A stretch of DNA of 50,496 nt from a virus (IMGVR_UViG_3300022752_006269:1-50496), one strand, 5' to 3'. Shown: positions 1 to 50,496, counted from the stretch's first letter. Translations and numbers: made by a program. Notes: generated from the sequence alone by a model not told the origin.

Positions 1-2
1 AA

Positions 3-269
3 AATACCATTGAAACATTACAAATATGGTCAGATGATTTATATTTTTTGCCATTTGTAGTTTCTTTTAAAATAGCTTTAGCATTTTTCAACCAAGATGG
101 TATGATTTTAACACAAATACTTACTCCAAATAAGTTTATTTATTGTTGGAATAAAATGTACGATGAAGAGGGTCAGTCGTTGCAGCCTAACAAAGGCACA
201 TGTTTAGAAAAGAAATTTTTTAATTATGACTATTATCTTATCAAAGATGTGCCATCATTCATTGAATAA
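3..269 (+). CDS. Hypothetical protein, 5' end outside the window
   Basis: The reading frame is open from the first bases of the window to a TAA at 267-269, so this is the C-terminal part of a longer gene. An internal TTG at 48 could be used as a start, but the upstream codons are also open and read like protein (NTIETLQIWSDDLYFLPF). The visible part has an aromatic, hydrophobic stretch followed by a polar, Lys-rich tail. I do not recognise a family. The next gene follows about 60 bases later on the same strand. Confidence 0.6.
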   Translation, partial: NTIETLQIWSDDLYFLPFVVSFKIALAFFNQDGMILTQILTPNKFIYCWNKMYDEEGQSLQPNKGTCLEKKFFNYDYYLIKDVPSFIE

Positions 270-282
270 TGCAGTTTAGTAG

Positions 283-290
283 TATAAATA
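283..290 (+). promoter_or_regulatory. TATAAATA element, T4-late-promoter-like
   Basis: An exact TATAAATA lies in the short gap before the gene at 331, followed about 13 bases later by a Shine-Dalgarno-like ctggag at 302-307. T4-type late promoters use TATAAATA alone at -10, so spacing and position would fit. In DNA this AT-rich a single 8-mer may occur by chance, so this is only a candidate. Confidence 0.3.
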
Positions 291-330
291 TATTAATTCC
301 TCTGGAGCAGCAATAAAATGCTGAACAAAT

Positions 331-645
331 ATGCAAAGTCAAAAACCATCTACCAGCAGGATTCAATCATCTTTGATAAAACATTTAGAAAAATATGGTA
401 CAATTCAATTGCAATTGCCAGATAATTTTATTTTAGAAATTGGCACAACAAATGAAGATCAAGCAGGCAATTCTACAAAAGTTGAAAACTATTGTTATGT
501 GATTGTTAAAAACGATTTAAGGGCAACTGTTATTGACAAATATAATATTGGTATTCGTTGTGAAGATAATGAAAAAATCGTTGTTTTAGATGATAAGTTT
601 GTTGATAACAATGGTGATAAAATTCGTTCCATAAATATTGTTTAA
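331..645 (+). CDS. Hypothetical protein, 104 aa
   Basis: The ORF starts at ATG 331 and ends in TAA. The protein is mixed alpha/beta: a polar N-terminus, a helix (LIKHLEKYG), then alternating hydrophobic strands (IQLQLPDNFILEIG and later YCYVIVK), which suggests a small beta-rich fold. An SD-like ctggag sits at 302-307, rather far upstream. A competing 35-codon frame begins at ATG 318 at a better SD distance, but it is short. Function unknown. It lies between an edge-truncated gene and another small gene on the same strand. Confidence 0.6.
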   Translation: MQSQKPSTSRIQSSLIKHLEKYGTIQLQLPDNFILEIGTTNEDQAGNSTKVENYCYVIVKNDLRATVIDKYNIGIRCEDNEKIVVLDDKFVDNNGDKIRSINIV

Positions 646-713
646 TCACTAATTTATTTAGGGTTTTCGATGTTTTCGGTGATTTTTCTCAATAAGGTGT
701 AGAGGATTTAATT

Positions 714-974
714 GTGAAAAAAGTTAGCCCTTTTTTTGTTGGCATGAACGATCAGGACTTGATTTACATCTATACGAGGCTTTTGCATCGCTATCAAGAT
801 GATTTATATCAAGTTTTTGAGTTTATAAATAAGAAGTTTTCTGATATTAATAATTTTCTTGCAAATGTTGATTGTTCTTCCGATTTTCATTCCAATTTAG
901 AAAATCTTACCAATTTGGTTTTTACTGAGATTAAGCGCAGAAAACTTGCAGATCCTGTTCTAAACCCGCTATAA
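714..974 (+). CDS. Hypothetical protein, 86 aa
   Basis: It starts at GTG 714 with an agagga SD-like sequence about 8 bases upstream. The product is mostly helical and polar (QDDLYQVFEFINKKF), with no Cys cluster, signal peptide or membrane segment. I do not recognise it. The gene is followed by a strong intrinsic terminator at 999-1031, so it appears to be the last gene of a short transcription unit. Confidence 0.6.
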   Translation: MKKVSPFFVGMNDQDLIYIYTRLLHRYQDDLYQVFEFINKKFSDINNFLANVDCSSDFHSNLENLTNLVFTEIKRRKLADPVLNPL

Positions 975-998
975 GGGGGTGATTTCAAGGGTTGGGAC

Positions 999-1031
999 AA
1001 TAGCCCACTAGAAATGGTGGGCTATTTTTTT
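999..1031 (+). terminator. Rho-independent terminator
   Basis: A perfect 10-bp stem (aatagcccac at 999-1008, gtgggctatt at 1017-1026) with an 8-base loop runs directly into a T tract ending about 1031. It closes the unit of small genes upstream. The helicase start codon at 1043 lies just beyond the T tract, so the helicase must be transcribed by read-through or from a promoter inside or overlapping this terminator. Confidence 0.85.
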
Positions 1032-1042
1032 TGAAATTTGAC

Positions 1043-2857
1043 ATGAATCAAAACATAAATATAATTATGGACATGTTAACTATTCAAATTGAAGAAACAG
1101 AAGAAAAAGATACTTCAGAATTCATAAACTACAAATATCCTTTTGATAAATTTAATGTTGTTCAAAGTGCAGTTCTTCAACATTATAAATCTGAAAATAA
1201 TTTCATCATTGCTTCTGCCACCAATAGTGGCAAAACAATAATGGCAGAGTTTTTCTTGTTTGATGCTCTTGTAAACAAAAATAAAAAAGCTGTTTATCTG
1301 TGCCCTTTGAAATCTCTGGCTTCAGAAAAACATACTTCTTGGTCCGATGATACTCATCCATTTAGTGATAAAAAAATAAGACTTATGTCTGGTGATGAGG
1401 AAAAAACTTTTTCAGGTAATTTGATTGTCGCAACCATAGAAAGTTTTTGTCACAAAATCAGAACAGATTCTGATTGCTTTGGAGATGTTGAAGTTATTGT
1501 GGTTGATGAAGCGCATATGCTTGGTACTGATGATAGAGGTGCTACTCTTGAATTCGCATTAACAGAATTTTCTCGTAAGAATAATGCTAAAATTGTATTT
1601 TTAAGCGGTACATTACCAAATGCCAATCAAATTGCTGAATGGCTGTCAATTCTTAATAAACGAAAAACCATGGTTCTAAACTCCAAATATCGAGCAGTTC
1701 CACTTAATATTCATTATCGAAAATATGACACATCTTTAAATCAAGGAGCCGATCCTATCGACATGTTTGATTCGATAATTAAAATTTGTCAAAAGAATGA
1801 ATCTGATAAAATACTTGTTTTTGTGCATTCAAAGAATTTGGGTAAAAGACTTGTAAAATATATGGGGGACAAAGGATTTGAATCAAAGTTTCATTCTGCT
1901 GATCTTGCTGCCAACAAAAGAAAATCATTAGAAAAAGAATTTAAAGATGGTTCTTTGAAATTACTTGTTGCAACAAGTACTTTGGCAGCAGGTGTCAATT
2001 TACCGGCTAGAAGAGTCATTATTGCTGGTGTCATTAGAGGTAAACAACTCGTTGATAAAGCTGAAATATTTCAAATGATTGGTCGCAGTGGTAGGAAAGG
2101 AATTGATGAACAAGGCGATGCTTACATATTCTTCCCTGATAATAAAATAAGCCTTGTGAATGAATATAAAAAAGTTGATAATGTTACATCTAAGCTTTTA
2201 ATTTTAAATGATGACATTGAATATAACAAACTAGCAGGTCATATTTTGGCTTTAATACATAAAGAAAAAAAGCTTAGTTTTGATAAAATATGGAATATTT
2301 TATGTAATACATTTGGTGCTTGTTCTGGCAAGTTGAAATCAGAATATTTAAAGAACACATTAGATCGTTTGATCGCAATGAAATTTGTTGAACTTGTAAA
2401 TGATACTTATAAGTTGAGAAAACTAGGAATTCCAAGTGTTTTGTTTTTCATAGATCCATATGATCTCAATATTTGGGTTAAGAATTTTTCTCGTTATTTC
2501 GCTGGTTCCTTGAGGAAGGATTCTCTGGTAACTCATTATCTTTCTCTTGTTCCTTCTAATACTAAATCTTTTATAAGCGAAGAAGAAAAATATTTTTGTA
2601 GACAGTACTCAGATAGACTTCGTGAATTAATTGGTAACAACTTCATAGAAACAACTGCTGTTAAATATGGTTATTTGTATTATTGCCTACTCAACAACAG
2701 ATCGACAGGAATCTTGTCTCCTTTAATACCAGCAATTGTTAAAGATTTTGGTAGAATTTGTGCTTGTTTAAACATGGTTTCAAAAATTTGCCAATGGAAA
2801 TGTGAAAATAATTTCTTTATTGATTTAAAAGAAAGATTTCATCGGAAAAAAGTTTAA
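1043..2857 (+). CDS. Ski2-like superfamily 2 DEAH-box helicase
   Basis: This 604-aa protein carries a full set of SF2 motifs: a Q-like region near residue 37, Walker A ATNSGKT (59-65), DEAH (155-158), SGT (188-190), a motif V region TSTLAAGVNLP (311-321) and motif VI QMIGRSGRKG (344-353). The QMxGRxGR form of motif VI and the DEAH box place it with Ski2/Hel308-like helicases, which unwind DNA or RNA using ATP. I chose ATG 1043 over TTG 1031, which lies in the terminator T tract. There is no clear SD. A role in phage recombination or replication restart is inference. Confidence 0.88.
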   Translation: MNQNINIIMDMLTIQIEETEEKDTSEFINYKYPFDKFNVVQSAVLQHYKSENNFIIASATNSGKTIMAEFFLFDALVNKNKKAVYLCPLKSLASEKHTSWSDDTHPFSDKKIRLMSGDEEKTFSGNLIVATIESFCHKIRTDSDCFGDVEVIVVDEAHMLGTDDRGATLEFALTEFSRKNNAKIVFLSGTLPNANQIAEWLSILNKRKTMVLNSKYRAVPLNIHYRKYDTSLNQGADPIDMFDSIIKICQKNESDKILVFVHSKNLGKRLVKYMGDKGFESKFHSADLAANKRKSLEKEFKDGSLKLLVATSTLAAGVNLPARRVIIAGVIRGKQLVDKAEIFQMIGRSGRKGIDEQGDAYIFFPDNKISLVNEYKKVDNVTSKLLILNDDIEYNKLAGHILALIHKEKKLSFDKIWNILCNTFGACSGKLKSEYLKNTLDRLIAMKFVELVNDTYKLRKLGIPSVLFFIDPYDLNIWVKNFSRYFAGSLRKDSLVTHYLSLVPSNTKSFISEEEKYFCRQYSDRLRELIGNNFIETTAVKYGYLYYCLLNNRSTGILSPLIPAIVKDFGRICACLNMVSKICQWKCENNFFIDLKERFHRKKV

Positions 2858-2894
2858 TACATCTCCATTAAGTAAAGGCTTTTTGGAGAATGTA

Positions 2895-3518
2895 ATGATA
2901 GAAGAAAAGTTTTATACTGGAAAATTGGTTAAACCAAAGTTAATTAAATTTACTCATAACGATTTAGAAAAAATTGCTTATAAAGTTTGTATTGAGTCTG
3001 AAGAATATAATTTGTGTGTTGAAAGTTCTCGTAACATGTGGGCTAATAAGAAAAAAGGTGCATATGGCAAAGGATTGGTAAATACAGAAGATGATCCTTA
3101 TCGCACTGAAAGAACTGGAAAACTAGGTGAAATGGCTTTTTCTAAATTGTACCAAGTTCCTGTTGATTTAACTTATCGTGAAGGTGGAGATGATCAAGAT
3201 TTTATTTGCGAAGGCAAAAAGATTAACATAAAAACAAGCACTAAAAAGCCTTGGTATGCTGCTGGATTAGTTACAGCCGGTCATTATCGTGGACCTGAAT
3301 TTGTTCCACTTGAAATCAAACATGATTATTATGTTTTTGGATATGTTGAAATGGAAGACAAAAAGTCTAATATTGCTTCAATTGTTTTTGTTGGTGGGTG
3401 TGATAAAGAAACGCTAGTTAATAGAGAGATTAAAAGAGCCATTAAAGGTTATCACATGAATTATCAAATACCTTATTCAGAATTAACCGATATTGATAAA
3501 ATTGTGTTTAAGAGTTAG
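2895..3518 (+). CDS. Putative PD-(D/E)XK nuclease-like protein, 207 aa
   Basis: ATG 2895 is preceded by ggag at 2885-2888 at ideal spacing, so it is preferred over TTG 2883. The middle of the protein has the layout of a restriction-endonuclease-like fold: a helix with GKLGEMAF, then a GGDDQDF stretch, then KINIKTSTKK, where an acidic strand is followed by a strand ending in K. Later strands are hydrophobic. The family is inferred from this layout only. The stop codon overlaps the end of a convergent small gene by 11 bases. Confidence 0.5.
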   Translation: MIEEKFYTGKLVKPKLIKFTHNDLEKIAYKVCIESEEYNLCVESSRNMWANKKKGAYGKGLVNTEDDPYRTERTGKLGEMAFSKLYQVPVDLTYREGGDDQDFICEGKKINIKTSTKKPWYAAGLVTAGHYRGPEFVPLEIKHDYYVFGYVEMEDKKSNIASIVFVGGCDKETLVNREIKRAIKGYHMNYQIPYSELTDIDKIVFKS

Positions 3519-3747
3519 GAATTCCAAAAAAGTTTTCTGGGTATTCCATCTTTACTACTTTTTCGCCTTTTATTTCTTCTTCCCAGAATCTTACTTGTTC
3601 AACAGGCACACCTAATTCAATGTAATGGCAATTGTCATTGGCATTTACAGGCATGTTGATGTTTTTACCTTCGTGCAGAATATTAACCTTACAAACTCTT
3701 TTTTCTTTATCAAAACAAAAACAATTTTTGCATTTTTTCTTATTCAT
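3508..3747 (-). CDS. Small Cys-rich zinc-binding-type protein, 79 aa
   Basis: The N-terminus has the cysteine pattern CKNCFCF followed by C19 and a later Cys (NDNCHYIELG), which suggests a small metal-binding knuckle. The second half is charged and includes two Trp/Phe-rich turns. It is convergent with the nuclease-like gene (11-base overlap) and divergent from the dNMP kinase, whose start codon lies only 15 bases away inside a shared palindrome. The function is unknown. Confidence 0.65.
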   Translation of the reverse strand: MNKKKCKNCFCFDKEKRVCKVNILHEGKNINMPVNANDNCHYIELGVPVEQVRFWEEEIKGEKVVKMEYPENFFGIPNS

Positions 3748-3767
3748 GACTATAACATAGTCATGAA
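3743..3767. promoter_or_regulatory. Palindrome spanning two divergent start codons
   Basis: An 11-bp perfect inverted repeat (ttcatgactat / atagtcatgaa) with a 3-base centre covers the start codons of the minus-strand gene at 3747 and the dNMP kinase at 3763. Neither gene has space for an SD. The element could be a shared operator, or a hairpin hiding the start codon in each mRNA. Confidence 0.5.
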
Positions 3768-4377
3768 AAACATCATTATCGGTTTATTTGGTCAGGCAGC
3801 AGCAGGCAAAGATACAGTTGCCGATATGATCATCCCATTGCTCAATCAACACAAAGATGAAAATAAAGCTTCGTTAAGAAAAGTTGCTTTTGCTTATAAT
3901 GTGAAAAAAATATTTTGCGATTATTTTGATGTTGATTTTGACTTTATTGAACAGTGGAAAAGGAATCCAGAACCACCTCCCGGTTTTTTAATGAATGTCA
4001 GACAGTCATTGCAAATGATTGGTGATGGTTTCAGACAAGTTAAGTGTTCTGTTTGGATTGATAAATTGATCAACAAGGCATCAAATGTTGTTGTGACCGA
4101 TGGTCGTTATATTAACGAAGCACATGCGATTAAACGAAAAGGTGGCATTAATATTCTTGTTAACAGACCTTCACATAGAAACAATGATCAAAACGGTAGT
4201 GAAAAGACTATGGGAGAAATGTCTGATTATTTTCTTGATAAAGGCATTGAAGGACTTGTTTCAGACGATAAATATCCAATGTTTGATTATCATTTAAAAA
4301 ATGATGGTGATATCTTGTCTTTAGAAAGGAAAATAACCAATCAATTAATTTATTTTGTTATTCAAAAATTTGAATAA
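3763..4377 (+). CDS. Deoxynucleoside monophosphate kinase (T4 gp1-like)
   Basis: The 204-aa product begins with a P-loop GLFGQAAAGKDT (residues 7-18) and continues with features of the phage dNMP kinase family: a RQSLQMIGDGFR segment, the strand VVVTDGRY and a downstream INILVNRP strand. The enzyme phosphorylates dNMPs (dTMP, dGMP, hydroxymethyl-dCMP in T4) to dNDPs for phage DNA synthesis. I chose ATG 3763 because homology starts there; the longer frame upstream is antisense to the neighbouring Cys-rich gene. Together with thyX and dut in this window it gives a dUMP to dTDP route. It is nearly leaderless, within a palindrome. Confidence 0.88.
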   Translation: MKNIIIGLFGQAAAGKDTVADMIIPLLNQHKDENKASLRKVAFAYNVKKIFCDYFDVDFDFIEQWKRNPEPPPGFLMNVRQSLQMIGDGFRQVKCSVWIDKLINKASNVVVTDGRYINEAHAIKRKGGINILVNRPSHRNNDQNGSEKTMGEMSDYFLDKGIEGLVSDDKYPMFDYHLKNDGDILSLERKITNQLIYFVIQKFE

Positions 4378-4381
4378 TTAT

Positions 4382-5791
4382 TCAACTGTTTTGAATTTGA
4401 TTATTTATTCTGCCTGTTTTTACAACTTGGTCATAAAATCTTAATAATTCATCTAAATAATTTTCTTTTTGTTGATCATTTAGTGTATTGAAAAAATTTA
4501 TAAGGCTTGCAGCATCACTGTTTTTAAAACTATGTTTAAAAACAGGATCGTCTTCTCCATATATTTGTTTTTTTGCTAAATTAGCAATTCTTTCAAATTC
4601 TTTATATATTTTAAAAATTTCTTTTCCACTAGTTTGAGAAGTAATAAGATTTTTTAATTTAATATTGGCATATCTTTTAGGGTCTAAAATAAATACTAAC
4701 ATTTCTTTTTCATTTTTTGGTTCAATTTGTCCTAATTTTAGCAATTCTTGTTTATATAAATATTGATTTTTCCGTTCTCTAGCTCTATGAAGCATATTTC
4801 TTTTTTGTTGTTCTGCCATTTCAGGATTTTCATTAAAAATATTATTTTTTATAAATTTGATATCACGATTATTATAATAATTACCATCATTTAATTTTCT
4901 TTTTATTTCACTATATGCAATATTGACCCATTTCTCTGGGTTTAAAATAATGCTTTCATCATTTGTGATACCTTCATCTAAAAAATCGTCTAATGGAATT
5001 CTTTTTAATACTTCTTTAGAATTTTCTAAAATATTTGCTATAAAATTATTACTAAATTCTTTTTTTATTTGTTGTCTTAAATTTTCATCTAGTGAATTTT
5101 TTATTGCAGCAAGACGAACGCCCATTTCCATTGGGTGTTGATAATATCTTTTACCTCTTGGACTAGTGCGATCATTTATATTTCCCGGTAAAGCAGAATT
5201 TAGCCATCTTTCTTTTGGTACATTTCCTTTTTGTGTTGTATGTCTTAATTCGTGAGCCAGTGTTTCACCACCCCATTGAGTAAGTTTTCCATCTGATGAG
5301 GCAGTAGGAAGTACAGTAAAACATTTTTTAGGTATTACTATCCAGCCATCTTTACAGTCAGCATAAGCCCCAGCATCTGGATATACTCTTTCTAATGCTT
5401 CATCTGTAACAACATACATTATTATTGGTTTGTCAAAATAATCTTTATGTGTTGCAAATCCAATATCCATCCATTGTGGTCCCAAATGATATTGGGATGG
5501 AGCCATTCCCGGTTTTTGTAAATTTTGAAAATCTTTATCCCATTTTTCTGGATTTGGTTGTGCTGATCTAATAAAATCTTTAGGAATAATTTGTTTTTTA
5601 ATAATTATTTCATTTGCTTTGTAAGAGTTTTCTGGATGCCATTTGTCTAAAGTTTTTGGAAATGAATTATTTATTGGAAATGAATTAATAGGATTATAAA
5701 TTGGACTTGTTATCCAAGGTTTAATAGAATTGTCTTGTTCAATTAAAAAATTTGGATAATTTATTTTTATCCATTCTATAAATTTTTTCAT
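4382..5791 (-). CDS. Tagged virion protein with HExxH zinc-peptidase motif
   Basis: This 469-aa protein starts MKKFIEWIKI, matching the [FY]xx[FYW][ILV] tag shared by many proteins in this window, with LIE at 16-18 as a possible prohead-protease site. At 176-184 it has GETLAHELRH, a zincin HExxH motif, and E222 in a conserved-looking helix (HPMEMGVRLAAI) is a candidate third ligand. The C-terminal half is highly charged and helical. I infer an internal virion metallopeptidase carried into the host with the DNA. The substrate is unknown. It is convergent with the dNMP kinase, with a 4-base gap. Confidence 0.65.
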   Translation of the reverse strand: MKKFIEWIKINYPNFLIEQDNSIKPWITSPIYNPINSFPINNSFPKTLDKWHPENSYKANEIIIKKQIIPKDFIRSAQPNPEKWDKDFQNLQKPGMAPSQYHLGPQWMDIGFATHKDYFDKPIIMYVVTDEALERVYPDAGAYADCKDGWIVIPKKCFTVLPTASSDGKLTQWGGETLAHELRHTTQKGNVPKERWLNSALPGNINDRTSPRGKRYYQHPMEMGVRLAAIKNSLDENLRQQIKKEFSNNFIANILENSKEVLKRIPLDDFLDEGITNDESIILNPEKWVNIAYSEIKRKLNDGNYYNNRDIKFIKNNIFNENPEMAEQQKRNMLHRARERKNQYLYKQELLKLGQIEPKNEKEMLVFILDPKRYANIKLKNLITSQTSGKEIFKIYKEFERIANLAKKQIYGEDDPVFKHSFKNSDAASLINFFNTLNDQQKENYLDELLRFYDQVVKTGRINNQIQNS

Positions 5792-5806
5792 ATTTATATT
5801 TATTAA

Positions 5807-6430
5807 TTATTTTAACTTTTTCAATGCGTTTTCAGTCATAACAATAAATTCCCAGTTTCTTTTCTTGCAATAAATGTTTGCTGCTTTCCATTTAGCAATA
5901 TTTTTATCCCATTTTGTTTGTGATTTAGGTTTGATTTCCCAAAGCTCTACTTTGCCATCTGTATATTCGACTAAAATATCAGGAATGTAGTTGTGATCTC
6001 TTCCATTAAAGAAATATTCTATTTGCAGGCTCTCAGCTTTATAACGCTTTACTTTTGGGTTTTTTTCTAAGTGTTTAATAAATTTAAGTTCTAAACCACT
6101 TCTAAAGAATATGTCGCAGTGGTTCTTTTCAGAATAAAAATTTCCTTGTTTGAATTTAGTGATCTTTGCTTTGGTCTTTCTTCCTTTTTTTTTTATATCA
6201 CGAATAATAAGCGCCCTTGATTGAGTACCGGGAGGAATAGATTCTCCAATATGCTTCGATCTGTAGTGAACTAATAAATCTCTGGTAGGCATTTGACATG
6301 AAGGACAAATGACATAATCATCGCCTTCTTTGTGTTCAGAGATAATATGTGATCTTAAAAGGTCTAATTGATCATAATTTTGTTCGCAAACAAAACAGCA
6401 ATAATTTCTATTAATGTATTTTTTTTCCAT
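5807..6430 (-). CDS. Zinc-finger plus TnsA/T4 gp4-like nuclease
   Basis: The N-terminal ~65 residues hold two C2H2-type fingers (CFVCEQNYDQLDLLRSH.. and CPSCQMPTRDLLVHYRSKH). The C-terminal half has the PD-(D/E)XK pattern of the TnsA / head-completion nuclease family: FRSGLELKFIKHLE, then YIPDILVEY, then ELWEIKPKSQ, then a helix with WKAANIYCKKRNW and the closing strand EFIVMTE. In T4-like phages such a nuclease (gp4) completes the head after packaging; TnsA cuts transposon ends. Which role applies here is not known, though the phage context favours head completion. It lies upstream of the tagged peptidase on the same strand, with a 15-base gap. Confidence 0.75.
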   Translation of the reverse strand: MEKKYINRNYCCFVCEQNYDQLDLLRSHIISEHKEGDDYVICPSCQMPTRDLLVHYRSKHIGESIPPGTQSRALIIRDIKKKGRKTKAKITKFKQGNFYSEKNHCDIFFRSGLELKFIKHLEKNPKVKRYKAESLQIEYFFNGRDHNYIPDILVEYTDGKVELWEIKPKSQTKWDKNIAKWKAANIYCKKRNWEFIVMTENALKKLK

Positions 6431-6448
6431 ACATTAATATATATTTAA

Positions 6449-6814
6449 GTGAAAACTTTTATTCAATACATTACTGAAGAAAGAAAGAATTCAGACTTTT
6501 TGACAAGTTTGAAACTTTTTAATATCGATCCAAAAAGTGCTGAAAAAGCTGTAGAAAAATCTCCTTCTGTTTTTGCCCAAGCTATTTATGGCGATGATGA
6601 AATTGGTGCTTCTGCTTTTGATGTAAAAAAAGTTGGTAAAAATTTTGTTATGAAAAACAGAAATGTTTTTGGCGATTTGACTTACAAAGACCATATGCCA
6701 TCAAAATTAAAATTAAATACCATAGTGACTCCCACTTTTGTTGATTACTTAAAGACGCAAGGTCTTGCTGGATCAGAAAAATACAATGATTTTTTAAAGG
6801 GTAAAAAATCATGA
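6449..6814 (+). CDS. Tagged small virion protein, 121 aa
   Basis: It starts at GTG 6449. The product opens MKTFIQYITEE, nearly the T4 IPIII capsid-targeting sequence MKTYQEFIAE, with ITE at 8-10 matching the T4 prohead-protease consensus (I/L)xE. The rest is a small, charged protein with the strands VKKVGKNFVMKNRNVFGDLTY. It is the first of five overlapping tagged genes (6449-8643) and is divergent from the TnsA-like gene, with an 18-base AT-only gap that probably contains the promoter. The internal-virion role is inferred from the tag. Confidence 0.65.
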   Translation: MKTFIQYITEERKNSDFLTSLKLFNIDPKSAEKAVEKSPSVFAQAIYGDDEIGASAFDVKKVGKNFVMKNRNVFGDLTYKDHMPSKLKLNTIVTPTFVDYLKTQGLAGSEKYNDFLKGKKS

Positions 6815-7017
6815 CAAGTTTTAAAAAATGGTTGCAGATGGATGAAGTTTCTACCAGTACCGCTGATGTAGCTCATTTTTCTTTACCTATTGGTGCTGGA
6901 ATGGTTACTAGAAAATTCCCACAATTCTTTAGTGTTGGTCAATATGGTCTAGCTGGACCAATGCAACAACTAACTGATACTGATTATGTTGGGCTGAAAA
7001 AAAAGAGGCGCAAATGA
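6811..7017 (+). CDS. Tagged small protein, 68 aa
   Basis: ATG 6811 overlaps the previous stop as ATGA, so the two genes are translationally coupled. The N-terminus MTSFKKWLQMDE matches the window-wide tag and is very close to MTFKEFLKMDE (18278) and KYDAWRKMNE (37065). The middle is Gly/Pro/Phe-rich (FSLPIGAGMVTRKFPQFF) and the C-terminus is basic (KKKRRK). Too small for an enzyme. I infer a packaged internal or head-associated peptide. Confidence 0.6.
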   Translation: MTSFKKWLQMDEVSTSTADVAHFSLPIGAGMVTRKFPQFFSVGQYGLAGPMQQLTDTDYVGLKKKRRK

Positions 7018-7844
7018 TCACATTTATGCAATTCATTGAAGCTAAAAATTATTTAAATCGTCGTGAATTTCTTAAATCCGCTACTGCTATACCAGCAATT
7101 GGTTTGCTTGGCGCATCTGCTCCTGCCGTTTTGCCAGCAGCAGCAGCAACAACAGCAACGACAGCAGCGACAGCAACAATAAGTCCTTTTTTATCTATGC
7201 TTCTTTATAACACTTTAGCATTTGATCCTCAATATAATGTTAATAAATATGTAGAAATTATTAACGGTTCCGGTAAAGCATATGTTGATCAAATGGAATT
7301 TGCGCTTAATCATCTTAAAGATCAAGCAAAAATTAATCCTGATGCTGCTGGTGATTTTTTAACTACATATGCAGGAAACAGTTATAATATTAATGGTTTG
7401 GGAACATTGTTTGACAAAGCATCTAATGGTATGTTCACTAAAATTATAAAAGAAATGACAAACGATATTGGACCAGAAAAAATCATACAATTGATTATGG
7501 ACAAAAATTTATCACTAAGTGGGAATAATCTAAATGTTGCGCTTTCTGCTTTAAAAAATATTAGTGAAAAAATTCCTGCTATAGGTAAGATTTTTAATCC
7601 ATCTGTTTTTGAAAAAGCTTTAAAAGGAAAATATGATGATGCTTTAAAAATGTTAAAAAATAATGGTATTGATGTAAAAAGTTTAAAACAAATTTTAAAA
7701 GAAAAAGAATTAGATTTAATTCGATGGGAAGGCGAAGGTGGTAAAGTTAGTGAAAACAGGAAAAATAATTTTGGTAGTTTAGCTGGTAAAACATATAACT
7801 TACATGATACAAATTTTATAAGAACAAAAAAGAGGCTTAAATGA
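7014..7844 (+). CDS. Tagged protein with twin-arginine (Tat) signal
   Basis: The 276-aa product has two N-terminal signals in series. Residues 1-10 (MITFMQFIEA) fit the capsid-targeting tag. Residues 15-21 (NRREFLK) fit the Tat consensus RRxFLK and are followed by a hydrophobic segment (22-41) and an Ala/Thr-rich stretch with A-x-A-type cleavage options near 43-46. The remainder is a soluble helical domain with no recognised motif. Tag removal at about residue 10 would expose a standard Tat signal. It overlaps the upstream gene by 4 bases and the downstream gene by 4. Function unknown. Confidence 0.65.
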   Translation: MITFMQFIEAKNYLNRREFLKSATAIPAIGLLGASAPAVLPAAAATTATTAATATISPFLSMLLYNTLAFDPQYNVNKYVEIINGSGKAYVDQMEFALNHLKDQAKINPDAAGDFLTTYAGNSYNINGLGTLFDKASNGMFTKIIKEMTNDIGPEKIIQLIMDKNLSLSGNNLNVALSALKNISEKIPAIGKIFNPSVFEKALKGKYDDALKMLKNNGIDVKSLKQILKEKELDLIRWEGEGGKVSENRKNNFGSLAGKTYNLHDTNFIRTKKRLK

Positions 7845-8323
7845 AAACCTTTTATGATTTCTTGCAAAACAATAATCATGTTTTTATAGAACAAAATCCT
7901 ATAGTTGATCCAATTGTCACTGGTTTTCTTAAAGGATCAGAAATTACTCCTGAATTAGAAAGATTTGGAAAGACATTAGGCGCTGGTGCTAAAAATATTG
8001 TAACACAAACTGGCAAAGGAATTAAAAATGCTGTTTTAGGGCAAAAAAACAATCCTGCGCCTAACCAGACTTTTCCTGCTCAAATTGATGGTCAAATCGA
8101 ACTTAAAGAAATTAGAAAAAAATATTTTGAATTACAAAATGCATTAAAAAATTATTATGATGCTATTAAAAATAATCCTTCTATAAAAGGTTCTTCACAA
8201 GGCGAAAGAATCGGAACCATGTTGGAAAAGATGGAAAATGAATTGGATATTACTTATCGCATGTTGTATCAACCTAATAAGCCAAATGTTTTAAAGGGTA
8301 GAATTGGAGAAATTCAGCCATGA
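7841..8323 (+). CDS. Tagged protein, 160 aa
   Basis: The protein starts MKTFYDFLQN, again the [FY]xx[FY][IL] tag. Residues 30-65 are Gly/Ala/Lys-rich (FGKTLGAGAKNIVTQTGKG), resembling the amphipathic Gly-rich segments of the tagged family at 12902-15552. The C-terminal half is a helical, charged domain (ELKEIRKKYFELQNALKNYY). It sits between two other tagged genes, with 4-base overlaps on both sides. I infer an internal virion protein. Confidence 0.6.
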   Translation: MKTFYDFLQNNNHVFIEQNPIVDPIVTGFLKGSEITPELERFGKTLGAGAKNIVTQTGKGIKNAVLGQKNNPAPNQTFPAQIDGQIELKEIRKKYFELQNALKNYYDAIKNNPSIKGSSQGERIGTMLEKMENELDITYRMLYQPNKPNVLKGRIGEIQP

Positions 8324-8643
8324 TGAAAACCTTTTATCAGTTTTTAACTGAACAAGATGCACCTAAGCCGGGAAGACCTTTTCCATTCCCACAACAACAG
8401 CAAATGCCAACACAAGAACAGCCTAAACCAAACAATAAAATAGTGTTTGATGCTTTTAGAAACATGGGTGATGCTACTGAAAAAGGGTTTAAAGCTATTT
8501 CTGATTTTTTGAAAAATCATCCACGAAGACCAGAACTTGATAACACTGGCACTACTGGCAAACTTGCGAACCTTTTTTACAGAATAAATAACGATATAAA
8601 AGAAAGTGAAGCTTTATTGCGACCTTTATTTGAAATTCAATAA
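8320..8643 (+). CDS. Tagged Pro/Gln-rich protein, 107 aa
   Basis: The N-terminus MMKTFYQFLTEQ is among the closest matches to T4 MKTYQEFIAE, with LTE as a likely processing site. A Pro/Gln-rich linker (residues ~15-35) precedes a short helical domain (DAFRNMGDATEKGFKAISDFL). ATG 8320 or 8323 could serve as start; both overlap the previous gene. It is the last gene of the 6449-8643 tagged operon and is followed by a non-coding region with hairpins. Confidence 0.6.
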   Translation: MMKTFYQFLTEQDAPKPGRPFPFPQQQQMPTQEQPKPNNKIVFDAFRNMGDATEKGFKAISDFLKNHPRRPELDNTGTTGKLANLFYRINNDIKESEALLRPLFEIQ

Positions 8644-8759
8644 TAAAAATAAATTGTTGTAGCATATATAGTTATGGAGGTTTCGATCTCCATAATGTTC
8701 TAAAATCCTAATAAAAATATTTAATAAATCTAATAGTTTGACATATGTCTGGTTTTCTT

Positions 8760-8800
8760 GCAGGGGTTCCAAAAAAACCCCTGCTTTATTTTTGCTTTTT
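8760..8800 (+). terminator. Rho-independent terminator
   Basis: A 9-bp GC-rich perfect stem (gcaggggtt 8760-8768 / aacccctgc 8776-8784) with a 7-base loop is followed by a T-rich tract to about 8800. It ends the tagged-protein operon before thyX. Confidence 0.85.
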
Positions 8801-8819
8801 ACTAATATTCTAATATAAT
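8792..8819 (+). promoter_or_regulatory. Sigma70-like promoter of thyX
   Basis: TTGCTT at 8792-8797 and TATAAT at 8814-8819 are separated by 16 bases. A gggag SD (8831-8835) and ATG 8843 follow. The -35 lies in the T-rich tail of the terminator. Confidence 0.55.
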
Positions 8820-8842
8820 GTGTCAATCTAGGGAGATGTAGG

Positions 8843-9727
8843 ATGGATGCTTTTTCGCTTTTATCAAACACTAAAATTGATTGTCTGGACAAAGGATTTG
8901 TTCAAATTGTTGATGTAATGCCAAGGGAAATACCTGAAGGACAAACATGCGATTATGCTATTGCTCAAATGGCTAGGGTTTCTTATGGGCAAGGAACAAA
9001 GTCTGTTAATGAAGATAAAGGTTTGATTCATTACCTTCTTCGCCACAATCACACATCTCCGTTTGAGGGTGTTGATTTTAAATTTCACATGAAAATGCCT
9101 ATCTTTATTGCTCGACAAGCAATACGGCATAGAACTGTTTCGCTGAATGAAACGAGTGGAAGATATTCTGTCATGAAAGACGAATTTTATATTCCTAGAC
9201 CTGAAGATATCAGAAAGCAATCTACATCAAACAAACAAGGAAGCGATGGTTTTATTGATGACAATATGGCACAAGAGTTTGCTAACAAGATAGATCTTGG
9301 TTGTAGAGATGCTTATTCAACATATTTACAAATGTTAGATGCAGGAGTTGCAAGGGAACAAGCAAGAATGATTCTTCCTCTTAACCTTTATACAGAATGG
9401 TACTGGAAACAAGATTTACATAATCTGTTACATTTCTTGTCTCTTAGAGCAGATGCACACGCACAGCTAGAAATCAGAGTTTACGCAGAGGCTATTCTTA
9501 AGTTAATCGAGCCTCTTGTTCCTTGGACAATTGATGCATGGAATAAATATCATCCACTTCGTGGTGCCATGAAATTAACCAGTTTGGAGGTCGATGCATT
9601 GTCTGGATTTTTAAATCAAAATAATTCTCAGTTATCAGTGCCACCGATTGCTACTGATAACAAGCGTGAACAAGCTGAATGGCAAGATAAAGCTAAAAAG
9701 CTAGGATTGAATAGCAAACAACATTAA
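8843..9727 (+). CDS. thyX: Flavin-dependent thymidylate synthase ThyX
   Basis: The 294-aa protein contains the ThyX signature RHRxxSxNExSxRYS at residues 95-109. It also has the expected surrounding helices, for example GLIHYLLRHNHTSPFEGVDF upstream and AREQARMILPLNLYTEWYW downstream. It makes dTMP from dUMP using FAD, NADPH and methylene-tetrahydrofolate. It has its own terminator-insulated promoter and an SD (gggag). It would work with dUTPase (39808) and dNMP kinase (3763). Length is somewhat greater than typical ThyX (about 220-260 aa) because of a C-terminal extension. The gene is convergent with the next one, overlapping by 4 bases. Confidence 0.95.
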   Translation: MDAFSLLSNTKIDCLDKGFVQIVDVMPREIPEGQTCDYAIAQMARVSYGQGTKSVNEDKGLIHYLLRHNHTSPFEGVDFKFHMKMPIFIARQAIRHRTVSLNETSGRYSVMKDEFYIPRPEDIRKQSTSNKQGSDGFIDDNMAQEFANKIDLGCRDAYSTYLQMLDAGVAREQARMILPLNLYTEWYWKQDLHNLLHFLSLRADAHAQLEIRVYAEAILKLIEPLVPWTIDAWNKYHPLRGAMKLTSLEVDALSGFLNQNNSQLSVPPIATDNKREQAEWQDKAKKLGLNSKQH

Positions 9728-10053
9728 TTTTTGTTGTCTTTTTTGGATTCTAATTCATCATAAAAATTTATGTACTTTTCCATAAATTCTTTTATGCGAA
9801 CAGCTTGAGATCGATTGATGATAATTTCATCATAGCTTCCTGCTTGTTTGCCAAATTGAAAAACATATTTTAATGCATGCCACAATCTGGAAAAGAATGA
9901 CATTGGGGCTAAATGAATATAAATTATACAATCACATCCTAATGCTACATCATCTTTTTTCCAAGTGCTTATCTCAATGTAAGCGTGATGTTCTAAATGT
10001 CCACAAACACATGGAAGAAATTCAGAACTGGTTTCACAATATGTTTTGCTCAT
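9724..10053 (-). CDS. Hypothetical protein, 109 aa
   Basis: The protein has a CVCGHLEHH segment followed by hydrophobic strands (CDCIIYIHLAP) and a basic/aromatic helix (FFSRLWHALKYVF), ending in a charged tail. The Cys/His group could bind metal. The family is unknown to me. A sigma70-like promoter lies directly upstream on the minus strand. It is convergent with thyX. Confidence 0.65.
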   Translation of the reverse strand: MSKTYCETSSEFLPCVCGHLEHHAYIEISTWKKDDVALGCDCIIYIHLAPMSFFSRLWHALKYVFQFGKQAGSYDEIIINRSQAVRIKEFMEKYINFYDELESKKDNKN

Positions 10054-10059
10054 CTTTTT

Positions 10060-10087
10060 AATATATGTTTTAATTTAATAAAGTCAA
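10060..10087 (-). promoter_or_regulatory. Sigma70-like promoter, minus strand
   Basis: Read on the minus strand, TTGACT (10087-10082) and TATATT (10065-10060) are 16 bases apart. They lie immediately upstream of the ATG at 10053. The 5' leader would be very short. Confidence 0.5.
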
Positions 10088-10117
10088 TCCTACTAATTTA
10101 AATTGGAGGAAAAATTT

Positions 10118-10546
10118 ATGAATTGTCATAGTTTTTGGAGATATGTTTTTCTTGGATTGCATTCTTTAACTTTTCTTGGCGTTATGATTTTAGTTTCAGC
10201 TAAAATTCCAAATAATTCTGGAAAGAAAATTTCTGAGACAGAATTGCAAACTCAATTAGCTAATAAAACCTTATATCTTGATAATGTTAATTGGGTTCTT
10301 TCAAAAAAGCCAGACATTACCATTATTGACAATCAATTAACAGATGGTATCAATGTTATATTTTACGAAGTAAAAGACAATAAGAATATCAGATTAGCTG
10401 ATCCAAAGTTTTCAGTTAAAGAAAATGATAAGAATGATAATGTGTTGGTTAAGATGAAAGCTTTTTGTAAGTCTTTGGCAGAAAATGTAAAAGGCAGAGT
10501 AATTATTACTAAGACTTCTGTTATTGATTCTATGATTTCAGAATAA
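10118..10546 (+). CDS. Single-pass membrane protein, 142 aa
   Basis: ATG 10118 has a strong SD (ggagga, 10105-10110), so it is preferred over TTG 10103. Residues ~7-30 (WRYVFLGLHSLTFLGVMILV) form a membrane segment. The rest is a polar domain with strands (NVIFYEV, RVIITKT) and is predicted to lie outside or in the periplasm. Its function is unknown. It is convergent with the signal-peptide gene at 10578, with a small hairpin between them. Confidence 0.65.
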   Translation: MNCHSFWRYVFLGLHSLTFLGVMILVSAKIPNNSGKKISETELQTQLANKTLYLDNVNWVLSKKPDITIIDNQLTDGINVIFYEVKDNKNIRLADPKFSVKENDKNDNVLVKMKAFCKSLAENVKGRVIITKTSVIDSMISE

Positions 10547-10565
10547 TTTGCTTAGACCAAGCAAA
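10547..10565. terminator. Small hairpin between convergent genes
   Basis: A 7-bp perfect stem (tttgctt / aagcaaa) with a 5-base loop sits right after the stop of the 10118 gene and before the end of the minus-strand 10578 gene. It could act as a weak bidirectional terminator. The T tract is poor. Confidence 0.3.
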
Positions 10566-10577
10566 GGATTGCTACAA

Positions 10578-10862
10578 TCAGGTTGGACACAATAGTCTTG
10601 ATTTGTTTTTCTTAAAATAATATTTGGAGGAAGATGGATGATTTTGACGAGGAAGAAAGTTTTGAGAATCATCTGATTGTAATGATTCTTGTTTTTCTTT
10701 TTTGGCTTTGTCTGCTTTATTACTTTCATCAAGTGCTTTAATTAAATTTTTGATTTCAGCTTTTTCAATTTCTTTTTTTGTCGGAAATCTTACGACTGGT
10801 AACTCGTCCGCAAAGCAAGTGGCACTAAATAAAAGTAATAAAGAAAAAATTACGCATCTCAC
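10578..10862 (-). CDS. Small secreted protein with signal peptide, 94 aa
   Basis: The N-terminus has a classic Sec signal peptide: a basic start, a Leu-rich core (FSLLLLFSATCFA) and a probable cleavage site after CFA. The mature part is short, Lys/Glu-rich and Ser/Gln-rich, without recognised motifs. It is the last gene of a four-gene minus-strand group (12870 to 10578) and overlaps the next gene upstream by 4 bases. The group also includes a papain-like protease and another secreted protein, so an extracytoplasmic role is likely. Confidence 0.65.
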   Translation of the reverse strand: MRCVIFSLLLLFSATCFADELPVVRFPTKKEIEKAEIKNLIKALDESNKADKAKKEKQESLQSDDSQNFLPRQNHPSSSKYYFKKNKSRLLCPT

Positions 10863-11332
10863 AGCTTTTCCTCATCAATAGCTTTGGTGATCGCATCAAT
10901 TACGGCTTCAATAATAAGTGGACCATACTTCTTTCCAACATAAGGAAGAATCTTTTCAATAAAGACTTTGATGAGATTAGAACTCATCATTTCATCGTTT
11001 TGATTTAAAACAAAATTATTTATGTCATCTCTGTTGATTGCAGCAGCACCTAAATTCTTTTGGTTGACAATTTCCAGCATGTTGGCTTGCATCTTGTTTT
11101 TAGACATTAAAGATATAAAGAAATCAAGAACAAACGGACCAAATAATCGGAAGCACTCCAGAATAAATGCGAATGAAAAACCATTACGCAATCCTTCTGT
11201 TACTGTGCTGAGAACTTCTGGACCATACTTGTTCAGGCAATCTGCAATGAATTCTGTGGAAGCGCCCATATTGACAGCTTCCGTTTTCATACCTTCAATA
11301 TCCGCCATTGAAAAGCGGGTCTCTTCACTCAT
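10859..11332 (-). CDS. Hypothetical helical protein, 157 aa
   Basis: I chose the ATG at 11332 because a gaggag SD stands 6 bases upstream; the longer frame to 11365 lies inside the upstream gene. The protein is largely helical, with a hydrophobic pair of segments (FSFAFILECFRLFGPFVLDFFISLM, about residues 50-75, given here only as a description) that could insert in or lie on a membrane. The C-terminal helix is YGPLIIEAVIDAITKAI. It lies directly behind the papain-like protease gene and may be its partner or a membrane factor. Function not recognised. Confidence 0.6.
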   Translation of the reverse strand: MSEETRFSMADIEGMKTEAVNMGASTEFIADCLNKYGPEVLSTVTEGLRNGFSFAFILECFRLFGPFVLDFFISLMSKNKMQANMLEIVNQKNLGAAAINRDDINNFVLNQNDEMMSSNLIKVFIEKILPYVGKKYGPLIIEAVIDAITKAIDEEKL

Positions 11333-11342
11333 GTTTAACTCC

Positions 11343-12149
11343 TCATGTTTTAACAACAGGTACATCGTCAGTTTTATCCGTATCTTTAGGGTCTTCAGTT
11401 ACACCTTGAAATGCAAAGCAATCAAGTTTGCTATAGCATTCATAGTGTTCTTTTCTGGTATAACAATAACCACCTTGCCCGAAACTAGACCCCCAGCTAT
11501 TTTGAAGTTTAATCAACCAGCCATATTTATTGTGTCTCTTTAATCCGCATGCAAGCATTGAGTGTCCACCGCCACCACCATTTGGTAGAGGAGCAATGCC
11601 TTCTGAATCTACACGGGTGAAATTACTACCAACTAAGATGCCAATGTTAACAACAAATCCCAAATTTAGAGCTTGGCAAACTTCATCAAATGTTGTACAA
11701 CGATAAGCCTTATCAAGCTTGAATCGTGCTGCATTGTCACAAGCAGATTTGGTCAAACTGCTTTTATAGTAAACACGATCATATGGAAAGGCATTGGTTT
11801 CACAAATTCCATATTGTTGTAAAGCTTTCATACTTTCTGAAATGTATGCTCCGTCATCTTGTCCACCATTTATCAAAGCATAATGGAAGAATGGATTGAA
11901 GTCTTTTTGTGTATTCTGACGCTGCTTATAAATAATTTCCATGCCAGCAGTTGTAGCATGAGCCACACAACTACTGGTTGATTTTTGATTAAGAATTCTA
12001 TGTCCCTGCCAAGACAAATCTATTTCTTTTAAAGTGGAAGCATCAAAACTTTTGAAATGATCACCAAAAATTGGTGTGCCATCGTCTGGGCTTGGTGTGT
12101 GCGAAAGAACTCTGTAGTAACCGTCAAAAAATATAGATGGGAAACTCAT
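11343..12149 (-). CDS. Papain-family (C1) cysteine protease
   Basis: The 268-aa protein has the full papain catalytic set: Q55 (oxyanion hole) six residues before C61 in QKSTSSCVAHATT, H196 in GGGGHSMLACG, and N217 in LQNSWGSSFGQGGY. Length fits a mature C1A domain without a prodomain, and it has no signal peptide. An SD (gggag) precedes ATG 12149. C1A peptidases are uncommon in phages. Its neighbours are two Sec-signal proteins and a helical membrane-type protein, which suggests a role at the cell envelope, in lysis or against a host protein. That role is inference. Confidence 0.88.
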   Translation of the reverse strand: MSFPSIFFDGYYRVLSHTPSPDDGTPIFGDHFKSFDASTLKEIDLSWQGHRILNQKSTSSCVAHATTAGMEIIYKQRQNTQKDFNPFFHYALINGGQDDGAYISESMKALQQYGICETNAFPYDRVYYKSSLTKSACDNAARFKLDKAYRCTTFDEVCQALNLGFVVNIGILVGSNFTRVDSEGIAPLPNGGGGGHSMLACGLKRHNKYGWLIKLQNSWGSSFGQGGYCYTRKEHYECYSKLDCFAFQGVTEDPKDTDKTDDVPVVKT

Positions 12150-12150
12150 C

Positions 12151-12870
12151 TTATTCTCCCTTTGTGATCTTGTTCAAAATTGCAATAACTTCTTTATCAG
12201 TCTTTGGTATTGCGCTATAATAGAGAACAGTTCCATCATTTTTTTGCACAACAAACAAGGTGTTGCCAGTTTTCTTCAAAAGCGTGTCCATCTTCTTCTC
12301 TTTTACAACAGGGCTATTCACATCATAAACTTTGAAAAAACTTTTTGTTTTAGTAATTTCTTCTCTAATTTCTTTGCTGTTAAGAACAGAAGCTAAATCA
12401 GGACTTGATTCGTTATAATCCAGTAAAAATGTGACATGTAATCCTTCAGTGACTTTTTCTGGCACGATTTCTGGATCAACCGGAGTAGGATTAATTGGAT
12501 CTGGTTTAACTGATTTTACAGTTACATCCGTTCTAACAAAATCTGTAAGCTTACCATCTACTAATGCAATGGCAAAAATATTAATACTGCCAGATTGTGG
12601 AACAGAAACAATAAGACTATTAGCAGCTTCATTAGCAACATATTTGACTTTATTGCTGCATATAACAAACCATTTGACTTGTCCCTTTGTTTTTGCTTGG
12701 ACGAGTAAAAATCCTTCGTTACTGTCAACAGTAATTGGATCAGGTAATTCCAATCCTTCTACTTTGTTGGTAATTGAGGCTACTGGTGATTGAGGAATTG
12801 GAGGTGGATCGATTGCAAAAGATGATAAATTTAGAATAAAAAGTAGGATTCCAGCTAATGTTGTTCTCAT
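12151..12870 (-). CDS. Secreted protein, Ig-like plus thioredoxin-like domain
   Basis: Residues 1-19 form a Sec signal peptide (MRTTLAGILLFILNLSSFA). Residues ~35-120 are beta-rich and Ig-like (GFLLVQAKTKGQVKWFV and a strand ending FAIALVDG). A Pro-rich linker (about 123-140) leads to a C-terminal alpha/beta domain containing TLFVVQKNDGTVLYYSAIP, which looks thioredoxin-like but lacks CxxC. SD ggag precedes ATG 12870. It is the first gene of the minus-strand secreted/protease group and abuts the protease gene by 1 base. Domain names are by eye only. Confidence 0.6.
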   Translation of the reverse strand: MRTTLAGILLFILNLSSFAIDPPPIPQSPVASITNKVEGLELPDPITVDSNEGFLLVQAKTKGQVKWFVICSNKVKYVANEAANSLIVSVPQSGSINIFAIALVDGKLTDFVRTDVTVKSVKPDPINPTPVDPEIVPEKVTEGLHVTFLLDYNESSPDLASVLNSKEIREEITKTKSFFKVYDVNSPVVKEKKMDTLLKKTGNTLFVVQKNDGTVLYYSAIPKTDKEVIAILNKITKGE

Positions 12871-12901
12871 TTATTCTCCGATTTTTTTTAATAAAACATT
12901 A

Positions 12902-14164
12902 TTAAAATAGTTTATTTTCTTCAATAAATAACCAATCAGAAAAATTAATGTTTTTGTTCTCTTTTAATTTTGGTAAAAGTTTTGCGCTACCTTTTCCTTT
13001 TTTTTCGCATACATCTGGATTAGATATGCAAAATTTTTCTATGTTTTTATTTATTTCAATTAAAGCAGTACTTAAAAATCTCCAATTTTCGCTTCTTCTT
13101 TTTATCTCTCCTAATAGCCCTGCATACCAACCAGATGCTTCAGATCGCATGTTAAACACACTAATTAATTCATCTGTAAATTTTGTATTTGAAAAATCAC
13201 ATTTGTTTTTTACAAATGTTTTTCCTATATCTAATATTAAATTTTTCCATTTTTTTTTGCCTCCGAGCAATTTTGCATTAAACTCATGATTTCTCGTTGA
13301 TGCTCGATCATCTTCTGTTTCTTGATCGTATTTAATCAAAAGTCTTCTTATTAATGCAATGGTTTGAAACTGTAGTTGTGATGGAATAAAATCATTTTGA
13401 TTTTTCAATCTATCGCAAACAAATTTAGTAAATTTATTTAAATTTATTACAAAATCGTTAATTGTGCCTACAAGTATTGGTTCGGGAAATAATTCTCGCT
13501 GACCTTTTGGCACATATTCTTTTCGCTGTCCTGTGGGAGTTTGCGGTTCTGTAGGGGGTTGTTGTCCTGTAGGGGGTTGTTGTCCTGTAGGAGTTTGCGG
13601 TTCTGTGGGAGTTTGTTGTCCTGTAGGAGTTTGCGGTTCTGTGGGAGTTTGTTGTCCTGTAGGAGTTTGCGGTTCTGTGGGAGTTTGTTGTCCTGTAGGA
13701 GTTTGCGGTTCTATAGGGGGTTGTTTTTGTCCAAATGCATCGTCAAAATCAGTCGGAGATTCTTTTGGAGGCACTTTTCCTATTTTTTCTTTTTCTTTTC
13801 TTATTTCTTCCTTTGCCAGATTCATTCCTTGGTAATAAGATAATTTTAATGCTCGTATAATATTTCTAGGCAGCTTGCTTCTGCATATGTTTGCTTCTTC
13901 TTCATCTAATTTGTCTTCATCGCCTTCTTCAAATTTTGTCAAATTTTTTATAAATTTTTCTGTATGTATTGTTATTAATTTCTCAAATTCATATTCTGCT
14001 TCACGAATAGTTTCATAACTCCTACTGTAACTTGCACCTCTTAAACCTCCTGTAATTCCACCTGCAATTCCACTAAAAATTCGTCCAATGCCTCTAAACA
14101 AACCTTCATCTAATAATAATTCTTCATCTCTTTCTTGTAAGAATTCTATAAAGCTTTTATTCAT
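12902..14164 (-). CDS. Tagged Gly-rich virion protein with PTGQQ repeats
   Basis: The 420-aa protein starts MNKSFIEFLQE: tag plus an LQE processing site. Residues 22-43 are Gly-rich and amphipathic (RGIGRIFSGIAGGITGGLRG), followed by a helix ending EAEYEF and a long helical domain. Residues 152-213 are Pro/Thr/Gln repeats (TPTGQQTPTEPQ units), then a helical C-terminal domain. It is the last of four related genes in tandem (15552 to 12902) that share the Gly-rich segment and a following AE/AK-R helix. I infer an internal virion protein, perhaps membrane-active through the glycine-zipper-like segment. Confidence 0.65.
   Translation of the reverse strand: MNKSFIEFLQERDEELLLDEGLFRGIGRIFSGIAGGITGGLRGASYSRSYETIREAEYEFEKLITIHTEKFIKNLTKFEEGDEDKLDEEEANICRSKLPRNIIRALKLSYYQGMNLAKEEIRKEKEKIGKVPPKESPTDFDDAFGQKQPPIEPQTPTGQQTPTEPQTPTGQQTPTEPQTPTGQQTPTEPQTPTGQQPPTGQQPPTEPQTPTGQRKEYVPKGQRELFPEPILVGTINDFVINLNKFTKFVCDRLKNQNDFIPSQLQFQTIALIRRLLIKYDQETEDDRASTRNHEFNAKLLGGKKKWKNLILDIGKTFVKNKCDFSNTKFTDELISVFNMRSEASGWYAGLLGEIKRRSENWRFLSTALIEINKNIEKFCISNPDVCEKKGKGSAKLLPKLKENKNINFSDWLFIEENKLF
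13526..13711. repeat. In-frame tandem repeats encoding TPTGQQTPTEPQ
   Basis: About five degenerate 36-bp and 18-bp units encode the Pro/Thr/Gln linker of the 12902 gene. The units keep the reading frame, and copies at the downstream end have T-to-P changes (PPTGQQ). This is a length-variable linker, not a CRISPR: there are no spacers. Confidence 0.85.
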
Positions 14165-14547
14165 GGTGTTCTACCTGAATCATTTGGATCTATTAAAAGT
14201 TCTTCTTTACCTGTGATTTGTGCGCCTCCCCATCCTCCAATTTTCATGATTTTTATGTTCATTGTCTTGTAAATTATATTATGAACATTAAAGTCAAGAT
14301 TTTCTTTTACAAACTCAACTTCTTCCGGTGAAAATTGAATAGATGGAAGTTGGTTTGCAAACTTATCAAATATTCTTTCCATATCTTTGCCTAAAATTCT
14401 TTCAGCTTCTTCAATGTTGTCTGTTGCTCCACCATAAGCAAATCCTTTTAACCCGCCCCAAACACCTCCAAGTATTGACTCATTCATATCTGAAAAATCA
14501 AAGTTTTTTTCTTCAAGAAATTTTTTAAATGTTTTTTTTCTTTTCAT
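14161..14547 (-). CDS. Tagged Gly-rich virion protein, 128 aa
   Basis: The N-terminus KKTFKKFLEEK carries the tag and an LEE site. Residues ~25-40 are LGGVWGGLKGFAYGG, followed by IEEAERIL, directly comparable with the segments of the neighbours at 12902 and 15163. The rest is helical with one short strand region. It overlaps the downstream gene by 4 bases. It lacks the repeat linker and C-terminal domain of its longer paralog. Function inferred from the tag and gene cluster only. Confidence 0.6.
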   Translation of the reverse strand: MKRKKTFKKFLEEKNFDFSDMNESILGGVWGGLKGFAYGGATDNIEEAERILGKDMERIFDKFANQLPSIQFSPEEVEFVKENLDFNVHNIIYKTMNIKIMKIGGWGGAQITGKEELLIDPNDSGRTP

Positions 14548-14560
14548 TTTTCCTCATCAC

Positions 14561-15166
14561 TTATGAAGTTAAATCATCCACTATATTATCTAAATTGTTT
14601 TTCAATTCTTTTGTAGCTTTTATCAAGGCATTGTTATATTTCTGCAAAGCCAATCTTATATCTTCCTTCAAACCAGTTTCAGTTTTGTCTAATATTCTTC
14701 TTAATTCATTCATTTTTCTTGAGTGATCATCACTTGATAAATCACCATCTGTCGAATCATCTGGCGATAACAAATTTGAAATTGCATCGCCTAAACTGCT
14801 ATATCCTAATCCGCTTAAAGCTCCACCTGCTATTCCAAGACCAATATTTGCTCCACCGCTTAGTATTTTGCGACCAACATTTGCCCCACCGCCTAGTATT
14901 CTGCCTACTAAACTTTTGCCAGCAGTTGATGCGGCTGCTTTAGCAGTTTCTTTGCCAACAGCAGGCGCTACTGATCGACCAATAGCACCACCAAGAGAAG
15001 GTAATGCCCCGCCAGTAAAAGGCAGTATTGGCATCATCATAGATTGCATTTTAGGAGGTGTTGGTTCAGGAGGAACACGAAGTTTCGCATTAGGAGACAA
15101 CTTTATTGAAGATAAAGAATCATCGTTTTCTGTTCTTTCAAGTACATAGTCTTTAAATTTCCTCAT
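14561..15166 (-). CDS. Tagged Gly/Ala-rich virion protein, 201 aa
   Basis: The product starts MRKFKDYVLERTE, a tag variant. Residues ~40-130 are a long Gly/Ala-rich, hydrophobic region (for example LSGGANIGLGIAGGALSGLG), which could span a membrane as a glycine zipper. The C-terminus is a helical coiled-coil-like segment (IRLALQKYNNALIKATKEL). It overlaps its upstream neighbour by 4 bases. Of the four paralog-like proteins this has the longest hydrophobic region, so it is the best candidate for a channel-forming ejection protein. That is inference. Confidence 0.6.
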   Translation of the reverse strand: MRKFKDYVLERTENDDSLSSIKLSPNAKLRVPPEPTPPKMQSMMMPILPFTGGALPSLGGAIGRSVAPAVGKETAKAAASTAGKSLVGRILGGGANVGRKILSGGANIGLGIAGGALSGLGYSSLGDAISNLLSPDDSTDGDLSSDDHSRKMNELRRILDKTETGLKEDIRLALQKYNNALIKATKELKNNLDNIVDDLTS

Positions 15167-15552
15167 GTTGTGCCTCCGCTTCTTCGTAATGCTTCTTCAT
15201 TTCTATGTCTTGCTATATCAATTTCTTCCTTGATCTTGTCAATTACAACCTCTATATTTTTTTCGTAAGCAATTCTAATATTTCTTATTTGTCTGTTACT
15301 ATAACCAATTCTTACTAAACTTTTTTGAAATGATGTAAATGCATCCATTAAATCATCCATTAAAATTCGTTTTGCTTGAAGCCAATCTGTTGGTGTTCCA
15401 GATCCTCTTAAACCTCTCCATGCACCTCTTATGGCACCGCCTGCTCTGTTCAGCAAATCAAATGGAACAATTCCACCTTTGAAAACATTACCTGCAATTT
15501 GATCTTGGGCGCTTTGTCTTGAGGCTTCGTTATATGAATTTAACTTTCTCAT
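15163..15552 (-). CDS. Gly-rich virion protein with weak tag, 129 aa
   Basis: I prefer ATG 15552 (MRKLNSYNEA) because aaggtg stands about 6 bases upstream as SD; GTG 15561 would overlap that SD. The tag is weak. The segment AGGAIRGAWRGLRG followed by LQAKRIL aligns by eye with LGGVWGGLKG/AERIL and GGITGGLRG/AEYEF of its neighbours. The C-terminus is helical and charged. It is the first gene of the four-gene minus-strand group and is divergent from hldE, with a gap of about 30 bases. Confidence 0.55.
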   Translation of the reverse strand: MRKLNSYNEASRQSAQDQIAGNVFKGGIVPFDLLNRAGGAIRGAWRGLRGSGTPTDWLQAKRILMDDLMDAFTSFQKSLVRIGYSNRQIRNIRIAYEKNIEVVIDKIKEEIDIARHRNEEALRRSGGTT

Positions 15553-15584
15553 TGTATTCACCTTTTGTTAACTATATTTACTTC

Positions 15585-16967
15585 ATGGATAATTTTTTTT
15601 CTTGTTTTTTAGACAAAGTTTTTTGCAATAAATTAAAAATTAATGTTATAGGTGATGTCTTAATTGACGAATATTTTGATGTTCAAGTAGAAAGGATAAG
15701 TCCTGAATTTCCCATACCCGTACACTATTCTTCAACAGAATCGCCAAATAAAAAATTATGTGGCGGGGCGGCAAATGTAGCTTTTCAATTCAAAAACTTT
15801 AATATTGATGTAAATTTAATATCTATAATTAATTCTGAAGCAAAAAATATATGTGATTCATACGGAATAAATACACAATATTCTATTGTAGATGACAAAA
15901 TTAAGAATCCAATAAAGAAAAGATTTTATAAAGATTTTCACGCCCTAACAAGATGGGATATTGAACAACCATTTTTTGGTTTGCCAAACATATCAGAATA
16001 TTTGAATAAAATTGATATTCCCGAAGCAGATATTAATATATTTTCTGATTATGATAAAGGTTTGTTTTCAACAGATTGGCATAAGAAATTTTTGACAAAA
16101 TCTAAATCACTAGTTGATCCCAAGAAAAATTTCAAAATATGGGAAAATTGTTATCTTTTCAAGCCTAATGCTGTTGAAGCAAATAGATTTATACATAAAA
16201 ACAATATTGAAGATCAATTACGATGGATTCAAGCTTTATTAAATTGCGAAAATGTTGTCATTACTAATTCAGGAAATGGTGTATCTGCAATCGATGATGA
16301 TCAAAAAACTTACAAAGTAATACCGCATAAAGTTTTGACAAAACCGGAATCTGTAATTGGAGCAGGCGATTGTTTTATGGCTTTTTTAGCTATGGCAATT
16401 GGCGTAAATATGGATTTGCTTGATTGTTTAAGTATTGCTTTTGAAGCAGGAACTAATTATGTGGCTAACAGATACAACAAACCACTTAACCCTTCAGATT
16501 TTTTCACAAAAGACAAATTGATAAATAATCCAGCAATTTTAAAAAATAGAGATTTTGATTTAGTTTGGACTAATGGCTGTTTTGATTTCGGTTTAACATC
16601 AGGACATATAGAATGTTTGAAATTTGCCAAGAAGCAAGGTGACAAATTGGTTGTTGGTTTAAATAGTGATACAAGCATAGCTAGATTGAAAGGTAATGGT
16701 AGACCCATTTTGCCATTAAAAGATAGAATAAATATACTTTCTTCTTTGGAAAGTGTAGATTTTATAGTTTCTTTTGAAGAAGACACCCCTCTTAAAACTA
16801 TAGAAAAAATTATTCCTAATACAATAGTAAAAGGGGGCGATTATAAAAAAGAAAATGTTGCTGGCAACAAAATATCAAATGTTGTCATTTTTGATTATAT
16901 TGAAGGCATTTCAACTACAGAAAAAATAAGGAGAATAAATGAAGTTTCAGGGAATATATCAAATTAA
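15585..16967 (+). CDS. hldE: HldE-like bifunctional heptose kinase / nucleotidyltransferase
   Basis: The 460-aa protein has both HldE domains. The N-terminal PfkB/ribokinase-type domain shows GGAAN (60-64), SDYDKG (154-159) and GAGDCF (259-264). The C-terminal nucleotidyltransferase shows TNGCFDF (329-335), VGLNSD, RLKGNGRPI, SFEEDTPL, VKGGDY and EGISTTEKI, as in E. coli HldE. HldE makes ADP-heptose precursors for LPS core. One oddity: the HxGH nucleotide-binding motif reads TSGH (338-341) with an extra residue before it, so transferase activity may be changed. ATG 15585 was chosen because homology starts just after it. Its 3' end overlaps a homing endonuclease gene by 29 bases. Confidence 0.9.
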   Translation: MDNFFSCFLDKVFCNKLKINVIGDVLIDEYFDVQVERISPEFPIPVHYSSTESPNKKLCGGAANVAFQFKNFNIDVNLISIINSEAKNICDSYGINTQYSIVDDKIKNPIKKRFYKDFHALTRWDIEQPFFGLPNISEYLNKIDIPEADINIFSDYDKGLFSTDWHKKFLTKSKSLVDPKKNFKIWENCYLFKPNAVEANRFIHKNNIEDQLRWIQALLNCENVVITNSGNGVSAIDDDQKTYKVIPHKVLTKPESVIGAGDCFMAFLAMAIGVNMDLLDCLSIAFEAGTNYVANRYNKPLNPSDFFTKDKLINNPAILKNRDFDLVWTNGCFDFGLTSGHIECLKFAKKQGDKLVVGLNSDTSIARLKGNGRPILPLKDRINILSSLESVDFIVSFEEDTPLKTIEKIIPNTIVKGGDYKKENVAGNKISNVVIFDYIEGISTTEKIRRINEVSGNISN

Positions 16968-17799
16968 AAATGTAATTGATGGCAAAGTATATATTGGTCA
17001 AGTAAATTTCAAAAGAGGTAATGTTTTACGATGGAGAGAACATAAATCCTTATTAAATAAAGATTCGCATTACAATAATTTTTTACAACACGCATGGAAT
17101 AAACATGGAGAAAAAAATTTCATTTTTGAAATGTTGGAAGTTGTAGAAAATAAAGCACTTTTGGATGAACGAGAAAAATATTGGATAGATAAAACTATTG
17201 ACAATCAATACAATATACAAAAGTTTGTGAAATCTTTTTTGGGTGTCAAAAAAACATTAAGCGAAAAAGCAAAAACAAATATTGCCAATGCTAATAAATC
17301 AAGACCTTGGACTGAACAAGATAGAAAAAAACAAAGTTTGGCATTAACGGGAATAAAAAGAAGCGAAGAATTTAAGTTAAAATTAAAGAATCGACAAACT
17401 GGATCTAAACATTCGGAAGAAACAAAAAGAAAAATTTCTGAAAAAAATAAAAACAAATTTGTGTCTGAAAGCACTAGGAAAAAAATTGCACAAAAAGCAA
17501 CTGGGAGGATAAAGACAGAAAGTGAAATTGAAAAAAGAAACGATAAGGTTAGATTGATTAATAAAAATCCAAATAAATACAAAGGAGTTAAAAAGAGAAA
17601 AGGCAATACTTGGCAAGCTAGAATTTCATATAAAAGAAAAATTTATCATTTGGGGAGCTTTTCTTCTGCCGAAGAAGCAGCTCAAAATTTTGATTACTAT
17701 GCTATAAAATTTTTTGATAAAAAAACATATTTAAATTTTCCAGAAAAAAATTATACTGATTTTGTGCCTAAATGTCGAATCAATTGTGTTTATGGCTAA
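16939..17799 (+). CDS. GIY-YIG homing endonuclease with NUMOD3 and AP2 domains
   Basis: The 286-aa protein has an N-terminal GIY-YIG nuclease domain (GIY at 5-7, VYIG at 17-20, plus RWREHK and WIDKTI). The middle is made of NUMOD3-type DNA-binding repeats (KRSEEFKLK, KHSEETKRKIS). The C-terminal AP2-like domain reads KYKGVKKRKGNTWQARI ... HLGSFSSAEEAAQNFDYYA. Such free-standing enzymes cut specific DNA sites to spread their own gene between phages. The start ATG 16939 has aaggag upstream and lies inside the hldE 3' end in another frame. I see no intron boundaries around it. Confidence 0.92.
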   Translation: MKFQGIYQIKNVIDGKVYIGQVNFKRGNVLRWREHKSLLNKDSHYNNFLQHAWNKHGEKNFIFEMLEVVENKALLDEREKYWIDKTIDNQYNIQKFVKSFLGVKKTLSEKAKTNIANANKSRPWTEQDRKKQSLALTGIKRSEEFKLKLKNRQTGSKHSEETKRKISEKNKNKFVSESTRKKIAQKATGRIKTESEIEKRNDKVRLINKNPNKYKGVKKRKGNTWQARISYKRKIYHLGSFSSAEEAAQNFDYYAIKFFDKKTYLNFPEKNYTDFVPKCRINCVYG

Positions 17800-17908
17800 T
17801 TTTTGATTTGATAAATGGGCAATAATGACATTGCCCAACAATTGTTGTTGTTACGCCAATCAAAAAGCCCATAATAAAAGCCACAGCTAAAGTGATAAAT
17901 GTTTTCAT
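17780..17908 (-). CDS. Small membrane protein, 42 aa
   Basis: This short minus-strand ORF has an excellent SD (aaggag, 8 bases before ATG 17908). Its product starts MKTFITLAVAFIMGFLIGV, a single transmembrane segment, then a C-x-x-C pair (CHYC) and a basic tail. It ends inside the 3' end of the endonuclease gene (20-base convergent overlap). Codon content and SD argue for a real gene. Function unknown; possibly a small inner-membrane regulator or lysis-related peptide. Confidence 0.6.
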   Translation of the reverse strand: MKTFITLAVAFIMGFLIGVTTTIVGQCHYCPFIKSKISHKHN

Positions 17909-17936
17909 TTTTATCTCCTTAATAATAAATAGAGAT

Positions 17937-18281
17937 ATGTTATCATTTAAAAAATTTATAAATCAACTGGAAGAGCAAATAGCAACTACGCCAACTGCTC
18001 CAACAACAGGTACAGCGTCATCGGCAACAACTACTCCAGCAGGAACAAAAAACACTTCGACATCAACTGATATTTCACCACAAACAAGGCAAAAACTTGA
18101 CATGGCAGCTAAAAACAATGCAGCAGCTATGCGTTTATATCAAACGGGCAGGACTAAAGAAGCTGTTGATACATTGAGAAAAGATCCGAATTTTCAAATG
18201 GCAATGCAAGATTTAACTAAAACAAGCGCACCCGCAAATGCTTCTCAACTAGTCAATGCTGCCTTGGGTGGAAATCCATGA
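17937..18281 (+). CDS. Tagged Ala/Thr-rich protein, 114 aa
   Basis: I chose ATG 17937 because the tag begins there (MLSFKKFINQLEEQ, with LEE as possible processing site); the longer upstream frame is antisense to the small membrane gene. A low-complexity Thr/Ala/Ser/Pro linker (residues ~17-45) precedes a helical domain (RQKLDMAAKNNAAAMRLYQ and TKEAVDTLRKDPNFQ) that looks like a TPR-type helical pair. The stop overlaps the next tagged gene. Inferred internal virion protein. Confidence 0.6.
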   Translation: MLSFKKFINQLEEQIATTPTAPTTGTASSATTTPAGTKNTSTSTDISPQTRQKLDMAAKNNAAAMRLYQTGRTKEAVDTLRKDPNFQMAMQDLTKTSAPANASQLVNAALGGNP

Positions 18282-18424
18282 CTTTTAAAGAATTTTTGAA
18301 AATGGATGAAGCCAATGGACATGGTGGCAAGCGTCATAATTCATTTACTGTTTTAAGGATGAATTATAGAAATCCTCAACCAGCATCTGCTAAAAAACAA
18401 ATGAAAAAACTATTTAAGATTTAA
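18278..18424 (+). CDS. Tagged small basic protein, 48 aa
   Basis: ATG 18278 overlaps the previous TGA (ATGA), and its own stop overlaps the next start (TAATG). The product starts MTFKEFLKMDEANG, almost the same as MTSFKKWLQMDE at 6811. The remainder is basic with a few aromatic residues (RMNYRNPQPASAKKQMKK). It is too short to be an enzyme, and might be a packaged DNA-binding peptide. The tag and coupling argue that it is translated. Confidence 0.6.
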   Translation: MTFKEFLKMDEANGHGGKRHNSFTVLRMNYRNPQPASAKKQMKKLFKI

Positions 18425-19011
18425 TGATATTGTTTCCAAATCCTAATTATAACAAATTTAATTTAGGCATTATTGTCCCACCTCACAAACCTTATGATGT
18501 TCTTTCCTTTTTGTGTTGGTTTTCATTTTTTAAATTCTTGCCTAAAGTGAATCCTTTAATTGTAGTTGCTGGTAATACTCCTGTAGATTTTGCTATTTGG
18601 GCAAGAAAATTAAACTTTCCTGTTTTTTATGCTCACAATTGTTTTCATCCTAATCAACTAATTGATCTTGATATTTGGGAAGATTCTTATGCGATTGTTA
18701 TTTCAAATGTTTTCTGCATGAGAAAATTCCAAATAAATAAAAATTTTGATAGCGATTTCATCATTATGAGATCAAAAAATACTAATAATTCAGAATTTTT
18801 GGTTGAAGACATACAAAAAAATAAATATTGTCATGTTAGCTTCTGGGATATCAAAAATAATTTTGAAGAAGTTAGAGGCAGACTAATAAATAATATCGGC
18901 ATATTCTCTAAAGATAAAAGTTTAAATCAAATTAAACTTGAGTCTATATGGGATGATGCTAAAAATATAAGAACTCTTTTAAATCAGGAGGAACGCCATG
19001 AAGAGATTTGA
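18424..19011 (+). CDS. Hypothetical protein, 195 aa
   Basis: The start ATG overlaps the previous stop. The protein has alternating hydrophobic strands and helices (NLGIIVPPHKPYDVLSF, NPLIVVAGNTPVDFAIW, YAIVISNVF), which looks like an alpha/beta Rossmann-type half-domain, perhaps glycosyltransferase-like. No catalytic motif is clear. The 3' end overlaps the next gene by 14 bases, with the next SD (aggagg) inside it. Confidence 0.55.
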   Translation: MILFPNPNYNKFNLGIIVPPHKPYDVLSFLCWFSFFKFLPKVNPLIVVAGNTPVDFAIWARKLNFPVFYAHNCFHPNQLIDLDIWEDSYAIVISNVFCMRKFQINKNFDSDFIIMRSKNTNNSEFLVEDIQKNKYCHVSFWDIKNNFEEVRGRLINNIGIFSKDKSLNQIKLESIWDDAKNIRTLLNQEERHEEI

Positions 19012-19270
19012 CTTTGAAACTTATGGCGATGATGAGTTCGATGATGAAGATGATAAAGAAGATCAAGAGAACAATTTTATTGATTCTCAAATGATAGCCA
19101 TGCAAATGGAACAAAATGTTCTCATAGAACAAGAGATACAAGCCAAACTTGTTGAAGAAGCATATAAAATTTGTAAAGGATCATGGATGTGGTCTTTTAT
19201 GTCGATTCCAGCAAGAATGAAAAAAGTTAAAATTGTTTATGATGAGATAAAAAAAATTATTGCTGAATGA
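18998..19270 (+). CDS. Acidic helical protein, 90 aa
   Basis: ATG 18998 has a strong SD (aggagg). Residues ~8-28 are almost all Asp/Glu (DDEFDDEDDKEDQE), followed by Met/Gln-rich helices and a C-terminal helix (MKKVKIVYDEIKKII). The acidic N-terminus could mimic nucleic acid or bind a basic partner. I do not recognise it. It is followed by a 70-base gap with a palindrome. Confidence 0.6.
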   Translation: MKRFDFETYGDDEFDDEDDKEDQENNFIDSQMIAMQMEQNVLIEQEIQAKLVEEAYKICKGSWMWSFMSIPARMKKVKIVYDEIKKIIAE

Positions 19271-19299
19271 ATTTTCAACTACACACTAATTTATAGCAG

Positions 19300-19319
19300 T
19301 ATGACATACAGATGTCATA
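19300..19319. promoter_or_regulatory. Palindrome before the FmdB-like gene
   Basis: A perfect 8-bp inverted repeat (tatgacat / atgtcata) with a 4-base centre lies 20 bases before the TTG start at 19339. It could be an operator or a small RNA hairpin that controls the zinc-ribbon gene and the prkA module behind it. Confidence 0.4.
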
Positions 19320-19338
19320 TTATCTAAGGGTCCGAATC

Positions 19339-19665
19339 TTGCCTACATACAATTTTGAATGCAAAAATTGCAACAAAATTTACGAAACATTAGCGTCTTT
19401 CGATCCAAAAGGAAAGTACGCTAGTGTTTCATGTCCTCATTGCAATTCCAAAAAGAAAAAAAAATTATTGAATGATGCTAATATTAAATTTGCTCAACCA
19501 AAAGATACGAGCAAATTTGATAATTTTAATTATAGGGCTGGTTATAATTTGGAACAAGCACAAAACCTTCGCAGAGATGCTCAAGCAGCGTCACACATGG
19601 GAACAGACCCTTATATGCCGATAGATGATATCACCAGTGGTAGGAACTTTGGAGAGGTCAAATAA
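19339..19665 (+). CDS. FmdB-type zinc-ribbon protein, 108 aa
   Basis: The family begins MPTYxxxCxxC, and that sequence (MPTYNFECKNC) starts exactly at TTG 19339, which has aaggg about 8 bases upstream. This supports a TTG start over ATG 19312. Two CxxC pairs (CKNC and CPHC) form a zinc ribbon in residues 1-45. The C-terminal part is polar, with an arginine-rich helix. FmdB proteins are small regulatory or nucleic-acid-binding proteins of poorly known role. It stops one base before the start of prkA, so it probably belongs to the same operon. Confidence 0.75.
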   Translation: MPTYNFECKNCNKIYETLASFDPKGKYASVSCPHCNSKKKKKLLNDANIKFAQPKDTSKFDNFNYRAGYNLEQAQNLRRDAQAASHMGTDPYMPIDDITSGRNFGEVK

Positions 19666-19666
19666 C

Positions 19667-21742
19667 ATGGTTACCCTAAGCCAATTTCTCGACAAAAACA
19701 AGCTTGATAACTTCAACAAACTTAACGAAGTGATTGGATTTGAAGAATATCTCAACAGGTGTTATTCAAATCCAAAGCTTGTTAGAAATTCACATCAAAG
19801 AATTTATGACATGATCGTGTCGCAAGGCACTTCAGAAATTGAAAAATATCGAAAGAAAGTTACTGTTTATAACTTCTTTGAAAAGCATGAACAAATTAAA
19901 GTTTTCGGCATTGAAGAACAACTTGAATCCCTAGTCGCCCATTACAAAGGCGCTGCTGGTAGCTATGGTCCCGAAAAGAGAATTCTTCTTCTATGCGGAC
20001 CTGTCGGATCTGCCAAGTCAACAATATGCAGACTAATCAAGCGCAGCATGGAAGATTATTCAGAAACTGATGCTGGTGCTTGGTACACCTATCGTTGGGT
20101 TAATTTACCTACTGGTAGCGATGGCATCTACACATCAGATGTTTGCGAATGCCCAATGAATGAAGAACCACTCAAGCTTTTGCCATTCGATGTTCGCAAA
20201 AAGATTCTTGATGAACTTAATTCCATCCACAAGGATCAGGCAGATGCTTCTCAAAGGACAACTCTTTATGCACTCGATGTTCGTGGAGAAATCAATCCTA
20301 AGTGCAAGTTCTTCTATGACAAGCTTTTAGAAAAGTATAACGGTGATTGGACACAAGTTATTTCCAATCACATCGAAGTTATTCGCAGAACATATAACGA
20401 AGCAAAGCGTGTTGGCATCGCTTCATTCCAACCAAAAGATGAAAAGAATCAAGATAGCACCGAACTAACTGGCGACATTAATTTTGCTTTGTTACCAACA
20501 TTCGGTAGCGACAGTGATCCTCGTTGCTTTAACTTTGATGGTGAGTTTGAAGTCGCTAATAGAGGCATCATCGAATTCATTGAAATGCTAAAGCTTGAAG
20601 TTGCATTCCTTTATGATCTACTGGGTGCTTCACAAGAACAGAGCATCAAGCCTAAGAAGTACTCTCAAATTAGCATTGATGAGTCTATTATCGGGCACAC
20701 CAACATGCCTGAATACGAAAAGCTAAAGAACAACCAGTTCATGGAAGCTCTTAAGGATCGTACAGTTCGAATTGAGATTCCTTATCTCCTTGAATGGGGT
20801 AAGGAATTAAAGGTTCTTGAACAAGATTATAACTCAAACAAGATTAAGCAGCATATTGCTCCTCACACTTTGGAAATTGCTGCATTGTTTGCGGTGTTAA
20901 CAAGACTTGAAGACGATAGGGACAACAAAATTACCATTACTGAAAAGGCTGATCTTTATGATGGCAAGATGCTACCGGGATGGACTGTTGATCGAGTCAA
21001 GGAACTTAGAGACAAAAATCCAAATGAAGGTATGATTGGATTGTCTGCTCGTTATGTTCAAGATAAGATTTCAGCCACTTTGTCTAGCAGACATGATTAC
21101 ATCAATCCATTCATGGTTTTGAATGCACTTAAGAGTGGACTAGATAACCACTCTTTGATTACAAACAAGGATCTTGTTCGTAAGTATCAAAATTGCATCA
21201 CATTGGCTACAAAGAAGCTCGATGATATTCTCAAGAATGAGGTGCAAAAAGCTTTGGTTGGTGATGAAGAAGCAATTGTCAGATTGTGCGCTAATTACAT
21301 TGACAACTTGATGGCTTATATCAATAAAGCCAAGATTCTTAATAAGATTACTGGTAGAGAAGAAACGGCTGATGAAAAGTTAATGCGATCAATCGAATCA
21401 AAAATTGATGTGCCAGAATCAACTTGCGATGACTTCCGCAGAATGATTGCTGCATTCATCGGTGATCTTGCAGTTAAGGGCAAGACATTCAGGTGGGATA
21501 GTAATCCTCTTCTTAAGAAGGCATTAGAAGCCAAGTTGTTTGAAGATACTAAGGATCACATTAAGCTTAGTGCTTTCTCAAGCGGTGCTAGCACGGTTGA
21601 CCCTGATGTGCAGAAGAAAATTGATGCTGTAAAGCAGCGTTTAGTAGATAAATATGGTTATAACGATCAGTCTGCTACTGATGTCTTGGATTATGTGAGT
21701 AGCATTTTCGCTAGAGGCGATTTGGCAGACGATGCTGATTAA
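19667..21742 (+). CDS. prkA: PrkA-type AAA+ serine protein kinase (YeaG family)
   Basis: The 691-aa product has the PrkA layout: an N-terminal region (FEEYLNRCYSNPKLVRNSHQ), Walker A GPVGSAKST (111-119), and the conserved RVNLP-type and LPFDVR segments. The C-terminal kinase-like domain includes NPFMVLNALK. PrkA/YeaG is a kinase active in stationary phase and nitrogen starvation, and is normally encoded with YeaH (DUF444) and SpoVR/YcgB, exactly the two genes that follow. It is slightly longer than E. coli YeaG (about 644 aa). By eye the codons here are richer in AAG and CTT than in neighbouring genes, which could mean high expression or later acquisition. Confidence 0.93.
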   Translation: MVTLSQFLDKNKLDNFNKLNEVIGFEEYLNRCYSNPKLVRNSHQRIYDMIVSQGTSEIEKYRKKVTVYNFFEKHEQIKVFGIEEQLESLVAHYKGAAGSYGPEKRILLLCGPVGSAKSTICRLIKRSMEDYSETDAGAWYTYRWVNLPTGSDGIYTSDVCECPMNEEPLKLLPFDVRKKILDELNSIHKDQADASQRTTLYALDVRGEINPKCKFFYDKLLEKYNGDWTQVISNHIEVIRRTYNEAKRVGIASFQPKDEKNQDSTELTGDINFALLPTFGSDSDPRCFNFDGEFEVANRGIIEFIEMLKLEVAFLYDLLGASQEQSIKPKKYSQISIDESIIGHTNMPEYEKLKNNQFMEALKDRTVRIEIPYLLEWGKELKVLEQDYNSNKIKQHIAPHTLEIAALFAVLTRLEDDRDNKITITEKADLYDGKMLPGWTVDRVKELRDKNPNEGMIGLSARYVQDKISATLSSRHDYINPFMVLNALKSGLDNHSLITNKDLVRKYQNCITLATKKLDDILKNEVQKALVGDEEAIVRLCANYIDNLMAYINKAKILNKITGREETADEKLMRSIESKIDVPESTCDDFRRMIAAFIGDLAVKGKTFRWDSNPLLKKALEAKLFEDTKDHIKLSAFSSGASTVDPDVQKKIDAVKQRLVDKYGYNDQSATDVLDYVSSIFARGDLADDAD

Positions 21743-21755
21743 TGAGGGTTAAAAC

Positions 21756-22949
21756 ATGCCCCGCAGAATTGATTCAGACCACAAAGATTTTAGGGATGTA
21801 GTAAGTGGTCGAATTAGAAAAAACTTAAAGAAATTTATCAAAAGTGGCGAAATATTTCGTCACCGTGGTAAAAATGGCAAAGTTTCAATAAAGATCCCTG
21901 CAATCGATATTCCTCACTTTCTCCACGGTAAAAACCCTAATGGTGTCGGTCGTGGAGAAGGTGAGGAAGGTGATACCGTTGGTAAAGACAAAGACAAGGG
22001 CAAGAGCCAAGATAATGGCGCTGGTCAGGATGAAAGCGAAGGCGTAATCGTTCAGATTGACATGGAAGATATCCTTCATTTTATGAAGGATGAATTGATG
22101 CTTCCAGACCTCAAGCCAAAAGAACAAGCCAATCTTGAAGATGTTAAAATAAAATATAACAATATTTCCTTGGTTGGACCTGAATCACTCAGACATACAA
22201 GACGCACAATGTTGACTGCGATGAAGCGTCTTTGTGGTACTGGAGAAATTAATAATTTATATGAAATTCCCGGTATCAAAGACAAAGTTAAAATGATCAA
22301 TCCGATTAATTCGGACAAGAGATATCGTCAATACAAAGAAATTACTTTCCCATCAAGCAATGCAGTCGTGATTTTCGCCAGAGATGCTAGTGGATCAATG
22401 GATGATCGCAAAGTTGGCGTTGTTTCTGACATGGCATACTGGATTGATATTTACATCAGAAATTTCTACGAAAGAGTTGAAAGACTTTATGTGTGGCATG
22501 ATGTTCAGGCACATGAAGTAGATGCAAAAGATTTTTATCGTATTAGAAATGGTGGAGGAACCACTTGCTCAACAGCTTTAGAGCTAGTTGCAAAACAATT
22601 TGATAATAGATTCCCACCAAAAAATTGGAATATTTATTTCTTCTATTTTACCGATGGTGAAAATTATGATAATGACAATGAAGTTTTTACAAGTTTGTTA
22701 AAGAAAGAATTTCCTGCCAATAAAGTCAACCTTGTTTCCGTTACTCAAATTGGTGCATATTCTTACAGAAATAGTGTTGCAGAAGCAGTTGAAAAAGAAA
22801 TTGTTGAAGGTGTTATGGATGACAATGTGATGGTTACCGAGATTCCTTTTGATGTGATGAACAACGAAGAAAAAAGAAATGAAGCCATTTTGAAAGCTAT
22901 TAAGGATATCTTGGGAACTCCTTTTAAAAGTGGCAATGGAGTTTTTTAA
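21756..22949 (+). CDS. yeaH: YeaH-type DUF444 protein with von Willebrand A domain
   Basis: The 397-aa protein starts with the DUF444 signature (RRIDSDHKDF, then GRIRKNLKKFI). A Gly/Asp/Lys linker spans ~60-95. The C-terminal half is a VWA domain with an intact MIDAS: DASGS (210-214), T269/T270 in GGGTTCSTA, and D300 in FTDGEN. YeaH is the partner of the kinase YeaG in bacteria. It starts 13 bases after prkA, with a gagggt SD, and its stop overlaps the spoVR start by one base, so the three genes form one operon. Confidence 0.9.
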   Translation: MPRRIDSDHKDFRDVVSGRIRKNLKKFIKSGEIFRHRGKNGKVSIKIPAIDIPHFLHGKNPNGVGRGEGEEGDTVGKDKDKGKSQDNGAGQDESEGVIVQIDMEDILHFMKDELMLPDLKPKEQANLEDVKIKYNNISLVGPESLRHTRRTMLTAMKRLCGTGEINNLYEIPGIKDKVKMINPINSDKRYRQYKEITFPSSNAVVIFARDASGSMDDRKVGVVSDMAYWIDIYIRNFYERVERLYVWHDVQAHEVDAKDFYRIRNGGGTTCSTALELVAKQFDNRFPPKNWNIYFFYFTDGENYDNDNEVFTSLLKKEFPANKVNLVSVTQIGAYSYRNSVAEAVEKEIVEGVMDDNVMVTEIPFDVMNNEEKRNEAILKAIKDILGTPFKSGNGVF

Positions 22950-24544
22950 TGTCGGACAAATTTTTATTTGGATCTCCAGTTCTATTTGGGTCAGCCACTA
23001 CCCCCGGTGTGCCCATCCCCGAAGAACTCAACAAACATATTCCCACTATCTTTCAAGCTTGTAGAGATTTTGGTTTAGACTTTTACCCAACTATTGTTCA
23101 AATGCTATCTCACGATGAAATGTCTGAGATTGCAAGTTATGGCGGATTTGCAGTAAGATATCCTCACTGGAAATTTGGTGCAGAATATGAAGAAATGCAA
23201 CGAGGTTATCTTCATGGTAACCACAGGATATACGAACTTGTAATCAACAGTTCTCCTTGCTACCTTTATTGTCTTAATTCTAACACACTGCTTGACAATA
23301 TTACTGTAATTGCTCACGCTTTAGGGCATTGCCATTTCTTTAAAAACAATATTCATTTCTCCAGAACAAATACAAACGCACACAACGAACTTGCTAATAA
23401 CGGTTCAAATGTCAGAAAGTACATGTCTCGTTATGGAAGGGAAACAGTAACTGAATTCATGGATCATTTGTTCAGAATTGAGACATTAATTGATCCTGTT
23501 AATATTTGGCGTGAAAGAAAAGCTAAAGAAGTTGTAATCAGGGATAAAAAAGATTATGTTTTCCCAAAGAGGATTCAAATAAAACAAGATTACATGGAAA
23601 GCTGGATCAATACTCCGCAATTTATAGAGGCACAAAACAAGAAAATTGAAGAACAAGAGATCATGAAAGATCTTAATGCATTCGGCGCACCAGAACCAGA
23701 TATATTTGGTTACATTAAAGATAATGCTCCGTTTAAACCTTGGCAGCGTGATATCGCTGAAATGCTTTACAATGAATCAATTTATTTCAGTCCACAAGGT
23801 AAGACTAAAGTAACAAACGAAGGATTTGCCAGTTATTGCGATTATCATATTATCGCCAAACAAGGATATGCATCATTAGGACAAGAAACAGAAGATTCAG
23901 GTATTGTTGAATATTCAATTCATAAAGCTGGTGTTCTTGGTGGCAAGTATAGCATGAATCCATACAAATTAGGATTCATGTTGCTTATGGATATTGAAGA
24001 AAGATGGGATAAAGGCAAGTTTGGTTCTGATTATGCCAATTGTACCGATCCTTTAGAAAAAGAAAAATGGGATCTCAAACTCGGACTTGGTAAACAAAAA
24101 GTATTTGAAGTTTGCAAAAATTATGATGATTATCAATTCATCAATGAATTCTTTACTAAAGACTTTTGTGAAAAGAATGAATTCTTTGAATATAAGCGTT
24201 ATCCAACTGGTGAGATTAAGATTGAAAGCAGAGATCACAAGAAGATTAAAAGAGAATTGTTGAAAAAACATATTAATCGTGGATTACCAAACATTAAACT
24301 TGTTGAACCACGGTTCAAGGGTAATATGTTTTTTATGGAACACAAATGGGAAGGTATTGAACTTTACAAGCCTTATGCTTATGAAGTTATGAAGTCTATT
24401 TGCTATCTTGTCAGACAGCCGGTTGTGTTGCAAACAAAGAATCATAATGGAGATGAAGCTTTTTATTATTGTCAAGACATGAATGGTGATTATAGTGCTG
24501 CTGATCCCAAGACAATTACAAGGGAAAATTTGAATAAACTATGA
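22949..24544 (+). CDS. spoVR: SpoVR/YcgB family protein
   Basis: The 531-aa protein matches the SpoVR family in length and motifs, including FYPTIVQMLSHDEMSEIASYGG region features (37-66), the PHWKFG stretch and HALGHCHFFKNN (123-134), whose His residues are conserved in the family. SpoVR is needed for spore cortex in Bacillus; YcgB is a starvation gene in E. coli. The molecular role is unknown. It overlaps the DUF444 gene by 1 base and the next gene by 4, completing a phage-borne prkA-yeaH-spoVR operon. Confidence 0.92.
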   Translation: MSDKFLFGSPVLFGSATTPGVPIPEELNKHIPTIFQACRDFGLDFYPTIVQMLSHDEMSEIASYGGFAVRYPHWKFGAEYEEMQRGYLHGNHRIYELVINSSPCYLYCLNSNTLLDNITVIAHALGHCHFFKNNIHFSRTNTNAHNELANNGSNVRKYMSRYGRETVTEFMDHLFRIETLIDPVNIWRERKAKEVVIRDKKDYVFPKRIQIKQDYMESWINTPQFIEAQNKKIEEQEIMKDLNAFGAPEPDIFGYIKDNAPFKPWQRDIAEMLYNESIYFSPQGKTKVTNEGFASYCDYHIIAKQGYASLGQETEDSGIVEYSIHKAGVLGGKYSMNPYKLGFMLLMDIEERWDKGKFGSDYANCTDPLEKEKWDLKLGLGKQKVFEVCKNYDDYQFINEFFTKDFCEKNEFFEYKRYPTGEIKIESRDHKKIKRELLKKHINRGLPNIKLVEPRFKGNMFFMEHKWEGIELYKPYAYEVMKSICYLVRQPVVLQTKNHNGDEAFYYCQDMNGDYSAADPKTITRENLNKL

Positions 24545-25287
24545 ACCACCCAACTTTCAGGTTTATGTTTCAGAATTTTCCAAATTCTACATTTTTGAAA
24601 TGGTGCATGCATTTTAATGAAAACTTAAAAGAAAGAAATGTAAAAAATTTTTTATTTGGCGACAATTCATTATCAAACAATTTTTTCATCAAATCTATTT
24701 TGTCAAATAAAGTTTTTATCAATATCTTCATGTCTAACAATATGGTAGAAGAATTTCCTTTAATTGAAGACAACATTAAAAAATATTGTGAAAATTTACT
24801 TATAAAAGGCGCATTTTCTGAATGCAAAATAGATTTGTTTAGTGAAAAATATAAAGATTTGGTTTTAAGAGATTTCAATTTAATCAACATAAAAGACATG
24901 TTTGATGAATACTGGCAATTTTATTTCAAAAATAAACCAAATTTATTTTATAAAATTCCTGAATATTACAACAGCTTACCATTCAGTTATATTTGGTCAT
25001 TATTTTTTACCGAAAAAGATGCACAGGCGTTGGTATTAGATGAATTAGTTAAAAAAAATTCCTATTTAATAGGAAAAAATATTAATTTAAACTTCAACAT
25101 AATAAAAAATGTAAAATATAAGATAATATATTTGGATGCAATGGGCAAAAGAATTAATATAAACGATTATCTGAAAATATTAGATCAAAATGGTCTTTTA
25201 TTATTGAGAAATCTTGAAATTGAAGGACCAAATATGGTAGGATGGCGTGATCTACGAGGTCGAATGATGGGGATTATCAAAGTTTAA
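24541..25287 (+). CDS. Hypothetical protein coupled to spoVR, 248 aa
   Basis: ATG 24541 overlaps the spoVR stop (ATGA). The protein is rich in Phe, Asn, Leu and Ile. It has helical stretches and a C-terminal strand-turn segment (QNGLLLLRNLEIEGPNMVGW) that reminds me of the end of a SAM-methyltransferase domain, but no SAM motif is visible. Base composition is more AT-rich than in the three genes before it, so it may be phage-native and not part of the bacterial module. Translational coupling suggests that it works with SpoVR. Confidence 0.6.
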   Translation: MNHPTFRFMFQNFPNSTFLKWCMHFNENLKERNVKNFLFGDNSLSNNFFIKSILSNKVFINIFMSNNMVEEFPLIEDNIKKYCENLLIKGAFSECKIDLFSEKYKDLVLRDFNLINIKDMFDEYWQFYFKNKPNLFYKIPEYYNSLPFSYIWSLFFTEKDAQALVLDELVKKNSYLIGKNINLNFNIIKNVKYKIIYLDAMGKRININDYLKILDQNGLLLLRNLEIEGPNMVGWRDLRGRMMGIIKV

Positions 25288-25288
25288 T

Positions 25289-25399
25289 ATGGCGATTTTA
25301 ATGTTGGATTATATTTTGTTTTTGATTCTAATCACAATAATTTTGGGTTTTATTGTTTATTTCTCCTATCAAGATAAACGGAGGGACTTCGATGAGTAA
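25289..25399 (+). CDS. Small membrane protein, 36 aa
   Basis: ATG 25289 begins one base after the previous stop. The product is a single transmembrane helix (residues ~6-27, Leu/Ile-rich) with a charged cytoplasmic tail (QDKRRDFDE). Its 3' end overlaps the next gene by 8 bases and contains that gene's SD (ggaggg). No SD of its own is visible, so it may depend on coupling. Function unknown. Confidence 0.5.
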   Translation: MAILMLDYILFLILITIILGFIVYFSYQDKRRDFDE

Positions 25400-25727
25400 A
25401 GAAATTAGCTATCAAGATCTTGACGAAATGGAAGAAATCATCAATGCATCTACCGATGGACCTTGGGAGATATCTTCTCCAGAAGGCGAGGAATGGAGGC
25501 AACAAGCAAAAGATTTTGCTTTTATTGCGATGGCAAGAAATGAAATGCCTCGTTTGATCAAACAACTTAGACTTTATATGAAATGTAATGAAGAATTGCA
25601 ATCATTAGATGGAATGCAACAATCAATGATTGAAAAACTTAATATGGAAGTTGCAAGATTGAGAGAGTCATTGAAAGTTTTGGAAGAGCAACATAAATTA
25701 ATGCTTGTGCAAAGCGTAAGTCCATAG
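25392..25727 (+). CDS. Ea22-like phage protein, 111 aa
   Basis: ATG 25392 has ggaggg 7 bases upstream. The sequence ASTDGPWEISS followed by AKDFAFIAMARNEMPRLIKQLR matches a pattern common in small phage proteins (xxxGPWE ... DAAFIAAAR.xxP.L). The C-terminal third is a coiled coil (MIEKLNMEVARLRESLKVLEEQ). The role is unknown. It is the last gene before the dnaE leader. Confidence 0.65.
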   Translation: MSKEISYQDLDEMEEIINASTDGPWEISSPEGEEWRQQAKDFAFIAMARNEMPRLIKQLRLYMKCNEELQSLDGMQQSMIEKLNMEVARLRESLKVLEEQHKLMLVQSVSP

Positions 25728-25762
25728 TACTATTCTAGCATCTCAAAGGAGTGGAGACAGCT

Positions 25763-25840
25763 ATGGAACATCAAAACAAGGAAGGAGGGCAGCACAAGCA
25801 GATGAAGATTGTTGGTTTTGAACATCTTCATCTGCACTAG
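25763..25840 (+). CDS. Start segment of DnaE ending in HLHLH then UAG
   Basis: This 25-codon frame starts at ATG 25763 (aaaggag upstream) or at the internal ATG 25802 (aaggagg at 25782-25788). It ends ..GFEHLHLH followed by TAG at 25838. HLHLH is the metal-binding start of the DnaE PHP domain. The expected next residues (TEYSILDG) lie in the -1 frame from 25846. Leaving out the 8 bases 25838-25845 (tagctgac) joins the two parts exactly as in the family. So this is either the first part of dnaE, joined by recoding (8-nt bypass or -1 shift), or a broken 5' end. Confidence 0.5.
   Translation: MEHQNKEGGQHKQMKIVGFEHLHLH
25798..25835 (+). promoter_or_regulatory. Strong hairpin over the dnaE start codon
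   Basis: A perfect 12-bp inverted repeat (gcagatgaagat 25798-25809 / atcttcatctgc 25824-25835) can be extended by gtt/aac inside with one bulge, giving about 15 bp and a 7-base loop. It includes ATG 25802 in its 5' arm and the HLHL codons in its 3' arm, and ends two bases before the TAG. It may hide the start codon or stimulate recoding. Confidence 0.7.
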
Positions 25841-25860
25841 CTGACACAGAATATTCAATT

Positions 25861-27147
25861 TTGGACGGGTTGTCTTCAATTTCTGAACTCTGCCAAAGAT
25901 GGCAGGATTATGGTGATTATATTTGTGTCACCGATCACGGGCTTATGGGTGCAATACCATCATTGATTTCAACTACAGAAAATTTTGAAAAAAAGAAATT
26001 TAATCCAATTTTTGGCTGCGAGCTTTACACTAATCCAATTCATAATGAACCTACAGAAAATGAAGAAGCTAGGGACAAGTTTATCAAGAACTTGTCGCCA
26101 CAAGAATTTGAAGAATTTAAAGTATCTAGTCATATTCTGGCAATTGCAGTCACCAATAAAGGTTATGAAAACCTAACAAAGATTTGCAGTCTTGGTTGGA
26201 GTCAAGGGTTTTATCGTAAGCCTAGAGTTAATCACAACATATTAAAACAATATCGAGAAGGTATTGTTTTTACCAGTTGTTGCTGTGCTTCAGAAGCTGC
26301 TAGGGCTTTGCGTGTTCGTGGTAAAGAAATAGCTGAAGCAACTGTGTTGAAATATAAAGAAATGTTTGGTGAAAACTTTTATCTTGAGATGATGTTATTA
26401 GATTTTGAGTATCAGCATGAATATGATAAATTTTTAGTTGAAATGCACATTAAGCATAACATACCGATGATCATTACTAATGATGTGCATTATGCATTTC
26501 AAGAAGATAGCAAGTATCAAACATTGATGATGTTGGTTAATACAAAGCGCACATTGGCTGAAATTGAAAAATTAAAGGCAGAGAATGCTGATGTATTTGA
26601 ATTGCAAGATAGAAATTTGTGGATGAAGTCTGAAGATGAATTAAATCAAAAGTGGGCAGAGAAATATTCTGATGTCATTCCTTTGGAGATTTATGAACAA
26701 GCGAAGATGAACACAGTTAAGATATGCAGAATGGCATCTGGTGTTAAGTTAGACAGAAGTGTAAAGTTGCCTAGATTGAATGATGACGAAGAGGTATTAA
26801 AGGAATTGGTATTGAAAGGAATGGTATACAGAGGAATATCTAAGTCAAATAGGGTTTATACTAGGCGTATTGCGGAAGAATTGGATCTTATTTTTAGGAA
26901 GCAATTTGCTTCTTACTTCTTAATTGTGAAGAGTTTTACAGATGAAGCTAGAAAAAAATGTCAAGAACTCACTGGCTTGGATGGTATCTATGCTGTCGGT
27001 CCCGGTAGAGGTTCAGGTGCTGGTTCTCTTGTGCTTTATTTGTTGGGTGTTACTGATGTTGACCCCATAAAACATGAATTGCTGTTTTCCAGATTCCTTT
27101 CTGAAAATAGAGGCTCTCAAGCTGTGCTAAAGTTTAGTCAACAGTGA
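25861..27147 (+). CDS. dnaE: DNA polymerase III alpha, N-terminal piece
   Basis: From TTG 25861 the frame encodes DGLSSISEL.., VTDHG and GCELYTNP of the PHP domain, and ends in the pre-palm region with GPGRGS (380-385) and LLGVTDVDPIKHELLFSRFLSENRGS. The family would continue directly into PD[IV]DIDF, but here ten unrelated residues and a stop follow. The HLHxH motif lies upstream in another frame (25802-25837); in this frame codons before TTG read ADTEYSI, so homology extends 5' of the TTG and the TTG is unlikely to be the true start. The catalytic Asp residues are on a separate gene at 29143. Confidence 0.85.
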   Translation: MDGLSSISELCQRWQDYGDYICVTDHGLMGAIPSLISTTENFEKKKFNPIFGCELYTNPIHNEPTENEEARDKFIKNLSPQEFEEFKVSSHILAIAVTNKGYENLTKICSLGWSQGFYRKPRVNHNILKQYREGIVFTSCCCASEAARALRVRGKEIAEATVLKYKEMFGENFYLEMMLLDFEYQHEYDKFLVEMHIKHNIPMIITNDVHYAFQEDSKYQTLMMLVNTKRTLAEIEKLKAENADVFELQDRNLWMKSEDELNQKWAEKYSDVIPLEIYEQAKMNTVKICRMASGVKLDRSVKLPRLNDDEEVLKELVLKGMVYRGISKSNRVYTRRIAEELDLIFRKQFASYFLIVKSFTDEARKKCQELTGLDGIYAVGPGRGSGAGSLVLYLLGVTDVDPIKHELLFSRFLSENRGSQAVLKFSQQ

Positions 27148-28786
27148 TGCCTTTTTCTCTCAACAATCTTTTTATTTCATCTTTGTTTTCCTCAATTTCA
27201 AGCAAAAAATACACATTATTATCAGTTAATTCCTTTTTATTATTTATAATTAATTTTGCTGTTTCGTATTTATTGCTTGAATTATAAATCAAAACTTCAA
27301 CATCCATATTAGTTAGTTCTTTTTTATTTTTTATGATTTTTTTTGATATATCAAGTGTGTCTTCATCTGCATTAAACATAGAATTAAGTAATACTTCAAC
27401 TTCCTTACTAGTTAATTCTTTTTTACGATTTATAATTTCATCTGCTATTTCCGTTTTATTTTTACCACTAAAACGCAACAAGCTTAACATGGTATTATAA
27501 TTTAATTCTTTGTAATTTAAAATTATATTTTGAATTTTATGTATATCTGCTTCTGAAGCATTTTCCAATAAATCATGTATATTATCATCACTTAATTCTT
27601 TTTTATAATTTATAATTATATTTATTATCTCATCTTTATTTGTTGCGTATTTAAGCAAATTAGATACACTTGCATCAGTTAATTCGTTTATAAGTTCTGG
27701 GTGTTTTAAAAAAATTTTAATTTCAGATGGTTTTAATTTAAAATCTATTTTTGATTTAATTTTTTCTAATGTTACATCTTCATATCTTTTTAATAATTTA
27801 CGATCAGATTCAATTAATTTATATTGTTCATCAGTCAAACCAACACTAAATCCAATATATTTATTTTTCAAATCATTAGGTAAAACAGCAAATTGATTAT
27901 CACTCAAGCCTTCGTCTAATCCAACAAAAACATCCATGAATTTACTTTTTTGAGCATAATCCAGTTTAGCAAAATCTTCATCAGAAATTCCATACTTGTA
28001 TTTATTGTAAAATGCTCTGTCTTCATCAGAAATTGGCACATGAGCAATTTTACTCTCTAGTCCAGATAACTCTGGCATTATTCTTAATATTTCATTCCAT
28101 GACATTGGTATATCGCCATCATTCATAGCACTTGTTACAACATATTGTTTAGCATTAAGATCATTAGATTTAGCACCTAAAATAACTTGAATAACAATAA
28201 AGTGATACTTGTCTTTGAATTGACCAGTAAATTTGTTTCCTTCGGAATTCCAAAATTGAAATTCCTTTTGGGTTCTTTCTTTACTTTTCACAAAGTAAAA
28301 CGCTGGTTCATGTTGTTTGTAACGATAAGCATAAAATAAATTAGAACTATCACTTCTTGCTACACACCAACTATATGGTATATTTCCTTTATATGTTATA
28401 CAAGCCCTTGGAGTATCAGCATAAAATATTTGCACTTTATCGTTTTGAAATATTGGTTCAGCATCAACTTTGATTTCTTTAAATTGTGCGCCTTTTACAT
28501 CTACTTGTCCTCTAACATAATCAACTAAAATTTCTAATTGATGAAAGTCAGGATAAGCATCAATATCATTTCTTTTGTTTTCAGGTACAGTCACTCCATG
28601 AATATTATCTCTTAACTGTTTGTAATTTTTATCTTTTATTTCCTTGAACCAATCAAGATATCTATCAACAATTACCTCTTCAATTCCTTGAGATATAAAT
28701 TGTTGTTTTTTTTCATTGAATCCTTCAAGGAAAATTTTTTCTGTTAGATGTAACCATTCTTTAAAACAAATATTAATCATAATCAA
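27134..28786 (-). CDS. Tagged repeat protein between the dnaE pieces, 550 aa
   Basis: The N-terminus has a tag-like CFKEWLHLTEK, with LTE as possible processing site. Residues ~90-210 form a domain with YSWCVARSDSSNLFYAYRY and HFIVIQV, which I have no name for. The C-terminal ~250 residues are helical repeats of about 36 residues (unit like IIINKKELTDNNVYFLLE), at least six copies. It is on the opposite strand to dnaE, overlaps the end of the N-terminal piece by 14 bases, and separates the two halves. Inferred internal virion protein; function unknown. Confidence 0.65.
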   Translation of the reverse strand: MIMINICFKEWLHLTEKIFLEGFNEKKQQFISQGIEEVIVDRYLDWFKEIKDKNYKQLRDNIHGVTVPENKRNDIDAYPDFHQLEILVDYVRGQVDVKGAQFKEIKVDAEPIFQNDKVQIFYADTPRACITYKGNIPYSWCVARSDSSNLFYAYRYKQHEPAFYFVKSKERTQKEFQFWNSEGNKFTGQFKDKYHFIVIQVILGAKSNDLNAKQYVVTSAMNDGDIPMSWNEILRIMPELSGLESKIAHVPISDEDRAFYNKYKYGISDEDFAKLDYAQKSKFMDVFVGLDEGLSDNQFAVLPNDLKNKYIGFSVGLTDEQYKLIESDRKLLKRYEDVTLEKIKSKIDFKLKPSEIKIFLKHPELINELTDASVSNLLKYATNKDEIINIIINYKKELSDDNIHDLLENASEADIHKIQNIILNYKELNYNTMLSLLRFSGKNKTEIADEIINRKKELTSKEVEVLLNSMFNADEDTLDISKKIIKNKKELTNMDVEVLIYNSSNKYETAKLIINNKKELTDNNVYFLLEIEENKDEIKRLLREKGITVD

Positions 28787-29076
28787 TCCAAATGGCTAAC
28801 TTCATAGTCATCAAAGCTACTTCCTTTAGAGAAGTCTACATTTGGTGTTCCTTGATCGCCAAATGGTTTGTCGGTGTTATAACCTTTAGCACGATATGGC
28901 AAACCTTTTTTACCCTGCAAAGGAAAGCTATAATGCTTGCCCTTAACACCAGTATCTGCTGGACCTTCTGGTTGAGGAAAAGCATATGCTTTCATAATGT
29001 CTTGCAATTTTTTCTGGGAGTCACTAATCTCTAAATCTTTTTTGTATTGTTCCAATGTTTTAATCTTCTTAGCCAT
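28783..29076 (-). CDS. Hypothetical protein, 97 aa
   Basis: This is the first gene of a two-gene minus-strand cassette and overlaps the tagged repeat protein by 4 bases. The start is a Lys-rich helix (KKIKTLEQYKKDLE). The second half is Gly/Pro/Lys-rich with little predicted structure (GVKGKHYSFPLQGKKGLPY). An SD (ggtgaaac) is weak. No family recognised. It may be a partner or chaperone of the tagged protein. Confidence 0.55.
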   Translation of the reverse strand: MAKKIKTLEQYKKDLEISDSQKKLQDIMKAYAFPQPEGPADTGVKGKHYSFPLQGKKGLPYRAKGYNTDKPFGDQGTPNVDFSKGSSFDDYEVSHLD

Positions 29077-29107
29077 GTTTCACCTCTGTCTGTATTTAGG
29101 TTTTTTC

Positions 29108-29136
29108 TTGATTTTTTTGACGATGCAATATAAAAT
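29108..29136 (+). promoter_or_regulatory. Sigma70-like promoter of the dnaE C-terminal piece
   Basis: TTGATT (29108-29113) and TAAAAT (29131-29136) are separated by 17 bases, and ATG 29143 follows within 7 bases, so the mRNA would be close to leaderless. Spacing and -10 match the better promoter at 36238. It would let the second polymerase piece be transcribed separately. Confidence 0.4.
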
Positions 29137-29142
29137 CTAACC

Positions 29143-31614
29143 ATGAGCAACATATCTGTCGAAAATTTCAATCGCATTATAAATAACCAATTCAAAAAAT
29201 TCCCATTCCACGAAGATCCAAGATACCAATTTCGTCTCAGATATGAACTTCTTGAAATAGAAACACAAAATTGTTGTGATTATTTTATTGATTTAGTCAA
29301 ACAAAAAAAGAAATTTCCTAACGAAAACAACCTTCTTGTACCAGTTTTGCTAGGAATTTGCAATGAATATGACATTGAGCAAATGCCAAAAACAAAGACA
29401 AACGAATTCCCTGATGTTGACATAGACTTCCTAGCAGATGTCAGGGATTATCTAAAAAATGAATTCGCACCTAATGAATATAAACCTGAAAACACATGTT
29501 CTATCGGAACATATGGTAGATATGCATTAAAGAGTGCCATGATTGATATGGCACGAATATTTGGTTATGATCGCCAAGAAGTTCTTAATATCACAACCAA
29601 TCTAAGAATGAAGGATGAAGATGGAGATGAATTAACATACGAAGAGGCTGTTGAGTTATATCCAGAACTGAAAGCATATTTAGAGAAGTATCCAGAATTA
29701 GCATTAGCTGTACAAAAGCTTATTCATCGTGTCCGCAATACTGGCAAACATGCTGGCGGTGTTATTGTAGCTAAGGATCAAATAAATAAATTTGTGCCAT
29801 TGATGAAAACAACTGGTGGTGATTTTTTAGTTTCACAATTTGTTGAAGGACTTGCCAATCAAGAACTTGGACCTATTGGTCTGGTTAAGTTTGACCTCCT
29901 AGTTGTGTCTGCATTAGAGCAAATGGCTCATGCAGCAAAACTAATAAAGCAAAGGCATGATATTAAGGTAATTTCAGGAACTACGCACGATTGGGATAAT
30001 GTAGATTATTTAAATGATCCAAAAGCAATTTCTTATGCCAATGAAGCAGATTTGATAGGCATATTTCAGTATGATAGCAATGGCATTAGAGAAGTTGTTA
30101 AGGCATCTGGTATTAACAGCTTTGATGACTTAGTTGCTATTGTTAGTCTTTATCGCCCCGGTCCCCTTAATGCAGAGATGGATCAAGTATTTATTAAGCG
30201 TAAAACAGGACAAGAAGAATACACAATCAATCCAGTCCTTGAGCCTATTCTTAAATCTACTTATGGTATCATTGTTTATCAAGAACAAGTTATGCGTTTG
30301 CTCAATGTTGTAGGCAAGATCCCTCTTAAAGATTGCGAAACAATCCGCAAAGCTATTTCAAAGAAAAAGATATCAAGCTTCATCAAGTATAAAGAAAAAT
30401 TTATTGAAAACGGCATAAAAGTCTTACAGGTCACTAGAGAAGAAGTTGCTGAAATTTGGCAAAACCTTGAATACTTCTCTGCTTACGGATTTAACCTAAG
30501 TCATGCCACAGCTTACACTTATATCTCAAGTAGACAGCTTTATTTAAAGACATATTATCCATTGGAGTTTTTTACAGCTTTGTTGATGTTGGAACCCAGT
30601 GAGGAGAAGAGAAGGATATATATTACTGATGCACAGAATCATGGAATTGAGGTGAAGAGTGTTGATTTAAATATAAGCAAGTCTAGTTTTTCAATACATG
30701 ACAATGTGATTTATATTGGTTTTGGTAATATAAAAGGAATAGGTAAAGATACGGCTGACAAGATTGTTGCATTGCAACCTTTCAAAGATGTTGATGATTT
30801 TCTTCGTAGGTTTGGTACAGATTCTAGTGTGTTAAAAGCTTTGATTCCATTAAAAGTATTTGGTGAGGATGCAGTTAAAGCACATAATTATTGGCAAGCA
30901 TTTATGTCAAAGAACAAGAAAGTTGTTGACAAGAATAAAAGAGCGAATAAGTCTTACTTAGAATTAAAGAAAACAGTACTTTCTTACTTGCCAGAAAAGT
31001 ATTGGAATTTGGAATTGTCTGAAGAATTGTTTGGAATTCTTAGGACTATAAATAAAACTTCTGATGTGGAAAAACTTTATAAAAAGTGGTCTAGGATGAA
31101 TAGCAAAGAAGTTGCAACTATTGATATTAGTTATGAAGATTTCGATGATGATGACATGGTGATTGATGATAAGGAGGTTTTACTTGAGTTGAGCGATATT
31201 TGTGTGGCTGAAAGAAAGTATTATGGTTTTCAGTTTACTTGTAGGTTGAAAAATATGAAATCATATAATGATAACTTGACATTTGACAGTGTGATTAAAT
31301 CCCACACTATGGGTGCGACCAAGCATATGGTTCAGATTGAAGTTTTAGATGTGAATAAGAGACTTTCTAAAGCTGGCAAGCCTTATTGTCAAATACTTGG
31401 TATGGACAGTCAATTTAAGGCTGAAAGAATCAATGTGTGGGAAGATGATTATGCTGTTTTTAGACATTTACTTGAGGTTAATAATTGTTTATCTATACAG
31501 GTCAAACCACCATCAAATGGTTTTTCGACTTATAGCTTGAATTCACCTCCAAAGCACAAGAGGTATTTGTTGCCATCAACAAATATGGATTTTAGAATTG
31601 TCTTAATGGACTAG
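29143..31614 (+). CDS. dnaE: DNA polymerase III alpha, C-terminal piece
   Basis: The 823-aa protein carries the palm motif PDVDIDF (90-96, catalytic Asp 91 and 93) and the KFDLL strand near 250 (third Asp). Finger and thumb segments include YRPGPLN and YGIIVYQEQVMRL. A helix-hairpin-helix region has GFGNIKGIGKDTADKI, and a C-terminal OB-type domain includes MVQIEVLDVNKRLSKAG. Residues ~28-80 (RLRYELLEIE..DYFIDL) look like a diverged second copy of the pre-palm already present in the first piece, but without GPGRGS. Replicative DNA synthesis presumably needs both polypeptides to associate. Confidence 0.92.
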   Translation: MSNISVENFNRIINNQFKKFPFHEDPRYQFRLRYELLEIETQNCCDYFIDLVKQKKKFPNENNLLVPVLLGICNEYDIEQMPKTKTNEFPDVDIDFLADVRDYLKNEFAPNEYKPENTCSIGTYGRYALKSAMIDMARIFGYDRQEVLNITTNLRMKDEDGDELTYEEAVELYPELKAYLEKYPELALAVQKLIHRVRNTGKHAGGVIVAKDQINKFVPLMKTTGGDFLVSQFVEGLANQELGPIGLVKFDLLVVSALEQMAHAAKLIKQRHDIKVISGTTHDWDNVDYLNDPKAISYANEADLIGIFQYDSNGIREVVKASGINSFDDLVAIVSLYRPGPLNAEMDQVFIKRKTGQEEYTINPVLEPILKSTYGIIVYQEQVMRLLNVVGKIPLKDCETIRKAISKKKISSFIKYKEKFIENGIKVLQVTREEVAEIWQNLEYFSAYGFNLSHATAYTYISSRQLYLKTYYPLEFFTALLMLEPSEEKRRIYITDAQNHGIEVKSVDLNISKSSFSIHDNVIYIGFGNIKGIGKDTADKIVALQPFKDVDDFLRRFGTDSSVLKALIPLKVFGEDAVKAHNYWQAFMSKNKKVVDKNKRANKSYLELKKTVLSYLPEKYWNLELSEELFGILRTINKTSDVEKLYKKWSRMNSKEVATIDISYEDFDDDDMVIDDKEVLLELSDICVAERKYYGFQFTCRLKNMKSYNDNLTFDSVIKSHTMGATKHMVQIEVLDVNKRLSKAGKPYCQILGMDSQFKAERINVWEDDYAVFRHLLEVNNCLSIQVKPPSNGFSTYSLNSPPKHKRYLLPSTNMDFRIVLMD

Positions 31615-31615
31615 A

Positions 31616-32197
31616 TTGTCTTGCGTATATAATGTAATTAATATATTTTGTGTGATCAAGGTGGAAGATTTAGTTAAAATTTTAATTCCTTATAAAGAAA
31701 TTAACAATAGTCTTAGTGTTGCTACGGCTAAAAGAAATGGTTTTTTTGTAGCAGAACAATTTTATAATTGTAGAGAAATTTTTCATGAAGACTTTCCTAT
31801 TGCGAGTAATTTATTAGTTTGTATTCCTTCTTACAAAAAAACAAGATTAATTAAATTGTTTGAATTCATTGAAAGCGAATTAAACATTTTAAAAAGAACA
31901 AAAGTTTGCATCACGCAAAGAAAAAATATATTTTTTGTAAAATTGAGTAATTTTTGGAAATCAAAAATAAAATTTAGTTTATTGACATTGTTGATTCGGG
32001 CAGGTTGTAGAATATCAAATGATTTGTCTTTATTTTCTCTTGTTACAAAATCATCATATTTGAAAAAAACATATAATGCTTTTTATCTTTTCTTTTCGGG
32101 AAATACTAAATATTATGGTAAGAAAAATTCTTGGTTTAAAGAATTTAAAAATAAGAGCAAGGAAGAGTGTGAGAAGTTATTAAAAAAGAAATTGTAA
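31616..32197 (+). CDS. LAGLIDADG-free hypothetical protein, 193 aa
   Basis: The frame opens one base after dnaE. The start is uncertain: TTG 31616, GTG 31652 or GTG 31661, none with a clear SD. The protein is basic and Phe/Leu/Lys-rich, with strands such as SNLLVCIPSYKKTRLIKLFEF and VCITQRKNIFFVKL, and a basic C-terminus (KEECEKLLKKKL). I see no known motif (I looked for LAGLIDADG, HNH and GIY-YIG). It lies in the dnaE transcription unit. Confidence 0.5.
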   Translation: MSCVYNVINIFCVIKVEDLVKILIPYKEINNSLSVATAKRNGFFVAEQFYNCREIFHEDFPIASNLLVCIPSYKKTRLIKLFEFIESELNILKRTKVCITQRKNIFFVKLSNFWKSKIKFSLLTLLIRAGCRISNDLSLFSLVTKSSYLKKTYNAFYLFFSGNTKYYGKKNSWFKEFKNKSKEECEKLLKKKL

Positions 32198-32224
32198 ACA
32201 GTATATATATGGATGGAGGCGAAT

Positions 32225-32959
32225 ATGTCTGAAATTTCAGAATGGGAAAAACAAAAAAATTTCATTAAAGATCTTTGTAATACTTGGGAAAAATCCAAGA
32301 AAAAAAAAGTAATTAATAGCAACGAAGTTTTTGAAAACAAGGCATATTGTACGCTTAAAGAGTCTTTTGATTATACTAGTTCTAATTATCAAGATGATTG
32401 GGATAGAATTTTCAAGCATAAGTCAAAATTTTTTTCAGAAGATGGCGATGGTAGCCTTCTCAATGAAGCTGCCAAAAAAAAACCTAAAAAAAAAGTAAGT
32501 AAGAAAAAAAAATCTTCTTCATTTAAAAAAGCAGTCATGAAGGAGAATAAACCAAACAAGAATCCTTATGATTTGCTCAATCCTGATGCTTTCAAATATG
32601 TGAATTTGAAATCTAGTATTGAAGAGCCAGATGCTACAGATACTGATCTTGTGCCCAAAGTTAAAAAATTAGCTAATATTCCCAATAAAGTTGATTCTCA
32701 TACTTATGGCAGGGATGGTTCTGCCAAGAGTGGTAAGACTAGAGTTTCTGCTGGTTGGACTGAAGATCCCAACATGAGAAAATTAGAAGATCTAAAAAAG
32801 AAGCTTTACGATCTAGAATGTAAGATGAGTGATCCAGATGGTCTGGATGAAGTAAAAGCAAAAAAAATGCAAAAGCAATTTACTAGATTAAATAGTGACA
32901 TCGCTGATTTAAGCGATAAATTTGCTGGCGATTACAAGACCAATCATTATTATGGCTGA
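32225..32959 (+). CDS. Lys-rich hypothetical protein, 244 aa
   Basis: ATG 32225 has ggaggc 5 bases upstream; ATG 32213 would overlap that SD. The protein is highly charged: a helical N-terminus, a Lys-rich block near residues 85-105 (KKKPKKKVSKKKKSS), a flexible middle, and a C-terminal coiled-coil-like helix (MRKLEDLKKKLYDLECKM). The block could bind nucleic acid. Similar organisation is seen in phage scaffold or core proteins, but that is a guess. Its stop overlaps the next gene by 8 bases. Confidence 0.6.
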   Translation: MSEISEWEKQKNFIKDLCNTWEKSKKKKVINSNEVFENKAYCTLKESFDYTSSNYQDDWDRIFKHKSKFFSEDGDGSLLNEAAKKKPKKKVSKKKKSSSFKKAVMKENKPNKNPYDLLNPDAFKYVNLKSSIEEPDATDTDLVPKVKKLANIPNKVDSHTYGRDGSAKSGKTRVSAGWTEDPNMRKLEDLKKKLYDLECKMSDPDGLDEVKAKKMQKQFTRLNSDIADLSDKFAGDYKTNHYYG

Positions 32960-33152
32960 TTTACCCAAACCTTTCATGATTCGTTGTTTGAAATGCCGGT
33001 GGGCAGAAACATCCACCGGCATTTCTTCTGATTTGACGCATCTTACTGAAATTCCACGAACATGTATGAATTGTGGTAGTCCTCGTCAATTTAAATGTCC
33101 GAAATGTGGTCGCCCTGCCAAGATGTTGCGGATTAAAAAAAGTGCGCCGTAA
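32952..33152 (+). CDS. Small zinc-ribbon protein, 66 aa
   Basis: ATG 32952 lies inside the end of the previous gene. Three Cys pairs (CLKC, CMNC, CPKC) suggest a zinc ribbon or double knuckle. The tail is basic (KMLRIKKSAP). A perfect 12-bp inverted repeat is embedded in the coding sequence (32991-33024). The gene overlaps the following glycosyltransferase-like gene by 11 bases. Likely a small nucleic-acid or protein-binding factor. Confidence 0.6.
   Translation: MADLPKPFMIRCLKCRWAETSTGISSDLTHLTEIPRTCMNCGSPRQFKCPKCGRPAKMLRIKKSAP
32991..33024. other. GC-rich intragenic hairpin
   Basis: aaatgccggtgg (32991-33002) and ccaccggcattt (33013-33024) are perfect inverted repeats with a 10-base spacer, inside the zinc-ribbon gene. 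The stem is much more GC-rich than its surroundings. There is no T tract, so it is not a standard terminator. It could be an RNA processing site, attenuator or binding site. Confidence 0.55.
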
Positions 33153-34281
33153 AGTAATATTAAAAAAAGACATTTCTAAAATTCAATTCAATGAATTAGT
33201 TTTCAACAAACATGTGTTTGTTGAAGATAACGAATTTAAAAAGAAAATGTTTTTTTTATCATTTGGTGAATTTGGTTGTGAAACTTTATTGCCGACATTT
33301 TTGATACCAAGGGTTTCTGCTAATTTTCCTGAATATAGAAAAATTATTATTGGCTGGAGCAATAGAGAATATTTGTATCGTGAATTGTGTGATGAATATT
33401 GGGAATTAGATCCTAAACATATGGTTTTAAAAAATGTTTCTTATGCATTTGAAAACACTTCAATTGAACTGAAAAGCCTTTACAAGAGGTTGCTCCCACT
33501 TGGGATCGTTATTGATGGAACCAAAATAGGTAAATTGTGTGTCAAAGCTAGATGCAAAAAATGTTCTTTTGAATTTGAAGCAGACCGTGGTGATATTTAT
33601 TGCGCTAAATGTTATTCAGAAAATATAGAAAAATCTTTATTTCAAGGATCAAAAATTTATAAAAAATATGCAGCACCCTTGCCCAATATTAGAAAAGAAT
33701 TTATTGATTTTGCTGATGGTTATATTCCAGATAATACTGTTGCTTTGTTTGCTAGAAACAGAAAAACATATGGAAGAAATCTTTCTTTTGATCATTATGA
33801 AAAAACAATAGATAGATTAATATCTTTGGGATACAATATTGTGCTTTTAGGAGAAAGCGTTTCTTCTTATAATTTGAAAAACAATAAAATTATTAATTTT
33901 ATGGATCATGAATTTGCAGGTAATTTGGAAGCTGCCTTTGCGATAGTCAATCGGTGTGTTTTTTCTTTGCAGTTTTTTACAGCTTCTAGTCGCATAAGTA
34001 GTATATTGAATAAACCTTTTATTTTGTTCGAATCAGTTGATCAAATATATGGAAGAGGTCAAGAAGGTATTAGATTGTCTTTGATGACAAAAAACTATAA
34101 TAATAAAAAGATTGTATTAGCTAATTATTTGGATGTTGCAGAAAACACAAATGAATCGATTGATTTGATGGAACAAGCTGTACAAGAACTTATAAAAGAA
34201 AAAAAATCTCATGATTTGTTTTTACGACCAAATAGTTTTGCATCTTCTTTACAAGAAAGTGGCATGAAAAGATTATGGTAA
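33142..34281 (+). CDS. Glycosyltransferase-like protein with zinc ribbon, 379 aa
   Basis: I place the start at GTG 33142, overlapping the previous gene; the longer frame to 33073 reads through that gene. The N-terminal half has LSFGEFGCETLLPTFL. A zinc ribbon follows at about 145-175 (CKKCSFEF..YCAKCY). The C-terminal half has GT-B-like features (TVALFARNRKTYGRN, YNIVLLGESV, and a helix with AAFAIVNRCVFSL). This resembles GT9/heptosyltransferase-type folds. The acceptor is unknown. It overlaps the next glycosyltransferase-like gene by 7 bases. Confidence 0.5.
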   Translation: MRRKVILKKDISKIQFNELVFNKHVFVEDNEFKKKMFFLSFGEFGCETLLPTFLIPRVSANFPEYRKIIIGWSNREYLYRELCDEYWELDPKHMVLKNVSYAFENTSIELKSLYKRLLPLGIVIDGTKIGKLCVKARCKKCSFEFEADRGDIYCAKCYSENIEKSLFQGSKIYKKYAAPLPNIRKEFIDFADGYIPDNTVALFARNRKTYGRNLSFDHYEKTIDRLISLGYNIVLLGESVSSYNLKNNKIINFMDHEFAGNLEAAFAIVNRCVFSLQFFTASSRISSILNKPFILFESVDQIYGRGQEGIRLSLMTKNYNNKKIVLANYLDVAENTNESIDLMEQAVQELIKEKKSHDLFLRPNSFASSLQESGMKRLW

Positions 34282-35420
34282 CACAATTAGATATTTCTGA
34301 AATATTACAAGCTGCTGTTACAAGAGGCAATTTTTATAGAGAAAAATTTGATTCTAAAAATGTACCAGACAATATGCAGAAAATTATTGTCATCCCTATT
34401 TTCGGTGATATTTCTCACATTCTAGTTTTTGCAAATTACATATTCCCTGCAATGAGGAAAGATATCAATTTAAAAGACAAATACATTATCATTGTAACTT
34501 GGAAAGGTTTTAATAAGTTTTTTTCTCAAGCAGATGAAGTTTGGTCTTTGCAAAACAATGATAATGTTGATAGATTTTACGAAAAGAGTGAAGGATTTAC
34601 AAACAAGTCTGATAGCTTAAATGTTGTTTTTCGTAGTTTAAATGAATATTTTAGGAATGTGGTTGATCCAGCAAAATTCTCAAATCAGTTTCATTTCGGA
34701 TTCAAACTGGACAATATTAAGAATAAAAATGTCGAAATAATTAAAAATAATTTGCCTAATATCAACTATTTGAATCAAAAAATCATTAATCAAATTGTTG
34801 GCTTAGGTGAAAAAAAAGTTTTCTTGATTCCATTTAAATTCTTGCGACAATGGAATTTAGGTAAAGTCAATAATTACAAAATTTCTTCTACATTTTATGC
34901 CAACACAATAAACTCTTTGAACAAAAAAGGTTTCAAATGTGTAATTCTTAAGAATTATTTAACATTTGATTTGTCTAAAGATTTTGTAGATGATCCGAAC
35001 AATATTTTTGTACAAGAAGATGATTGGTTTTTAGTGATGTCTTATATGCTTTCTACTGGCATGTATGTTGATTTGTTTGCTGGATTAAATTGTTTGGCAA
35101 TTTATTGTGGTTGTCGTAGTGTTACGGTTGTAGAGAGAAATATGCATGTTGTTTCAAATGCAAATGATTTGGAATTGTGCATGAACGATAAGATTATTGA
35201 TCATAAACTCTTTTCATTTTTTGAGTTGAATTATAATTTAATTGATAAAAAATTGTTTTTCATAGATAAATTAGTTTGTCAAATTGATGAATTGGGTGAA
35301 ACTAAGATTGATGTAAATAGTTTGAATTACAACATTGATCTTGATGCGACTGTTAGCAAGAAAATTAAAAAGTTGCAACCAAAATTCATCGGTTTAAACA
35401 AGAAAATTATTGGGGATTAA
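34275..35420 (+). CDS. Glycosyltransferase-like protein, 381 aa
   Basis: The N-terminal half has a Rossmann-like start, IIVIPIFGDISHILVFANYIFPA, then YIIIVTWKGFNKFFSQADEVWSL, similar to GT9-type enzymes. The C-terminal half has another nucleotide-binding-like core (GFKCVILKNYL, and DLFAGLNCLAIYCGCRSVTVVER), where a GLN..A..G pattern would contact the donor. No experimentally known motif is certain. With the upstream gene and hldE it could modify surface glycans or phage DNA. That is inference. The stop is one base before the bS21 start. Confidence 0.5.
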   Translation: MVTQLDISEILQAAVTRGNFYREKFDSKNVPDNMQKIIVIPIFGDISHILVFANYIFPAMRKDINLKDKYIIIVTWKGFNKFFSQADEVWSLQNNDNVDRFYEKSEGFTNKSDSLNVVFRSLNEYFRNVVDPAKFSNQFHFGFKLDNIKNKNVEIIKNNLPNINYLNQKIINQIVGLGEKKVFLIPFKFLRQWNLGKVNNYKISSTFYANTINSLNKKGFKCVILKNYLTFDLSKDFVDDPNNIFVQEDDWFLVMSYMLSTGMYVDLFAGLNCLAIYCGCRSVTVVERNMHVVSNANDLELCMNDKIIDHKLFSFFELNYNLIDKKLFFIDKLVCQIDELGETKIDVNSLNYNIDLDATVSKKIKKLQPKFIGLNKKIIGD

Positions 35421-35421
35421 A

Positions 35422-35697
35422 ATGTCACGCAAAGCTAATGTTCGTGTAGTTTCTAAGGACAATGGTTACGATGATAATAGAGAAAAATCATTTAAGTCTC
35501 TTTTAAGTGCTTTTCGTCAAGCAGTTAACAAGGCTGGTATTCTCAGGGAATATCGTTTGCGTGAAACTTACGAAAGTCCTGCACAAAAGAAAAGACGCAA
35601 GGCTAGAGAGAAAGAAGTAACTATTCTAAAGAATCAAATGCGTGAAAGCTTCCCTGTAAAGAAGAAAGAAAAGTCATGTCAGAAAAACAAAAAGTAA
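35422..35697 (+). CDS. rpsU: Ribosomal protein bS21
   Basis: ATG 35422 follows a gggga SD-like sequence. The product has the bS21 core: FKSLLSAFRQAVNKAGILREYRLRETYESP, followed by the basic KKRRKAREKE helix (quoted in parts: LLSAFRQAVNKAG; ILREYRLRETYE; QKKRRKAR). bS21 sits on the 30S platform next to the anti-SD end of 16S rRNA and affects initiation. Phage copies are known in large phages and could replace the host subunit. It is about 20 residues longer than E. coli bS21 (71 aa). The next gene starts inside its 3' end. Confidence 0.85.
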   Translation: MSRKANVRVVSKDNGYDDNREKSFKSLLSAFRQAVNKAGILREYRLRETYESPAQKKRRKAREKEVTILKNQMRESFPVKKKEKSCQKNKK

Positions 35698-35987
35698 TTA
35701 CTTTTGGAGTTCCAGAATCTTTTCACAGCAAAATCAATGATGTTGCTTTGTCTAAAGGGCAAAAGATTTCTGATTACATGAAGAAGTTTGTCAACGATTA
35801 TTTCAATGAAGATATGACAGTTTCAAGAATTGTCTTAGATGTGCCAAGAGATAAGCGTGGAGATAAAGCTTATTTAAATGCTTGGTTTAAGCAAAAATCT
35901 GACTACTTAGTTGAATATTTTTACAACCAATATTTAGAAGAACAAACTCCAAATAGTACTCCAACAGCACATGAGGATTGCGAATAA
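35676..35987 (+). CDS. Ribbon-helix-helix-like protein, 103 aa
   Basis: ATG 35676 overlaps the bS21 3' end by 22 bases. Residues ~7-45 look like a ribbon-helix-helix DNA-binding domain: strand VITFGVPES, helix FHSKINDVALSKG, turn, helix ISDYMKKFVNDYF. The rest is helical and polar (a possible dimer or effector part). A transcription regulator role is likely for this fold. Its stop overlaps the next start. Confidence 0.6.
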   Translation: MSEKQKVITFGVPESFHSKINDVALSKGQKISDYMKKFVNDYFNEDMTVSRIVLDVPRDKRGDKAYLNAWFKQKSDYLVEYFYNQYLEEQTPNSTPTAHEDCE

Positions 35988-36241
35988 TGCCTCTTAGTTT
36001 GGCTCAAGTTTATGATGTTTGTTTGGCAACAGATCCAGATGGCAAATGTTGTCGCTATCTTTCTGAAGATGTCGATGGGCGTGTTTACCATTGTTTGAAA
36101 AAATCAAGTTTTAAAAAAGAAATAGATCAAGAAGTTAAAAACAATTCTGGTAAAAGTTTGAGCATGCCAAAAGGTGATAATTGTGAAGGTTATCCAATAT
36201 TTACTTGCTTAGTTGTTGGGTATGACATTAAAAAAGATTGA
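35987..36241 (+). CDS. Cys-containing small protein, 84 aa
   Basis: I choose ATG 35987 because gagg at 35973-35976 can serve as SD, and it overlaps the preceding stop. The protein has scattered Cys residues (VCLATDPDGKCCRYL, HCLKK, NCEGYPIFTC), which could bind zinc or form a disulfide-rich fold. No known family. A strong promoter follows and overlaps the stop codon. Confidence 0.55.
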   Translation: MPLSLAQVYDVCLATDPDGKCCRYLSEDVDGRVYHCLKKSSFKKEIDQEVKNNSGKSLSMPKGDNCEGYPIFTCLVVGYDIKKD

Positions 36242-36266
36242 CAAGAATTGACATTGTCGTTAAAAT
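36238..36266 (+). promoter_or_regulatory. Strong sigma70 promoter
   Basis: TTGACA (36238-36243) and TAAAAT (36261-36266) are separated by exactly 17 bases, the optimum. The -35 overlaps the TGA of the upstream gene. It is the best host-type promoter in the window and probably drives the 36308 gene and the downstream cluster with IF3 and GroES. Confidence 0.65.
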
Positions 36267-36307
36267 GCGTCATCTCCTCAGTAAAAGGATTTGCGAGGTT
36301 AAGCGTG

Positions 36308-36724
36308 ATGCACAGACTTGACGATGTTTGTTTTTATGATGTTTCCGAAGAAGAAAACTTTGATTTTTATCTTGATGAAGAAAATTTAGAAAAAACTTTT
36401 TACAAAGTTTTTGAAAATTTAAACGATGTTAATGGTTCTCCTATCACCAACAAAATAGTTTTTAAAAAATCTTATATTCAGGTTGTAGAAAAATGTACTA
36501 TTGAAAATTCTATGGATTTAATTTACAGTCTTTTAAATAAACACTTGGATTATCAAGAAACAACATATTTTAGAGATGATTCAGAATCTTTACCTTCTTC
36601 TGATGTGCTAAAAGTGATTGAATTAATTAGGCATTTACACGGAATGAAGATCCCAAAAAGATTTATTGGAGGGTTTTTGTTGCTGATGGTTAAATTTATT
36701 TATTTTCCTATACAACAAGCATAA
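36308..36724 (+). CDS. Hypothetical protein, 138 aa
   Basis: ATG 36308 has gcgagg about 10 bases upstream; the frame extends further 5' but runs into the promoter. The protein starts with an acidic region (YDVSEEENFDFYLDEENLE), then strand and helix segments, and ends in a hydrophobic stretch (IGGFLLLMVKFIYFPI) that may insert in a membrane. No family recognised. It is the first gene after the strong promoter, so it might be an early host-takeover gene. Confidence 0.6.
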   Translation: MHRLDDVCFYDVSEEENFDFYLDEENLEKTFYKVFENLNDVNGSPITNKIVFKKSYIQVVEKCTIENSMDLIYSLLNKHLDYQETTYFRDDSESLPSSDVLKVIELIRHLHGMKIPKRFIGGFLLLMVKFIYFPIQQA

Positions 36725-36733
36725 ATAAATCAA

Positions 36734-37081
36734 ATGGCAGCTTTTGAAGATTATAATTTACTTTGGCTAAATTCAGATTTCATAAGCAGAAAACCTGCTA
36801 AAGAGCATGCTTTTCTTTATAAATATTTCAAAAACAGAATACAAAAACTGGCTATGGAGTATTTTTATGTGATGGGAGAAGATAATATTTATTATTTTCA
36901 AGATCACACAGGTTATAGAGTTTCTCCTTCTTTTTTGTATAAGCAGCATTATAAATTTAAAAATTTATTATCAATATATAATAATGCCAAAAAAGATTTA
37001 AATTTCAATATTTTGAGAGATTTAGATCAGGGAAAAATAAAAATAAAAGATTTAGGAGAAGAAAATGTTAATAAAGTATGA
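36734..37081 (+). CDS. Hypothetical protein, 115 aa
   Basis: The protein is aromatic-rich and basic (KEHAFLYKYFKNRIQKLAMEYFYVMG), mainly helical, with a C-terminal charged helix (LRDLDQGKIKIKDLGEE). No motif recognised. No clear SD precedes ATG 36734; AT-rich cataaata lies just upstream. Its 3' end overlaps the next gene by 17 bases and contains that gene's SD. Confidence 0.55.
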   Translation: MAAFEDYNLLWLNSDFISRKPAKEHAFLYKYFKNRIQKLAMEYFYVMGEDNIYYFQDHTGYRVSPSFLYKQHYKFKNLLSIYNNAKKDLNFNILRDLDQGKIKIKDLGEENVNKV

Positions 37082-37286
37082 TGCTTGGCGCAAAATGAAT
37101 GAATCATCTCCTATGACTCGGCAACGATTAGGTTGGGGCAGAATGGGTTCGTACCCACTTAGAGCAGATTTTATGTCTCACAGTACACCTCCTCCAGACA
37201 TCATGAACAAAATGATAGATGAGTTTGGTACTACTGACGGAAAGCACAAACCTAAGAAACATAAACATAGGAAGAAACATGGTTAA
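37065..37286 (+). CDS. Tag-like small protein with basic tail, 73 aa
   Basis: ATG 37065 has aggag 7 bases upstream. The N-terminus reads MLIKYDAWRKMNESS; YDAWRKMNE lines up with FKEFLKMDE (18278) and FKKWLQMDE (6811), so this is a divergent tag. The middle has GWGRMGSYPLRADFMSHS, and the tail is His/Lys-rich (KPKKHKHRKKHG). Possibly packaged; the basic tail could bind DNA. It overlaps the tail-type structural gene by 8 bases. Confidence 0.55.
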   Translation: MLIKYDAWRKMNESSPMTRQRLGWGRMGSYPLRADFMSHSTPPPDIMNKMIDEFGTTDGKHKPKKHKHRKKHG

Positions 37287-38049
37287 TTGCAGATATTTAT
37301 CTAATTCTTTAACTTCAACTAGTTGTGGTTGCAGTACTGCTATCGCTGAAATGCCAATTTATGTTGTTAAACAACACAGTACTTATCCTCCGTTTAAGGT
37401 TGATGTTACTGATTGTAATGGGGAACCATATGATTTGAAAGATTTAGTTGTTGAAGCAGCTATGTGGACAAATGCAAAGTTGAAATCAGCCATAACGATT
37501 GCCGATAATTTGATTAAATTTGCTGACAATATTGGCTATGATAGCGTTGGAACGAATGCTATTCTACATGTTTCTAATGGAAGAGATTTTGAGAGGATGA
37601 CAATTGTTGGATTTGATGATGTCAATAAAGTGATTGAAGTAAATAGAGGAGCTTGTGACACCACAATTAGACCTTGGGCAAAAGGCTCTTCTGTGAAAAT
37701 ATTAAGGTTTTTCAATTCTCCAGCATCATCTGAATTGACTTATTATGATAGAGAAAATATTGACGGAACTACTACTTTAAATGTTTTACAAAGAAGTACA
37801 CTAATTTATGAATGGAAACCTGAAGATGTTTGCTTCATTGGGAAATATTACTTTGAGTTCAAAGTTTTGAAGATGAATCTTTTGACTAATTTAGATTCTA
37901 TAGACTTTTCAACAATTAGTATCACTCCAGTAAGTGAGATCAATTACCATTGTGAACTGGGTCTTGGTGTCGAATGGGCAAGAAGATTCCCCAATGACAA
38001 AGAGGGTTTTGTGATTGAAGTTACTAGTAGTCCAACAGCGGAGTGTTAA
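37279..38049 (+). CDS. Putative tail/baseplate structural protein, 256 aa
   Basis: I chose ATG 37279, which is coupled to the upstream stop. The protein is beta-rich. It has the layout of the baseplate-type beta-sandwich: DVTDCNGEPYDLKDLVVEAAMW, then a repeated strand pattern, and YEWKPEDVCFIGKYYFEFKV, as in BppU/fibre N-terminal domains (quoted in parts). It also has an inserted strand-rich module with VIEVNRGACDTTIRPW. A virion role in tail or fibre assembly is inferred from this pattern. Confidence 0.55.
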   Translation: MVNCRYLSNSLTSTSCGCSTAIAEMPIYVVKQHSTYPPFKVDVTDCNGEPYDLKDLVVEAAMWTNAKLKSAITIADNLIKFADNIGYDSVGTNAILHVSNGRDFERMTIVGFDDVNKVIEVNRGACDTTIRPWAKGSSVKILRFFNSPASSELTYYDRENIDGTTTLNVLQRSTLIYEWKPEDVCFIGKYYFEFKVLKMNLLTNLDSIDFSTISITPVSEINYHCELGLGVEWARRFPNDKEGFVIEVTSSPTAEC

Positions 38050-38051
38050 TT

Positions 38052-38585
38052 TTGCTAGATAATAATCGTTTGCGTGTCAATTTTCAAATTAGGATTCCAC
38101 AAGTAAGAGTGATTCAAAATGGAGAACAGCTAGGCATTATGCCTACCGATAAAGCAAGGAATATTGCTTATGATCAAGGTTTAGATTTAGTCGAAATGGT
38201 TCCAAACGCTCATCCTCCTGTGTGTCATATTCTTGACTATTCAAAATATAAGTATGAACAAAAAGTCAAGCATAAAGAACATATGAAAAAGCAAAGAGAA
38301 ATGGTTCAAATTGTCAAGGAAATAAGATTATCTCCTTCTATTGGTCAACATGATCTTGATATTAAAATCAAACATATTTTCGAATTTATTGCTAATGATA
38401 AAAAAGTTCAAATTTTTATGAAATTTCGTTCTAGAGAAATGCAACATAAGGATGTTGGCTTTGAAAAAATTAATCAAATTTTAGAAAAGTGTAAAGAACT
38501 TGCTGTGGTGGAATTACAACCTAAATTTGAGGGATCTAAATTAATTTGTCGTTTGGCTCCACAAAAAACTAAAGTTGCTAACTAG
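38052..38585 (+). CDS. infC: Translation initiation factor IF-3
   Basis: The 177-aa product covers both IF3 domains. The N-domain has QIRIPQVRVI, NGEQLGIMPTDKARNIA and LDLVEMVPNAHPPVCHILDYSKYKYE. The C-domain has VKEIRLSPSIGQHDLDIKIKHIFEF and VQIFMKFRSREMQH (quoted in parts). IF3 checks the start codon and keeps 30S free. I choose TTG 38052 because ggag lies 8 bases upstream; GTG 38043 would overlap this SD. Cellular infC uses AUU, a non-AUG start that gives self-limitation; TTG could do the same. It follows the structural gene by 2 bases. Confidence 0.92.
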   Translation: MLDNNRLRVNFQIRIPQVRVIQNGEQLGIMPTDKARNIAYDQGLDLVEMVPNAHPPVCHILDYSKYKYEQKVKHKEHMKKQREMVQIVKEIRLSPSIGQHDLDIKIKHIFEFIANDKKVQIFMKFRSREMQHKDVGFEKINQILEKCKELAVVELQPKFEGSKLICRLAPQKTKVAN

Positions 38586-38634
38586 TTTAAATTGTACATG
38601 CGTTTAAAGGCATGATAAACAAGAGGATTAAAAA

Positions 38635-38949
38635 ATGAGCGAAGTCGGTAAGGTTGTAGGCTGCAAGCCTTGTGGCAATCAGGTTTTGATTGAACTTTTG
38701 ACCACTCAAGAAATGGCTAATACCAAACTTATTCTCAATAATAATAGCAAGAGAATGGGAGCAGAATACCAAGCTATAGTTTTAGCTATAGGACCACAAG
38801 TTAATTTTGAGTCTTATGGATTCCAAGTTGGTGATCGTGTTGTTATTTCTGGAAATGCTGTACCAGCACCTGAATACGGTCCAGAATCTGAAAGAGAAAA
38901 AGTTCTTGTTGACCCTACAGCTATTAAAGCTGTACTGGTCTGTAAGTGA
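38635..38949 (+). CDS. GroES/Gp31-like co-chaperonin, 104 aa
   Basis: The protein has the GroES fold pattern: N-terminal strand CKPCGNQVLIELL, a mobile-loop region (about residues 25-40, NTKLILNNNSKRMG), then YQAIVLAIGPQVN, FQVGDRVVISG and a C-terminal VDPTAIKAVLV. It would cap host GroEL. T4 Gp31 and phage Cocos enable folding of large capsid proteins, so capsid assembly is the likely use here. ATG 38635 has agaggatt upstream. It ends inside the 3' end of a convergent tagged gene (26-base overlap). Confidence 0.85.
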   Translation: MSEVGKVVGCKPCGNQVLIELLTTQEMANTKLILNNNSKRMGAEYQAIVLAIGPQVNFESYGFQVGDRVVISGNAVPAPEYGPESEREKVLVDPTAIKAVLVCK

Positions 38950-39388
38950 CATTTTTTATCTTATACATAGGGCGTAGGTAATCAGGACCACAAAATGACG
39001 CTTCTATATCAATTATATTTGACGAATCACTGCTAATATCTTTTCCATGTCTTTGGAAAATGACTTTTAGCTTGGTGTATTTGGGGACCAAAGGTGTTTC
39101 TCCCTTGATTGCACGATATTGTGTAGGGGAGAAAAACAATTTGGTCCCGTCTTCTAGTTCTGCTTCAATAATTTTTGTTTTATCTGAAAGTCTTTTTACT
39201 ATACCTTCTTTTTTAATTGTAGGAATATCAAAAATTCCGTCATTTATTGCCATGTCTAAATCTGGTAAATGGTTTGGGCGACCAGTATATCCAAAAGTGG
39301 AAACAGCTTGTGATCCTGTATCACTGCTTGTGACCATAGCGCCGGGAAACATAGACATGTTTTCTATGAATTTTTTGAATCCGATCAT
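38924..39388 (-). CDS. Tagged virion protein, 154 aa
   Basis: The N-terminus MIGFKKFIENMS fits the tag. Residues ~20-75 are polar, with DLDMAINDGIFDIPTIK. The C-terminal half is beta-rich (IIEAELEDGTKLFFSP, YTKLKVIFQRHG), like a small beta-barrel or SH3-type domain. A gggtg SD-like sequence precedes the ATG at 39388. It sits alone on the minus strand between groES-like and the 39435 gene. Inferred internal virion protein. Confidence 0.6.
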   Translation of the reverse strand: MIGFKKFIENMSMFPGAMVTSSDTGSQAVSTFGYTGRPNHLPDLDMAINDGIFDIPTIKKEGIVKRLSDKTKIIEAELEDGTKLFFSPTQYRAIKGETPLVPKYTKLKVIFQRHGKDISSDSSNIIDIEASFCGPDYLRPMYKIKNVTYRPVQL

Positions 39389-39434
39389 TTTTCACCCTAT
39401 ATTAATATGTATGTAATTTTATAAGGATTTCACC

Positions 39435-39827
39435 ATGTCAATAGAAAATCATAATTTTGATTTAAATAATCAATCAAAAAAACCAAATTTATCAGATAGG
39501 AATTCTTTATTAAGAAATACGCCAAAGCCAAAATATTTAACACATGATATGGTTGCAAAATTCATAAAAGATTCAATAAACGATGTAAACATCAAAGAAA
39601 ATTTACTTTTAAAATTGAAAAAATGTCCTGATGGCGCATTACAAAATTTTTTAGATAATATTGATAAAAAAATTGCAACAGTAATATCTGAAATGTCTCC
39701 AAAAAAAGAAAAAAATGATTTGATTAAAATTGCCAAAGAGGTTACTATCAAAGACATAATTGCTTTGAGAAGCAGTCTTTCGGAGCAATCTAGAAAGGAG
39801 TTTAAAGATGAGTCCTCTCCAAGTTGA
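39435..39827 (+). CDS. Hypothetical protein, 130 aa
   Basis: ATG 39435 has aagga 8 bases upstream. The product has a disordered Asn/Ser/Lys N-terminus (residues 1-35), then helices (MVAKFIKDSINDVNIKENLLL, and IDKKIATVISEM). No family recognised. It overlaps the dUTPase start by 20 bases, so the two are probably co-translated. Confidence 0.55.
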   Translation: MSIENHNFDLNNQSKKPNLSDRNSLLRNTPKPKYLTHDMVAKFIKDSINDVNIKENLLLKLKKCPDGALQNFLDNIDKKIATVISEMSPKKEKNDLIKIAKEVTIKDIIALRSSLSEQSRKEFKDESSPS

Positions 39828-40251
39828 AATTGTCTGTGAAGACAAAGAGTTTATGCCTGTTAGGGCAACATCGGGTTCTCTCGGATTGGATTTGAAAGCA
39901 AAGTTAGATGCAGATGAGATGATGCTGAATCCGCTTGAAACAGTTAAGATTAAAGCTGGATTTTGCATGGCTATTCCACATGGATATCATGCCAAGATTG
40001 TTTCCAGAAGTGGCATGTCAAGCAAGGGTATTGTTGTCACCAATGCTCCGGGGATCATTGATTCTGACTACCGTTCTGACATTTGTGTTTTGTTAACCAA
40101 TATTGGTAAATTTCCATACAATTTAGAAAACAAGACTAGAATAGCTCAAATGTTTTTTGAAAAGAATATTGATACAGAATTTGTTCAAGTTACTTCATTA
40201 AATCAGACAGAGCGTGGTGCAGGTGGATTTGGGTCAACTGGGGTCAAGTGA
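39808..40251 (+). CDS. dut: dUTP diphosphatase (trimeric dUTPase)
   Basis: All five trimeric dUTPase motifs are present in the 147-aa protein: SLGLDLKA (I), VSRSGMSSKGI (II), NAPGIIDSDYRSDICVLLTN (III), RIAQM (IV) and the Gly-rich RGAGGFGSTG (V). It hydrolyses dUTP to dUMP, lowering uracil in DNA and feeding ThyX. ATG 39808 carries aaaggag about 6 bases upstream, inside the preceding gene. The next small gene starts right after it. Confidence 0.95.
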   Translation: MSPLQVEIVCEDKEFMPVRATSGSLGLDLKAKLDADEMMLNPLETVKIKAGFCMAIPHGYHAKIVSRSGMSSKGIVVTNAPGIIDSDYRSDICVLLTNIGKFPYNLENKTRIAQMFFEKNIDTEFVQVTSLNQTERGAGGFGSTGVK

Positions 40252-40252
40252 A

Positions 40253-40462
40253 GTGAAAGTATACATTATCGTTGGTGTTGCCACCGAAATTGAAGGCAGA
40301 ATAACTGCCGTTAAATTGGAAAAAGCATTTGCAACTGTTGAAGCAGCACAAAAATACATGGATAGTGTTCCAAAAAGCTATCCTGAACAAATAAAAACTG
40401 AAACATCAACAATCAGTTGTTGGTGTGAACGGAATGTCCAAGAAATAGAAATTGAGGGTTAA
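40253..40462 (+). CDS. Hypothetical protein, 69 aa
   Basis: GTG 40253 lies just after the dUTPase stop; a frame opening at 40214 would overlap dut motif V. The short protein has a strand-helix layout (KVYIIVGVATEIEGR ... VEAAQKYMDSVP) and a CWC motif near the C-terminus. It resembles small ferredoxin-fold accessory proteins, without a named family. It is followed at 1 base by the GT2 gene. Confidence 0.55.
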   Translation: MKVYIIVGVATEIEGRITAVKLEKAFATVEAAQKYMDSVPKSYPEQIKTETSTISCWCERNVQEIEIEG

Positions 40463-40463
40463 A

Positions 40464-41186
40464 ATGCAATCTAATGCAAACGAAGTTAAAAACGAGATTA
40501 AAATAGATCTTGCCAAGGCTAATGTGCAAGATTCCGTGTCTATTGTAATTGTTCACAAAGATAAGCCAGAGTATTTAAATATAGCTTTACAATCCATAGC
40601 AGTAAATTCTATTAACAACAATTATGAAATTGTTGTTGTTGATAATGCTAGTGGATCTGACACACAAATGTTTTTAGATGATTTAGAAAAAGATGTAAAA
40701 GTTGTCAGATCAGATAAAAATTTGTATTTTAGTGCTGCCGCTAATTATGGATTCAGACATGCAGATAAAAATAGTAAGTATATTATTTTCATGCACTGTG
40801 ATGTAGTTATTTTAAATCCTGCTTGGATTGATTTGTTAATTAATGTTGCTGAAGCCAATAAGAGTGGTTTGGTTGGCGTAGAATCTGGATCTTATTTAAT
40901 TGGAAATCAAAAAGCAGAATATGTACAAGAGTGGTGTGTGTTAATGACAAGGCAATGTTTTGAGAAAATTCACGGTTTTCCAGAACAATTACCTTTAGTT
41001 GGCAACGCATTTATCACGACACTAAGAGCGCAGCAAGAAGGTTTCAAACCACAAGTGATGAAAAATAACATTCTTCATCACTACAAAGTTTTTGCGATTG
41101 ATGTGAATACTTTTGAAAAGTTGTCAGAAGAAGCTATGGCTTTATTGCCAAAAATTGTTAGTCAAGCACAAAGCAGATCTATTTAA
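40464..41186 (+). CDS. Family 2 glycosyltransferase, 240 aa
   Basis: ATG 40464 has gaggg upstream. The GT-A fold is clear: SIVIVHKDKPEYLNIAL, YEIVVVDNASGSDT, VVRSDKNLYFSAAANYGF, and the metal-site region IIFMHCDVVILNPAW, where the usual DxD is HCD. It ends with a helical region. GT2 enzymes move sugars to LPS, proteins or modified bases. A second GT2 lies at 49202. The acceptor is unknown. Confidence 0.85.
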   Translation: MQSNANEVKNEIKIDLAKANVQDSVSIVIVHKDKPEYLNIALQSIAVNSINNNYEIVVVDNASGSDTQMFLDDLEKDVKVVRSDKNLYFSAAANYGFRHADKNSKYIIFMHCDVVILNPAWIDLLINVAEANKSGLVGVESGSYLIGNQKAEYVQEWCVLMTRQCFEKIHGFPEQLPLVGNAFITTLRAQQEGFKPQVMKNNILHHYKVFAIDVNTFEKLSEEAMALLPKIVSQAQSRSI

Positions 41187-41195
41187 GGAGAGTGT

Positions 41196-41657
41196 ATGAA
41201 AGTTAGTGAATTTTTCAAGTCTCTTGATTCAATATCCGACAGTTTCAATATCATTTTTAAGACACCTGATTGTAAGATTTTGCCTTTACATTTTCATGTA
41301 ACAGAAGCTGCAACAGTATTTAAAAAGTTTAAGGATTGTGGTGGAGTTGATAGAGAAGAATCATACGCATCCATTCAATTGTGGACAGCAGATGATTATA
41401 ACCATCGACTTACGACAGGAAAATTGAGAAAAATTATTCTTAACACTTTGATGGAAAATGAAAATGACATGGAAATGCTAGTTGAACACGAAACAGATAC
41501 ACTGAGTGTTTATACTGTTGAAAATTATGAAGTAATTGGTGAAACCATTCTTTACCTTTTAGGCAGAAAAAAGACGCAATGCCTTTCACCAGATCAATGT
41601 GGTGTCAAGAAAGAAATTACTGAAAAAAAATGTTGTAAAAAGGGTGGTTGTTGTTAA
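41196..41657 (+). CDS. DUF6428-like protein with Cys-rich tail, 153 aa
   Basis: ATG 41196 has aaggag 6 bases upstream. The core LPLHFHVTEAATVFKKFKDCGG, then SIQLWTADDYNHRL and KLRKIILNTLM, matches what I recall of the DUF6428 family in bacteria. The C-terminus is Cys-rich (CLSPDQCG, KKCCKKGGCC), suggesting metal binding. The biochemical role is unknown. It is convergent with the tagged zincin, with a 4-base overlap. Confidence 0.65.
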   Translation: MKVSEFFKSLDSISDSFNIIFKTPDCKILPLHFHVTEAATVFKKFKDCGGVDREESYASIQLWTADDYNHRLTTGKLRKIILNTLMENENDMEMLVEHETDTLSVYTVENYEVIGETILYLLGRKKTQCLSPDQCGVKKEITEKKCCKKGGCC

Positions 41658-42088
41658 TCTAGATTTTTAATAAAAGCCATCAATTTTGGATGGTTGTATG
41701 TTTCTATGTGATGATTGGCGTATGTAGAAGCAAAAAACATACAAAAAAGTTCTTCTTCATTCATTTTGGGCTTGCCTTTATACAATTTGGCAAGCCTTTT
41801 CCATTCACTTTTTTGTTTACTTGTAATAATTTTTTCCCAAATTAAATGAGCCACTTCATGTAAGAATGTGAATTCTCTTCCGTAGTTCCAAGGTGCAGCC
41901 ACTTCAATATCAAATTTGTGTATTATCCCAATATGTTTTCTGTCGCCGTTAAGTGTGTTTTTACAAGTTAATTTAATGCTAAAATTTTTCAGTAATTTTT
42001 GATATCTTTTAGGAAGCTTGTTAATAGTTTTATGAAGATTTTTTTCTTCCTCTGATTTTTGTTCTAAGAACATAATAAAACTTCTCAT
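41654..42088 (-). CDS. Tagged zincin-like metallopeptidase, 144 aa
   Basis: The protein starts MRSFIMFLEQ, a tag. It has HEVAH at 77-81 (FTFLHEVAHLIWEK), a zincin motif, and an acidic helix EEELFCMFFASTYANH (111-126) that may supply the third ligand, as in ImmA/IrrE-type or SprT-like peptidases. It is short and could be a single-domain protease. Position: minus-strand cassette between DUF6428 and phoH. Inferred as a packaged protease. Confidence 0.7.
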   Translation of the reverse strand: MRSFIMFLEQKSEEEKNLHKTINKLPKRYQKLLKNFSIKLTCKNTLNGDRKHIGIIHKFDIEVAAPWNYGREFTFLHEVAHLIWEKIITSKQKSEWKRLAKLYKGKPKMNEEELFCMFFASTYANHHIETYNHPKLMAFIKNLD

Positions 42089-42097
42089 GCTCTATAT

Positions 42098-42790
42098 ATG
42101 ATTATGAAAAGAAGAAAAAAAACCAAGCCTGAAGAAATTCAGAAACCAGTTCATGCCTCACAAAAGGCAAAATCCGTTTTTCATATTGAGTTTCTCAATC
42201 CTATGCAAAAAAAGTGTTGGGAAACATTAGAAAACAACGACATTACCTTCTTACTTGGTAGTGCTGGCAGTGGTAAAACTTTCATCTCAACTGCTTATGC
42301 TGTTTTTCAATTGTTGAAAAAACAGACTCAAAAAATCATGATTACAAGACCAACTGTAGAGGCAGGCGCAAGCATTGGTTTTTTACCGGGATCGGCGGAT
42401 GAAAAGCTTCATCCATATATGTTGCCAATTTATGATACTTTCGATGATTTGGTTGGCAGAGATGGCGCACAGCGTACTTTCTTAAATAAGTCTCTTGAAG
42501 TTGCTCCTATAGGGTATCTTCGTGGAAGAACCGTGAAAAATTCAGTTTTTATTTTAGATGAAGCGCAAAACTGTACTTATACACAAATTAAATTGTTTTT
42601 GACAAGAATCGGACAAAATGGCAAGCTGATTATCACGGGTGATCCTAAACAATCTGATTTGCCGGGAAAGATTGCTTTACTGGAGATAGTGGACAAACTC
42701 AAAGATGTAAAAGGTATTGGCATTGTTGATTTGCCAGATTCTTCAATCGTAAGGCATCCGCTGATATCTTCGATTGTTGAAAGAATCTGA
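42098..42790 (+). CDS. phoH: PhoH-like ATPase
   Basis: The 230-aa protein has a PhoH-type P-loop ATPase domain: LNPMQKKCWETL, Walker A GSAGSGKT (54-61), MITRPTVEAG, GFLPGSADEKLHPYM, Walker B VFILDEAQN, and LIITGDPKQSDLPG. PhoH is common in phages and may act on RNA or in phosphate stress. The start may be ATG 42098 or 42104; no clear SD. It begins 9 bases after the start of the divergent tagged peptidase. Confidence 0.93.
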   Translation: MIMKRRKKTKPEEIQKPVHASQKAKSVFHIEFLNPMQKKCWETLENNDITFLLGSAGSGKTFISTAYAVFQLLKKQTQKIMITRPTVEAGASIGFLPGSADEKLHPYMLPIYDTFDDLVGRDGAQRTFLNKSLEVAPIGYLRGRTVKNSVFILDEAQNCTYTQIKLFLTRIGQNGKLIITGDPKQSDLPGKIALLEIVDKLKDVKGIGIVDLPDSSIVRHPLISSIVERI

Positions 42791-42792
42791 AA

Positions 42793-45426
42793 ATGGCTCT
42801 TACTTATCGATATTCGACTTCTGGAAGTTTAACTTTATCGGGTTCTTCTGATAATTTGTCTCACATTTTACATTATTACAAATTTAATGATAACAATCTT
42901 GATAGTTTTGGTTTTTTCGATTTAGTCGGTACAAACCAGTATCAAGCAGGAATAATAAACAAATCTGTATTAACTTCTAAATTTTCAAAAGTTGAGGGCA
43001 ATGCTGCATCAAATGGTGCTTTTTTCAGTGGCAATTCTTTTACTTTGTGTTTGTGGTTTGAAATTGGAACTACTACAAAAGATCAAAACATATTTCACCT
43101 AAGCAGTCCAGATCAAGATTTGATAATAAAATATTCTTTTTCATCAAAGAAAATATATTTCAATACATTAAGCAACCCAATTTCTTCTACCGTTTTATCA
43201 GGTACTGTTTGGTATTTTGTTTGTATCAAAAAAATTGGTTCAAATGTTTATGTTCAGCTAAATAACCAAAGTCCAACAACATACACTTACAATTATAATC
43301 CAATAAGATTTAATTCAGTTATTGCTACTGATTTAGATGTTCTTTCACCAACAAAATATTCTGCTTTATTCTTAGACGATGTGAGATTTTATTTTAGTCC
43401 TCTTAACAGTGAAGAAATTAGTTATGTTTACAACAGCGGTAAGCCACAAGAAATACAAGGTGGCGATGAAGCAAATTTGTGGGACAATCCCACGCATTAT
43501 TATCCTTTTGACAACTTTTTGTCAGATCAGAGCGGCAATGCCAATTTATCAATAGTTACTTATAGTGTTTCTGGGGGGACAAGTTCAATTGTTGAAGGAA
43601 ATTATGGCAATGCATTGCAAATAGGAAATACTTATTCTTTAAATAGTTACCTTGGCTATGACTATTATGGGTATACATCATATATTGGTAATATTTTGGG
43701 TAATGCTGGTGCTAGTTATTCCATCTCATTTTGGGCAAAAAGATTATCTAATCCTTTGCCGGAAATAATAAATCAAATCAGCATCATTTCTATACTTACA
43801 TCATTTGATAACAATATTTTGCAATTTGGTTATGATGGTAAAAACATATTTAAAGTAGACGATGGAACTCTTACAGGTTCATCGATTGAAATTTCATCTG
43901 TTTTGACTGACTGGAATCATTTTGGCATAGTTTATAATTCTCAACATGGAAGATATACATTTTTTCTGAATGGCGTTATTTTTGGTGAAATAGTAGCAAT
44001 TAGAAGTTCTTCTACAGCAGGAAAATTTTATCTTGGTTGGGATGGGACCACATTAGTTTCAGGTAGTCCTTATTTGTGCCAAGACGCTTTAATTGATGAT
44101 TTTAGAATTTATAACACAGCTATTTCTGGTTGGGACATATATGCTCTTTACACTTTAGGTTCATTTGGCGATTTTGAAAAAAGCTTAAATATTAATTTTA
44201 ATCTTGGAACTTTGCCATTGAAAGGATATCAGGTAGAATCATATAATTTTTATGAAGATGATCCAAAAAGTCAAATTGTGATACCTGATCCTGAACACAA
44301 GTTGAGGAGCATGGTTCAGCAAATATGGGCTAGAGATGTTAATGAAGTTTGCAAAATATTAAAATCAATATACTTTTTTCCAAGTATAAAATCTATATCT
44401 GAATGGTCAAATAATTTAGTGGGTCAATATGGTGGTGGAGATCCCGGCAGAGATACTTATGGAACTTATGTAAAAATAGAAAATTTTTGCGACAATGCGG
44501 ATTGTGTTGATTTTTGTCTTACTGTAAATTCCACCGTCACAATATCAGCAATAGCATTTGCTACATCAAGTAATGACGAAATATTTGGTTCTGGAGGCGC
44601 TGATTTAACTGGAAGCGCAACAGTTTATTGCAGTAGAAATAAATACATTTCAGATGGTTATTTCGAATTATCAGGAATTGCTAATGCATCTCAAATTGGC
44701 GGTATAGATGGAACCGCTTATACAGCTAATGGAGGATTTGATGCTTCTGGATCAGCAGAGGTTTGGTCATCTGATCAAGGTTCTATTGTTGTAGAGGCTG
44801 GTGCTGATATATCAATATTAAAAGTCACCCCAATATTAAAAAATGTAGATGGTAGCAGTTTGACTGGATCTGCTTTGTCTTCCCGTGAAACCATATGTGA
44901 TTGCAAAAATGTACCATATCAAATACAATTAAGACATAATTTAGACAAGATGAGTGAGTTAACTAGATTTGTTTATAGAAACAATTTATCGTTACCTTCT
45001 ATAATTTCGTTAATTTACAATGAAAAAATTTCACAATATTCTGGAAACATCAGACTTTCTGGTCTGTCTTCATTCGTGAATGCGAATGAAGTATGGAATA
45101 TTACTTTCAACCTTTATTGCACAGGAGAAAAAAATCAATTTGCAAACAGATACAATTGGATATTAAATTTAAATATTAAAAGATCCACAGTTGGTTTCGT
45201 TGATAAGGAAACAAATGTTATAATTTATCTTTTGAGTAGTTATATATGCCCACAGTTTGATGCTAGTAAATTTAAATTTAATGTAAATCTTAATTTGAAT
45301 ACTCTAACAACACAAATAAATAATTCTTCTTTCATTAACTCTTCTAATATTAATGACAGGATTGGCTTGTTTCAATCAGAGGCGTGGTTATCAAGTCCGT
45401 ACTTAATCATGTCAGTGGGAGCATAA
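42793..45426 (+). CDS. LamG-domain structural protein, 877 aa
   Basis: Two LamG/concanavalin-like domains are visible: residues ~20-215 (HILHYYKFNDNNLDSFG ... FTLCLWFEIG ... DDVRFYFSPLNSEEISYVYNSG) and ~235-455 (HYYPFDNFLSDQSGN ... SISFWAKRL ... DDFRIYNTAISGWDIYAL). After these comes a helical stretch and a beta-rich region (~560-870) with AIAFATSSNDEIFGSGGA and repeated strands. Such proteins form tail fibres or head decorations that bind carbohydrates. It follows phoH by 2 bases. Confidence 0.75.
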   Translation: MALTYRYSTSGSLTLSGSSDNLSHILHYYKFNDNNLDSFGFFDLVGTNQYQAGIINKSVLTSKFSKVEGNAASNGAFFSGNSFTLCLWFEIGTTTKDQNIFHLSSPDQDLIIKYSFSSKKIYFNTLSNPISSTVLSGTVWYFVCIKKIGSNVYVQLNNQSPTTYTYNYNPIRFNSVIATDLDVLSPTKYSALFLDDVRFYFSPLNSEEISYVYNSGKPQEIQGGDEANLWDNPTHYYPFDNFLSDQSGNANLSIVTYSVSGGTSSIVEGNYGNALQIGNTYSLNSYLGYDYYGYTSYIGNILGNAGASYSISFWAKRLSNPLPEIINQISIISILTSFDNNILQFGYDGKNIFKVDDGTLTGSSIEISSVLTDWNHFGIVYNSQHGRYTFFLNGVIFGEIVAIRSSSTAGKFYLGWDGTTLVSGSPYLCQDALIDDFRIYNTAISGWDIYALYTLGSFGDFEKSLNINFNLGTLPLKGYQVESYNFYEDDPKSQIVIPDPEHKLRSMVQQIWARDVNEVCKILKSIYFFPSIKSISEWSNNLVGQYGGGDPGRDTYGTYVKIENFCDNADCVDFCLTVNSTVTISAIAFATSSNDEIFGSGGADLTGSATVYCSRNKYISDGYFELSGIANASQIGGIDGTAYTANGGFDASGSAEVWSSDQGSIVVEAGADISILKVTPILKNVDGSSLTGSALSSRETICDCKNVPYQIQLRHNLDKMSELTRFVYRNNLSLPSIISLIYNEKISQYSGNIRLSGLSSFVNANEVWNITFNLYCTGEKNQFANRYNWILNLNIKRSTVGFVDKETNVIIYLLSSYICPQFDASKFKFNVNLNLNTLTTQINNSSFINSSNINDRIGLFQSEAWLSSPYLIMSVGA

Positions 45427-45428
45427 AA

Positions 45429-45761
45429 TTGCCAACAGAATATTTGTTAGTTTCAATTACAATTGTTAACACAATTTTATTTGGAATAGTTTTTTATTTT
45501 TTAAGATATCAGTATTTAGTTTTGAAAGATAATGCTGAAGCTTTTAAAATGCTTGTGGAATTTGTGAATAAAAATTTTGAAAAAAATTTAGAAGATCATG
45601 AAAATATTGTTAAAGTTGTTAACGAAAATGATGAGAAAGTTGTACAGTCATTAACTGAGAATGATCAAAAAATAGTTGACATGATTTCAGATATGCAAAA
45701 AAATTTAATAAATTTGGCTATGTTTTTAGGTTATCGACCAAGAAATTTAGAGGATCTTTAA
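45429..45761 (+). CDS. Membrane protein with coiled coil, 110 aa
   Basis: TTG 45429 has gggag (45417-45421) exactly 7 bases upstream, so I choose it over ATG 45384 inside the previous gene. Residues ~4-25 (EYLLVSITIVNTILFGIVFYF) form one membrane segment, then a long helical coiled-coil domain (VNKNFEKNLEDHENIVKVVNENDEKVV). The organisation resembles a spanin or membrane-anchored tail component, but neither is certain. Confidence 0.6.
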   Translation: MPTEYLLVSITIVNTILFGIVFYFLRYQYLVLKDNAEAFKMLVEFVNKNFEKNLEDHENIVKVVNENDEKVVQSLTENDQKIVDMISDMQKNLINLAMFLGYRPRNLEDL

Positions 45762-45790
45762 AAAATTTAAACACGCTCTATTAGGTTGAT

Positions 45791-45796
45791 TATAAT
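45791..45796 (+). promoter_or_regulatory. TATAAT -10 element before the amidoligase
   Basis: A perfect TATAAT sits 11 bases before ATG 45808. No convincing -35 is visible at 17 bases (closest tttaaa at 19). The leader would be very short. Confidence 0.3.
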
Positions 45797-45807
45797 GGGA
45801 TTCAATT

Positions 45808-46773
45808 ATGCGTGTTATTTACAAAAAATTTCATTCTACACGCAATTTTGGTGTGGAACTTGAAGTTGGCAATGAGTATCCAAGAAGCTTCATATCAGGA
45901 ATAATAAAAAATTCAACTAATATGAAAGTCAATATATCAAACTATACTCAATCCGTGAATAATTCTCATTGGGTTGTAAAAACAGATGCATCTTGTGGTA
46001 AAAAAATTAAAAGCAATGGTATCAACGAAGGTGGTTATGAAATTGCTTCGTTTGTTGCTTCTGGTGTCGAAGACATAAAAAAAATAGCAAATGTTGCTCA
46101 CGACCTGAAAAAGAATGGTGTTAGGGCAAATAATAATTGTGGCTTTCATATTCATGTCAACACTTCGGATTTTTCTGAAGAGCAAATGGGTAAACTGATT
46201 AGTTATTGGATTTTAATAGAAGATGTTATTTTTAATGCAGTTCCTTTCAGAAGGACAGTTAATCGTTATTGCAAAAAAGTTAAAATAAAAAACAAGTGTT
46301 TTGACGCAGCATTAAGATCAATAAAAGACAGTAATAAAATATGGGAAATGTACAGACCAAAAACAATTAATATTAGGAACCCTTCTGAAAAAAGATTTTC
46401 TCTTAATTTGTTGAATTTTTATGCTGCAACAAAAACTAAATTTAAAAGAAAAACAATTGAATTTAGATTTCCTGAAGGAACTCTTTGCCAAAATACTGTC
46501 AAACATTTTATTTTTTTGCTCTTAAGTTTTGTTGAAAATACTAAACAAATCAATCCCCCCAATTACAAAAATATTTCTGTTGATAAGTTTTTAATAATAT
46601 GTGGTTTAAGTGATAGCAAGTCTTTGTGCATTTTAGATAATGATTTAATAAAAACAAAAATTTGGCTTTTAAAAAGAATAATTAGATTTAGTAGGCTTAT
46701 TGAGTATAAGAATCAAGCAAAAAAGATTCTTACTAAGATTTACAAGGGGTGTGGCAATGCCAAATCATTCTAA
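45808..46773 (+). CDS. Putative amidoligase, 321 aa
   Basis: The protein shows the amidoligase (COG-type glutamine-synthetase-fold) pattern: FGVELEVGN near the N-terminus, HWVVKTDASCG, GGYEIASFVASGVEDIKK, NNCGFHIHVNTSDF and KRKTIEFRFPEGTL. Members join amines to carboxylates, for example in peptide tagging or cell-wall changes, and occur in phages. I cannot name the substrate. Its neighbours are a membrane coiled-coil protein and short unknown genes, so an envelope target is plausible. The next gene starts inside its 3' end. Confidence 0.8.
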   Translation: MRVIYKKFHSTRNFGVELEVGNEYPRSFISGIIKNSTNMKVNISNYTQSVNNSHWVVKTDASCGKKIKSNGINEGGYEIASFVASGVEDIKKIANVAHDLKKNGVRANNNCGFHIHVNTSDFSEEQMGKLISYWILIEDVIFNAVPFRRTVNRYCKKVKIKNKCFDAALRSIKDSNKIWEMYRPKTINIRNPSEKRFSLNLLNFYAATKTKFKRKTIEFRFPEGTLCQNTVKHFIFLLLSFVENTKQINPPNYKNISVDKFLIICGLSDSKSLCILDNDLIKTKIWLLKRIIRFSRLIEYKNQAKKILTKIYKGCGNAKSF

Positions 46774-46960
46774 AACTAAGCGTGAAATGTTTGATGCATT
46801 TGTTAAAAAATATCCCAATATTCCTCCAATTTTTATTGCTAGAAATCTTGATTATCATTCAAATCTGGGCGATTGTTTTGACAACATAACTGATTATAAA
46901 AAAATTGCTATTCAAGAATTTAACAATAATCAAAAAAAATGGTTGAGTAAAAATTTGTGA
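46757..46960 (+). CDS. Hypothetical protein, 67 aa
   Basis: ATG 46757 has aagggg 6 bases upstream and overlaps the amidoligase by 17 bases. The product is basic and helical (KTKREMFDAFVKKYPNIPP). It has no recognised motif. It may act with the amidoligase, as the two are coupled. Confidence 0.55.
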   Translation: MPNHSKTKREMFDAFVKKYPNIPPIFIARNLDYHSNLGDCFDNITDYKKIAIQEFNNNQKKWLSKNL

Positions 46961-47040
46961 AAAAATTAATTAGAAATAATAAATATGTTATATTGCATAA
47001 TCAGAAAAATATCGGCAATTTGATAACTAGAGGTGAAATT

Positions 47041-47346
47041 ATGTCTATTGAAACAACCAGTACAGTAGATGCGCCAAATACTCCTCAAGAACGATCATAT
47101 CAAAGAATTTTTAGCTTTGCCAGCTTTATAATTGGTTTAGCCAAAAGTGTTGGGTTGTTTTTGTTTGGTATTTTTCTTGGTCTGGGTATTGTTCTTAGAG
47201 ATCCTCCACCAGATAAAAAAAATCTTGTAATTATTGAACAATTAAAAAATGAAAATGCTTCTTTAAAAATGTCATTGAAAAAACAAGAAGAAATTAAAAT
47301 TCCTGTTTTTGGTGAAATTAAAAATGGTTTGATCGTTGGTCGATAA
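47041..47346 (+). CDS. Single-pass membrane protein, 101 aa
   Basis: I choose ATG 47041, as agaggtg lies 5-8 bases upstream; a longer frame from 46957 has no SD. Residues ~25-52 are a membrane segment (SFIIGLAKSVGLFLFGIFLG), followed by a cytoplasmic coiled-coil-type helix (LVIIEQLKNENASLKMSLKKQEE) and a short tail. The function is unknown. Confidence 0.55.
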   Translation: MSIETTSTVDAPNTPQERSYQRIFSFASFIIGLAKSVGLFLFGIFLGLGIVLRDPPPDKKNLVIIEQLKNENASLKMSLKKQEEIKIPVFGEIKNGLIVGR

Positions 47347-47414
47347 AACTTGTATTTGCTCAATCTATTAAAGATGTAAGTGCAGAACACTTGATCTTTA
47401 TGGAGGGCAATGGC

Positions 47415-47663
47415 GTGGACAAAAACTACATCAAATTGATCCAAGAATTTGAACAAGCAAGTTCTATGATGAAGCCATTTGCCAACTTCATTGGCAGTTA
47501 TTTTAAAAATTTGATTGAAAACGGTTTCTCAAGACAAGAGGCGTTATCTCTTGTTGAAAGTTATCAAGTTATGATTTTTGATCGAGCTTTTGTTCATATT
47601 GATCAAATTGATAATAATGATTTTGATCATGATGATTATATTGATGATGATGTGGAATATTAA
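47415..47663 (+). CDS. Hypothetical protein with acidic tail, 82 aa
   Basis: GTG 47415 has ggaggg (47402-47407) 7 bases upstream, so it is preferred over ATG 47400, which overlaps the SD. The product is helical (YIKLIQEFEQASSMMKPFANF) with FSRQEALSLVESYQ. It ends in an Asp-rich tail (DNNDFDHDDYIDDDVE). Family not known; the pattern is often seen in small phage regulators. Confidence 0.55.
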   Translation: MDKNYIKLIQEFEQASSMMKPFANFIGSYFKNLIENGFSRQEALSLVESYQVMIFDRAFVHIDQIDNNDFDHDDYIDDDVEY

Positions 47664-47707
47664 TTTCATTTAAATAACAATAACAAAGCCGATTAAGGAG
47701 TTATAAC

Positions 47708-47959
47708 ATGAGCTTTATCAACATCGGTAGTTCCAAGCATCAAGTTGGTCAATCTTCTTGTGATGAGTGTCTCAACGGATATCCACGCAAATGTTGTTGC
47801 GGAGGCATGATTCACGCTGAATTTGGTGGTCAAAATTCTCCATCAAAATATCTTTGTGATAAGTGTGGTGACAGATTTATCAAAAACACTTATGTTCCTA
47901 GAAACAAAAAGCCATTTCACAAAAACAAAACAAAATTAAGAGCTAAAAATGACAACTAA
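47708..47959 (+). CDS. Cys-rich zinc-binding-type protein, 83 aa
   Basis: ATG 47708 has a good SD (aaggag). Cysteines come in CDEC, CCC and CDKC groups (residues 18-54) with a His, suggesting a treble-clef or two zinc ribbons. The C-terminal tail is basic (KKPFHKNKTKLRAKN). Its 3' end overlaps the cobalamin adenosyltransferase gene by 11 bases. Confidence 0.6.
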   Translation: MSFINIGSSKHQVGQSSCDECLNGYPRKCCCGGMIHAEFGGQNSPSKYLCDKCGDRFIKNTYVPRNKKPFHKNKTKLRAKNDN

Positions 47960-48530
47960 ACTTTACACTGGCTACGGAGACAAAGGTTGTACTTTTACTA
48001 AGCGCAACCCCAAAACTCCTAAACATGATAAACTAATTTGCCTGATTGGCGAAATAGATGATTTCAACAGTCATATCGGCTATTTAGTTTATTTGCTTGA
48101 AAAGAAATTTCATCAAGCTGAGTATGCTATTTTTCAAAACAGGATTCAATCTTTGTTGTTTCATATTGGTGCTTTTCTTGGCTACAATTCTCCAATAAAA
48201 AAAGAAGTTTTAGAGAAGGCTGTTTCCACAATTGAATATCATATTGACGATCAGGAGAAAAAGAATCAACCTATAAAAAATTTCATTTTGCCTCATGGCA
48301 CTCAAGCTGCATCATTCGCACATATATGTCGCTCTAAAGCTAGAGGAGTTGAAAGATTAATTTGTGAATATATGTCATATCAAGACAATATATCTGAAAC
48401 TAATGAGTTGATTCAAGTTTTATTCAACAGATTAAGTGATTATTATTTTAGCCTTGCTAGAACAATAAATCGTTTGAATGGCAAAAACGATCTCGTTTGG
48501 AAAGCAGATTCAAGTGAATACGACTTCTAA
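47949..48530 (+). CDS. Cob(I)alamin adenosyltransferase (PduO type)
   Basis: The 193-aa protein has all typical PduO-type motifs: LYTGYGDKGCT (ATP-binding TGxGDxGxT), GEIDDFNSHIG, IQSLLFHIGAFLG, FILPHGTQAASFAHICRSKARGVER and NRLSDYYFSLAR. It transfers adenosyl from ATP to cobalamin, making the cofactor of class II ribonucleotide reductase and some mutases. A phage might use it to support a B12-dependent RNR, but no RNR is in this window. It overlaps the zinc protein gene by 11 bases and possibly the HNH gene. Confidence 0.9.
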   Translation: MTTKLYTGYGDKGCTFTKRNPKTPKHDKLICLIGEIDDFNSHIGYLVYLLEKKFHQAEYAIFQNRIQSLLFHIGAFLGYNSPIKKEVLEKAVSTIEYHIDDQEKKNQPIKNFILPHGTQAASFAHICRSKARGVERLICEYMSYQDNISETNELIQVLFNRLSDYYFSLARTINRLNGKNDLVWKADSSEYDF

Positions 48531-49212
48531 CAATACAAAAAATAAAAACAAGAATAAAAGATATGATTGGTCCGTAAATAAAGAGATGGACCAAAAGTTA
48601 ACCAAACCAGTACTTGTACTCAACAAGCATTGGATTGCTGTAGGGACTACACCGCTTTATAAAGCGTTTAATTTGATATTCAACAACACAAAAAACAAAC
48701 ATAAAGCTGAAATCATTGATATTGATTGTGTTCCATATACTTGGGAACAATGGAGTCTTTTAAACCCGACAGAAAATGAAGAAACCATTAATACTGTTTC
48801 ATGTTCATTTAGAATACCTCAAGTTATAAGACTTCATAGTTACGATAAAATGCCGCAACAACGAGTTGTTTTTTGCAGGCATAATTTGTACAGACGAGAT
48901 AATTATCAGTGCCAATATTGTGGAATTAAACCCGGATCTGAAGAACTAACAATTGATCATGTGTTGCCTCGTTGCAAAGGTGGTATGACCACTTGGGAAA
49001 ACTGTGTAATTTGTTGTCCAGATTGTAACAAAATCAAAGGTGGCAGACTTCCTGAAGAAGTAAGACATTATAAATTCCCGCATGGTATGCGGTTATTAAA
49101 AGAACCTAAAAGACCGAAATATAGAGAAATGAAAATGCATACTTTTTATCCTAGTTGGAACCAATGGCTCAATGAAACATATTGGAATATAGAGCTAGAA
49201 AATGACAACTGA
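48478..49212 (+). CDS. HNH endonuclease
   Basis: The C-terminal half is an HNH domain: FCRHNLYRRDNYQCQYCG, LTIDHVLPRCKGG, TTWENCVICCPDCNKIKGGR (His-Asn-His plus two Cys pairs for zinc). The N-terminal half (PVLVLNKHWIAVGTTPLYKAF) matches a common stand-alone HNH architecture. The start is uncertain: ATG 48478 overlaps the adenosyltransferase; ATG 48586 would remove a Lys/Asn-rich stretch. It may be a homing or packaging-type nuclease. It overlaps the GT2 start by 11 bases. Confidence 0.88.
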   Translation: MAKTISFGKQIQVNTTSNNTKNKNKNKRYDWSVNKEMDQKLTKPVLVLNKHWIAVGTTPLYKAFNLIFNNTKNKHKAEIIDIDCVPYTWEQWSLLNPTENEETINTVSCSFRIPQVIRLHSYDKMPQQRVVFCRHNLYRRDNYQCQYCGIKPGSEELTIDHVLPRCKGGMTTWENCVICCPDCNKIKGGRLPEEVRHYKFPHGMRLLKEPKRPKYREMKMHTFYPSWNQWLNETYWNIELENDN

Positions 49213-49957
49213 ACAAAAATCTTTTGATACTTTAGTAAAAGTATATCCGCCGAAAGAAAAAATATTTGATATTATTGTTCCTTTTCATGGTTGTTATCAA
49301 GCAGTAAGCAATTTGGTAAAAACAATTTTTATGTATTCTTCTGATATATTAAACAAATTAATTCTAGTTGATAACGGTTCAGAAAATAAAGAATTTGCTT
49401 TAATGTATAGCGACCACCCAAAAATAAAAATTGTTAGAAGTGAAGTAAATTTAGGATTTGGCGGTGGTGTTAATCTGGGAATAAAAAATGCAGAAAAATT
49501 AACAGTAATCATTATGCACAGTGATTCTTACTTGTCTGATAAAAAGTCTTTGCACAATTTGTACAATGATTTTATTAGTCTTAGAAATAATAATGTGGCT
49601 ATGATGTCTGCAATAAGCGATAACCCTCAAGTAAATGAAAAAATTTTATTGAGAAAGTCTGTTGTCGATGAAAATCCTATTATTTTAAAAAATGATTTTA
49701 TTCCTATGTATGGCTGCATACTTGATTTGGCATCTTGGCTTGCATGTCATGGAGTGCCAGAATTTCCTCTGGCATGGTTTGAAGATGAAGCTTTTTGTTT
49801 CAAGTTAAAGAATGCAGAATATAACATTGCTGTTTCTTACAGAAGTTTCATCGGTCACAAAGGATCTCTTACAATTAAAAGTCTTGTAGAAAAAAATAAA
49901 AGAAATTTGGAAATAATGAAATCAAATATTCAACTTTTTAACAAAATAAGAAAATAA
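49202..49957 (+). CDS. Family 2 glycosyltransferase, 251 aa
   Basis: The GT-A core is visible: FDIIVPFHGCYQAVSNLV, KLILVDNGSENKEF, IVRSEVNLGFGGGVNLGI, and VIIMHSDSYLS with a HSD in place of DxD. The later FPLAWFEDEAFCFKLK is the usual ED-acceptor helix. ATG 49202 overlaps the HNH stop region. It may be a paralog of 40464, with lower similarity by eye. Target unknown. Confidence 0.85.
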   Translation: MTTEQKSFDTLVKVYPPKEKIFDIIVPFHGCYQAVSNLVKTIFMYSSDILNKLILVDNGSENKEFALMYSDHPKIKIVRSEVNLGFGGGVNLGIKNAEKLTVIIMHSDSYLSDKKSLHNLYNDFISLRNNNVAMMSAISDNPQVNEKILLRKSVVDENPIILKNDFIPMYGCILDLASWLACHGVPEFPLAWFEDEAFCFKLKNAEYNIAVSYRSFIGHKGSLTIKSLVEKNKRNLEIMKSNIQLFNKIRK

Positions 49958-49984
49958 TACTAAATATTTAAGGAGGATAAAAAT

Positions 49985-50164
49985 ATGAATAATGTACTTA
50001 CTAATACTTTCCAATGTTTAAAATCTGATGGGACAACCACTAATGTTACTATCAGACAATTTCCGCCTAATTGTCCTAAAATTAATTACAACAATCAATG
50101 CAGTTCTGTTTTCAGTGCATGGTTGCCTGCTATTACTGTTTGTCGCCAAGCTCTTTTCGTTTAA
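49985..50164 (+). CDS. Small Cys-containing protein, 59 aa
   Basis: This short gene has one of the strongest SDs in the window (aaggagga before ATG 49985). The product has a Thr/Asn-rich start, then NVTIRQFPPNCPKINYN, and four Cys in total (11, 30, 39, 53). Disulfide or metal binding is possible. It overlaps the 3' end of the minus-strand gene by 32 bases. High expression is suggested by the SD; function unknown. Confidence 0.6.
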   Translation: MNNVLTNTFQCLKSDGTTTNVTIRQFPPNCPKINYNNQCSSVFSAWLPAITVCRQALFV

Positions 50165-50496
50165 TTTTTAATAATTTTTTCTTGGCTCTTGCAGGAATTT
50201 CTCTTTTCTTGCATGAGCCATCTTTGTTTAAATTCTTTTGTTTTTGTTTAACAAATGTTGTACTGTCTTTTTTATCATAATCGCTTATAGTGTTATTTCC
50301 ACCTGAAGCAAATTTATTAACATTATATTGAATGTAAAAATTTGACGCTTCTTTTGCATCAGAATCATCAGAATTTATCATTTTTTCATTCATCACCCAT
50401 TCAGATGTAAAAGATTGTCTGTGAATTGGCACAAGCTGCGCTATCGGTGTTGTATCGTCCGGTCTAAAGCGCAATGGTTTAAATTTTTGTGTAAAA
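50133..50496 (-). CDS. Hypothetical protein, 5' end outside the window
   Basis: The minus-strand frame is open to the end of the window and beyond the internal TTG at 50474 (codons read FTQKFKPLRFRPDD), so the gene starts outside. The product is polar and Lys/Asp/Ser-rich, with a basic C-terminus (KKREIPARAKKKLLKIKRKE). No family recognised. It is convergent with the small Cys-containing gene. Confidence 0.55.
   Translation of the reverse strand, partial: FTQKFKPLRFRPDDTTPIAQLVPIHRQSFTSEWVMNEKMINSDDSDAKEASNFYIQYNVNKFASGGNNTISDYDKKDSTTFVKQKQKNLNKDGSCKKREIPARAKKKLLKIKRKELGDKQ

Follow-up and report, generated by a model that had tools for sequence, protein, structure and literature searches.

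A complete PrkA–DUF444–SpoVR module in a huge-phage genome fragment and its occurrence in other phage groups

The DNA analysed here, hereafter the window, is an entire IMG/VR virus record of 50,496 bases, in which three consecutive genes encode members of the PrkA, DUF444 (YeaH/YhbH) and SpoVR (YcgB) families (Table 1). An earlier note on this DNA had described them as a complete, intact module with 13-base and −1-base spacing, and our analysis bears this out: three intact reading frames are found, with a 13-base gap between PrkA and DUF444 and a 1-base overlap between DUF444 and SpoVR, their Pfam domains are full, and the Walker A motif of PrkA, the MIDAS of DUF444 and a His/His/Glu set in SpoVR are all kept. 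The mechanically called reading frame of PrkA starts earlier, at 19625. Profile scores reach 258.6 bits for AAA_PrkA and 248.3 for the PrkA C-terminal domain (Pfam cut-off 25 each), 208.7 bits for DUF444 and 331.4 bits for SpoVR (cut-off 27 each), and unnamed or vaguely named PHROGs families exist for all three proteins (22605; 19072 and 10856; 35217 and 35658). Of the adjoining genes, the upstream FmdB-like one may lie outside the module, and the downstream one that overlaps SpoVR is probably not a member of it. Membership of a defence system was considered and rejected, the trio being without a PADLOC match.

Table 1. Coordinates of the trio, its neighbours and further features; positions refer to the window unless a locus is named.
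Feature	Position	Strand	Match or remark
PrkA-family AAA+ ATPase, 691 aa	19667..21742	+	Pfam PF08298 1.1e-76, PF06798 1.3e-73; PHROG 22605
DUF444/YeaH/YhbH protein, 397 aa, vWA domain	21756..22949	+	Pfam PF04285 2.1e-61
SpoVR/YcgB protein, 531 aa	22949..24544	+	Pfam PF04293 9.2e-99
FmdB-like zinc-ribbon protein, upstream neighbour	19312..19665	+	TIGR02605 8.4e-9; family in 28 window-clade loci
Short acidic conserved protein, upstream	18998..19270	+	Family in 27 window-clade loci
Fast-evolving downstream gene	24541..25287	+	4-base overlap with SpoVR; present in only 8 window-clade loci
DNA polymerase III alpha, two parts	25855-27147 and 29143-31614		
Papain-like cysteine protease	11343-12149	-	
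Adjoining IF-3 and GroES-like genes	38043-38585, 38635-38949		
Amidoligase	45808-46773		
Cobalamin adenosyltransferase	47949-48530		E 8.7e-35
LR756502, locus L012	516049-525266		
LAU1 (MN688132), locus L009	1-3308		
Intein-like insertion in SpoVR or PrkA	L007 13453-15360		
Intein-like insertion in SpoVR or PrkA	L016 11295-14081		
Intein-like insertion in SpoVR or PrkA	L025 12191-16318		
Intein-like insertion in SpoVR or PrkA	L035 11295-15401		
Intein-like insertion in SpoVR or PrkA	L101 9266-11605		
Intein-like insertion in SpoVR or PrkA	L126 10292-12661		
Intein-like insertion in SpoVR or PrkA	L046 5796-9212		
Intein-like insertion in SpoVR or PrkA	L126 5650-8865		

The window represents part of a huge-phage genome, and the trio is phage-borne, because the window is collinear with the uncultured 595-kb phage record LR756511 and the trio also lies on contigs in IMG/VR that are related to it, the longest among the matches listed having 436 kb. 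About 18 genes are shared with 45 kb of LR756511, where the order of the trio is identical and that of the genes around it largely kept, at identities of 63% for PrkA, 51% for DUF444, 55% for SpoVR and 41–47% for the two halves of DnaE. Collinearity extends to L093, a close relative of the window from another metagenome. The claim that the trio sits inside a real phage thus holds, with the same phage synteny recurring in LR756511, L093 and independent metagenomic contigs; the bacterial contig chimera that the note had envisaged is ruled out by the synteny with LR756511 and L093, and a chance match by the same gene order and phage neighbours in LR756511 and in independent metagenomic phage contigs. 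The other genes of the window include those for a two-part DNA polymerase III alpha, ThyX, dUTPase, PhoH, IF-3, a GroES-like protein and a homing endonuclease, in addition to the cobalamin adenosyltransferase, papain-like protease and amidoligase genes listed in Table 1.

While DNA polymerase III alpha is encoded by one intact gene of 1179 aa in LR756511, it is split in the window, with other genes between the two parts and the break just 5' of the catalytic PDxDxDF motif; no intein motif was seen at the break. The same split is found in L093, L100 and L020, and L016, L017, L030 and L040 share the end point of the N-terminal half. Around the 5' end of the N-terminal half (~25,800–25,860) there is an apparent frameshift, with the HLHLH motif in a different frame from the remainder, which may be a sequencing error or real.

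Between the window and L093, the three proteins of the trio are 91–96% identical, with dN of 0.041, 0.041 and 0.055, as compared to 0.099 and 0.094 for the DnaE halves and 0.29 for the downstream gene at 24541..25287, whose product is 60% identical. The dN/dS of the trio is near 0.03, a ratio computed on nearly saturated synonymous sites, for which dN is the safer comparison. Purifying selection on the trio is therefore stricter than on the DNA polymerase of the same phage.

The search for the trio in phage genomes that the note had proposed recovered it in several phage groups, from Thermus phages to huge phages. A PrkA gene is present in 16 annotated phage records (11 of Thermus phages, 4 of uncultured huge phages and that of Enterobacter phage LAU1), and a scan of IMG/VR found PrkA encoded at no fewer than 233 places, the 80 best of which were retained. 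The phage loci, all found through PrkA, are a sample and include a few contigs fetched twice. All three genes are there in 36 of 39 loci of the clade of the window, in 41 of 42 of a second large IMG/VR group (for which "marine" is a working label, not one based on sampling sites), in 5/5 of the Thermus type and in 4/4 of a further small clade, several of the exceptions being contig ends. The order is PrkA–DUF444–SpoVR in the window clade, and most phages of the marine clade and the Thermus type have DUF444–SpoVR–PrkA. Bacteria show either order, and the trio is contiguous in 70 of the 80 bacterial loci sampled. In the 642-kb phage record LR756502, SpoVR lies ~245 kb from PrkA–DUF444. In LAU1, YeaG–YeaH lie at the extreme end of the record and SpoVR is absent, and these genes are probably flanking host DNA.

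The presence of these genes in phages is not new. Thermus phages phiYS40, TMA, phiLo, MN1 and Lalka share with the window a complete trio, which is annotated piecewise, and differ from it in gene order, in a PrkA identity of ~30% and in forming a clade of their own; in some of them the trio is near head or terminase genes. The Ralstonia jumbo phage RsoM2USA, whose record was not found in the phage collection searched, carries PrkA (ORF30) and SpoVR (ORF28) two ORFs apart; the accessible part of its description gives them as bacterial-like, with best matches in Alcanivorax and Vibrio, and names no DUF444 there (PMC8504454). Viral spoVR was likewise discussed earlier, with a proposed effect on host state (PMC8940887). 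As to whether such a module had been reported, which the earlier note could not say, the individual genes had thus been annotated and a role in host state proposed for one of them, and in the open-access papers searched we found none in which the trio is considered a single phage module or its repeated capture is described.

In quick trees with SH-aLRT support and no bootstrap (82 rows for PrkA, 94 for SpoVR and 81 for DUF444), the window clade forms one group in each of the three, at a support of 100. The tree comparison suggested earlier thus yields a monophyletic phage clade for all three genes, with conserved active residues. In the PrkA and SpoVR trees this clade falls inside a Chloroflexota/Myxococcota/Bdellovibrionota subfamily (support 100), which makes the nearest bacterial relatives of the PrkA and SpoVR of the window Chloroflexota/Myxococcota/Bdellovibrionota-like and not of the proteobacterial YeaG type. 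The bacterial trio, as in Escherichia coli (yeaG–yeaH, ycgB) and Bacillus subtilis (prkA, yhbH, spoVR), has the same three families at full length and with the same key residues; in contrast, the window genes are phage-encoded, form their own monophyletic phage clade and stand beside phage genes. Other phage groups join the same bacterial relatives in both the PrkA and the SpoVR trees: the marine clade is near Clostridia/Bdellovibrionales, and further groups are formed by the Thermus phages and by the small clade (L042–L045). The huge phages LR756502, LR756504 and LR745206 group with the proteobacterial/Bacteroidota YeaG type. Because they form a separate clade, the Thermus phages probably acquired the trio separately, their placement being unsure given their long branches. 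The simplest reading of these sequence relationships is that the whole module was captured by phages at least five times.

Across 93–98 phage copies, the Walker A lysine, the MIDAS and the His/His/Glu set of SpoVR are invariant, which rules out a broken active site. In PrkA, whose PDB relative is 9xip, K117 (Walker A), E306 and R365 are invariant in 98/98 copies, with Glu306 occupying, by inspection, the position of the Walker B glutamate of RavA. The Walker A sequence of the window protein, GPVGSAKS, is a variant in which Ala replaces the last Gly, as it does in many bacterial PrkA proteins. While the earlier assignment as a "PrkA kinase" stands as far as family and Walker A are concerned, the kinase label is questionable: for PrkA of B. 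anthracis, kinase activity was undetectable and protease activity negligible (PMC13001217), and Lys426 of E. coli YeaG, which lies in the supposed kinase domain and is required for complementation (PMC4664914), aligns to Asp466 in the window protein, with a lysine one residue further on. In Thermus phage PrkA there is no lysine at this position. The trio resembles the MoxR AAA+/vWA systems (NorQ–NorD, RavA–ViaA and CbbQ–CbbO) in co-encoding an AAA+ motor and a MIDAS vWA partner; these systems work on a client protein, into which the NorQ–NorD pair inserts metal (PMC13036017). PrkA differs from them as an AAA family of its own with a C-terminal domain. The MoxR Pfam profile gives no PrkA match at E up to 0.001, and RavA gives a weak profile match (E 5e-4).

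The five MIDAS residues of DUF444 (D210-x-S212-x-S214, T269 and D300) are all invariant in 95/95 phage copies, and a PDB search with its AF2 model (pLDDT 81) finds vWA domains at E 8e-8. For SpoVR (AF2 model, pLDDT 86), Foldseek returned no match below E 0.001, with gluzincins at E >0.1, and a search of a viral structure library returned one unnamed relative. In a second look with VIA-align, the matches were almost exclusively gluzincins: LTA4H (Z 9.9–10.0 over ~184 residues, rmsd 4.3), M32 carboxypeptidases and ACE-type chains, these three spanning Z 6–10, together with DPP III and BepA; 3o0y scored Z 12.0. Such scores are middling, given that the model is mainly helical. All phage copies sampled keep E96, H123, H127 and E291, and Y339 is invariant or nearly so. 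Together, the structural matches and the invariant H-x3-H and NEGxA motifs suggest a gluzincin-like metal site in SpoVR, with H123, H127 and E291 as its putative ligands. We do not file SpoVR as a peptidase, because the catalytic Glu that follows the first His in HExxH is replaced in all phage copies, position 124 being Ala, Cys or Val. Sequence profiles yielded no link between SpoVR and peptidases and favour neither view: a weak M1 aminopeptidase match (E 0.26) was lost with a deeper profile, and comparison with peptidase profiles gave one stray Peptidase_M14 match (E 0.11) among 51 members.

Intein-like insertions are common to phages and Chloroflexota/Myxococcota, at two sites in PrkA and, in SpoVR, after NEG(W/F)A and at a second site near VIN (Table 1). 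Inteins prefer functionally critical sites, and the commonest site in SpoVR, directly 3' of NEG(W/F)A, therefore agrees with the importance of this motif.

Our favoured reading, which we regard as somewhat better than evenly supported, is that the trio is a complete bacterial-type module that an ancestor of these huge phages acquired in one piece and that has been strongly selected since, and in which an AAA+/vWA pair would act on or through SpoVR. In such a module, PrkA would be the AAA+ motor and DUF444 its MIDAS vWA adaptor, and the two would either work through SpoVR or remodel or load it, SpoVR having a predicted gluzincin-like fold and a candidate HxxxH...E metal site without the peptidase glutamate. 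The analogy would be with NorQ–NorD or RavA–ViaA acting on metalloproteins. In favour of this reading, E. coli mutants that lack yeaG behave like those that lack yeaH, and the AAA+ lysine is indispensable to YeaG (PMC4664914); the crosslinking of B. subtilis SpoVR to RNA (PMC12456014) would instead suggest a different job. During infection, the phage would be constantly supplied with a function turned on in bacteria during starvation or sporulation, and a plausible gain would be a host kept slow and protected through a long infection or, alternatively, the remodelling of phage proteins.

The first of these gains comes close to the view of the earlier note, that the phage manipulates host stress or persister state; the trio would then be a metabolic brake or dormancy switch which keeps the infected cell quiescent or persister-like. 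We consider this possible, at less than an even chance. E. coli YeaG and YeaH quiesce metabolism and lengthen survival under nitrogen starvation, acting as a "metabolic brake" (PMC4664914, PMC10954441), and normal spores require PrkA (PMC13001217) and, as cited in PMC12456014, SpoVR. Moreover, spoVR is abundant among the viral genes of the oxycline of an oxygen-minimum zone, with a suggested effect on the physiology of the host (PMC8940887), and the trio is carried by phage contigs from many metagenomes. Such a brake would, however, slow phage production too.

Somewhat unlikely, in our view, is that the trio serves the phage directly, as an AAA+/vWA chaperone with a zincin-like partner that assembles or processes virion or replication proteins. 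Precedents are found in group 2.2 jumbo phages, where a MoxR–vWA pair is fused to a metallopeptidase domain and was proposed to act in virion assembly, and in the Acidianus two-tailed virus, whose tail growth requires a MoxR–vWA pair (PMC7824862). The gene neighbourhood is suggestive in Thermus phage Lalka8, where the trio lies between the portal/minor head genes and TerL, in phiYS40, where a few genes separate it from the downstream terminase, and in some marine-clade loci, where a gene close by has a weak match to a head-tail adaptor; a conservation stronger than that of DnaE would also suit a core function. On the other hand, the neighbours in the window clade are DNA polymerase, HldE-like and uncharacterised genes and none is structural, no consistent virion-gene neighbourhood was found across the phage groups sampled, the distant SpoVR of LR756502 fits poorly, and the phage proteins fall among their bacterial orthologues and not into a single phage-specific family. 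A broader version, to which we assign a still lower probability and which we thus hold unlikely, is that phages repeatedly recruited an AAA+/MIDAS-vWA/zincin-like machine, that SpoVR belongs, so far unnoticed, to the metalloproteins of gluzincin fold while lacking the peptidase glutamate, and that the machine would drive a core phage process in huge phages, its role in bacterial starvation being one use of a general machine. That the trio does nothing for the phage, being host DNA captured by chance or an assembly chimera, is extremely improbable, for while the host-like genes of LAU1 indicate that such capture happens elsewhere, here the trio lies inside a phage synteny that LR756511 and many contigs share, its phage copies are monophyletic, and its dN/dS is near 0.03.

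PrkA, YeaH/YhbH and SpoVR are widespread proteins whose biochemical function is unsolved. The observation that at least five phage groups keep all three genes, more strictly than the replicative polymerase, suggests that the three proteins form one functional unit and that phages benefit from it. The Thermus phages would offer a tractable system in which to study the trio, and the predicted metal site of SpoVR is open to point mutation.
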